Source: a virus
Length of the DNA stretch: 31,920 bases
Strand: one strand, 5' to 3'
IMG/VR virus record: IMGVR_UViG_3300028840_006884
Location: 1 to 31,920 of that record
Shown here piece by piece: positions 1 through 31,920 of this stretch. How positions within the stretch are numbered: the stretch's first letter is position 1; every line of letters starts with the position of its first letter. The translations under genes were made by a program, and so were the position numbers. The notes under the pieces were generated by a model that searched no databases, was not told the origin of the DNA, and was given only the letters and a program-made list of their open reading frames with translations.

Positions 1-184
1 CAATAGTTTACTCGCTATAGATATAAATATCATAAATGGGATGAAACAAATAAAGAATAAAGGCGTAACAAAGGAATGTCAAATATAGATTGTTTTTTAT
101 AAAAAGTTACAAATATTTTTATATTTGTAAAAATTATTTTTTACTTGAAATTATTATCCAATTCGATTTATTAATTAAATAATT
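1..184. other. Left flank, probably outside the phage
   Basis: AT-rich DNA with no convincing gene or RNA. It lies outside the candidate left inverted repeat at 185-197. It could be host DNA or phage sequence if the boundary is wrong. Confidence 0.4.
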
Positions 185-197
185 TGTCATTTTGTCA
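185..197 (+). repeat. Candidate left terminal inverted repeat (attL end)
   Basis: The sequence is TGTCATTTTGTCA, with two TGTCA units 8 bp apart. It matches the reverse complement of 31761-31773 at 12 of 13 positions and begins with TG, as expected of a Mu-type element. The bases outside (TAATT on the left, TAGTA on the right) match at only 3 of 5, so no clean 5-bp target duplication supports it. The boundary is inferred. Confidence 0.5.
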
Positions 198-471
198 TAT
201 TTAATAAATTGGGGGAGGAGATGGGGGGAAAGGGTTTGGTTTTGTAAAACTCTTTTCCCCCAACTATAAGAGGGCGGGTGGGCTTATCGCCGAAGCGAAG
301 TGCAGATATAGGGAAGCCGAATGTTGTCTCGCTTCTATTAGTGAACAATTCAATTAAATAGCGGGGCGTAGGTTTTGCAAAATAGAGTTCTATTTGCGAA
401 GCCAAAGCCCCCAGTCTTATCTTATAATTATTATTTCCTTGCGAGGCGTTGTTAGTGAGGCGCTCCCTTCC

Positions 472-636
472 TTAACCAGCCAAGTTTACATAACCGTTTA
501 TGTAACTTGTCCCACGCTGTTTAGAATGCTAAAGGTTCGGTTTTATAATGTTACAGGTTAAGTAAGAAGTCGTTGTTGCATAATGCTGCATTATGCGACA
601 ACGTATTGCGTGGGCAAGCTACTTGGCGGGTCGTTA
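472..636 (+). other. Nested inverted-repeat module (branched fold, attC-like or ncRNA)
   Basis: The paired segments are TAAC 473-476 with GTTA 633-636; GCCAAGT 479-485 with ACTTGGC 621-627; TTACATAA 486-493 with TTATGTAA 498-505; CTTG-t-CCCACGC 506-517 with GCGTGGGCAAG 608-618; and a near-perfect 33-nt palindrome at 571-603. Together they give an outer stem enclosing several hairpins. The TAAC/GTTA boundaries recall integron attC sites, but the module is long for one. A structured RNA is the alternative. The function is unknown. Confidence 0.45.
571..603. repeat. 33-nt palindrome
   Basis: Two 16-nt arms flank a single central base at 587. All positions pair, with one G-T pair (577/597). As RNA it would form a stem of about 15 bp. 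It sits inside the larger branched module. Confidence 0.7.
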
Positions 637-666
637 TAGATACTGCTCTTCGCGAGGCGAAATCTT

Positions 667-921
667 TTAATAATCATCCCAATTGCAAAGCATGCAGATA
701 TTCATTCCACAGCCTGCCATCTTGGAACTGCGACCATCGGGATATATATGTTCACAATTTTGCACCCTCGCTTTTCCGAGAAATTCATTCAATAATTTAA
801 TATTACCTTCTGTCTTCTTTACAAGAAAATACTTTCCATTAACCGAGATATTTATATTATCATTATTCCGATGCAGTATATTCTCATAAGCGGTTTTTAG
901 AACATTAGACTTTTCGTTCAT
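667..921 (-). CDS. Small Cys/His-rich hypothetical protein
   Basis: This 84-residue protein is not recognised. Its C-terminal third has a C-x-H pattern followed by CGMNICMLC, which could bind a metal such as zinc. The start codon lies three bases after the stop of the upstream gene, and AAAGAG precedes it, so it is probably translationally coupled. It is the last gene of the leftward operon, next to the non-coding phage end. No homology-based function can be given. Confidence 0.55.
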   Translation of the reverse strand: MNEKSNVLKTAYENILHRNNDNINISVNGKYFLVKKTEGNIKLLNEFLGKARVQNCEHIYPDGRSSKMAGCGMNICMLCNWDDY

Positions 922-923
922 TA

Positions 924-1127
924 TTATCTACTCTTTTTAGTATATCCTTTATTTTTATTATATGTAAGAATCATTTTGCTCATGCCATCATCCCGCCATC
1001 CTAGATATTCGAGCCAATCTTCTATAGTGTTATTATCACGATTGCAATTCGGCGGTTTTCGTTCATCGAAGAAATTTAAGCTGCGAAGCAATCGCTCACC
1101 TTCACATATTATTTGTTGTTTCATCAT
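924..1127 (-). CDS. Hypothetical small protein
   Basis: This 67-residue protein is hydrophilic and basic at its C-terminus, with no domain I recognise. It starts with two methionines; the second could be the start. It fits tightly between neighbours, with 3 bp to the gene upstream and 2 bp to the gene downstream. That spacing supports it as a real member of the leftward operon. It resembles the small accessory proteins common at phage ends. The function is unknown. Confidence 0.5.
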   Translation of the reverse strand: MMKQQIICEGERLLRSLNFFDERKPPNCNRDNNTIEDWLEYLGWRDDGMSKMILTYNKNKGYTKKSR

Positions 1128-1130
1128 TAT

Positions 1131-1382
1131 TTATGAATATTGTTTCTCTAAACCTTTAAAATATTTGACTATATCATATTTCTTCTTTTGCCAATTCTTT
1201 TGCATTCGCTGACAATTCTTAAGATGCGAAATATGTTTATTGCCATCGAATTCGTCATTACGATATACAGGTCCATTCTTATCTAGTTCTACAGGCAAAT
1301 ATGAACCTCTCCGCGAATATATTACTGCTATGTATGTTCCGCAATATTCGCAGGCATAACGTTTATAAGGTAGATAGAGCAT
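1131..1382 (-). CDS. Small protein with Cys pair, function unknown
   Basis: The start at 1382 was chosen because GAGGAG lies about 8 nt upstream. This gives 83 residues with a CEYCG motif near the N-terminus and a later H-x-x-x-C, a possible zinc site. The same frame stays open upstream to an ATG at 1568, which would give a 145-residue protein with a hydrophobic stretch, but without a ribosome binding site there. The longer form cannot be excluded. The gene overlaps none of its neighbours and is spaced like an operon member. Confidence 0.5.
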   Translation of the reverse strand: MLYLPYKRYACEYCGTYIAVIYSRRGSYLPVELDKNGPVYRNDEFDGNKHISHLKNCQRMQKNWQKKKYDIVKYFKGLEKQYS

Positions 1383-1582
1383 CGAGATTCTCCTCGTTAT
1401 TTTTTTTATGATTATTGTTAAAAAGATTTTGAATAATGCTAGAACGACTCGCCATGCGAGCCCATCGCAGCGCTTGGTTATGAATAGCTCATTCCACTTG
1501 ATTTGAATGCACCAGACCTTCTTTTTTAGATTATAGGCACTGTCTATATGTAGATAGATTTTATTCATAAAATTTTTATTAT

Positions 1583-1613
1583 GGATTCCCGCTTGAAACT
1601 GCGGGAATGACAA
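1583..1613. repeat. Interspersed repeat, family A
   Basis: The core is GGATTCCCGCTT followed by a short variable loop and TGCGGGAATGACA; CCCGC and GCGGG pair as a hairpin. This copy lies just downstream of gene F. Confidence 0.85.
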
Positions 1614-1620
1614 TTTATTC

Positions 1621-2364
1621 TTATCTCGGTTTAAAAAATGGGTCTGGCTCCCAATTATGAATGCAGTTCCATCCACCGCAATAGGTGATGACCGGCTGAA
1701 GTTGCTTATAAACTTTTCCGGATTTACTCACAAAAGAATTGTCCAATCTGTTTATTTCATCGATGCTTAAAGTTTGTCCGAGCATTTCATCACAAAAAGG
1801 TCGGGTGGTTGGTCTGCGTTGCCCGACGTATTCATAATAAAAGACTTGAGCTATATTTGCCTTTACATTTTTAGATTCTCTAGCGTAACCATTAATTTGC
1901 GTCCGTGCAATCGTGTTAGCGTAGAAATCGACTCCGCTTGTTTTAAGCGATTGCGCCAACTCATCCACACTCTGATTAGTGAATAATCCTTGTCTAACTT
2001 TTTTCTGGATTACTTCGATGGCTTTGTCTTCAAATTTGCCGAGTCGCGTCTCGTTGACTTTTTCTATATTTTTGATTTTGATTAAATCACGATTAACTTC
2101 TTCGCCAAGGTCCTTATATAAATCGTTCACTATATTTATGACCTTATCATATTGCCCGATAAATTCTTTATCGAAATTTTGCCATTCTGCTTTGAATAAA
2201 TTTTTTATTACTGTCGGATAATTCTGTTTGAACAATTCGGGGTCGCGTGAAAATGCCGATAGTAATTTATCCAGAAAAGTTTTATAGCTCGCTTTGAAGC
2301 TTAGCTGCTTCTGTATTTGAAGCATCGCTTTTTGAAATTTTCTTATAATATTGTTATCTGCCAT
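1621..2364 (-). CDS. Mu gpF-like minor head / head morphogenesis protein
   Basis: This 247-residue protein ends in the conserved Mu F / SPP1 gp7 domain. The region around residues 150-215 reads ARTQINGYARE, then a YEYVGQRRPTTRPFCDEM stretch, then CGGWNCIHNW near the C-terminus, with the Cys/His pattern of that family. The N-terminal half is helical and diverged. Proteins of this family are minor capsid components close to the portal. The gene is displaced: in Mu it lies between portal and G, but here it sits after MuB and the Cys-rich genes in the leftward early operon, 10 kb from the portal. No clear ribosome binding site precedes the ATG, and a family E repeat lies just upstream. Confidence 0.85.
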   Translation of the reverse strand: MADNNIIRKFQKAMLQIQKQLSFKASYKTFLDKLLSAFSRDPELFKQNYPTVIKNLFKAEWQNFDKEFIGQYDKVINIVNDLYKDLGEEVNRDLIKIKNIEKVNETRLGKFEDKAIEVIQKKVRQGLFTNQSVDELAQSLKTSGVDFYANTIARTQINGYARESKNVKANIAQVFYYEYVGQRRPTTRPFCDEMLGQTLSIDEINRLDNSFVSKSGKVYKQLQPVITYCGGWNCIHNWEPDPFFKPR

Positions 2365-2369
2365 AATTA

Positions 2370-2405
2370 TTAGCCGTTAGCCATTCGCCATTCGCCATTG
2401 GCAAA
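2370..2405. repeat. Interspersed repeat, family E
   Basis: Tandem GCCATT(A/C)GCC-type units lie between F and the zinc-ribbon gene. Similar arrays occur at 7214-7245 and 30368-30400. Confidence 0.75.
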
Positions 2406-2411
2406 AATTTA

Positions 2412-2603
2412 TTATTCTTTAGTTTGTGATATTTGAAATTCACGAGCATATTGCTCGGTGGTCTTAAATCTAAAGCCACATTGCAAGCAAACGACTGAGC
2501 GAATAGTTACTGTACGAAAATTTTCTGTACGAATAACTTTCAGCGGTTTATTCGCATCGTCGCTTTTCGTGAAATCTTTATTTTTGCATTTGGGACAAAG
2601 CAT
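2412..2603 (-). CDS. Small zinc-ribbon protein
   Basis: This 63-residue protein has CPKC near residue 3 and CLQCG near residue 39, a four-cysteine zinc ribbon. The stretch between and after the knuckles (VIRTENFRTVTIRSVVC, then RFKTTE) resembles the NrdR N-terminal ribbon. Mu carries a zinc-binding translational activator (Com) of its mom gene, but no mom-like gene is seen here. A DNA- or RNA-binding regulatory role is inferred only. Confidence 0.65.
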   Translation of the reverse strand: MLCPKCKNKDFTKSDDANKPLKVIRTENFRTVTIRSVVCLQCGFRFKTTEQYAREFQISQTKE

Positions 2604-2609
2604 ATAATC

Positions 2610-2641
2610 AATTATGAATTGTGAATTATGAATTACGAATT
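2610..2641. repeat. Interspersed repeat, family C
   Basis: Tandem AATTATGAATT / AATTACGAATT units. It supplies the stop codon (2633-2635) of the neighbouring 87-residue gene. Confidence 0.8.
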
Positions 2642-2896
2642 ATTTTCTTCTGGATTATCACGTTCTATTTTTATTCCGCAGAAGGGACAAAAGGAATGAA
2701 ATAATCTTAATTTACATTCTTTTTTTTGTCCCTCCAATTGAAAGGCAACATTTGAATAAGTTATTGTCTGTAATTTTTTACCAAAGATAAAACCCTTTTC
2801 TATAGAAGCAGATAATGCTTTCTTCTTATTCTTTTCATTAGCGTTGTAATTATCTAATAATTTTTTTTCAGTATTTGTTAAACATTCGCAGTTCAT
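2633..2896 (-). CDS. Small protein with C-terminal zinc knuckle
   Basis: This 87-residue protein starts after a very strong ribosome binding site, AAGGAGG, 5 nt before the ATG. Its middle is lysine-rich. CPFCG stands near residue 70, and CEC near the N-terminus could complete a metal site. The stop codon is provided by a family C repeat, so the tail may have been trimmed by repeat insertion. It follows the MuB-like gene by 11 bp and so is probably co-translated in the early operon. The function is unknown. Confidence 0.6.
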   Translation of the reverse strand: MNCECLTNTEKKLLDNYNANEKNKKKALSASIEKGFIFGKKLQTITYSNVAFQLEGQKKECKLRLFHSFCPFCGIKIERDNPEENNS

Positions 2897-2907
2897 ATTA
2901 CCTCCTT

Positions 2908-3846
2908 TTAAGCACTCATTTTTAGTTTTTGTGAATTTAATTTATTAATAGCTTTACGGACAGCATCGGCATGGGGATGCTCATCATCATTTATTGCATT
3001 GTGGACGGTGGACTTGCCGAGTCCCGTTTCCGCGGCGATTTCTTTTAATGAATATTCGCATGCTTCCTTAAGCTCTCTATTTGTCGGCTGAACGACTTCG
3101 TCATCTATTAATTTCTTACCGGCTTTCCTCGCTTCTTTCATTTTGGATTCAATATAAAAATCTATAGCCAATGGCGATTTTTGTAAGATGGCAATTCGCT
3201 CTCTGGCTTTTTGCGTGATAGATTCGCCGAATACACGCTTGATATACATCACTCTTTCTTTAAGCGTCATCCATCCGTTAGACTCATCGAGCTCGAGGCG
3301 TTGACTTCGCCAGTATGCTTCCTTTCTACTTTCGAGCTTAGCGGTTAATTCCTGATGACCAATTAATACAACGGAGAATAACGGCGATATACCTGCGAAC
3401 GACGACTCACGAATTTCTTTTAATGCTCGCAATGTATTAGCGTGTATGCGATGCGCTTCCTCAATTATTAGACATATTTTCATTTTATCCGTTACATGTC
3501 GGCGACCGATGATTTTTATTAATTGTCGGCTTCTTGCCTCTAAGTCACGGCGTGGCGGTTCATCGGATAAATCATATATCATGGCGTTCATTATTCCAGC
3601 GATGTTCAGCTTTTCTTTAAAATAATTTCTGACATAAACAAATATTATGTCATCCATTCCAGCGATGGATGAGTTGAATAAAATTGATTTGCCGGTGCCT
3701 ACAGCACCAGCGATACTTAGCATTTGGTTTTGTTCGATGGCATCGACAATATCTGCTTTGAAATTTTCGCAGGTCGGATTCCAGAACATTTTCATTTCGG
3801 ATAGTCCGAAGTGTTTTAATAAACTTTTTTGAATGGTTCTTCGCAT
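2908..3846 (-). CDS. MuB-like DNA transposition ATPase
   Basis: This 312-residue AAA ATPase has Walker A GAVGTGKS (47-54), Walker B ICLIIEEAH (124-132) and a sensor-like SVVLIGHQE (158-166). In Mu, MuB binds target DNA in an ATP-dependent way, delivers it to the MuA transpososome and enforces target immunity. The final 50 residues contain a helix-turn-helix (about 266-287, SLKEIAAETGLGKSTVHNAI), whereas Mu's own MuB has its HTH at the N-terminus. GAGGTAAC just before the ATG supports the start. It is encoded in the same leftward operon as the transposase, separated by Gam and small genes. Confidence 0.88.
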   Translation of the reverse strand: MRRTIQKSLLKHFGLSEMKMFWNPTCENFKADIVDAIEQNQMLSIAGAVGTGKSILFNSSIAGMDDIIFVYVRNYFKEKLNIAGIMNAMIYDLSDEPPRRDLEARSRQLIKIIGRRHVTDKMKICLIIEEAHRIHANTLRALKEIRESSFAGISPLFSVVLIGHQELTAKLESRKEAYWRSQRLELDESNGWMTLKERVMYIKRVFGESITQKARERIAILQKSPLAIDFYIESKMKEARKAGKKLIDDEVVQPTNRELKEACEYSLKEIAAETGLGKSTVHNAINDDEHPHADAVRKAINKLNSQKLKMSA

Positions 3847-3862
3847 GGTTACCTCGTTTAAT

Positions 3863-3897
3863 TGGCTATTTGCTTCTCGCTTTTCGCGGTTCGCTTT
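3863..3897. repeat. Interspersed repeat, family F
   Basis: Runs of TTCGCTTTTCGC-type units lie between MuB and the ASCH-like gene. Related runs occur at 7841-7870, 11175-11188, 22674-22706 and 30405-30442. Confidence 0.7.
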
Positions 3898-4276
3898 AAT
3901 ATAGATAATTAGTCCAGTGAATTAATTGTCCTTCGAAAAAGGTATATTCTCGCGAATCAAAGAAAAATTCGAAGAATGTATTTACATATTTAAAACCATC
4001 ATTCTTGCATAATGTATATAACATCGATGGCGATAATTCTTTCCCATCAATAGTTATCCATTGAAAGCCAGGAATATTTTCCGAACGATAAAGAATAATT
4101 TTTTGCACAGCGATACATTTTTTATCATCGGTAAATTTCTTCATAGATTTTGTTCTCGCGTCATTATAAAATTGGATGTCCAATCCAGGACGCCATCGTT
4201 CGCCAGCTCGGATAGTATGTATCTTTGTCCCGTCTATTATTGCTTTATTAAATTGTTTTTTAAAGGTTAAGATCAT
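3896..4276 (-). CDS. ASCH/PUA-like phage protein
   Basis: This 126-residue protein has an N-terminal pattern, FKKQFNKAIIDGTKIHTIR, that is characteristic of small ASCH-like (PUA fold) proteins often seen in phages. Next comes a G-x-D-I-Q-F strand and a C-terminal FEGQLIHWTNY. These folds bind RNA or modified nucleotides in characterised members. The role in phage growth is unknown. GAGG stands 6 nt before the ATG. It lies between MuB and Gam in the early operon. Confidence 0.6.
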   Translation of the reverse strand: MILTFKKQFNKAIIDGTKIHTIRAGERWRPGLDIQFYNDARTKSMKKFTDDKKCIAVQKIILYRSENIPGFQWITIDGKELSPSMLYTLCKNDGFKYVNTFFEFFFDSREYTFFEGQLIHWTNYLY

Positions 4277-4301
4277 TAGAACCTCATTAAAAGTTAAATA
4301 C

Positions 4302-4345
4302 CACCCCGTCCCCTCTCTTAAAAAGAGAGGGGAGTTGGGGCGGGT
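4302..4345. repeat. Interspersed repeat, family G (strong hairpin)
   Basis: The arms are CCCCTCTCTT at 4310-4319 and AAGAGAGGGG at 4323-4332, a perfect 10-bp stem with a 3-nt loop. Outer CCCC/GGGG pairs extend it. It sits between Gam and the ASCH-like gene. Other copies are at 16430-16452 and 19425-19447. It could modulate the transcript but has no typical T run. Confidence 0.85.
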
Positions 4346-4348
4346 CGA

Positions 4349-4882
4349 CTACGCGGCTCGTTCCACGTCTATTTTCTCCCAATCGATTTCATACATAAAT
4401 TTCTCGTCCTGGTCTACTTTCATTCCGATAGCAGCTAGCTGCTCATCGGATAAAACTTTTTGCGATACATCCGATAGAAGCTCATCCTTATTGACTTCTT
4501 CCTTCCGACGAACGTACTTACCATCGAATACTTTTTTGACTAATTCTAGAACAGTATTCCAATTGTACTTTCGGTTAAGTAAAGCAACCTTCGGTGTAGC
4601 GGTTCGGAAGCCGATAACTCCATGCGTTAGATTGCGCGTGCGTTTTTTGTCAAAATCTGCTTTGTGCAGCAGACAAAAAGTTTCGACTTCTTCGGATAGA
4701 ACTTTTACTTTAGCGCGTGCATCTTGCGTCTCTTCATTGAATCGTTCCTTGAGCTTTTGCATTTGCTCATTCATTTGAGCTTCTTTCTTAGCGATGAAGC
4801 TTTCGTTACATCCTATTTCAAATAGATGCTTATCCACCGCGTTGTAGTCGCTCAAAATTTGGACATCACTTTTTTTTGACAT
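4349..4882 (-). CDS. gam: Mu Gam-like host nuclease inhibitor
   Basis: This 177-residue protein is close to the length of Mu Gam (174). Residues about 25-60 form a charged helix of coiled-coil character (AKKEAQMNEQMQKLKERFNE), followed by ETFCLLHKADFDKKRTRNL and a GVIGFRTATPKV strand region, the Gam family signature. Gam binds double-stranded DNA ends like a bacterial Ku and blocks exonucleases during phage replication. GGAG precedes the ATG. It is encoded between the transposase and MuB genes, as expected for early replication functions. Confidence 0.9.
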   Translation of the reverse strand: MSKKSDVQILSDYNAVDKHLFEIGCNESFIAKKEAQMNEQMQKLKERFNEETQDARAKVKVLSEEVETFCLLHKADFDKKRTRNLTHGVIGFRTATPKVALLNRKYNWNTVLELVKKVFDGKYVRRKEEVNKDELLSDVSQKVLSDEQLAAIGMKVDQDEKFMYEIDWEKIDVERAA

Positions 4883-4909
4883 AAAATTTTCTCCATAATT
4901 AATAAAATA

Positions 4910-4940
4910 GATTCCCGCTTAAAGCATGCGGGAATGACAA
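4910..4940. repeat. Interspersed repeat, family A
   Basis: The GATTCCCGCTT...GCGGGAATGACAA hairpin lies between the 71-residue gene and Gam. Confidence 0.85.
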
Positions 4941-4944
4941 TTAG

Positions 4945-5160
4945 TTATACTACAGCGTATTGTTCATTAATCAATTCTTCTCTTAGTGCTTTGAGTTCGC
5001 TGTAGAATTTTACTCTAGCACCATAATCCTTACTACCGAATAATTCTTTTAACGTGTCGTAAGTTTCACGAGCATAATTGTCTATTGCTACGATATCGTT
5101 CTCTGCATTCGGAAATTTTTTCCTCGCTTCTTGTAACAATTCACACTCCCTTGTGTCCAT
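4945..5160 (-). CDS. Hypothetical early protein
   Basis: This 71-residue acidic helical protein has no domain I recognise. A good ribosome binding site, GGAGG, stands 6 nt before the ATG. It lies upstream of Gam and downstream of the winged-helix gene in the early operon and is probably a small accessory protein. The function is unknown. Confidence 0.6.
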   Translation of the reverse strand: MDTRECELLQEARKKFPNAENDIVAIDNYARETYDTLKELFGSKDYGARVKFYSELKALREELINEQYAVV

Positions 5161-5176
5161 GATTGCCTCCGGTTTT

Positions 5177-5210
5177 AATTATAAATTATGAATTATGAAT
5201 TATCAATTAT
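5177..5210. repeat. Interspersed repeat, family C
   Basis: Four near-copies of AATTATGA(A)TT fill the gap between two early genes. Confidence 0.75.
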
Positions 5211-5538
5211 AGTTATCGAATAATTTCAATTGCACATCGCTGAATATTTCAAATGCGGAATCTTTCATAATATGCCTTTCTTTTAGCATCGTCATAATCC
5301 GTTTGGAATAATGTTTAATAGTAGCTAATGCTTCGTCTTCATCCCTCGGTATGTAATAGCCCCTATCGGTGCTGCCTATCATATATATGCCTCGATATTT
5401 GCGATTGAAATCTCTAACGAAAGCAGCCAGCTGACGCTTGGATATATTAAGCGTTGTGATATGAGCCGATGTAACCGGATGCTCGTAACTTCCGAGTTTC
5501 AGTATTCGTTGAAATATTTTTCTTTCGATTTCGTTCAT
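5203..5538 (-). CDS. Winged-helix DNA-binding protein
   Basis: This 111-residue protein's first 75 residues read as a winged helix: an IFQRILKLG helix, a recognition region near TLNISKRQLAAFVRDFN, then a wing ending GYYIPRDEDEA. This is the layout of the N-terminal DNA-binding domain of WYL-type regulators, but no WYL domain follows. It lies directly downstream of the transposase gene. It could be the middle/late gene activator that a Mu-like phage needs (no Mor/C homologue is recognisable), but that is only inference. The start lacks a clear ribosome binding site. Confidence 0.6.
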   Translation of the reverse strand: MNEIERKIFQRILKLGSYEHPVTSAHITTLNISKRQLAAFVRDFNRKYRGIYMIGSTDRGYYIPRDEDEALATIKHYSKRIMTMLKERHIMKDSAFEIFSDVQLKLFDNYN

Positions 5539-5578
5539 AAACCAATGAATTGGTTATATAATTATATTTTATTTTAGT

Positions 5579-5598
5579 CCCACGACTAAAGTCGTGGG
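5579..5598. repeat. Perfect hairpin repeat, family I
   Basis: CCCACGACT and AGTCGTGGG are separated by two bases, a 9-bp perfect stem. I know similar sequences as interspersed repeats in other bacterial genomes. It stands between the transposase and winged-helix genes, next to a family A repeat. Confidence 0.8.
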
Positions 5599-5613
5599 TT
5601 AATATTATATTAT

Positions 5614-5643
5614 GGTTTCCCGCTTAAAACTGCGGGAATGACA
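5614..5643. repeat. Interspersed repeat, family A
   Basis: A variant copy (GGTTTCCCGCTT...TGCGGGAATGACA) just downstream of the transposase stop. Confidence 0.85.
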
Positions 5644-5653
5644 TCGAGTAATA

Positions 5654-7201
5654 TTAGCCGATGGCTACTTGCCTTTTTATTTCAAATAATACTGCATCAA
5701 TGTTAGCTTTATTCAGCCCACCTTCATCGTCGAGCATCTCATCGAATATATACGCATAGTCTTGATAGGTCTGAGCCCTTCCGAGCATTTGACCGATATA
5801 AACTTTAGCAGCATACTTCGAGCCGAATATATGTTCTTCTTTTTTCTTATTAAAAGGTGTTTTCGCTTTCACTGTTACTGCCTCCCGTTGTATATAATTA
5901 ATTTTATTTTCTTTTTCTTCTTGCTTGATTTCACGTTCGAGTTGTTGCCTGTAAGTAGCGGGCTGACGATGTTCGAAGTCGCCGAGCTCTACATAGCCCT
6001 TGGTGTGCTTTAGTATGAATGGCTTTCGGAATTCATCTATAAGCTCGCCGATATATTCACCCGATAAATTTTTATATATTCGTATTTTTTTATCCATCGC
6101 GAATGCCGGGCATTCGAATTTTTCATTATTGATTTGCACCGTTAAATCTTGGCGAACCTTACGCTCTATAACTACGAAAGCGACCTCTCTTAAATCGGTG
6201 GCAATTTCGCGTGGCTGATGACCAGCCAACGATGCTCTATAATAATGTAAGCGAGTACCTTGTTTAGTGGGATGCTGTGCCTCTAGCATCGCGACCATAA
6301 AATGATGGAGCTCCTCGTTATATTCGTTAAGCGTTATAGTATTACCCTCGCCGACCCGAAGGTATAGCGGTATTTCGAATTTTCGCCAGATATTTTTAAA
6401 CGCCGCTTCTTGCTTTTGGATTCCGTGATGCCCGTAAGGTTTAGATAATTCTATTTTTATGTCGAGTGCTTTCAGCATCTCTTTTACTGCTTTGGTTTTA
6501 GCGAAGGAGCCGTTATCGGTCTTGAGAATATCAGGAATATATTTAAAGGGATGAGCATCGTCTGGGCGATTATATACGAAGTTCAAGAAATCAATTCCGA
6601 CGATGGCAGACTCGCCAGTAGCGGCATAGGCGCGGGCTAGAGATATACGCGAATAGGCATCGGTGATGCCGACTACCCATGTACGTAATTTATGCTCATA
6701 TTCCTTATAGAATAAATTCTTGCCCGATGCTCTTAATAGGAATTCGCCATCGCTATCTATACCGGCGATTTGAAAATATTTTGAACGTGAAAAATCAAGC
6801 TGGTGTTGCTGATTAGAATATTGCGCTTCTACTCTAACGATAGGAGCTTTCTGTCTAAAGCCAAGTTTAACAAGATGACGATTAATCGTAGAAATATTTA
6901 AGTCGTTCACGGCGATGCCCTGTTCGTTTAAAAGTTTTAAGCATTGTTCGGTAGCTATTTCTCGCTCGCCAATACCAATTTTTATTGTTTTAATTTTTGT
7001 CTTAGCGATTTCTTTAACGATGCTTTCCGATATTTTGCATTCGCGTTTCACGTCTTTTTTCTTTCCGTATAATTTCCGAAGTCGTCTGTAAATGGTACCC
7101 TTGCTCACCTTCAGCAGCTTAACGTATCGTTGAATAATCGCTTCTCGCTCTCCCTTATTCGCACCCGCTAGCTCGGCATTGATGAGTTGGTAATCAAACA
7201 T
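5654..7201 (-). CDS. MuA-like DDE transposase
   Basis: The start at 7201 was chosen because GAGAGG lies 4 nt before it; a further upstream ATG comes from a family E repeat. The protein has 515 residues. An N-terminal HTH (about 20-45, QRYVKLLKVSKGTIYRRLRK) precedes an integrase-type catalytic core. The proposed catalytic residues are D136 (HQLDFSRS), D229 (LKTDNGSF) and E265 (GIQKQEAAF), with 35 residues between the last two. After the core comes the beta-barrel-like and basic, Lys/Glu-rich C-terminal region that in MuA contacts DNA and MuB. The enzyme nicks the phage ends and joins them to target DNA for integration and replicative transposition. It is shorter than Mu's MuA (663). GemA lies immediately upstream. 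Confidence 0.93.
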   Translation of the reverse strand: MFDYQLINAELAGANKGEREAIIQRYVKLLKVSKGTIYRRLRKLYGKKKDVKRECKISESIVKEIAKTKIKTIKIGIGEREIATEQCLKLLNEQGIAVNDLNISTINRHLVKLGFRQKAPIVRVEAQYSNQQHQLDFSRSKYFQIAGIDSDGEFLLRASGKNLFYKEYEHKLRTWVVGITDAYSRISLARAYAATGESAIVGIDFLNFVYNRPDDAHPFKYIPDILKTDNGSFAKTKAVKEMLKALDIKIELSKPYGHHGIQKQEAAFKNIWRKFEIPLYLRVGEGNTITLNEYNEELHHFMVAMLEAQHPTKQGTRLHYYRASLAGHQPREIATDLREVAFVVIERKVRQDLTVQINNEKFECPAFAMDKKIRIYKNLSGEYIGELIDEFRKPFILKHTKGYVELGDFEHRQPATYRQQLEREIKQEEKENKINYIQREAVTVKAKTPFNKKKEEHIFGSKYAAKVYIGQMLGRAQTYQDYAYIFDEMLDDEGGLNKANIDAVLFEIKRQVAIG

Positions 7202-7211
7202 AATCCTCTCA

Positions 7212-7721
7212 CTATTCGCCATTAGCCATTAGCCATTGGCTTTTTAATTGTTGATTATTCATTTTATTTAATTGTAAATAATATTTGCGGTTGCCATCGG
7301 CGAGGATTCTTTCAAGTCCGACGATGACTTTAACCGCTTCAAAATTCATCAGCATTTGTACCGCAGTATTTTTATTCAATTGCTTTTTAAGGAAGCCGTG
7401 CAGCCGAGCATCATCCCAGCCGAGTGCATCGGCTAATATTCCGATACGCTCCGCTTGAGATGCGGTAAGGTGGCGTTGGCTTCCGCGTTTGCCCGTACCG
7501 TAATATTTTTTAGGGTGAGATTCTTCGCTTCGCTCAGAATGACAGGGATTAGTACCTACTCGCTTGGATAGTTGGGCGATGATGCCCTTCGCTTGCTCGA
7601 ATGATAGTTGCCTCGTGCTTTCAACTCCAATAGTACCGAGCATAGAGCGATAGTCGTCATCGCTTGGAAATACGCGACTGGCAAGTGTGCGAACGGCTCG
7701 TATTTGATTTTTAGTTATCAA
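7212..7721 (-). CDS. GemA/gp16-like protein (DUF1018) with repeat insertion
   Basis: This 169-residue protein carries both halves of the DUF1018 family: DDDYRSMLGTIGVESTRQLS near residues 21-40, and GKRGSQRHLTASQAERIGILADALGW near residues 76-102. Mu gp16/GemA affects host gene expression and DNA topology. Between the halves sits CHSERSEESH (about 59-68), encoded by an in-frame copy of repeat family B at 7517-7546. The last residues (QWLMANGE) are encoded by a family E repeat. The insertion falls in a linker, so the protein may still function. It lies just upstream of the transposase gene. Confidence 0.85.
   Translation of the reverse strand: MITKNQIRAVRTLASRVFPSDDDYRSMLGTIGVESTRQLSFEQAKGIIAQLSKRVGTNPCHSERSEESHPKKYYGTGKRGSQRHLTASQAERIGILADALGWDDARLHGFLKKQLNKNTAVQMLMNFEAVKVIVGLERILADGNRKYYLQLNKMNNQQLKSQWLMANGE
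7214..7245. repeat. Interspersed repeat, family E
   Basis: Four ATTAGCC/ATTCGCC-type units. They encode the C-terminus of GemA and lie immediately upstream of the chosen transposase start. Confidence 0.75.
7517..7546. repeat. Interspersed repeat, family B, inside a gene
   Basis: GATTCTTCGCTTCGCTCAG followed by AATGACA. It is in frame within gemA and is read as CHSERSEESH. Other copies are at 9451-9477, 11843-11869, 12329-12355 and a variant at 28392-28450. Confidence 0.9.
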
Positions 7722-7745
7722 GTTAAAAGTTAAAAGTTAAAAGTG
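7721..7745. repeat. Interspersed repeat, family D
   Basis: Tandem AGTTAAA units between gemA and the small membrane-protein gene. Other copies are at 17571-17600, 20274-20298, 21965-21995 and 28467-28494. Confidence 0.75.
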
Positions 7746-7932
7746 ATAATATTAATCGGGCGACCCATAGCACTCCGCATAGCCATAAGTAGAATAGTGC
7801 TAGTGTAATAATTATTATTAATAGGCAGCCCCAGTTGATTCGCAATTCGCTTTTCGTTATTCGCTTTTTGCGAAATGGATTCCCGCTAAAAGCGTGCGGG
7901 AATGACAAAAAAGATTTATTCTGTTTCTTCAT
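7723..7932 (-). CDS. Small membrane protein, N-terminus uncertain
   Basis: The last 38 residues form one long or two short hydrophobic segments (WGCLLIIIITLALFYLWLCGVLWVARLIL). The first half is encoded by family A and F repeats, and the ATG overlaps the 3' end of the upstream coiled-coil gene. The true gene may start later at a non-ATG codon, or the frame may be decayed by repeat insertion. If real, it would be a small inner-membrane protein of the early operon with unknown function. Confidence 0.35.
   Translation of the reverse strand: MKKQNKSFLSFPHAFSGNPFRKKRITKSELRINWGCLLIIIITLALFYLWLCGVLWVARLILSLLTFNF
7841..7908. repeat. Family F run plus family A repeat
   Basis: TTCGCTTTTCGTTATTCGC-type units are followed by GGATTCCCGCTAAAAGCG and TGCGGGAATGACA. 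They overlap the doubtful N-terminal half of the small membrane protein. Confidence 0.8.
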
Positions 7933-9055
7933 TTTCGTTATTTATTTTGTTTTTGTTTTGTCTGGCTTTTTTTTGCGCTTCTTTTTTTATTTCTTTGTTT
8001 TGCGCAAGAACGTAAGCAGTTCGTTCACGTTCTTCTAAATTCATGCTCCAGCCTGGATTACCACCGCAGACATCTATTTCCCATGCGAGTGCCAATGGGA
8101 TGACATCCGGATAAACATCCATAACGCGAGAGATTCCTCGGTTCATGTGTCCGATGAGCTCGAGTAATTCGCGTTGCAATTTCTCATGGTCTTCGGGCAA
8201 AATACCAGCATTATATAGTACATAGATAGCATCGTCAAATTTTTCTTTTACTTCTTTTAAGTAGCGAAGCTTCTGCTCGAATAAAGATGCGGTGCAGTAG
8301 AGCTTCTCTATTTCCATTATCTCCATTACACGTGTGTTCAGCCGTTCTATCTCTTTTGTGAGAGCTTTCTTTTCTTCCTTAGCGAAGCTTAACTCTTCTT
8401 GGTTACGATGAAGCTTATCTTGCCACTCCTTGTTGGAACGCTTCAATGCGCGACGCTCTTTTGCAAATTCTTTTTCTATATCAGAAGTTTTTTGATTTAC
8501 GATATCGTCAAGGGTTAAGGTCTTGCCGCTTTGGGTTATGATTTTACCTTCCTTTTCTAGAAGGTCAAAATCTTCTTTCGGAAGGTTGAGTATTTTTAAT
8601 AATTTGCGTAAGCCAAATTCTTCGAGTTTAACTTCGCCGATGCTTAATTTTTGTACTGGTGCAAAAAAATCAGTTTCATTATGAACCTCTAATTTGCTAA
8701 GGTCTAAAGCAAATCCGTATTTTTCTTCTACTTTATTAGCTAGATCATAATAACGATAAGCAGACCGTAAACTAACACCCCAATATTTTTCAGCATATTC
8801 TTGTTTAGTAGAGCATCCCATCGCTAAATAGATATAATTATCGAATACATATTTTATTATCGAAGCCATACGTAACAATTGATTCTTTTGGATATGAATA
8901 AGTTTCTCTGCATCTTCTTGCATCTTTACCGTAACCGTAATTTCCTTATCCTCGTCGGGACAGAATATTTTATAATCGGTTAGGATAGGTGTTTCATTTT
9001 CTTTTTTTACTACTTCCAAATTTGTTTCGTTTTTTACTGCTGCTGAATTTTCCAT
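7916..9055 (-). CDS. DUF3102-like coiled-coil protein
   Basis: This 379-residue protein has three visible parts. Residues about 55-115 include IKYVFDNYIYLAMGCSTKQEYAEKYWGVSLRSAYRYYDLANK, an arrangement like DUF3102 proteins (a helical DNA-binding-type domain with a conserved A-x-x-YY-x-A end). Residues about 185-265 are a long charged coiled coil. The C-terminal third contains a helical domain with DVCGGNPGWSMNLEERERTAYVLAQN and a Lys/Glu-rich tail. GAGGAAA precedes the ATG. A role in early DNA metabolism or partition-like binding is possible but unproven. The adjacent 89-residue gene encodes a related N-terminal domain. Confidence 0.7.
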   Translation of the reverse strand: MENSAAVKNETNLEVVKKENETPILTDYKIFCPDEDKEITVTVKMQEDAEKLIHIQKNQLLRMASIIKYVFDNYIYLAMGCSTKQEYAEKYWGVSLRSAYRYYDLANKVEEKYGFALDLSKLEVHNETDFFAPVQKLSIGEVKLEEFGLRKLLKILNLPKEDFDLLEKEGKIITQSGKTLTLDDIVNQKTSDIEKEFAKERRALKRSNKEWQDKLHRNQEELSFAKEEKKALTKEIERLNTRVMEIMEIEKLYCTASLFEQKLRYLKEVKEKFDDAIYVLYNAGILPEDHEKLQRELLELIGHMNRGISRVMDVYPDVIPLALAWEIDVCGGNPGWSMNLEERERTAYVLAQNKEIKKEAQKKARQNKNKINNENEETE

Positions 9056-9081
9056 ATTTTCCTCGATTTAATTATTATGGT

Positions 9082-9351
9082 TTAATTATTAAATTCACTA
9101 AATATTGTTGAGAATGTTTTTAATGATGCATTCCAATTCGCATGTCGGTAATATTTCATCGCTGTTTCAAAATCACGTGTGCAGCTGATAGCTTCGATGC
9201 ATGTTCGCTTATCATTACAGCCAACATCTAGATATAATTCATCATCGAATATTTCTTTGATACATTTGGCGACTTCAAGTTCATGCTTCCTTAGATTTTC
9301 TACTAATTCTGAAAATCTTTTTACTCTTTGTTCTTTTGTTAATTTGTTCAT
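9082..9351 (-). CDS. Short paralogue of the DUF3102-like domain
   Basis: This 89-residue protein contains CIKEIFDDELYLDVGCNDK, then AMKYYRHANWN. It aligns by eye with the N-terminal domain of the next protein (IIKYVFDNYIYLAMGCSTK, then AYRYYDLANK). The shared features are the hydrophobic helix, YL-x-x-GC, a lysine, and A-x-x-YY-x-x-AN. GAGGG stands 5 nt before the ATG. It probably arose by duplication and could pair with or regulate the longer protein (inference). Confidence 0.65.
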   Translation of the reverse strand: MNKLTKEQRVKRFSELVENLRKHELEVAKCIKEIFDDELYLDVGCNDKRTCIEAISCTRDFETAMKYYRHANWNASLKTFSTIFSEFNN

Positions 9352-9361
9352 ACAGCCCTCT

Positions 9362-9477
9362 AATTAATTATTAATTATGAATTATGAATAATTGTTTTCG
9401 CTTTTTGCAAAAATGGATTCCCGCTCAAAGCATGCGGGAATGACAAACAAGATTCTTCGCTTCGATCAGAATGACAG
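9362..9477. repeat. Cluster of repeat families C, A and B
   Basis: A C-type AATTATGA array (9362-9388), an A hairpin (9415-9445) and a B copy (9451-9477) stand in series. They occupy nearly all of the gap between two early genes. Confidence 0.85.
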
Positions 9478-9525
9478 AATTTTTTATTTGTTATTTGATT
9501 TTTCATTTTGTAATTTTATTATTGT

Positions 9526-9705
9526 TTAGTTTCTGTAAAAGACAGCATAGGGATGGGCGGGGATTGCCTTCTCGACAATGTAGATGTCGAGCTCGAATAA
9601 AACTACATGACGATTTATTTGTTGCGAAAATATTTTTGTCTGATGATTATTTTTATTCGTCTTCTCCCCACCGTTATTTTTCTTTCTATTAAAGATGTTC
9701 ATCAT
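9526..9705 (-). CDS. 59-residue hypothetical early protein
   Basis: The protein starts MMNIFNRKKNNGGE and ends EKAIPAHPYAVFYRN. The N-terminal half is basic and polar; the C-terminal half looks like one beta-alpha element (VVLFELDIYIVEKAI). The ATG overlaps the stop of the HTH gene (ATGA), a classic translational coupling, which is the main support for it. It is the second gene of the leftward early operon. The function is unknown. Confidence 0.6.
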   Translation of the reverse strand: MMNIFNRKKNNGGEKTNKNNHQTKIFSQQINRHVVLFELDIYIVEKAIPAHPYAVFYRN

Positions 9706-9872
9706 GCTGCCTTCAATAATTTTTTCACGATAGAATTAATTTGTGCGATGCGTTTTTTGTTTGTCCGTTCCCCAGCGAATAAAAGTCTTACATAGTGCGG
9801 GGTTACACCCATACGTCGTGCTATCTCGGCTTTGTTCAGAAGGTCGGCGTCAATTTTTTTTATTGTGTTCAT
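9702..9872 (-). CDS. Ner/Cro-like small HTH protein
   Basis: This 56-residue protein is mostly one helix-turn-helix: NKAEIARRMGVTPHYVRLLFAGERT (residues 13-37), followed by a basic helix, KKRIAQINSIVKKLL. AGGAA stands 6 nt before the ATG. It is the first gene of the leftward operon, directly opposite the repressor gene. This is the position of ner in Mu or cro in lambda, where a small protein turns down the early and repressor promoters. The Ner/Cro-like role is inferred from fold and position. Confidence 0.8.
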   Translation of the reverse strand: MNTIKKIDADLLNKAEIARRMGVTPHYVRLLFAGERTNKKRIAQINSIVKKLLKAA

Positions 9873-9888
9873 AATTATTCCTACAATA

Positions 9889-9931
9889 TATTATGTATAA
9901 ATAAATTTTGTTGGGTAAAACATACATAATA
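9889..9931. promoter_or_regulatory. Operator candidate: 10-bp inverted repeat
   Basis: TATTATGTAT (9889-9898) and ATACATAATA (9922-9931) are exact inverted copies 23 bp apart. The right arm covers the leftward -10 element and the left arm lies just downstream of its start point. A dimer or multi-HTH protein bound here could block both promoters. Confidence 0.6.
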
Positions 9932-9937
9932 ATATTG
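9907..9937 (+). promoter_or_regulatory. Rightward repressor promoter, Bacteroidota type
   Basis: TTTG (9907-9910), a 19-bp gap, then TAATATTG (9930-9937). This matches TTTG-N19-21-TAnnTTTG in all but one position. It would drive the repressor gene at 9989 and overlaps the leftward promoter. Confidence 0.5.
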
Positions 9938-9947
9938 CTTTTGTCAA
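9919..9947 (-). promoter_or_regulatory. Leftward early promoter
   Basis: On the minus strand, TTGACA (9942-9947) and TATGTT (9919-9924) are separated by 17 bp, a near-consensus sigma-70 layout. The same bases also fit a Bacteroidota-type TTG...TAnnTTT promoter. It would start transcription about 40 nt ahead of the Ner-like gene. The right operator arm overlaps its -10 element. Confidence 0.65.
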
Positions 9948-9988
9948 GTTTTTTTTAATTTTTTTGTAAAATTTTTTTTTATTGTAGA

Positions 9989-11017
9989 ATGGCTAAAATA
10001 GGTAAAAAATTAAGAGCATTTGCCGAATTAAATTATCCTTCGCATGCTAAGCTTTCGGAAATACTTAAGATAAGGGAACCTCACATATATATATACTTCA
10101 ATGAAAATAGTTTGCCTGGATTTCATTTATTAAAAATTTTACAGTATATAGGATGTGAACTTAATTGGTTGCTAGATGACGAAGTATCGGTAGATAATGT
10201 ACCAGAAGCGAAAATAAAAGAGGGACCAATAAATTATGAGCCGATAAAATATATAGAAGTGTACATGGGGCAGCGGTTAAAAAATTTCGGTTATAGAAAA
10301 TTTAAGACGATGCATAAATTTGCCGAGGCATTAGAAATAAAACTTCCAACATTATATACTTATATCAACGGTCAAGCTTTACCTGGTGCTAGATCATTAG
10401 CAAAGATATTAAAGCTAGGATGTAATATAGAGTGGTTAGTAGCGGATAGCGAAGAGACTGCTTATATTCCTCATGAATATCAATTGCAAAAAGATTTAGA
10501 GAATAATAAAATAGCGGAGCCAAGAGAAAAATATTTTGACAATGGTGAAAAGAATGAATTATATTCAATGGCTAAAATTAAATTTGGTTCGGTAAAAGAG
10601 ATGGCGAAGCAACTCGGGATAAGTCGTCAAGCTCTCTATCCTTATATTCAGGGTAAGCCCTTAACCGAAAAAATAATTGTTAAACTAAAAGCGCTCGGGG
10701 TAGAAATGAATGAAGAAGAAGTATTACAAAAAGAAATTAAACATTCTGATTATTCTAATATTAATAATCAAAATAACGAAAGAGATAAAACAATAATTAG
10801 ATTGGAACGATGGCTGGATGAACAGCGAGAAGATAAAAAAATATTAAACGAAACAATTAAAGAATTAAATGCTACTATTAAAGAATTAAGAACAAAAATA
10901 GCATCATTAAATGAAGTTATTGTCAGGCGAGAAATTATTATTAAGGAAGAAAAAGAGAAGCGAGAGAAGGCGGAAGAAAACCTAAAATTTTATAAAATAG
11001 GAAATAGCGGAAATTAA
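9989..11017 (+). CDS. Phage repressor with three HTH modules and coiled coil
   Basis: This 342-residue protein contains three similar helical modules. Module 1 (1-65) has KLSEILKIREPHIYIYFNENSLPG, module 2 (about 95-155) has KFAEALEIKLPTLYTYINGQALPG, and module 3 (about 190-240) has EMAKQLGISRQALYPYIQGKPL. Each has the pattern of an XRE/Cro-type HTH followed by I-x-W-L or similar. Residues 265-335 form a long charged coiled coil, probably for oligomerisation. There is no LexA-type peptidase domain, so induction would not be by self-cleavage. Its place, divergent from the Ner-like gene, makes it the probable lysogeny repressor. The ATG has no clear ribosome binding site. Confidence 0.75.
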   Translation: MAKIGKKLRAFAELNYPSHAKLSEILKIREPHIYIYFNENSLPGFHLLKILQYIGCELNWLLDDEVSVDNVPEAKIKEGPINYEPIKYIEVYMGQRLKNFGYRKFKTMHKFAEALEIKLPTLYTYINGQALPGARSLAKILKLGCNIEWLVADSEETAYIPHEYQLQKDLENNKIAEPREKYFDNGEKNELYSMAKIKFGSVKEMAKQLGISRQALYPYIQGKPLTEKIIVKLKALGVEMNEEEVLQKEIKHSDYSNINNQNNERDKTIIRLERWLDEQREDKKILNETIKELNATIKELRTKIASLNEVIVRREIIIKEEKEKREKAEENLKFYKIGNSGN

Positions 11018-11344
11018 AATAATTACAGAATTTATTTAATAATTTACTTTAGAATTTTGCCACCGTGTCACATTAAAATTTATGGATAATTATTAAGGAG
11101 CGGGTGCTCGCCTTTTTTATTTATGGATTCCCGCTTAAGGATTGCGGGAATGACAGATTGAGATTGCTTCGCAGTTCGCTTTTCGCTAATGGATTCCCGC
11201 TTAAGGATTGCGGGAATGACAGATTGAGATTACTTCGCAGTTCGCTTTTCGCCCTTCGCTGTTCGTTAAATGGATTCCCGCTTGAAGATTGCGGGAATGA
11301 CAGATTGAGATTGCCACGTCGCTTCGCTCCTCGCAATGACATAA
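11018..11344. repeat. Gene-free repeat block (three family A copies)
   Basis: No gene is supported. Family A hairpins occur at 11125-11156, 11191-11222 and 11272-11303. They are linked by GATTGAGAT plus family F-like TTCGCTTTTCGC stretches, so the unit is tandemly repeated with a period of about 66-80 bp. It ends in CGCTTCGCTCCTCGCAATGAC, another common interspersed-repeat type. A weak GAGC/GCTC hairpin followed by CC and six T (11099-11117) may end the repressor transcript. Confidence 0.85.
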
Positions 11345-11794
11345 TTAAGGTTTGAAGTCGAGTGGATGGACCATTAGCTTGATAGCCAACATAATATATC
11401 TACGATTGATGAGTAATGTTCGCACCGTTGGCGGTGGCTCTTTTTGCTCGATGAGATAGTTTTGTTGGTTATATTCATAGCTGGCGTTGCGGTCGAGGTA
11501 TTGTAATAAATCCGATGCGATGAGTAGCCCTTCGGAATAGTTGTCATCACGATCGAAGCCGACGTTTTCGGTAGTGATTAGAATATCCAGTCCACCGCCA
11601 CCACCGGAGTTATGCGTAGTGCCATCGACGAAATTAATTAATGCCGATGGATGCTCGATTGTTTCTTTTATTCCATCTAGCTGAATTTCACCGCTATAAA
11701 TTTTTACCGTTTTGAATTTGACTTGGAATTTTTCTTTGGATAAATCCTTTGTCGCTTTGATATGTTCGATTAAACCGAGTGTTAAGTTGTACAT
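11345..11794 (-). CDS. Mu gp37-like protein (DUF1834)
   Basis: The start at 11794 was chosen for its GAGGTAACA leader, identical in style to that of the neighbouring gp36-like gene. The protein has 149 residues. It begins YNLTLGLIEHIKAT, has a Gly-rich turn and LDILITTENVGFDRDD in the middle, and ends with RRYIMLAIKLMVHP, in line with DUF1834. The Mu equivalent lies with the head-tail joining genes and is probably a connector or tail completion protein. It is the last gene of the leftward head operon. Confidence 0.75.
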   Translation of the reverse strand: MYNLTLGLIEHIKATKDLSKEKFQVKFKTVKIYSGEIQLDGIKETIEHPSALINFVDGTTHNSGGGGGLDILITTENVGFDRDDNYSEGLLIASDLLQYLDRNASYEYNQQNYLIEQKEPPPTVRTLLINRRYIMLAIKLMVHPLDFKP

Positions 11795-11810
11795 TGTTAC
11801 CTCTTTCAAT

Positions 11811-11870
11811 GTGAAATGTGAAATGTCAAACGTGAAACGAAAAGATTCTTCGCTTCGCTCAGAATGACAA
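11811..11870. repeat. Repeat families H and B
   Basis: TGTGAAATGTGAAATGTCAA-type units are followed by a B copy. The same pair recurs at 12291-12358, showing that H and B travel together between the gp37/gp36 and gp36/G genes. Confidence 0.85.
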
Positions 11871-11876
11871 AATTAA

Positions 11877-12272
11877 TTAATTAAACCATCGATTAAATCG
11901 ACGGCGCTTGGCTGTTATTATTACATCGTTGGCATCGTTGATATCATTGGGATTGACGGATGCTTCGCCAGATTTGTATTTTTCGAGCATCGCAATAGTA
12001 GCGTTGTAATCTTTAATTATTTGTGGTTCGTTTTCAAATTCGGTATCGCCGTGCTTGCAAGTGAAGCCACGGTATGCGACAATATTCAGTAGATGCACTT
12101 TCAATGCCTCGGTGATGGTCTCGGCTGTTACATAGACATATTCGAGAAGCTTCGCTTCGGCGATTTCTATTTCAGCCGCTAGTACATCTTCGTTGACTTC
12201 GTCGGAATCATCGAAAAAGAATTTGTCCCATTTGGGAAAATGTTCTTGGACATATTCAATTGATATTAACAT
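11877..12272 (-). CDS. Mu gp36-like head-tail connector (DUF1320)
   Basis: This 131-residue protein begins with SIEYVQEHFPKWDKF, followed by an acidic helix and EAKLLEYVYVTAETITEALKVHLLNIVAYRGF, the pattern of the DUF1320/gp36 family. These are helical connector proteins of the head-to-tail joint. The leader GAGGTAACA precedes the ATG. The C-terminus is basic (KRRRFNRWFN). It lies between the G-like and gp37-like genes. Confidence 0.8.
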   Translation of the reverse strand: MLISIEYVQEHFPKWDKFFFDDSDEVNEDVLAAEIEIAEAKLLEYVYVTAETITEALKVHLLNIVAYRGFTCKHGDTEFENEPQIIKDYNATIAMLEKYKSGEASVNPNDINDANDVIITAKRRRFNRWFN

Positions 12273-12290
12273 TGTTACCTCAATAATTAT

Positions 12291-12358
12291 TGTGAAATGT
12301 GAAATGTCAAATGTGAAACGAAAAGAAGAGATTCTTCGCTTCGCTCAGAATGACAAAA
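12291..12358. repeat. Repeat families H and B
   Basis: Second copy of the H plus B pair, between the gp36-like and G-like genes. Confidence 0.85.
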
Positions 12359-12365
12359 TAAAAAA

Positions 12366-12869
12366 TTATGAAAGTTTGACATTTGTGTTTGTATTATTTT
12401 TTAATTTTTTTAGGACGTTAGTTAATTCATCCTCGGTGATATTACTGCCGAGGTCTAGAGCGAGCTCCTCTACATTCTTAAAGACTTGTTCGGATTCGTC
12501 ATCGCTGAGCGCGAAAAATTCTCGGATGACCTTCCCTTTACCCGCACCGGATATATTATGATAGTAAGCTAATAGTTCTTTATCTGGTCGGTTAAATTCG
12601 ATAGAAACTTTATCGAGCGTCGAAGGGATGAAGCCCTCGATGCTATCGAGCATCCCACCGGCATTGGAAAAATTTAAGTCGACTGGTGTTGTTGGTCTAC
12701 CCGCTCTTTGTCTAATTCTACGATAGCCCTCGGAATATGGCTTGAAGCTTCTTCCCTCTACATCTTTACCTTCGCGAGTTCTTTTCTTGATGATACGAAT
12801 AATAGCTAGCTCTGCTCGGGTGAATATAGCTTCGCGTGCTAATCGTTGTGCTTGAGTGTTTAGTGCCAT
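12366..12869 (-). CDS. Mu G-like virion morphogenesis protein
   Basis: This 167-residue protein reads RTREGKDVEGRSFKPYSEGY, then RQRAGRPTTPVDL, then FSNAGGMLDSI, YYHNISGAGK and REFFALSDDE. This is the conserved order of phage virion morphogenesis proteins (Mu gpG family), which act at the head-tail interface. The ATG shares a base with the stop of the portal gene (TAATG), so the two are coupled. In Mu, F would lie between portal and G; here it is absent from this spot and encoded near 2000. Confidence 0.85.
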   Translation of the reverse strand: MALNTQAQRLAREAIFTRAELAIIRIIKKRTREGKDVEGRSFKPYSEGYRRIRQRAGRPTTPVDLNFSNAGGMLDSIEGFIPSTLDKVSIEFNRPDKELLAYYHNISGAGKGKVIREFFALSDDESEQVFKNVEELALDLGSNITEDELTNVLKKLKNNTNTNVKLS

Positions 12870-14002
12870 TAGTCTAGGAATCCTCCGAATTCTTTTATTA
12901 AAGGTTCTTGGTCGGGATATTTATACAGTCCCAGCTTCGCATATTCATCGGGATTAATTTTATAACCCTGCTCATACGCTTGGGATAATATTTGCAATCG
13001 TTCGGTTACGTTGATGGGTTCGGATTTATCGATGCTGAATACCGGGAAATTTTTTGTATTGAAATTTTGCGATATAATGAGCTTCATCAATACGGTAACA
13101 TATTCCTCTATGAATAGAATGTCATCGATAGTCAATTCTCTGCGAGCGCGGAAGGAGCTTTGATTATCACCTACTTTTAATCCCGCTGAATCTTCAGCGG
13201 CATTAGCATGTCCGAGGATAGTAATAGCGATGCCGAGGTTCGCATTTTTAATAAAAGCCTGCTGGTCACCGGTAGACCTGCCCGATTCTATAATTTGCAC
13301 CTCTGTACCATCGGGAATAATTCCCTTCGTAGAAGCTGCTATTGCATTGATTCCTTCTTCTAATGATTTTTTAAAATTTTCATCGGCACCAGATGGATAT
13401 TTACCAAAGACAAATGCTTCGCCGAATATTTCGATAAAGCTAGCCCAAGATTCTAATCCGAATTCTTTTAAGATATAATCGCGAAGCACACCAATGAGAA
13501 TAGGAAGCTCATCATTCTGGCAGACGAGTGCCTCTTCCTCTGATATTTCGATAAATTTACCGCTGTTATCTATTTTTATTTTATCATCGTCATCTTTATC
13601 AATGCGGAAATATTTCTGATCAATTTTTTTTATATTAGTAACTACGCGTTGTTGGTCTTTTATTTGCCATGTTAATTCAATTACGGAAAAAGATTTCATT
13701 TTCGCATCGAAAATATATCTAAATAATCTTCGCATATTCAAATTAAGAAATACGGATTCGGCGAATGTGGCGATGGATTTATCTATTGAAGATTCGGAGA
13801 AAGGACTAATTCGCCAGTCGCGTTGAAAACCAGCGATGCGACCATTCTTGGTACCGATGACATAGCTGTCTGTTTCTGCCTGCTCGAATAAAGCAGTAAT
13901 TTCGCGCATATAACCATATCTATAACGCTCAATTACCTTTTTGTAAAACTGGGGCGTGAATTTTACTTTCGTTATTCCGAGTGTTTTGTTGATGTTTAAC
14001 AT
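12869..14002 (-). CDS. Mu gp29-like portal protein (DUF935)
   Basis: This 377-residue protein has the DUF935 portal pattern: an N-terminal ALFEQAETDSYVIGTKNGRIAG, a middle SWASFIEIFGEAFVFGKYPSGA, and a C-terminal ILGHANAAEDSAGLKVGDNQSS region followed by helices. The portal forms the dodecameric ring through which DNA is packaged and to which the tail attaches. GGAG precedes the ATG. It is slightly shorter than typical members (400-500), mainly at the C-terminus. It lies between TerL and G. Confidence 0.9.
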   Translation of the reverse strand: MLNINKTLGITKVKFTPQFYKKVIERYRYGYMREITALFEQAETDSYVIGTKNGRIAGFQRDWRISPFSESSIDKSIATFAESVFLNLNMRRLFRYIFDAKMKSFSVIELTWQIKDQQRVVTNIKKIDQKYFRIDKDDDDKIKIDNSGKFIEISEEEALVCQNDELPILIGVLRDYILKEFGLESWASFIEIFGEAFVFGKYPSGADENFKKSLEEGINAIAASTKGIIPDGTEVQIIESGRSTGDQQAFIKNANLGIAITILGHANAAEDSAGLKVGDNQSSFRARRELTIDDILFIEEYVTVLMKLIISQNFNTKNFPVFSIDKSEPINVTERLQILSQAYEQGYKINPDEYAKLGLYKYPDQEPLIKEFGGFLD

Positions 14003-14028
14003 TTTTTTTCTCCGTGAAAATTGTTTAT

Positions 14029-14060
14029 GGATTCCCGCTTGAAGATTGCGGGAATGACAA
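14029..14060. repeat. Interspersed repeat, family A
   Basis: A hairpin copy between TerL and portal. Confidence 0.85.
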
Positions 14061-14068
14061 TATTTATT

Positions 14069-15622
14069 TTATCTGAATATTAATTTTCTTCTGAATTTTC
14101 TATGATTTAATGGTTTGAAATTTCCTTGCTCGATGTAGCTTTTAAGCATAATGAATGCGGTCGCCATAGCATCGAGTCCATCGAGCTTACCTTTAGATTT
14201 TCTTAATGCTAAATATTGGGTATTATCTTTTTTGCCTCGATTGGCTCCGAAGGATAAATATTGAGCGCGATAATTTTTATAGTCCGCAGTACGAACGACT
14301 TCGTCGCTGTAATAGAAGGAGCCAGTCTGGTGTGGATGGACTAGGTTCATTATCCTGCCTTCTTTATTAGTGCCATAAAATTCGCTCTTCAATTGTTTGG
14401 ATGAATAGACTTGGATGGGTAGATATTTTTTCCTTCGTTCAGTCCATGCATCATAATAAGGCTTGGCGATAAACCACTGATTAAAGTCATTTTCGAATAA
14501 TAGAATTTTCCAATAAGGAATAGATACTCTTAATTGCTCGACATAATCGAATACATTAGAATAATCTTCCTTGCGTAAATAAATATCTTGACAAACAATT
14601 TTCTTGTCATCGGTGATGCCAAGCGTAGCGATGCCTTTGTCGCATGCCGATGGGGATGAGCCAAAGCTCGGGTCTATTGCGGAGATGGAAGTAATGATTT
14701 TAATTTTATTAACATTTATGGTTCGCAGCCATTCGATATTAAAGACATCGCCTTTTCTTAATGGCGAGTCCATATATTCGCCATTCCATACATCGAAGGG
14801 AATATTCTTGCGCTTGCTATGCCAGTATTCAGTAGTATGAATTTTAGATTCTTGCCAAGTGGTTTCATCCTTCTCGTCGAGTGCGGGCATAGAATAATGA
14901 TTATCCGGATATTCATCTTTAATTTTATTGATGGGGCAAGTCTCGGTGATTTGGTTACCCATCGTTATACATAGCCCGCCATCTTCCATTTGACCGTAGA
15001 TTTCAGACATAATGAAATCGGCTACTTTCTGATTATCCTCTTCGGAGTTGACGCTATCTCTATTATAGAGGTCGTCGTTGATAGAGATATCAAAGCGTTT
15101 GAAGTCATCGTCTAGAATTCCTCGCAATCCAGTGCGAACAGAGGTAGCGACGAAGTGAGTATTGTTAATTATATAATGACCTTTCAAATCTTGCTGAATA
15201 TTTATAGCATAGTCGTACATTAATCTTTTGTTCCTTCGCATGATGCGGACTAGAGCGGCGGTTCGTTCGCGAGCTTGCTCTTGAGTGCGAAGCGTTATAT
15301 TTACTATACCCGCATTACCGAGGGCAAGAATTTTAATTGCCTTCGCTAAATACGTGAATGCAGATTTGCCAATGAGCCTAGCACCGGATATAGTATAATT
15401 GCCATGCTGTAATTGGGCTACGTGTTTATGCAATCTATTAAAAGGTTGATGGCAGATATTCGGGAAATATATTTCGCAAAATTTAAGGTCGTCATCATCG
15501 GCTAGAGCGCGTCTTTTTTTTCTCTGAGCCGGGGATAATTCGGTCTTGGTATGCTCGAGTTTTACGGAATCGAGAAATTGCTCGAATTCGCTGTCTAATG
15601 ATTTTAATTGATAAGGTTGCAT
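14069..15622 (-). CDS. Mu gp28-like large terminase
   Basis: This 517-residue protein has an N-terminal ATPase with a degenerate Walker A, GARLIGKS (80-87), and Walker B RFDISINDDL (acidic pair at 183-184). The C-terminal RNase H-like nuclease has D317 (AIDPSFG), an acidic pair near 377-379 (FENDF) and D484 (GLDAMATAF). The enzyme packages phage DNA and cuts it when the head is full. In Mu-like phages cutting happens in flanking host DNA, giving host DNA tails. The downstream gene encodes the portal and the upstream gene encodes TerS. Confidence 0.9.
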   Translation of the reverse strand: MQPYQLKSLDSEFEQFLDSVKLEHTKTELSPAQRKKRRALADDDDLKFCEIYFPNICHQPFNRLHKHVAQLQHGNYTISGARLIGKSAFTYLAKAIKILALGNAGIVNITLRTQEQARERTAALVRIMRRNKRLMYDYAINIQQDLKGHYIINNTHFVATSVRTGLRGILDDDFKRFDISINDDLYNRDSVNSEEDNQKVADFIMSEIYGQMEDGGLCITMGNQITETCPINKIKDEYPDNHYSMPALDEKDETTWQESKIHTTEYWHSKRKNIPFDVWNGEYMDSPLRKGDVFNIEWLRTINVNKIKIITSISAIDPSFGSSPSACDKGIATLGITDDKKIVCQDIYLRKEDYSNVFDYVEQLRVSIPYWKILLFENDFNQWFIAKPYYDAWTERRKKYLPIQVYSSKQLKSEFYGTNKEGRIMNLVHPHQTGSFYYSDEVVRTADYKNYRAQYLSFGANRGKKDNTQYLALRKSKGKLDGLDAMATAFIMLKSYIEQGNFKPLNHRKFRRKLIFR

Positions 15623-15712
15623 TCAGATACCAATTTTTTATTTTCTTTTAATGTACGCAAAAATGGAAGGGTTTTGGACGATGTCGCGAAGCGACTTTCT
15701 ATTTGTAAAAAT

Positions 15713-15743
15713 GGATTTCCGCTAAGAGATCGCGGGAATGACA
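15713..15743. repeat. Interspersed repeat, family A (diverged)
   Basis: GGATTTCCGCTAAGAG then CGCGGGAATGACA, between TerS and TerL. Confidence 0.8.
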
Positions 15744-15751
15744 AAGAATAA

Positions 15752-16276
15752 TTATTTTGATAAGACATTCATTCCTCCCTTGGTTAACCGTTCGCGGAGT
15801 TCGTTCTTGAAATGACGAATGGAATTAATTAATTCATCGGTGATGAGCTTCGGATAATTTCGCTTCATAAAATCGATGTATTCTTTTAAAACTTGATACA
15901 TTATCGGAAGCTGATACGAAGGATTAATTATAACTCCGAGTGTTTTGTGAAGCTTCGCCAGAGCATCCGCATCTTTAGAGCTGAAGTTTTTCCTCGCTAA
16001 TATCACCGCGATTTTTTCATATAGATTTTGAGCGACTACATTCGGCGATATCTTCTCATAGTAGCGTTGTTCGTAGTCTTGGCGTTCTTTCTTCCAATTT
16101 CCTTTTTTCGCCCAAAGTGCAATAATCTGATGCGTAGGTCTGCCTTGGAATAATTCAGAAATTTGGATGAAGCTCATATTTTGCTCGACGAATAATTTTC
16201 TTGATTCGGCTTTTGTCTCTGCCGTGTATCGCTGTCTGATTATTTTCTTCTTCGTTACTTTTTTCTTTGATGCCAT
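15752..16276 (-). CDS. Small terminase subunit
   Basis: This 174-residue protein has a basic N-terminus (KKKVTKKKIIRQRYTAETKAE), followed by a helix-turn-helix (FVEQNMSFIQISELFQGRPTHQIIALWAKKGNW, about 29-61) and a helical oligomerisation region. This is the layout of Mu-like small terminases, which recognise the packaging start and load TerL. GGAG stands before the ATG. It is the first gene of the leftward head operon, starting next to the divergent control region. Confidence 0.75.
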   Translation of the reverse strand: MASKKKVTKKKIIRQRYTAETKAESRKLFVEQNMSFIQISELFQGRPTHQIIALWAKKGNWKKERQDYEQRYYEKISPNVVAQNLYEKIAVILARKNFSSKDADALAKLHKTLGVIINPSYQLPIMYQVLKEYIDFMKRNYPKLITDELINSIRHFKNELRERLTKGGMNVLSK

Positions 16277-16340
16277 GGAACAACTCCATAATTGATGCTC
16301 GCAACATAAAACATTTGATATTATTTGAAAAACACTTTAA

Positions 16341-16360
16341 TGCTAAATATACATTTAGCA
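16341..16360. promoter_or_regulatory. Perfect palindrome, late operator candidate
   Basis: TGCTAAAT (16341-16348), four bases, ATTTAGCA (16353-16360). It is central between divergent late operons, so it could be the binding site of the late activator or a repressor. Confidence 0.55.
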
Positions 16361-16420
16361 CTGATTTTATTTGACAAGGAAAATTTATGAATTACTTTTG
16401 CATCGTGGGATGAGGGAACT

Positions 16421-16454
16421 CACCCCCGACCCCTCTCTTAAAAAGAGAGGGGAA
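16421..16454. repeat. Interspersed repeat, family G
   Basis: CCCCTCTCTT / AAGAGAGGGG hairpin (16430-16452) preceded by CTCACCCCCGA. It stands in the leader of the protease/scaffold gene, about 25 nt before its start. Confidence 0.85.
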
Positions 16455-16475
16455 TAAATAAAAAAAAGGTTGAGC

Positions 16476-17576
16476 ATGAAAAGATTTTTTAATTCGTTAT
16501 TCGGTAAGGACAAGAAAGAGCCGACGTTATATTTCAATACGATTGATATATCGGAGGCAATAGCCAATGCCAATGGCACCGATAAAATGTTGAAGATAGT
16601 TCCTATCGGTTCATTCCCTAATCATCATCAAGGACCTTTCGTAATTACTGAGAAAGAAATTACCGAGATGGTAACCAATGGCAAGAATGCAGGCACTGAC
16701 ATTTTAATAGATTACGGTCACGAAAGCAATTGGGATATGGGAGCAAAAGCAGCTGGCTGGTCATCGCGACAATCATTAGAAGCACGAGAAGACGGACTGT
16801 ATATCGAATTTCCAACGTTCACCGAAGCGGCTCAAGAGAAAATTAATAAAAAAGAATATCGCTATTTATCGCCGGTATTTCAATTATCCACCGTGGATAA
16901 GAAAGGAGCCGAAGGTGGTGCTATGTTACTATCTATAGGAATTGTCAATCGTCCTTACTTCGATAAAGAGATAGACCACATTGGCAATGCGATACAAAGA
17001 AATATAAAAAATGGAAAAAAAATAATTAATCAAGAGGGACAAATGTTACCACAATTTATTTTAGACTTTTTCGGTTTAGCCGAAGGAGCGACTATCGAGG
17101 ATTTGCAAACATTACTCGATACGGAAGAATTGAAAGGCAAGACGTTTCGTGAAATTCTAGATGTATATCTGGAAGCTAAGAAGAAAGAAGAAGGGACTAC
17201 ACCGCCAACCGATGTTGAAGCCGAAGTTGACAAATTAAAAGAAGAAATCGATGAGCTTAAAAAAGTGAACGCAACTCGCTATAATGAGAAAGCGGATGCA
17301 CTTGTAAATCAAGCTATTGCTGATGGCAAGATACTTCCAGCAGATAAGGATGTATGGCTGAATTCTGCATTGAAGAATTACGACGATACGAAAGCAAAAT
17401 TGGATGCGAAGAAAAGTACGATGCCTAAAGGAATGAATTTCACCGGAGCAAATGATGACGATGATATGAGGGCAGTAGCTAATGCAGCGAGAACGTTGGT
17501 TGAAAAAGAAGCAAAACTCGGGCATAGGATTTCGTACACGGAAGCGGTGAATAGGGTGAAGAGAGGAGAAAGTTAA
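16476..17576 (+). CDS. Mu I-like prohead protease with scaffold domain
   Basis: The ATG at 16476 has AAGG upstream; a TTG two codons earlier is less likely. This 366-residue protein has an N-terminal protease domain (about 40-165) with ILIDYGHESNW (H82 proposed catalytic) and KEYRYLSPVFQ (S132 proposed catalytic), then GGAMLLSIGIVNRP. The C-terminal part is acidic and helical (about 245-265), the scaffold. In Mu, gpI cleaves the scaffold gpZ during prohead maturation. The gene contains an internal start for the scaffold. Its stop codon lies in a family D repeat. Confidence 0.88.
   Translation: MKRFFNSLFGKDKKEPTLYFNTIDISEAIANANGTDKMLKIVPIGSFPNHHQGPFVITEKEITEMVTNGKNAGTDILIDYGHESNWDMGAKAAGWSSRQSLEAREDGLYIEFPTFTEAAQEKINKKEYRYLSPVFQLSTVDKKGAEGGAMLLSIGIVNRPYFDKEIDHIGNAIQRNIKNGKKIINQEGQMLPQFILDFFGLAEGATIEDLQTLLDTEELKGKTFREILDVYLEAKKKEEGTTPPTDVEAEVDKLKEEIDELKKVNATRYNEKADALVNQAIADGKILPADKDVWLNSALKNYDDTKAKLDAKKSTMPKGMNFTGANDDDDMRAVANAARTLVEKEAKLGHRISYTEAVNRVKRGES
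17043..17576 (+). CDS. Nested scaffold protein (Mu Z-like)
   Basis: An in-frame ATG at residue 190 of the protease gene is preceded by AGAGGG at 5-6 nt spacing, a strong internal ribosome binding site. Translation from it gives 177 residues, LPQFILDFFGLAEG... through the coiled coil, without the protease domain. Mu makes its scaffold gpZ from the 3' part of gene I in the same way. The product would fill the prohead and then be digested. Confidence 0.65.
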   Translation: MLPQFILDFFGLAEGATIEDLQTLLDTEELKGKTFREILDVYLEAKKKEEGTTPPTDVEAEVDKLKEEIDELKKVNATRYNEKADALVNQAIADGKILPADKDVWLNSALKNYDDTKAKLDAKKSTMPKGMNFTGANDDDDMRAVANAARTLVEKEAKLGHRISYTEAVNRVKRGES

Positions 17577-17600
17577 AAGTTAAAAGTTAAAAGTTAAAAT
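17571..17600. repeat. Interspersed repeat, family D
   Basis: Four AGTTAAA units. They provide the stop of the protease/scaffold gene. Confidence 0.75.
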
Positions 17601-17616
17601 AATAGGAGAATATAAA

Positions 17617-17976
17617 ATGAACGATTTATTGATGGCGAAAAGTTTTATCGCCGAAACGGCTGTAACGAAGCATCGCATCGTCAAGTTCGGTTCTACGGAT
17701 GATTACGCTGTGCATAGTGCAGCTGCTACTGATAAATTAATTGGCGTATCGGATAATATCGATGTAGCAGCAGGTGAAAGAGTGGATGTTCATCTTGTCG
17801 GTCCGGTAGAGATCGAGTATGGTGGCGTTGTTACCAGAGGAGACCTTTTGACTTCGGATGCTAACGGAAAAGCTATCGCGACTACTACTACAAATAACAG
17901 AGTAGTAGGTATAGCGATGGTGAGCGGTGTGCTTGGCGATATTGGAAGTGTGAATATTTCGCCGGGAATCATCTAA
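17617..17976 (+). CDS. Capsid decoration-like protein (DUF2190)
   Basis: This 119-residue protein is beta-rich: KSFIAETAVTKHRIVKFG, then AVHSAAATDKLIGVSDNIDVAAGERVDVHLVGPVEIEYGG, then ending RVVGIAMVSGVLGDIGSVNISPG. This is the DUF2190 pattern found next to the major capsid gene in many phages, thought to decorate or stabilise the shell. AGGAGAA precedes the ATG. It lies between the scaffold and capsid genes, as expected. Confidence 0.8.
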   Translation: MNDLLMAKSFIAETAVTKHRIVKFGSTDDYAVHSAAATDKLIGVSDNIDVAAGERVDVHLVGPVEIEYGGVVTRGDLLTSDANGKAIATTTTNNRVVGIAMVSGVLGDIGSVNISPGII

Positions 17977-17977
17977 T

Positions 17978-18010
17978 CAATTATGAATTATGAATTGTGA
18001 ATTACGAATT
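17978..18010. repeat. Interspersed repeat, family C
   Basis: Three units. The last (GTGAATTACGAATTG) would supply the start codon and first residues of the next gene. Confidence 0.75.
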
Positions 18011-18389
18011 GATTGAAAAGAGATGTTTGAAAGTAGTGGCTTCGTGGGCATTCGGAATTAATATCGAATTAATCGAAGCAAGATACGATGAGTTTTCAGT
18101 TTTAGATCTTGTGAAGCTCGGGTTAGAAAGAAATTATTATTGCGGTTCTTTGTTTAATGAACTAGATATTACGAATAAAAAAGTTCTTTGTCAAAATGAA
18201 ATTCAAGGCACTAATGCCTTGGTGATAATCAAGAATAAAAACAACGAAGGCAGTCATGCGTTATACTGGACTGGGGAGCGTTTGTTAGACCCTGAAGGAG
18301 GCGGTTACGAGGAGGAGCTGGAAGGCATCAGAAATAAATTAATTAGTTGGATGCCGATAATTAATGTAACCGAAAATTTAGGAGAATAA
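17997..18389 (+). CDS. Hypothetical protein between decoration and capsid genes
   Basis: This 130-residue frame begins at a GTG inside a family C repeat. A TTG at residue 5 is an alternative, and neither has a ribosome binding site. The C-terminal part, NALVIIKNKNNEGSHALYWTGERLLDPEG (about 74-102), resembles the His...Asp part of papain-like/C39-type peptidases, but no matching N-terminal Cys motif is evident. It is either an inactive relative or an unrelated protein. It is 2 bp from the capsid gene. The function is unknown. Confidence 0.55.
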   Translation: MNYELIEKRCLKVVASWAFGINIELIEARYDEFSVLDLVKLGLERNYYCGSLFNELDITNKKVLCQNEIQGTNALVIIKNKNNEGSHALYWTGERLLDPEGGGYEEELEGIRNKLISWMPIINVTENLGE

Positions 18390-18391
18390 AA

Positions 18392-19369
18392 ATGTTTAAG
18401 GAAAAATTTGATTTGCGCCGGATATTAAATTCCAAGCCCGGCGATATCGCTCCCTTCCCATTGGATGAGCATACGACTGCGATTGTTATCGCTTATCGGA
18501 ATCCGCAATTAGTCGCGGATATGGTACTTCCTATTGTAAATGTCGGCTCTCAGATATTCCGATATATGAAGCTCGACAAAGGGGAAGCATTCACAATACC
18601 CGATACGAAGGTAGGAAGAAAGAGTTCACCGAATTTAATAGAAGTATCCGCTACACGCGTGGAAGCTTCAACGATGCCTTATGGATTAAAAGATGTTATT
18701 CCACAAGAAGACATCGATAATGCACCCGATAATTATGACCCTGAAGGAAGAGCGGCTGAGCGTTTAATAGATCTAGTTCTATTAGACCATGAAAGACGTG
18801 TCGCTAATTTAGTCCAGGATTTGAACAATTATGACGCAGCATATCAGAATACCTTGGCTGGTGGCGACCAATTTTCTGATTATGTCAATTCAGATCCGAT
18901 TGGCACAATCCAAGAGGCGCTAGATACGATGGTGATGAGAGGAAATAAAGCTGTGATGGGTCAAGCCGTATGGTCTAAATTGCGAGGTCATCCGGCAATA
19001 GTTAAAGCAATCAATGCAACCGCTGGCGATACGGGATTAGTTTCACGTCAAGCAGTCGCCGATTTGTTCGAACTAGAAGAATTAATCATCGGCGTTGGAT
19101 GGTATAATATTGCGAAGAAAGGTCAATCGCCTGTCTTGGCTAGAGTTTGGGGAAAAGATTTGGTATTATTCCATCAAAATCAATTGGCAGATACACAAGG
19201 CGGAATCACTTACGGTTATACTGCTTCATTCGGTGAGCGAGAAAGTAGAACTAGATTCGATGAATCGATTGGATTACGCGGAGCAGTAGAAATTAAAACT
19301 GGTCATAATGTTAAGCCATTGATAACCGCTAATGACCTTGGTTTCATTCTTAAAAATGCAGTAGCCTAG
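18392..19369 (+). CDS. Major capsid protein (HK97-fold type)
   Basis: This 325-residue protein fits a phage major capsid: an N-terminal arm (RRILNSKPGDIAPFPLDEH), then ADMVLPIVNVGSQIFRYMKL, a central helix region with DLVLLDHERRVANLVQD, AVMGQAVWSKLRGHPAIVKAI, and a C-terminal VWGKDLVLFHQNQL with a final GLRGAVEIKTGHNVKPLITANDLGF region. This arrangement occurs in several Mu-like siphoviruses. AGGAGAA precedes the ATG. It follows the scaffold and decoration genes, matching the Mu order. Confidence 0.85.
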   Translation: MFKEKFDLRRILNSKPGDIAPFPLDEHTTAIVIAYRNPQLVADMVLPIVNVGSQIFRYMKLDKGEAFTIPDTKVGRKSSPNLIEVSATRVEASTMPYGLKDVIPQEDIDNAPDNYDPEGRAAERLIDLVLLDHERRVANLVQDLNNYDAAYQNTLAGGDQFSDYVNSDPIGTIQEALDTMVMRGNKAVMGQAVWSKLRGHPAIVKAINATAGDTGLVSRQAVADLFELEELIIGVGWYNIAKKGQSPVLARVWGKDLVLFHQNQLADTQGGITYGYTASFGERESRTRFDESIGLRGAVEIKTGHNVKPLITANDLGFILKNAVA

Positions 19370-19375
19370 TTAGTT

Positions 19376-19454
19376 AATTAGGAATTATGAATTACGAATT
19401 AGGAAATAAATAACTCACCCCCGACCCCTCTCTTAAAAAGAGAGGGGAGTTTAG
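19376..19454. repeat. Families C and G repeats
   Basis: A C unit (19376-19402), then the G hairpin (CCCCTCTCTT 19425-19434, AAGAGAGGGG 19438-19447). They lie right after the capsid stop and could set the 3' end or stability of the capsid mRNA. Confidence 0.85.
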
Positions 19455-19479
19455 GGGATAAAAAATAAGGAGGTATCAA

Positions 19480-19728
19480 ATGAAATTCGATGTATTAAGA
19501 CCCTTGACTTTCGATGGCAAGAAATATTTGCCAGGTTCGGAAGTAGATTTTTCAAAAGCGAAAAAGGAAACAGCGGACGAACTTTTGAAATTAAAGGTAA
19601 TCGCTGTAAAAGAAAGTAAAGTGGATGCCGAAGCTAAGACAGAAGCGAAGGCAGAAGCGAAGACAGAAGACGGAAGTCAGAAGTCAGAATTAAAAACAAA
19701 TGATAAAAAAAATATGGGTGTGAAATGA
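19480..19728 (+). CDS. Small FluMu gp35-type head protein
   Basis: This 82-residue protein begins VLRPLTFDGKKYLPGSEVDFSKAKKETADELLKLKVI, the compact domain of FluMu-type small proteins located between capsid and tail genes. The second half is a low-complexity stretch of Lys, Glu and Ala (KTEAKAEAKTE-type repeats). The start has a strong AAGGAGG. The stop overlaps the next start (ATGA). It is probably a head or connector accessory protein. Confidence 0.65.
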   Translation: MKFDVLRPLTFDGKKYLPGSEVDFSKAKKETADELLKLKVIAVKESKVDAEAKTEAKAEAKTEDGSQKSELKTNDKKNMGVK

Positions 19729-20201
19729 AAAGGTTTAATCTTTTGTTCATAGCAATAGCGTTGTTCTTTTTAATGGTAGCGTTGCAATTTGCTCAAACCG
19801 CATGGGATGAGCAGGGGAAATTTAATACTTCGAGCAATCGGAATAAATTAATATTCAGTTGCAATGGCGAAATTAATTCGACCGATACGCTATACTCAAA
19901 TTCATTTAATATGTTCGGTTATAACGACGAGCTTGTAACTTATAAGCGAATGGCTTCGGAAAGTGACTCGGCTAAGATTAGTGCAGTATTGCAATATAGC
20001 AATATGCAAGATGCCGGAAGCGATTTATGGACTGATTTATTCACTATCGTAACAAACGATAGTACCGAAACTCAGAATTATATCGCCGATACTCTGAGCA
20101 TCAGACCGGACAAATTAAGATTAATGATTTACGGAGGCGCGGCTAATGCAAAGGCAACGGATACAAATTTTTATTTTAAGCTCGAAGCAAAAAAGGAATA
20201 A
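19725..20201 (+). CDS. Exported protein of unknown function
   Basis: This 158-residue protein starts with a Sec-type signal peptide (RFNLLFIAIALFFLMVAL, likely cleavage near QFAQ). The rest is beta-rich with FSCNGEI and DLWTDLFTIVTND. The start overlaps the upstream stop by ATGA, so it is co-translated with a head protein gene. A signal peptide on a gene within the capsid operon is unusual. I do not recognise the family. It is followed by a strong terminator. Confidence 0.6.
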   Translation: MKRFNLLFIAIALFFLMVALQFAQTAWDEQGKFNTSSNRNKLIFSCNGEINSTDTLYSNSFNMFGYNDELVTYKRMASESDSAKISAVLQYSNMQDAGSDLWTDLFTIVTNDSTETQNYIADTLSIRPDKLRLMIYGGAANAKATDTNFYFKLEAKKE

Positions 20202-20239
20202 CAGCACTCCCCGCTGCCTCGCCGTCTTTAAATAATACT

Positions 20240-20268
20240 GGCGGGGGTGACGGCTCCGCCTTTTTTTT
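20240..20268 (+). terminator. Rho-independent terminator
   Basis: GGCGG (20240-20244) pairs with CCGCC (20256-20260), with inner GG/CC pairs, followed directly by eight T. Upstream CCCCGC and GCCGTC (about 20208-20226) could pair with GCGGGG and GACGGC in an alternative fold. It separates the head genes from the first fibre gene. Confidence 0.8.
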
Positions 20269-20273
20269 ATTGA

Positions 20274-20298
20274 GTTAAAAGTTAAAGGTTAAAAGTTG
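20274..20298. repeat. Interspersed repeat, family D
   Basis: GAGTTAAAAGTTAAAGGTT-type units. They run into the TTG start of the fibre gene. Confidence 0.7.
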
Positions 20299-21648
20299 AA
20301 AGCAAAAAAAATAATATTAATATTTTTTATTTGTATCGGAAATATTTTTGCTCAAAATTCTGATAAGGATTTATCCCTAGTTAGCGCTGTCCAATTTTGG
20401 CAACGGATATTCGAAGGAACATCCGAAGGCATCCGAGCAGTAATAGTAGGCGGTGCCGATACTTCAAACATAGATAAGGATTCTTCTTTATTCCGTGAAA
20501 CACAATTCTGGCAACGCATCTTCGAAAAAACACCCGAAGCTTTAAGAATTATTCTAGTCGGTACTATTACCGCCGATAGTTCTCTCTATGCCTCCATAAC
20601 AAGATATGTCATCGACCAGAACGGCGATACAGTCGCTCAAGGTTTTAGTGGATTATTGGGAGCTACTAAAATAATTACACCTTATCTTATTGCTGATACT
20701 ATAACTGCTAATGGTTCTTCGGTTAATTTTGATAAGAATATCTATCTGCTAGGCGAGAATGATTTACAAATTGGCAGCGATAGTTCTACCGGTCGCTTGA
20801 CGATTGGACATAGTACATCGGATGATTTCTTGAATTTTTATAATTCTGGATTTAATGTATTTATGATTAATTCTGATGGTGAAGTAGGAATAGGTACCGA
20901 AAATCCCGAGTATACTGTGGATATTAGATGGAAGGATGCACTCCAAATTGGTAGTGGAAAAAATGAGTCTCAATCTATACTTAAAGGTAATGCGGGGACA
21001 AATCAAGATTTGGAATTATTTTTTATCCCGAATTTCTTCGGTGGTAAAGCATGGGAATGGTTCGCCGAAAGTGAAGTTACTGCTTACAATTATGATTTCG
21101 AGCGTGCTGGTAGTATGAATATAATCGCCGGTAGTTTTAATTATCCGGTTCAATTGGGCTTATATCACGGCAGTAATATAGCCGCATTATCAAATAGATG
21201 GATATTTGAAGCAAAAGATACTTCCGATAGATGCAAGATGATTCTTTCTAATTATAATGGTGCAAGCTTGCCTGGTGGAGCGTGGACAAGGAGAATGCTA
21301 ACTCTAGATGCTTGCAATAATAAAATAGGCATCAACGACACATTACCGAATTCGACTCTCGATGTGAACGGAAGCATCGAGGCAAAATATACAATTAGCG
21401 GAACAAATTATAATGCTTTGAATGACGACTACACGATAGAGCTCACAAATTCCGGCGATACTTTATTCCTCCCAGCAGGAAGTGGTAATAAGGAATATAC
21501 TATCATCAATGCCAGTGCGGGTAATATAATTATTGCTGCCGATGGCTCCGAGACGCTCGGGAATGTTAGTCCCACCGCTACGTTGACGCTAGCTACTGGC
21601 GAAGCCAAAGGGCTAGTGTGGAATGGCACGGTGTGGAGAGTGAAATAA
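20296..21648 (+). CDS. Fibre-like protein with signal peptide
   Basis: This 450-residue protein, from a TTG start, has a signal peptide (KKIILIFFICIGNIFAQ). Its N-terminal region holds a duplicated segment (QFWQRIFEGTSEGIRAVIVGG near 33-53 and QFWQRIFEKTPEALRIILVGT near 69-89). The middle has EVGIGTENPEYTVDI, the repeat-motif style of phage fibres and Bacteroidota surface proteins. A second LDVNGSIEAKY motif and a compact beta C-terminus follow. It is probably a virion fibre or surface-displayed relative. The start is uncertain because no ribosome binding site is visible. Confidence 0.65.
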   Translation: MKAKKIILIFFICIGNIFAQNSDKDLSLVSAVQFWQRIFEGTSEGIRAVIVGGADTSNIDKDSSLFRETQFWQRIFEKTPEALRIILVGTITADSSLYASITRYVIDQNGDTVAQGFSGLLGATKIITPYLIADTITANGSSVNFDKNIYLLGENDLQIGSDSSTGRLTIGHSTSDDFLNFYNSGFNVFMINSDGEVGIGTENPEYTVDIRWKDALQIGSGKNESQSILKGNAGTNQDLELFFIPNFFGGKAWEWFAESEVTAYNYDFERAGSMNIIAGSFNYPVQLGLYHGSNIAALSNRWIFEAKDTSDRCKMILSNYNGASLPGGAWTRRMLTLDACNNKIGINDTLPNSTLDVNGSIEAKYTISGTNYNALNDDYTIELTNSGDTLFLPAGSGNKEYTIINASAGNIIIAADGSETLGNVSPTATLTLATGEAKGLVWNGTVWRVK

Positions 21649-21650
21649 TA

Positions 21651-21680
21651 ATTATGAATTAGGAATTATGAATTACGAAT
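21651..21680. repeat. Interspersed repeat, family C
   Basis: Three units end one base before the ATG of the next gene, so the repeat forms its whole leader. Confidence 0.8.
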
Positions 21681-21965
21681 ATGGCAGTAACGCAAAAAGA
21701 AATATTAAAGAAAATTGAATGTCTCGAAAAGAAGATGAAGACGACCGTGACTAATGGTAACAATAGAGAAGTCGAGATTGGCAAGGCAGTAACGCAAATA
21801 TGGAACGACATCGCTATAATTCGCGATATGAATAAGTTCTGGCAATTACTTAAAAGACGCAAGAAATTATTTATCGGCTTTGCATTATTCTTTTTGTTAC
21901 TCGGTAGTTCTGTGAGCATCGATTTTATTCTCGGGGCGATTCAAAAATTAATAAAATTATTATGA
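21681..21965 (+). CDS. Small coiled-coil membrane protein
   Basis: This 94-residue protein has an N-terminal coiled coil (EILKKIECLEKKMK), a basic stretch (LKRRKKLF) and one hydrophobic helix (FIGFALFFLLLGSSVSIDFILG, about 64-85). Together with the next two genes it looks like the start of a lysis cassette, and it may be a holin regulator or a holin itself (inference). Its leader is a family C repeat without a ribosome binding site. Confidence 0.6.
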   Translation: MAVTQKEILKKIECLEKKMKTTVTNGNNREVEIGKAVTQIWNDIAIIRDMNKFWQLLKRRKKLFIGFALFFLLLGSSVSIDFILGAIQKLIKLL

Positions 21966-21995
21966 GTTAAAAGTTAAAAGTTAAAGGTTAAAAGT
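21965..21995. repeat. Interspersed repeat, family D
   Basis: Tandem AGTTAAA units filling the gap between the two membrane-protein genes. Confidence 0.75.
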
Positions 21996-22220
21996 ATGGC
22001 ACACGGATATTTTGAAAATGGGGATGGTAATAAAGACTTAAATAAATTGATAAGATTTATTTGTCTGCTAGTCGCTTTTATCGGCTTCATCGGAATGTTC
22101 TTGCTAGTATGGATGGAGCTCGAAATTCCTTGGTATTATTATGCCGTGGAAATATTATTCGTACTCGGTGCGGTCTATCCGGCAGGGATAAAAAAGATTA
22201 TCGAAAAATATAAAAAATAA
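21996..22220 (+). CDS. Holin-like protein, two membrane helices
   Basis: This 74-residue protein has two predicted membrane helices (FICLLVAFIGFIGMFLLVWM, about 22-41, and YAVEILFVLGAVYPAGI, about 49-65) and a short basic C-terminus (KKIIEKYKK). Size, topology and position two genes before the endolysin suggest a class II holin. No sequence family is recognised, so the call rests on context. The stop falls in a family C repeat. Confidence 0.6.
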   Translation: MAHGYFENGDGNKDLNKLIRFICLLVAFIGFIGMFLLVWMELEIPWYYYAVEILFVLGAVYPAGIKKIIEKYKK

Positions 22221-22250
22221 TTACGAATTAGGAATTATGAATTACGAATT
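22218..22250. repeat. Interspersed repeat, family C
   Basis: Three units. The last supplies the ATG and the MNYEL start of the lipoprotein gene. Confidence 0.8.
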
Positions 22251-22719
22251 AAGATATAGGATGACAATAATAATGTTAGCATTGTTATTAGTTGGATGTT
22301 GCGGGTCGGTGGAGCTGAACGAAAGAATTATCGAGGATGAAATTCATAAGGTGCCAGCCGATACTATTCTTATTACTCAATATATAGATACTTCCGGCAA
22401 TGCTGTAGATTATCTCGAGCAATTATATTTCTCACCTAATCCTAATTGCGATACTGCTGCAATCGTCGAACGTTATGCTAATATTAATTTATCGCTCAAG
22501 AAAAAAAATGCTGATTTATGGCTAAAATTCAACGGACTTAAAAGAAAATTAGAGTTTGAAATTAAAACTAAACCGAAGGAAATTATCGACCGTGATACAG
22601 TCATCAATACAAAATATATAGAGAAAAAAAGTTTTATCGACGATATAAAATGGTTCGTAATCATTGGTATTATTGGCTTTTCGTTATTCGCTTTTCGCTA
22701 TTGGCAGAAAAAAATATGA
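22237..22719 (+). CDS. Lipoprotein with C-terminal membrane helix (u-spanin-like)
   Basis: This 160-residue protein has a lipobox, ALLLVGC (cysteine at residue 21), an extended periplasmic segment with helical, charged character (LSLKKKNADLWLKFNGLKRKLEFEIKTK), and a C-terminal membrane helix (WFVIIGIIGFSLFAFRYW, about 138-155). An outer-membrane lipid anchor plus an inner-membrane anchor in one chain is the layout of unimolecular spanins, which fuse the two membranes in the last step of lysis. The ATG at 22237 lies in a repeat; Met-9 (22261) is an alternative start. The C-terminal helix overlaps a family F repeat. Confidence 0.6.
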   Translation: MNYELRYRMTIIMLALLLVGCCGSVELNERIIEDEIHKVPADTILITQYIDTSGNAVDYLEQLYFSPNPNCDTAAIVERYANINLSLKKKNADLWLKFNGLKRKLEFEIKTKPKEIIDRDTVINTKYIEKKSFIDDIKWFVIIGIIGFSLFAFRYWQKKI

Positions 22720-22738
22720 ATGGTGAATTATGAATGAT
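22674..22738. repeat. Family F run and partial family C repeat
   Basis: TTTTCGTTATTCGCTTTTCGC-type units are in frame inside the spanin-like C-terminus (read as FSLFAFRYW). A C fragment then lies beside the endolysin start. Confidence 0.7.
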
Positions 22739-23239
22739 AAATTATTTAAGAGTGCTTTCGAATTTATGCTCGGGAATGAAGGTAGCTATTCGAATGATCC
22801 AAACGATAGAGGCGGGCAAACTATTTATGGCATCACGGTATTTTATCATCCTATCTGGTTTTATCGTGTTTATAAATTTTATCGGAAAAATTTATTAGTC
22901 AAAGCGATTGAAATCGCTAAGGAATTTTATTATAAAAAGTTTTGGAATAAATTATACGAAGAAATCATTCATCCCAAATTAGCTATTCGTCTATTCGATG
23001 TTAGTGTGAACATCGGTAAGAAGCGGGCAATAAAGATTCTTCAACGCATCGTCAATGTTCGCGAGGATGGGATATTCGGTACTATTACTCTACACGCGGT
23101 TAATTGTTACCCGTTCAGTTTATATTCCGAATTTATTATGGCACTAGCAAAATATTATGAAAGCAGACGCGGGTTCAAAAAGTTTGGCAAGGGATGGATG
23201 ACACGACTCTATAAAACAATTACGAATTACGAATTATGA
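22730..23239 (+). CDS. GH108 endolysin (N-acetylmuramidase type)
   Basis: This 169-residue protein shows the GH108 signature NEGSYSNDPNDRGGQTIYGIT (residues 16-36), with E17 as the proposed catalytic acid. A peptidoglycan-binding region typical of this family follows (LAIRLFDVSVNIGKKRAIKILQRIVNVREDGIFGTIT, about 84-120). It cleaves the glycan backbone of the cell wall at lysis. There is no signal peptide, so it depends on a holin. The last residues (TNYEL) are encoded by a family C repeat. Confidence 0.9.
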   Translation: MNDKLFKSAFEFMLGNEGSYSNDPNDRGGQTIYGITVFYHPIWFYRVYKFYRKNLLVKAIEIAKEFYYKKFWNKLYEEIIHPKLAIRLFDVSVNIGKKRAIKILQRIVNVREDGIFGTITLHAVNCYPFSLYSEFIMALAKYYESRRGFKKFGKGWMTRLYKTITNYEL

Positions 23240-23251
23240 ATTACGAATTTT
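23216..23251. repeat. Interspersed repeat, family C
   Basis: Four units. They encode the endolysin C-terminus and its stop. Confidence 0.8.
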
Positions 23252-23274
23252 AAAATTATATATGGAGCATTAAA

Positions 23275-23826
23275 ATGGGTGCAGGAACAGTTAGAGATAG
23301 GAATGCTATCGAGAAATGGGCGGGTGGAAAATTATTCGCCAAAGAAGTTAATTCTGATGGAAGCGACCTCTCACCGACTCCCGATACTTATACGGACCTC
23401 GGTTATATTAAAGTAAGTAGATTAGTAGATGTTACGGAGGAGGAATCTATCCCCGATGAAACAGGCAAAGGCGTGATAACGAAACCACTAGAAAGAATTC
23501 CGAAATACGAAGTAACTTTTATGCAGTCAGATAAGGCAACCTTGGATTTCTTGAAAGAAGGTGTTCGTGAGAAATATTGGGCAGTATATCATTATCAGGG
23601 TGTAATTGGAAAAAAATATCAGGAAATATTTATCGGCATCGCAACTATCCAGGCACGAATAGAGTTAGAATCTGGTGTTAAAGAACTTCCAACTACGATT
23701 ACGATGCAATCGAACGAATCTGCTATCGTGCAATTGAATGCAAGTCTACCAGCAATTAAAAAGACTTTGGCTGATATTACTATTCCAGCAGAGAAGTTTT
23801 TTTGGATAGAAGAAACAGCGGTCTAA
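23275..23826 (+). CDS. Major tail tube protein (probable)
   Basis: This 183-residue beta-rich protein includes TDLGYIKVSRLVDVTEEES, LERIPKYEVTFMQSDKATLDFLKEGVREKYWAVYHYQ and ELESGVKELPTTITMQ, a pattern like siphophage tail tube subunits. GGAG precedes the ATG. Its place directly before the tail chaperone and tape measure genes supports the call. No sheath gene accompanies it, so the tail is probably non-contractile. Confidence 0.6.
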   Translation: MGAGTVRDRNAIEKWAGGKLFAKEVNSDGSDLSPTPDTYTDLGYIKVSRLVDVTEEESIPDETGKGVITKPLERIPKYEVTFMQSDKATLDFLKEGVREKYWAVYHYQGVIGKKYQEIFIGIATIQARIELESGVKELPTTITMQSNESAIVQLNASLPAIKKTLADITIPAEKFFWIEETAV

Positions 23827-23897
23827 ACAATTACCAATTAGGAATTATGAATTATGAAATATTAATTCGTAATTCCTAATTATTCATTCATAATTAA
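23827..23897. repeat. Family C inverted pair (long hairpin)
   Basis: ATTAGGAATTATGAATTA and, downstream, TAATTCGTAATTCCTAAT pair over 18 bp with one mismatch. It lies between tube and chaperone genes and could attenuate transcription or protect the abundant tube mRNA. Confidence 0.75.
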
Positions 23898-23912
23898 AAA
23901 CAGGGGTGCAAT

Positions 23913-24212
23913 ATGTCAAATCAAAATATGCAAAAGAAATATCAATTACTCGATGATGTGCATCGTGTAGGTGTAGCGCCGACCATAGCCAAGATTAAAG
24001 AGCTTAAAGAGTTCGGCTTGGATTGGGAAGAGCAAGGGAAGCTCGGTGCATCATGGAATAAGGTTATCACTAATCCCGATGAATGCTCTAAATTAACAGC
24101 GATATTATTTGATAAGGGTATATCGCCAGAGGAAGCACTCGATGCTAATCTGAAAGAAATATTTAAAGGTCTAACGGATTTTTTAGCCAGTGCCGGGCTG
24201 CTTTTAACGTAG
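23913..24212 (+). CDS. Tail assembly chaperone, short form (G-like)
   Basis: This 99-residue protein is mostly helical (TIAKIKELKEFGLDWEEQG and SKLTAILFDKGISPEEALDANLKEIFKGLTDFLASAGLLLT). Its position between tail tube and tape measure, its length and the frameshift signal at its end identify it as the short tail assembly chaperone. It would coat the tape measure during tail assembly and be absent from the virion. Confidence 0.75.
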   Translation: MSNQNMQKKYQLLDDVHRVGVAPTIAKIKELKEFGLDWEEQGKLGASWNKVITNPDECSKLTAILFDKGISPEEALDANLKEIFKGLTDFLASAGLLLT

Positions 24213-24460
24213 CCCGCGATTTCGAAGATTGGGAATGTGAGGATGACGATATCTATAGCTCTTATGCCAGTGCATTAGAAGGGAAGCATGGCAAGAAATA
24301 CGAACTAGATTTCCTAACTCATGCAGCTGCTGAATCTATTCACGATGTGGAGAGAATCGAAAATATGCCTTTAGATAAATTAATACTTCATTTACAATTA
24401 AATAAATTTAGTAGATGGGTCTCGGAAAAAGCGGCGAAGGTAATCGCGAAAAGAAAATAA
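23913..24460 (+). CDS. Tail assembly chaperone, frameshifted long form (GT-like)
   Basis: A -1 slip at T TTT TTA (24179-24185) joins the short form to a frame that is open from 24167 to the stop at 24458-24460. The added part begins SQCRAAFNVARDFEDWECEDDD and ends KAAKVIAKRK, with a helical, acidic then basic composition. That second frame has no early ATG and no ribosome binding site, so frameshifting is the natural way to express it. The long form in lambda-type tails binds the tape measure and recruits tube subunits. The slip itself is predicted, not shown. Confidence 0.75.
24179..24216 (+). promoter_or_regulatory. Programmed -1 frameshift signal
   Basis: The heptamer T TTT TTA is in the zero frame, the same type as the HIV-1 slip site. 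After 8 nt comes a 6-bp perfect stem, CGGGCT (24194-24199) with AGCCCG (24211-24216), over an 11-nt loop. The zero-frame stop is at 24210-24212, inside the stem. Confidence 0.75.
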
Positions 24461-24461
24461 A

Positions 24462-24535
24462 TAATTACGAATTAGGAATTATGAATTAGGATATAATATA
24501 ATTCGTAATTGTAAGATTCGTAATTCATAATTGAC
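24462..24535. repeat. Family C inverted pair (hairpin)
   Basis: AATTACGAATTAGGAATTAT-type units are followed by inverted ATTCGTAATT copies. With the similar pair at 23827-23897 it brackets the chaperone gene. It also forms the leader of the tape measure gene, which has no ribosome binding site. Confidence 0.75.
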
Positions 24536-24540
24536 TATTT

Positions 24541-26187
24541 ATGGCAGATAAAAAATTAACAATAACATTCGAACTCGATACGAAAACTTTCGAGCCGAAG
24601 CTTGTCAGCTCTACGGCTAGCGCTAAAGCATTCACCGACCAGATGAATAAGACCGCTACGGGTGCTAAAAGTCTGCAAAATGCACTCAATAAGATGGGTG
24701 CTGAAAGTGGGGAGAGTGGCAAGGAATTAGGAAAGGTTAAAGACCAGAGTCATAATGTAGATAGTGCCATTAAAAGTATGAATGCCGTTGTACGAGATGT
24801 TCCGAACGGCTTCGGAAATATAACGAATAGTATCGAGCCGCTTATAAGGTCGTTCTCAAGCATTCAAACTGAGACGGGAACATTCGGTTCTAAATTAAAA
24901 GTGCTGGGACAATCATTCATGGGACCGAACGGAATATTGACGCTTATTAGTCTTGCAACTGTCGCTATAAATCTTTTCACAACTGCAAGTAAGGATAGTG
25001 CCGATGAAAACGAGGAATTTGCGACATCATTAGACTCTATTAAGAGTAGTCTTGAAAATCTGATTAAAATTAAAGACCCATTTAAAAATTTGCGAATTGA
25101 AATTTTACCCGAAAAATTAGACCCGCTTATAAAGAAATATGAAGAGCTTAAAATCAAACAGGACCAAACAATATTTGTCCGACAATTAGAATTGAGCTTC
25201 GATAAGTTAACAGATATAGGTAAGAAAGAACTTGAAAATTTAGATCTGGAGAAACAAAAATATGAAGCTGCACAGAATTATTTTGAAACACAAAAATTTA
25301 ATTTAGAATTACGAAATGAATTATTCGAATTATTGAAAAGTGAAGGAGATGTTATAGATGCGAATACAGAAAAAACTAAACAGCAGCGCACCGAGCTAGA
25401 AAGGTTAACTGATGCTGCGAGGGATTTTTTAAAAGTCAGTTCGCCATTAGAAGGGCTCGGTTTCAATATAAGAGAAATCGAAATAGCCGGGAAAATTCAA
25501 AAGATAAAAGATGAAATAAAAAGTCTAGGCGATACCGATATACAACGCAAGCAAACGCTAGAAGTTATCGTCGCATTGCTCGAGACCCAACAAAAAGAAT
25601 ATGCAAGTCAATTAAAAATTGTAAAAGAGTTAGAAGCATTCGAATTTCGCAGACTAGATGCGATAGCGAAAATAGAAAGAATAAAACCTCTTGAACGTCC
25701 TCCCGAAGAAAAAGAAAAAGCGACCGAAGCTAAAGTCGATACATCGGATTTAGAATTAAGGATGAAAACGGTTCAGAGCATCTTGCAAGAGGTGGGGGAT
25801 GAATTCACTAATTTTGCTTTTACGGGTAAGTTTGCAGTAGATTCATTAATAGAAGATATCGGCAGATTGATTGTTAAGATGCTTATTCTAAAAGCGATTA
25901 CATTTGCACTTAATGCACTATTCCCTGGTGCGGGTACTATTGCTGGTGCCGCGGCTGGTGCAGCTGGTGCTGCAGGAGGTGGTGATGGCGGAGGCGGTGG
26001 AACATCATCGCCAGCTGGACCTGCGGGTTTAAATAAAGCTCCCTCGGCGGCGCAAATTGTCGGGGCTGGGGTGGGGAATGCGGGTAATACGCCTATACTC
26101 AAGCCCGTATTTGTTTTTGAAAATATTATAGATGGTCAAAAAATAGTTAGGAAAGCTGTATCAGATATGCAGGGGCGTAGACGATGA
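24541..26187 (+). CDS. Tape measure protein
   Basis: This 548-residue protein is long and helical, with an N-terminal ITFELDTKTFEPKLVSSTASAK region and charged coiled-coil stretches (about 180-380). A hydrophobic patch (GILTLISLATVAINLF, about 137-152) and another before a Gly/Ala-rich segment (about 455-505) are features of tape measure proteins. Its length sets tail length; by the usual 1.5 angstrom per residue, about 80 nm (inference). It follows the chaperone gene and overlaps the next gene by ATGA. Confidence 0.8.
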   Translation: MADKKLTITFELDTKTFEPKLVSSTASAKAFTDQMNKTATGAKSLQNALNKMGAESGESGKELGKVKDQSHNVDSAIKSMNAVVRDVPNGFGNITNSIEPLIRSFSSIQTETGTFGSKLKVLGQSFMGPNGILTLISLATVAINLFTTASKDSADENEEFATSLDSIKSSLENLIKIKDPFKNLRIEILPEKLDPLIKKYEELKIKQDQTIFVRQLELSFDKLTDIGKKELENLDLEKQKYEAAQNYFETQKFNLELRNELFELLKSEGDVIDANTEKTKQQRTELERLTDAARDFLKVSSPLEGLGFNIREIEIAGKIQKIKDEIKSLGDTDIQRKQTLEVIVALLETQQKEYASQLKIVKELEAFEFRRLDAIAKIERIKPLERPPEEKEKATEAKVDTSDLELRMKTVQSILQEVGDEFTNFAFTGKFAVDSLIEDIGRLIVKMLILKAITFALNALFPGAGTIAGAAAGAAGAAGGGDGGGGGTSSPAGPAGLNKAPSAAQIVGAGVGNAGNTPILKPVFVFENIIDGQKIVRKAVSDMQGRRR

Positions 26188-27581
26188 TTAATTTGCAACT
26201 TCTTATAGACGATGTAAATTATACTTCTCATATTCGTGAGGATAGAGATTTTATTCTCAAAAATCAAATAGAGTTAACAGAGAATAATCCCATTTCATCA
26301 GAGTTAACATTTACTTTGGATAATGCTTCAAATTTTCAAGATATATTTCTAAATAATCAACCTTATAGTCTGGGGAGTGAAGGCAAAGTAGAACTATTCG
26401 TAGACTCACAGCGGATGTTTAAAGGATATATAGATAAGAATGCCGTCCCTGTCGATTTTCGTTTAAAAGATATTGAAATAAAAGCACTAGGCAACGAAGC
26501 ATCTATAAGTAGATATCTAAGTCGTTTCGATATCACACAATTATATTATTTACCTGGTTTTGATGTCGGCGATGCTCGTTATCGTGGTGGAAGAACAGGA
26601 ACTGCTCGTTTTAATCCATTAGAGAGACATCCTATCTACGACCTAGTAAAAACAATGTTACAAGATATCGGATTTGACGAAAACGATATAATAATTAATT
26701 ATCGTAATACTAGTAATTTTACCCACAAATATGATCCCAATAGATATGGTCCTATAACAGAAAAACGTCCCATCGCTAAAGTTCGTAATTATGGGCAACG
26801 GGGTTATACGACTGATACGGATAGTAATCGTTATATTTCTTTTGCCGAGGATAATGAGCGAGACGATTCGTATAATTTTTTATTGAAAGAATTTGCTAAA
26901 ATAACTGGGTGTATATTTTTTCAAGATTATCGCACTGAAAAAATATTATTTATTAATCGCGATTTTAATTTTTTAAGTTCGTTAGGATTAAATTTAGTTG
27001 CGCTAGAAGATTATATTCTAGATGAAGAATTACCAATAACTTATCGTTATGCTTATAGTGGATTATTTTTTAAGTTCGACGATATAAATGTGGGAGTTAC
27101 GCCGAGTAATCCATTGCTTTTTATCACTTCAAAAATAGGTATAGAAGCTACAGATTCATCTTGGCTTTTAACTCCCGTTGTTCTTGGTGGTGGACAGACA
27201 GGTTTATTCTATGGACCACCGTTAACTTCACCGCAAGACCCTTTGAAATATCTTATAGAAATCGAAGGCGAAAATAGATTAAATGAAGCTATGTCTATTA
27301 ATAATGCATTACAGGTAAAAATGACTGCTAATTTATCGGATTATGTAATAGATGCAGATGAAGTTCCACCCGCTAATGCTCAAAAAGTTTATATATATTT
27401 TACAGATTACGTCCTCGATAATTATGATTTCTTATTGCGAAGATTTCGTGAACAAAAAGTTACGCTGGATGGTATCTTCAATGCACCTTTTAGAGCTTCC
27501 TATGGCGAGCATATATTTAATATTTTCGATACGGAGATAGATTTTATTAATGAAAAAACTATAGCAACTTTTGAATATTAA
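26184..27581 (+). CDS. Tail/baseplate protein (distal tail or hub-like)
   Basis: This 465-residue protein starts with a beta domain (NLQLLIDDVNYTSHI, then SSELTFTLDNASNF and GKVELFVDSQRMFKGYID), a layout like tail tip or hub proteins that begin with a tube-like domain. The rest holds a Tyr-rich insertion (ITQLYYLPGFDVGDARYRGG) and RTEKILFINRDFNFL. It is translationally coupled to the tape measure gene. The exact role in the tail tip is inferred from position; no family is firmly recognised. Confidence 0.6.
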   Translation: MINLQLLIDDVNYTSHIREDRDFILKNQIELTENNPISSELTFTLDNASNFQDIFLNNQPYSLGSEGKVELFVDSQRMFKGYIDKNAVPVDFRLKDIEIKALGNEASISRYLSRFDITQLYYLPGFDVGDARYRGGRTGTARFNPLERHPIYDLVKTMLQDIGFDENDIIINYRNTSNFTHKYDPNRYGPITEKRPIAKVRNYGQRGYTTDTDSNRYISFAEDNERDDSYNFLLKEFAKITGCIFFQDYRTEKILFINRDFNFLSSLGLNLVALEDYILDEELPITYRYAYSGLFFKFDDINVGVTPSNPLLFITSKIGIEATDSSWLLTPVVLGGGQTGLFYGPPLTSPQDPLKYLIEIEGENRLNEAMSINNALQVKMTANLSDYVIDADEVPPANAQKVYIYFTDYVLDNYDFLLRRFREQKVTLDGIFNAPFRASYGEHIFNIFDTEIDFINEKTIATFEY

Positions 27582-27597
27582 TTATTAAATTTAAAAT

Positions 27598-27630
27598 AGA
27601 TTCCCGCTTAAGGATTGCGGGAATGACAAA
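27598..27630. repeat. Interspersed repeat, family A
   Basis: A hairpin copy between two tail genes, and the only A copy in the rightward late region. Confidence 0.85.
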
Positions 27631-27639
27631 GCGAATAAT

Positions 27640-28344
27640 ATGGAAGTAATACACGGAACCGGTAAGCCACGCATAGTGGCGAGTAATGTTATAACATTCA
27701 ACGATATTGTCGCCGATGCTACGGCTACGACCGTTACGCTAACTACCGGTGGCTCTACGAATATTATCGTGAATAAATTAATTAGAACCTACACCGCCAC
27801 TAACGCGATTACCATCGCTAAGGGCTTGAGTTATAATCCGGGTACCAAAGTAGTTATTATCGACCAATGGATTGGCGGTCTGCCCGGAGTGGGCAAACAA
27901 ATTTCATTCCTCGGCGCCGTGGTTGACTTACCTTATTGCCAAGCTTTAATCGAAGCGATTTCGCTTGACCAATTTTCAAAAAAATTATATATTGATGGTA
28001 GGATAAAAAAGACTCGGCGAGGTTATTATTATTTCGCTACGCTAGACTACGGAAGATATTTTTCTAAAGAAAGTATGGAAGCCATCGAAGTTTTACTCAA
28101 TACTAATCAAGGCGATATGCTCTTCTATCCTAGAAGGGATAATATCAATGTGAATTATGCGGTGAACTTTCCAGACGATTGGGTGCTTCAATGGCAACAG
28201 CGACAATTTCATCAAGGGCATAGATTCGTAGTCATCCAATTGGAAGGAGTCGAAAGAAAAACTAATATAGATTTGTCATCGTCCCCTTCGGATACGGTGA
28301 AGGGTTATGGCGAAGATTATGGTTATGGAGAATATAGAAGGTAA
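27640..28344 (+). CDS. Tail-tip protein, putative
   Basis: This 234-residue protein begins with a beta-rich portion of Thr/Val repeats (ATATTVTLTTGGSTNIIVNK), then PYCQALIEAISLDQFSKKLYIDG, GRYFSKESMEAIEVLLNTNQGDMLFYPRRDN and WQQRQFHQGHRFVVIQLEG. The second half could be a distal-tail-like fold. It ends in a Gly/Tyr-rich tail (GYGEDYGYGEYRR). It follows the hub-like gene and precedes the large fibre, so a tail-tip role is likely. No family is recognised with confidence. Confidence 0.55.
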   Translation: MEVIHGTGKPRIVASNVITFNDIVADATATTVTLTTGGSTNIIVNKLIRTYTATNAITIAKGLSYNPGTKVVIIDQWIGGLPGVGKQISFLGAVVDLPYCQALIEAISLDQFSKKLYIDGRIKKTRRGYYYFATLDYGRYFSKESMEAIEVLLNTNQGDMLFYPRRDNINVNYAVNFPDDWVLQWQQRQFHQGHRFVVIQLEGVERKTNIDLSSSPSDTVKGYGEDYGYGEYRR

Positions 28345-28500
28345 ATTATCAATTACGAATTATGAATTATGAATTACGAATTTTCTGGCATTGTCATTCT
28401 GAACGAGCCCTTCGCTTTGCTCAAGGGTAAACTTAGCGAGTGAAGAATCCCAATGTAAATTATAATAGTTAAAAGTTAAATGTTAAATGTTAAATTTTAT
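28345..28500. repeat. Repeat cluster: families C, B variant and D
   Basis: C units (28345-28380), a long B relative (28392-28450; TGTCATTCTGAACGAG ... GTGAAGAATCC) and D-type GTTAAATGTTAAATG units (28467-28494) fill the gap before the large fibre gene. Confidence 0.85.
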
Positions 28501-28515
28501 AGGAGAAGAAAAATT

Positions 28516-30186
28516 ATGAAGAAGTTAATTTTTGTAAGCATTATGATGCTTATGTTTTTTAGTGGGCTCTACGCCCAAACACCCGCCAGCGGTTATACGG
28601 CGAATCTAAGCTTAAAGAAGTATCCATCTAATGCGACTGGCATCGCTGACTCACTCAACTGGAATTGGGACCGAGTCGACCAATTCTGGCGAAGAAATTA
28701 TGACTCATTATTAGCCCATCGCAGCGAGTTAAATATTCTTGGCGCTCAATGGCAAACGCTCGGTAGTAATATCTTTTATAATACCGGCAACGTTGGGATT
28801 GGAACGAATACGCCACTCGCTAAATTACATGTTTATTATGGCACTTCGGGTGCGCCTACTGCTACATACTCACATACTATAATTGAGAATAGCAATTATA
28901 CGGGTCTGCAATTTAAGAGTCCGAATACAGTAGGCAATAGAATCTATTACAGCGACCCCGAGAATGCTAATGCCGGGATATTCGAATATTACCATCCTTC
29001 AGATATTTTCCTTTGGTCTATTCAAGGTACCGAAAGAATGCGATTAAGCGCCACAGGTCTAGGCATCGGTGTCTCCCCTTCGTATAAACTAGATGTATTA
29101 GGCGATATAAACTTCACCGGCACTTTAAGGAAAAGTGGAACTCCTTTTAAGGAAGGGCTATGGTCATTGAACGGAAGCGATGTCTATTATAACGGTGGGA
29201 ATGTTGGAATAGGAACAAGTACGCCAAATTATAAATTAGATATTAATGGTAAAATAGGGATAGATGGACAACAAACAGTATATAATGCAGATGCTGAAGA
29301 TGGTATTACAGGAACTATCTATATTGGTGATGGAGGAGGGAGCCTTACTCATACAGTAGATTCAGAAGCATATTATAATATTGCTATGGGTTTATCCGCA
29401 GGATATTTAATTACAACAGGTTATGCTAATACTTTTATTGGTCATCAAGCGGGAGCTAGTACTACAACAGGTTATAGTAATACTCTTATTGGTTATCAAG
29501 TAGGAATTAATAATATATCAGGATTATATAATTCATTTTTAGGTTATCAGACAGGTCTTAATAATACAATAGGTTATGCTAATACTTTTATTGGTTATCA
29601 AGCAGGTTATTCTAATATTGATGGTGCTATTAATTCTTTTTTTGGTTATCAAGCAGGATTTTCTAGTACAGCAACAAATGGTAATTCATTTTTTGGACAT
29701 CAAACGGGTTATAATACTACAGGAGGAAGTAATTCCTTTTTTGGTAATACTACTGGGTTTTCTAATACTACAGGAATTGCTAATTCATTTTTTGGTTATG
29801 AAACAGGTTATACTAATACTATTGGTTTAGGAAATACTTTTATTGGCTATAGAGCAGGCAATGGTATAACCACAGGTAACAATAACACAATTATTGGTGC
29901 AAATGTTACAGGTTTATCTGCGAGTTTGAGTAACAATGTAATTATAGCTGATGGTACAGGAAATCAAAGAATAAGAATATTAAGTAATGGTGATGTAGGC
30001 ATAGGAACAGCAACTCCATCCGAGAAATTAACAGTTGAATGGGCAGCTGGTGTAGATGCTGGTTTCTTCCGTGGCGTGACCGACCCCGATATAACAGGAA
30101 TATTTACGCGTAACCCCAACGGAGTGCTTTATTATGTATGGGTAGCAGCGGGTGGTAATTTGACGACTAGTACAACAAAACCGTAG
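28516..30186 (+). CDS. Large tail fibre with signal peptide and GYQ repeats
   Basis: The ATG at 28516 was chosen for AGGAGAAG upstream. This 556-residue protein has a signal peptide (KKLIFVSIMMLMFFSGLYAQ), then a domain with NWNWDRVDQFWRRNYDSLLAHR. Three VGIGT-x-TP motifs follow (about 93, 230 and 494). Residues about 300-465 are nine or ten repeats of 15-19 residues of the type NTFIGYQAGYSNTTG, probably a trimeric beta structure. The repeat-coding part is more AT-rich than the flanks. The C-terminus (VTDPDITGIFTRNPNGVLYYVWV) is compact and fibre-tip-like. It is probably the receptor-binding fibre. Confidence 0.75.
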   Translation: MKKLIFVSIMMLMFFSGLYAQTPASGYTANLSLKKYPSNATGIADSLNWNWDRVDQFWRRNYDSLLAHRSELNILGAQWQTLGSNIFYNTGNVGIGTNTPLAKLHVYYGTSGAPTATYSHTIIENSNYTGLQFKSPNTVGNRIYYSDPENANAGIFEYYHPSDIFLWSIQGTERMRLSATGLGIGVSPSYKLDVLGDINFTGTLRKSGTPFKEGLWSLNGSDVYYNGGNVGIGTSTPNYKLDINGKIGIDGQQTVYNADAEDGITGTIYIGDGGGSLTHTVDSEAYYNIAMGLSAGYLITTGYANTFIGHQAGASTTTGYSNTLIGYQVGINNISGLYNSFLGYQTGLNNTIGYANTFIGYQAGYSNIDGAINSFFGYQAGFSSTATNGNSFFGHQTGYNTTGGSNSFFGNTTGFSNTTGIANSFFGYETGYTNTIGLGNTFIGYRAGNGITTGNNNTIIGANVTGLSASLSNNVIIADGTGNQRIRILSNGDVGIGTATPSEKLTVEWAAGVDAGFFRGVTDPDITGIFTRNPNGVLYYVWVAAGGNLTTSTTKP

Positions 30187-30187
30187 A

Positions 30188-30213
30188 AACAATTAGGAAT
30201 TATGAATTAGGAA
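30188..30213. repeat. Interspersed repeat, family C
   Basis: Two or three units immediately after the fibre stop, forming the leader of the next frame. Confidence 0.75.
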
Positions 30214-30216
30214 TGA

Positions 30217-30444
30217 ATGAAAAAGATATTTACTTTATTATATATAATAGTTATAAGGTTTGCAACAATTGAAGAGCAAGGTTATGGTTATAATTATGGT
30301 GATGGTATGTATTACGCAGCGATTTTAAATTTAAATGTAAAAGTATTTTTGGAAGGGAATTATAAAACAGCCGTTAGCCCTTCGCCATTAGCCATTAGCA
30401 AACAAAAAGCCGATAGCGAAAAGCGAAAAGCGAAAAGCGAATAG
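30217..30444 (+). CDS. Short protein eroded by repeats, doubtful
   Basis: This 75-residue frame begins MKKIFTLLYIIVIRFA, a signal-like start. A Gly/Tyr-rich stretch (GYGYNYGDGMYY) and a few beta residues follow. The C-terminal third is encoded entirely by family E and F repeats (read as SPSPLAISKQKADSEKRKAKSE). It may be the remnant of a small exported fibre-associated protein whose end was replaced by repeats. Alternatively it is not expressed. Confidence 0.35.
   Translation: MKKIFTLLYIIVIRFATIEEQGYGYNYGDGMYYAAILNLNVKVFLEGNYKTAVSPSPLAISKQKADSEKRKAKSE
30368..30443. repeat. Repeat families E and F
   Basis: CCGTTAGCCCTTCGCCATT-type E units followed by GCGAAAAGCGAAAAGC-type F units (opposite orientation to the early copies). 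Confidence 0.8.
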
Positions 30445-30469
30445 CAAATTAAAAAATATGGAGGTTCAA

Positions 30470-30838
30470 ATGTTCAAAAAATTAATTTTAGTTTTTGTTT
30501 TATTAGCGAGTTCATTGTTCGCCCAAAAGGTCAATACTATGGCTTGCGAGGATTGGGTCGATAGTGTATACGCGAGTAAAGCGTGGGTGAATGCTTCATT
30601 CGTGAAAGCGGATTATGTTTTTAGCGATGACTACGAATTGCTTCCTATATCCGAGCATAGCGAAGCGATGTGGAGCGATGGTAAATTGCCCGGTGTTAAA
30701 GCGAATGGCACACTCGGAATACTCGAGGAGCTGGAGGTCGCTCATATTTATATCGCCGAGTTAGAAGAGCGGTTAAAGAAATTGGAAGTATTAATTACGA
30801 ATTATGAATTAGGAATTAACAATTGTAATAGAGAGTAA
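30470..30838 (+). CDS. Stand-alone fibre C-terminal (S74-adjacent) domain protein
   Basis: The ATG at 30470 has GGAGG 5 nt upstream. This 122-residue protein has a signal peptide (FKKLILVFVLLASSLFAQ). Residues about 46-110, VKADYVFSDDYELLPISEH ... GKLPGVKANG ... IYIAELEERLKKLE, match the conserved end that in Bacteroidota fibre-like proteins lies next to or in place of the S74 chaperone (DYxLxPLxExE ... HLPGxxSA ... LYxIELxxxxxxLE). Here it is a separate small secreted protein. The tail (TNYELG) is encoded by a family C repeat. It may trimerise or cap the fibre (inference). Confidence 0.65.
   Translation: MFKKLILVFVLLASSLFAQKVNTMACEDWVDSVYASKAWVNASFVKADYVFSDDYELLPISEHSEAMWSDGKLPGVKANGTLGILEELEVAHIYIAELEERLKKLEVLITNYELGINNCNRE
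30793..30822. repeat. Interspersed repeat, family C, inside a gene
   Basis: AATTACGAATTATGAATTAGG-type units are in frame in the fibre C-terminal-domain gene and read as ITNYELGIN. Confidence 0.75.
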
Positions 30839-30841
30839 TAA

Positions 30842-31699
30842 ATGAAAAAGTTTTTATTTCTATTGATATTATTAAGTGGCATCGGGAATGCTCAGACTCG
30901 CCAGAATGAAATATATTATCGCGGCGATAAAACAGATTTCAGTTTCTACTACACTAATGGCGATGTAACTAATAAGCGTTTGCGTTTCGTCATTAAAGAA
31001 GATTTTGAGTTGAGTTCGCCTCGCTTGGTTCAAAAGGGTAATGCCCTCGCTGGTGGCGATGCTACTCAATTAGAAGCTTCTTATTCGGATGATACGACTC
31101 ACATCATCGTTCACCTCTTGCCCACCGATATGGATTCCTTCGAACCGAAAAAATATCATTATGATATAGTTTCAATTGATACTTCGGATACTAATAATTC
31201 GATAACTATATTCGCGGGTGTGCTGAATTTGAAATCGGATGTCCAGACTCCTTATGATGGCATTCCCAATGGCAATGATTATAACCAATGGGATAGCTTC
31301 CAGCCCGGCGATATATTAATAGTAGATACTCTCGGAGGCGAGAAAATCTTAAGCTCCGCCGAGCCAGGAAGCGAAGCGATATTAGGTTACATGGAATATG
31401 TAGCGATTGCGAATATACAGGGGAGTGTCGCTTTTGAGTTTTATGTAATTAAAAATAATATAGCTACTATTAGTTGGAATAGAATATCGGTCGGATATTA
31501 TAGAGGAACATTAAGCTCTGGAACTTATCCTGTAAATACGTTACCGATATTATTTAGCTTTATGACCGATGGCGGTCCTGTTTGGGTGATAGGTGTTCGC
31601 GAAGATGCAAATATATATAGTCTATCCTTCCACTTAGAAGATACGAGTCCTATAGATCCATATATAGATTTTTTACCAATAACAATAAAAATGTTTTAA
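30842..31699 (+). CDS. Secreted BppU-like baseplate protein
   Basis: This 285-residue protein has a signal peptide (KKFLFLLILLSGIGNAQ). The N-terminal domain, NEIYYRGDKTDFSFYYTNGD ... KRLRFVIKEDFE ... LEASYSDDTTHIIVHLLPTDM ... KYHYDIVSID (about 21-125), fits the N-terminal fold of phage baseplate upper proteins (BppU type). The rest is beta-rich without a recognised domain. It lies two bases after the previous gene and is the last gene before the right phage end. It is probably a receptor-binding or baseplate accessory protein. Confidence 0.6.
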   Translation: MKKFLFLLILLSGIGNAQTRQNEIYYRGDKTDFSFYYTNGDVTNKRLRFVIKEDFELSSPRLVQKGNALAGGDATQLEASYSDDTTHIIVHLLPTDMDSFEPKKYHYDIVSIDTSDTNNSITIFAGVLNLKSDVQTPYDGIPNGNDYNQWDSFQPGDILIVDTLGGEKILSSAEPGSEAILGYMEYVAIANIQGSVAFEFYVIKNNIATISWNRISVGYYRGTLSSGTYPVNTLPILFSFMTDGGPVWVIGVREDANIYSLSFHLEDTSPIDPYIDFLPITIKMF

Positions 31700-31713
31700 T
31701 AATATTTTTTAAT

Positions 31714-31760
31714 CAGAGCCATATTTTGCTGAATGATTTTGGCAAATTATGGCTCTACTC
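31714..31760 (+). terminator. Long hairpin at the end of the late operon
   Basis: AGAGCCATA (31715-31723) pairs perfectly with TATGGCTCT (31748-31756), with possible inner pairs. There is no T run after it. It could end the late transcript, or act as an end-binding site for the transposase because it lies only 5 bp from the candidate right end. Confidence 0.5.
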
Positions 31761-31773
31761 TGACAAAATGTCA
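31761..31773 (-). repeat. Candidate right terminal inverted repeat (attR end)
   Basis: TGACAAAATGTCA, ending in CA; the reverse complement matches 185-197 at 12 of 13 bases. It stands 62 bp after the last gene. It is itself a TGACA/TGTCA palindrome, so part of the match could be chance. Confidence 0.5.
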
Positions 31774-31920
31774 TAGTAAGAATCTCTCAAATTTTCCCTT
31801 CATTTTATAGAAATAATCGAAAAAAGTATTAAATTTGGAGTGCAAAAAGTTTAAAAAGCAGATTTTAAAAAAATGGCGATTTGTTGCGCCTTCAGCCGTT
31901 ATTTGTTTTGCGCCGGTTAT
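31774..31920. other. Right flank, probably outside the phage
   Basis: No gene is seen. The last 40 bases contain repeated GCGCC with CCGTTATTTG between them, a possible host repeat or structured element cut by the window edge. Confidence 0.4.

Follow-up and report, generated by a model that had tools for sequence, protein, structure and literature searches.

A candidate programmed −1 frameshift site at the probable G/T tail chaperone genes of a divergent Mu-like phage

Introduction

Phage lambda makes the tail assembly chaperones G and GT, reportedly described by Levin, Hendrix and Casjens in 1993, and its slip heptamer is G GGA AAG. Most ribosomes on the lambda message yield G and few yield GT; the G part binds the tape-measure protein, and T recruits tube subunits (PMC5009743). 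Frameshifted G/GT genes are an ordinary, widespread and expected feature of long-tailed phages, and in the D3112 group of Mu-like Pseudomonas aeruginosa phages the same gene pair carries T TTT TTC (PMC4378225). The published rules for bacterial −1 stimulators describe structures of 17–140 nt that begin 4–10 nt past the motif with a G-C first pair, followed by at least 3 more pairs, and that have an unfolding energy of at least 7.6 kcal/mol (PMC4066793).

Here we analyzed a gene pair of this kind in the DNA of a virus (IMG/VR virus record IMGVR_UViG_3300028840_006884, positions 1 to 31,920; this whole stretch of 31,920 nucleotides is referred to as the window). The locus resembles that of lambda in its zero-frame G, its start-less −1 T frame, the heptamer near the end of G and the position directly upstream of the tape-measure gene; it differs in its heptamer (T TTT TTA versus G GGA AAG), in its strong downstream hairpin and in showing no detectable sequence similarity. 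In the D3112 group, 43 codons separate the heptamer from the zero-frame stop, whereas in the window the distance is 8 codons and a hairpin accompanies the heptamer. HIV-1 gag-pol has the identical U UUU UUA, also followed by a stem, in an unrelated gene read by an unrelated ribosome; the slip motif alone is in common, and the "HIV-1 type" label given by an earlier, sequence-only reading of this DNA is right for the heptamer but extends no further than that motif. We conclude, with a probability of roughly 0.88, that programmed −1 frameshifting lets one gene give two tail assembly chaperones, one G-like (99 aa) and the other GT-like (182 aa); this reading supplies the absent G/GT annotation in a divergent Mu-like phage.

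Slip site, spacer and downstream hairpin

The features of the locus are listed in Table 1. The zero frame of the G-like ORF ends ACG GAT TTT TTA GCC AGT GCC GGG CTG CTT TTA ACG TAG, and base 24179 is the third base of the GAT codon, which gives T TTT TTA the register needed for tandem −1 slippage of the X XXY YYZ type. Both this register and the 8-nt spacer had been claimed by the sequence-only reading, and both agree with what we read directly. The arms of the predicted hairpin, CGGGCUGC (24194–24201) and GUAGCCCG (24209–24216), enclose the loop UUUUAAC, and the zero-frame stop TAG (24210–24212) lies inside the 3′ arm. A perfect stem of 6 bp had been proposed here; the stem is present, but it comprises 8 bp including one G-U pair. 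T TTT TTA is the only canonical in-register slip site within the G/T overlap; other slip-site candidates there were checked and discarded.

Table 1 Features of the G/T locus and of the repeats and relatives discussed (positions in the window unless a relative is named).
Feature	Position	Strand	Remarks
Probable major tail (tube) protein, 183 aa	23275–23826	+	By position only, flanked by endolysin and chaperone genes
G-like zero-frame product, 99 aa	23913–24212	+	ORF list; AGGGG ribosome-binding site upstream; coding-like codon usage
T-like −1 open frame	24167–24460	+	97 codons to 24457, stop TAA 24458–24460; gene-like codon usage
Slippery heptamer T TTT TTA	24179–24185	+	In register; read directly from sequence
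Spacer, 8 nt	24186–24193	+	Read directly
Stimulatory hairpin (predicted)	24194–24216	+	8 bp incl. one G-U, 7-nt loop, −13.4 kcal/mol
AATTAYG repeat, intergenic	24463–24496	.	Family D2/D3; begins three bases after T stop
Tape-measure protein, 548 aa	24541–26187	+	PHROG phrog_339 E 1.1e-7, phrog_167 E 1.2e-6
7-base repeat examples	2610–2643, 17979–18012, 21650–21683, 22219–22252, 23218–23251, 23829–23862, 24463–24496, 28351–28384, 30786–30819		
Palindromic element copies	1571–1613, 4898–4940, 5602–5644, 7866–7908, 9404–9446, 11114–11303 (three copies), 14018–14060, 15702–15744, 27587–27629		
A AAA AAG regions in relatives	L005 4880–5010; L006 8160–8290; L009 13581–13711; L025 8929–9059; L027 13855–13985		

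With a length of 23 nt, a start 8 nt past the motif, a closing C-G pair and a computed fold of −13.4 kcal/mol, the hairpin falls comfortably within the bacterial stimulator rules (PMC4066793), and its stability per nucleotide (0.58 kcal/mol) compares with 0.45 for IS3-family hairpins. Pairing of the loop with downstream sequence (a pseudoknot) was sought and none was found. Upstream, the Shine-Dalgarno-like AAAGG at 24165–24169 was considered as a stimulator and dropped, its pairing being unremarkable; no strong stimulator of this type was found upstream of the slip site, where 22% of random stretches pair equally well.

The heptamer is not a favored one in E. coli. There, U UUU UUA is far less slippery than A AAA AAG (PMC5009743), though the host here may differ; it ranks as a weak slip motif next to A AAA AAG or U UUU UUY (PMC5009743, PMC4066793), and the list of efficient bacterial heptamers omits it (PMC4066793). 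To call the signal "textbook", as had been done, was therefore an overstatement. Because U UUU UUA is weak in E. coli, the hairpin is presumably needed for slippage at this site. That a chaperone pair without detectable sequence relatives relies on this combination of an E. coli-weak heptamer and a strong hairpin is a tentative proposal that we hold to be unlikely; if the site were efficient in its own host, the Phe/Leu tRNAs or ribosomes of that host would follow slip rules unlike those of E. coli. The locus adds a U UUU UUA and hairpin case to a class dominated by A-rich heptamers.

Chance expectation within the window

We compared these features with their background frequencies. T TTT TTA occurs 53 times on the two strands of the window, which is A/T-rich, versus 35 expected from shuffles, and the genes of the window contain 56 in-register X XXY YYZ heptamers of any kind. 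Three of the 56 (at 18374, 19707 and 24179) are followed by a −1 frame that stays open for more than 40 codons, and a single one, that at 24179, leads into a long −1 frame without its own start. The heptamer alone is not beyond chance; it is the conjunction of features that is telling. A comparably strong stem after a 5–9 nt spacer is found at 0.4–0.6% of positions, and a fold as stable as that of the hairpin region is reached by 0.26% of 35-nt windows; in a shuffle test, the 55 nt after the heptamer gave an unremarkable folding z-score (−1.14).

The heptamers A AAT TTA (18374–18380) and A AAA AAT (19707–19713) are located near gene ends, and the −1 frame into which each leads is that of the next gene. 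Both are probably due to chance, the next gene starting by itself a few codons on.

The same arrangement could arise from an indel in the T run, whether introduced in sequencing or assembly or by the real loss of one base, as one more T would create a single 182-codon ORF in which no frameshift is needed. The break does coincide with a stretch of six T in a virus contig, and the collections searched contained no second copy or relative with which this run could be compared. A random indel, however, would not bring a C-G-closed hairpin 8 nt further on, among the most stable 0.3% of the window, nor would it hit the one gene position at which long-tailed phages frameshift, and we consider this explanation quite improbable. 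Six T are, by general knowledge, short for efficient slippage of RNA polymerase, in which a hairpin at ribosomal spacing would moreover have no role; that a share of the mRNAs gains an extra U in this way is very improbable, even though bacterial polymerases are known to slip on homopolymer runs, which would give the same fusion protein (reviewed in PMC5009743).

Coding character of the G and T frames

The G frame has a codon-usage score of 0.27. Its 99-aa product matched only one PHROG, phrog_20149, weakly (E 9e-4; function unknown), and structure prediction returned an all-helical model of low confidence (pLDDT 49.5). Neither G nor T matched a Pfam or NCBIfam family. Read after the slip, the T part spans 24185–24457, and the predicted GT fusion of 182 aa consists of 91 residues of G and 91 of T. 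Under a model learned from the other genes, codon usage in the −1 frame scored 0.158 bits per codon, exceeding all 370 non-coding frames tested (best, 0.150), with coding pieces of the same length averaging 0.20.

No ATG, GTG or TTG occurs among the first 60 of the 97 codons in the −1 frame, and the earliest starts, GTG at 24347 (codon 61) followed by ATG at 24365, come too late for a domain. Since GTG 24347 is the first start, the −1 frame is not translatable alone as a complete protein. It had been described as about 98 codons from 24167 lacking a start of its own: the frame is indeed open over 24167–24457 and start-less through its first 60 codons, but it counts 97 codons and contains the late GTG and ATG. 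Among the 44 stretches open for at least 97 codons, an early start is absent only from the T frame and its antisense stretch. The overlap of the G stop with the T frame, as seen in coupled genes, would fit separate translation of T by internal initiation or re-initiation; with no start codon across those first 60 codons, this route is extremely unlikely.

Genomic position and searches for relatives

The window phage is Mu-like: the window encodes a transposase (phrog_310), a MuB-like protein (phrog_296), a terminase and a major head protein (phrog_1005), and its portal corresponds to Pfam Portal_Mu (E 4e-46). The G/T pair is situated directly upstream of the tape-measure gene and downstream of the presumed tail-tube gene, the latter assigned by position, whose product gave no family, PDB or phage match. 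In a record search, the tape-measure protein showed similarity to its counterpart in Flavobacterium phage 11b (E 6e-10). No AATTAYG repeat separates G from T; in the window phage such repeats often directly follow gene stops.

The viral contigs searched contained no relatives of G, the tail tube, the tape measure, the distal-tail protein, the transposase or the endolysin, and the annotated phages contained no credible relative of G, T, the GT fusion or the tube. No relative of the GT fusion was found in 99 genomes of one bacterial phylum, in a search run without a positive control.

Comparison with Mu-like relatives sharing the capsid gene

The capsid protein is 51–55% identical to its nearest relatives, which belong to Mu-like phages in several contigs and genomes, and 48% identical to that of P. 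aeruginosa B3-type phages. The tail genes of these capsid-sharing relatives show no sequence homology to those of the window, and the G proteins could not be aligned. We ran a blind rule that searches for a G/−1 overlap identically on the window and on the relatives. Such an overlap was detected right before a tape-measure-sized gene in three of them (L010, L025 and L027), and Flavobacterium phage 11b also has one, unannotated, immediately ahead of its tape-measure gene; false matches elsewhere were few (e.g., window 29788 in the tail-fibre gene, where the long −1 frame is the real gene). DNA alignment revealed an A AAA AAG that is invariant at the end of the G-like gene in five relatives (L005, L006, L009, L025 and L027), with variable flanks. 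These five have, like the window, a G/T-like −1 overlap before a tape-measure-sized gene; they differ from it in using A AAA AAG (T TTT TTA in the window) and in G proteins that are not alignable with that of the window. Judged by sequence, −1 frameshifting at the G/T gene is common among the head-module relatives, and the window phage has a different tail module and signal. The pattern points to an exchange of the tail module in which a frameshift was retained at this place, but under another signal.

In the same five phages, the protein read in the −1 frame after A AAA AAG is conserved and carries a cysteine-rich NCRQC motif; two of the five lie in MAGs labelled Proteobacteria/Deltaproteobacteria. 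In Flavobacterium phage 11b (L034, NC_006356.2), PHG11b_38 and PHG11b_39 (3149–3813) form the unannotated −1 overlap, which is located at an A9 run; the tape-measure gene follows immediately.

Proposed mechanism

The position before the tape-measure gene, the same architecture in Mu-like relatives and the start-less, coding-like −1 frame together support the G and GT-like products that the sequence-only reading had predicted, and a chaperone function would follow from this position and architecture. The heptamer in register, the hairpin, the −1 frame, the gene position and the architecture of the relatives can be seen in the DNA, whereas slippage and its rate are inferred. The majority of ribosomes would read the zero frame to the TAG at 24210 and release the 99-aa G-like chaperone. 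A minority would stall at the hairpin while UUU occupies the P site and UUA the A site; the two tRNAs would shift back by one base to pair with UUU UUU, and reading would continue in the −1 frame to 24460, giving the 182-aa GT-like fusion. By analogy with lambda, the G part may coat the tape-measure protein encoded next while the T part recruits tail-tube subunits, and a low slip rate would match the roughly 30:1 ratio of the lambda type. The finding leaves the current view of tail assembly unchanged.

Repeats and other features of the window

Intergenic space in phage genomes is normally minimal. The window nevertheless contains a 7-base repeat (AATTATG/AATTACG/AATTAGG) in about 20 arrays or fragments, mainly intergenic and often directly after stops, together with 11 copies of a palindromic element, ATGGATTCCCGCTT...GCGGGAATGACA, that lie mostly between genes (Table 1). 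Further repeat families comprise AGTTAAA arrays, GATTCTTCGCTTCGCTCAGAATGACA, and CCCCTCTCTTAAAAAGAGAGGGG at 4297, 16417 and 19412. Several repeat families of the bacterial-chromosome kind are unusual in a Mu-like phage. A tail-fibre-like gene (29358–29858) contains 51-base imperfect repeats that encode units of the NTFIGYQAG type.
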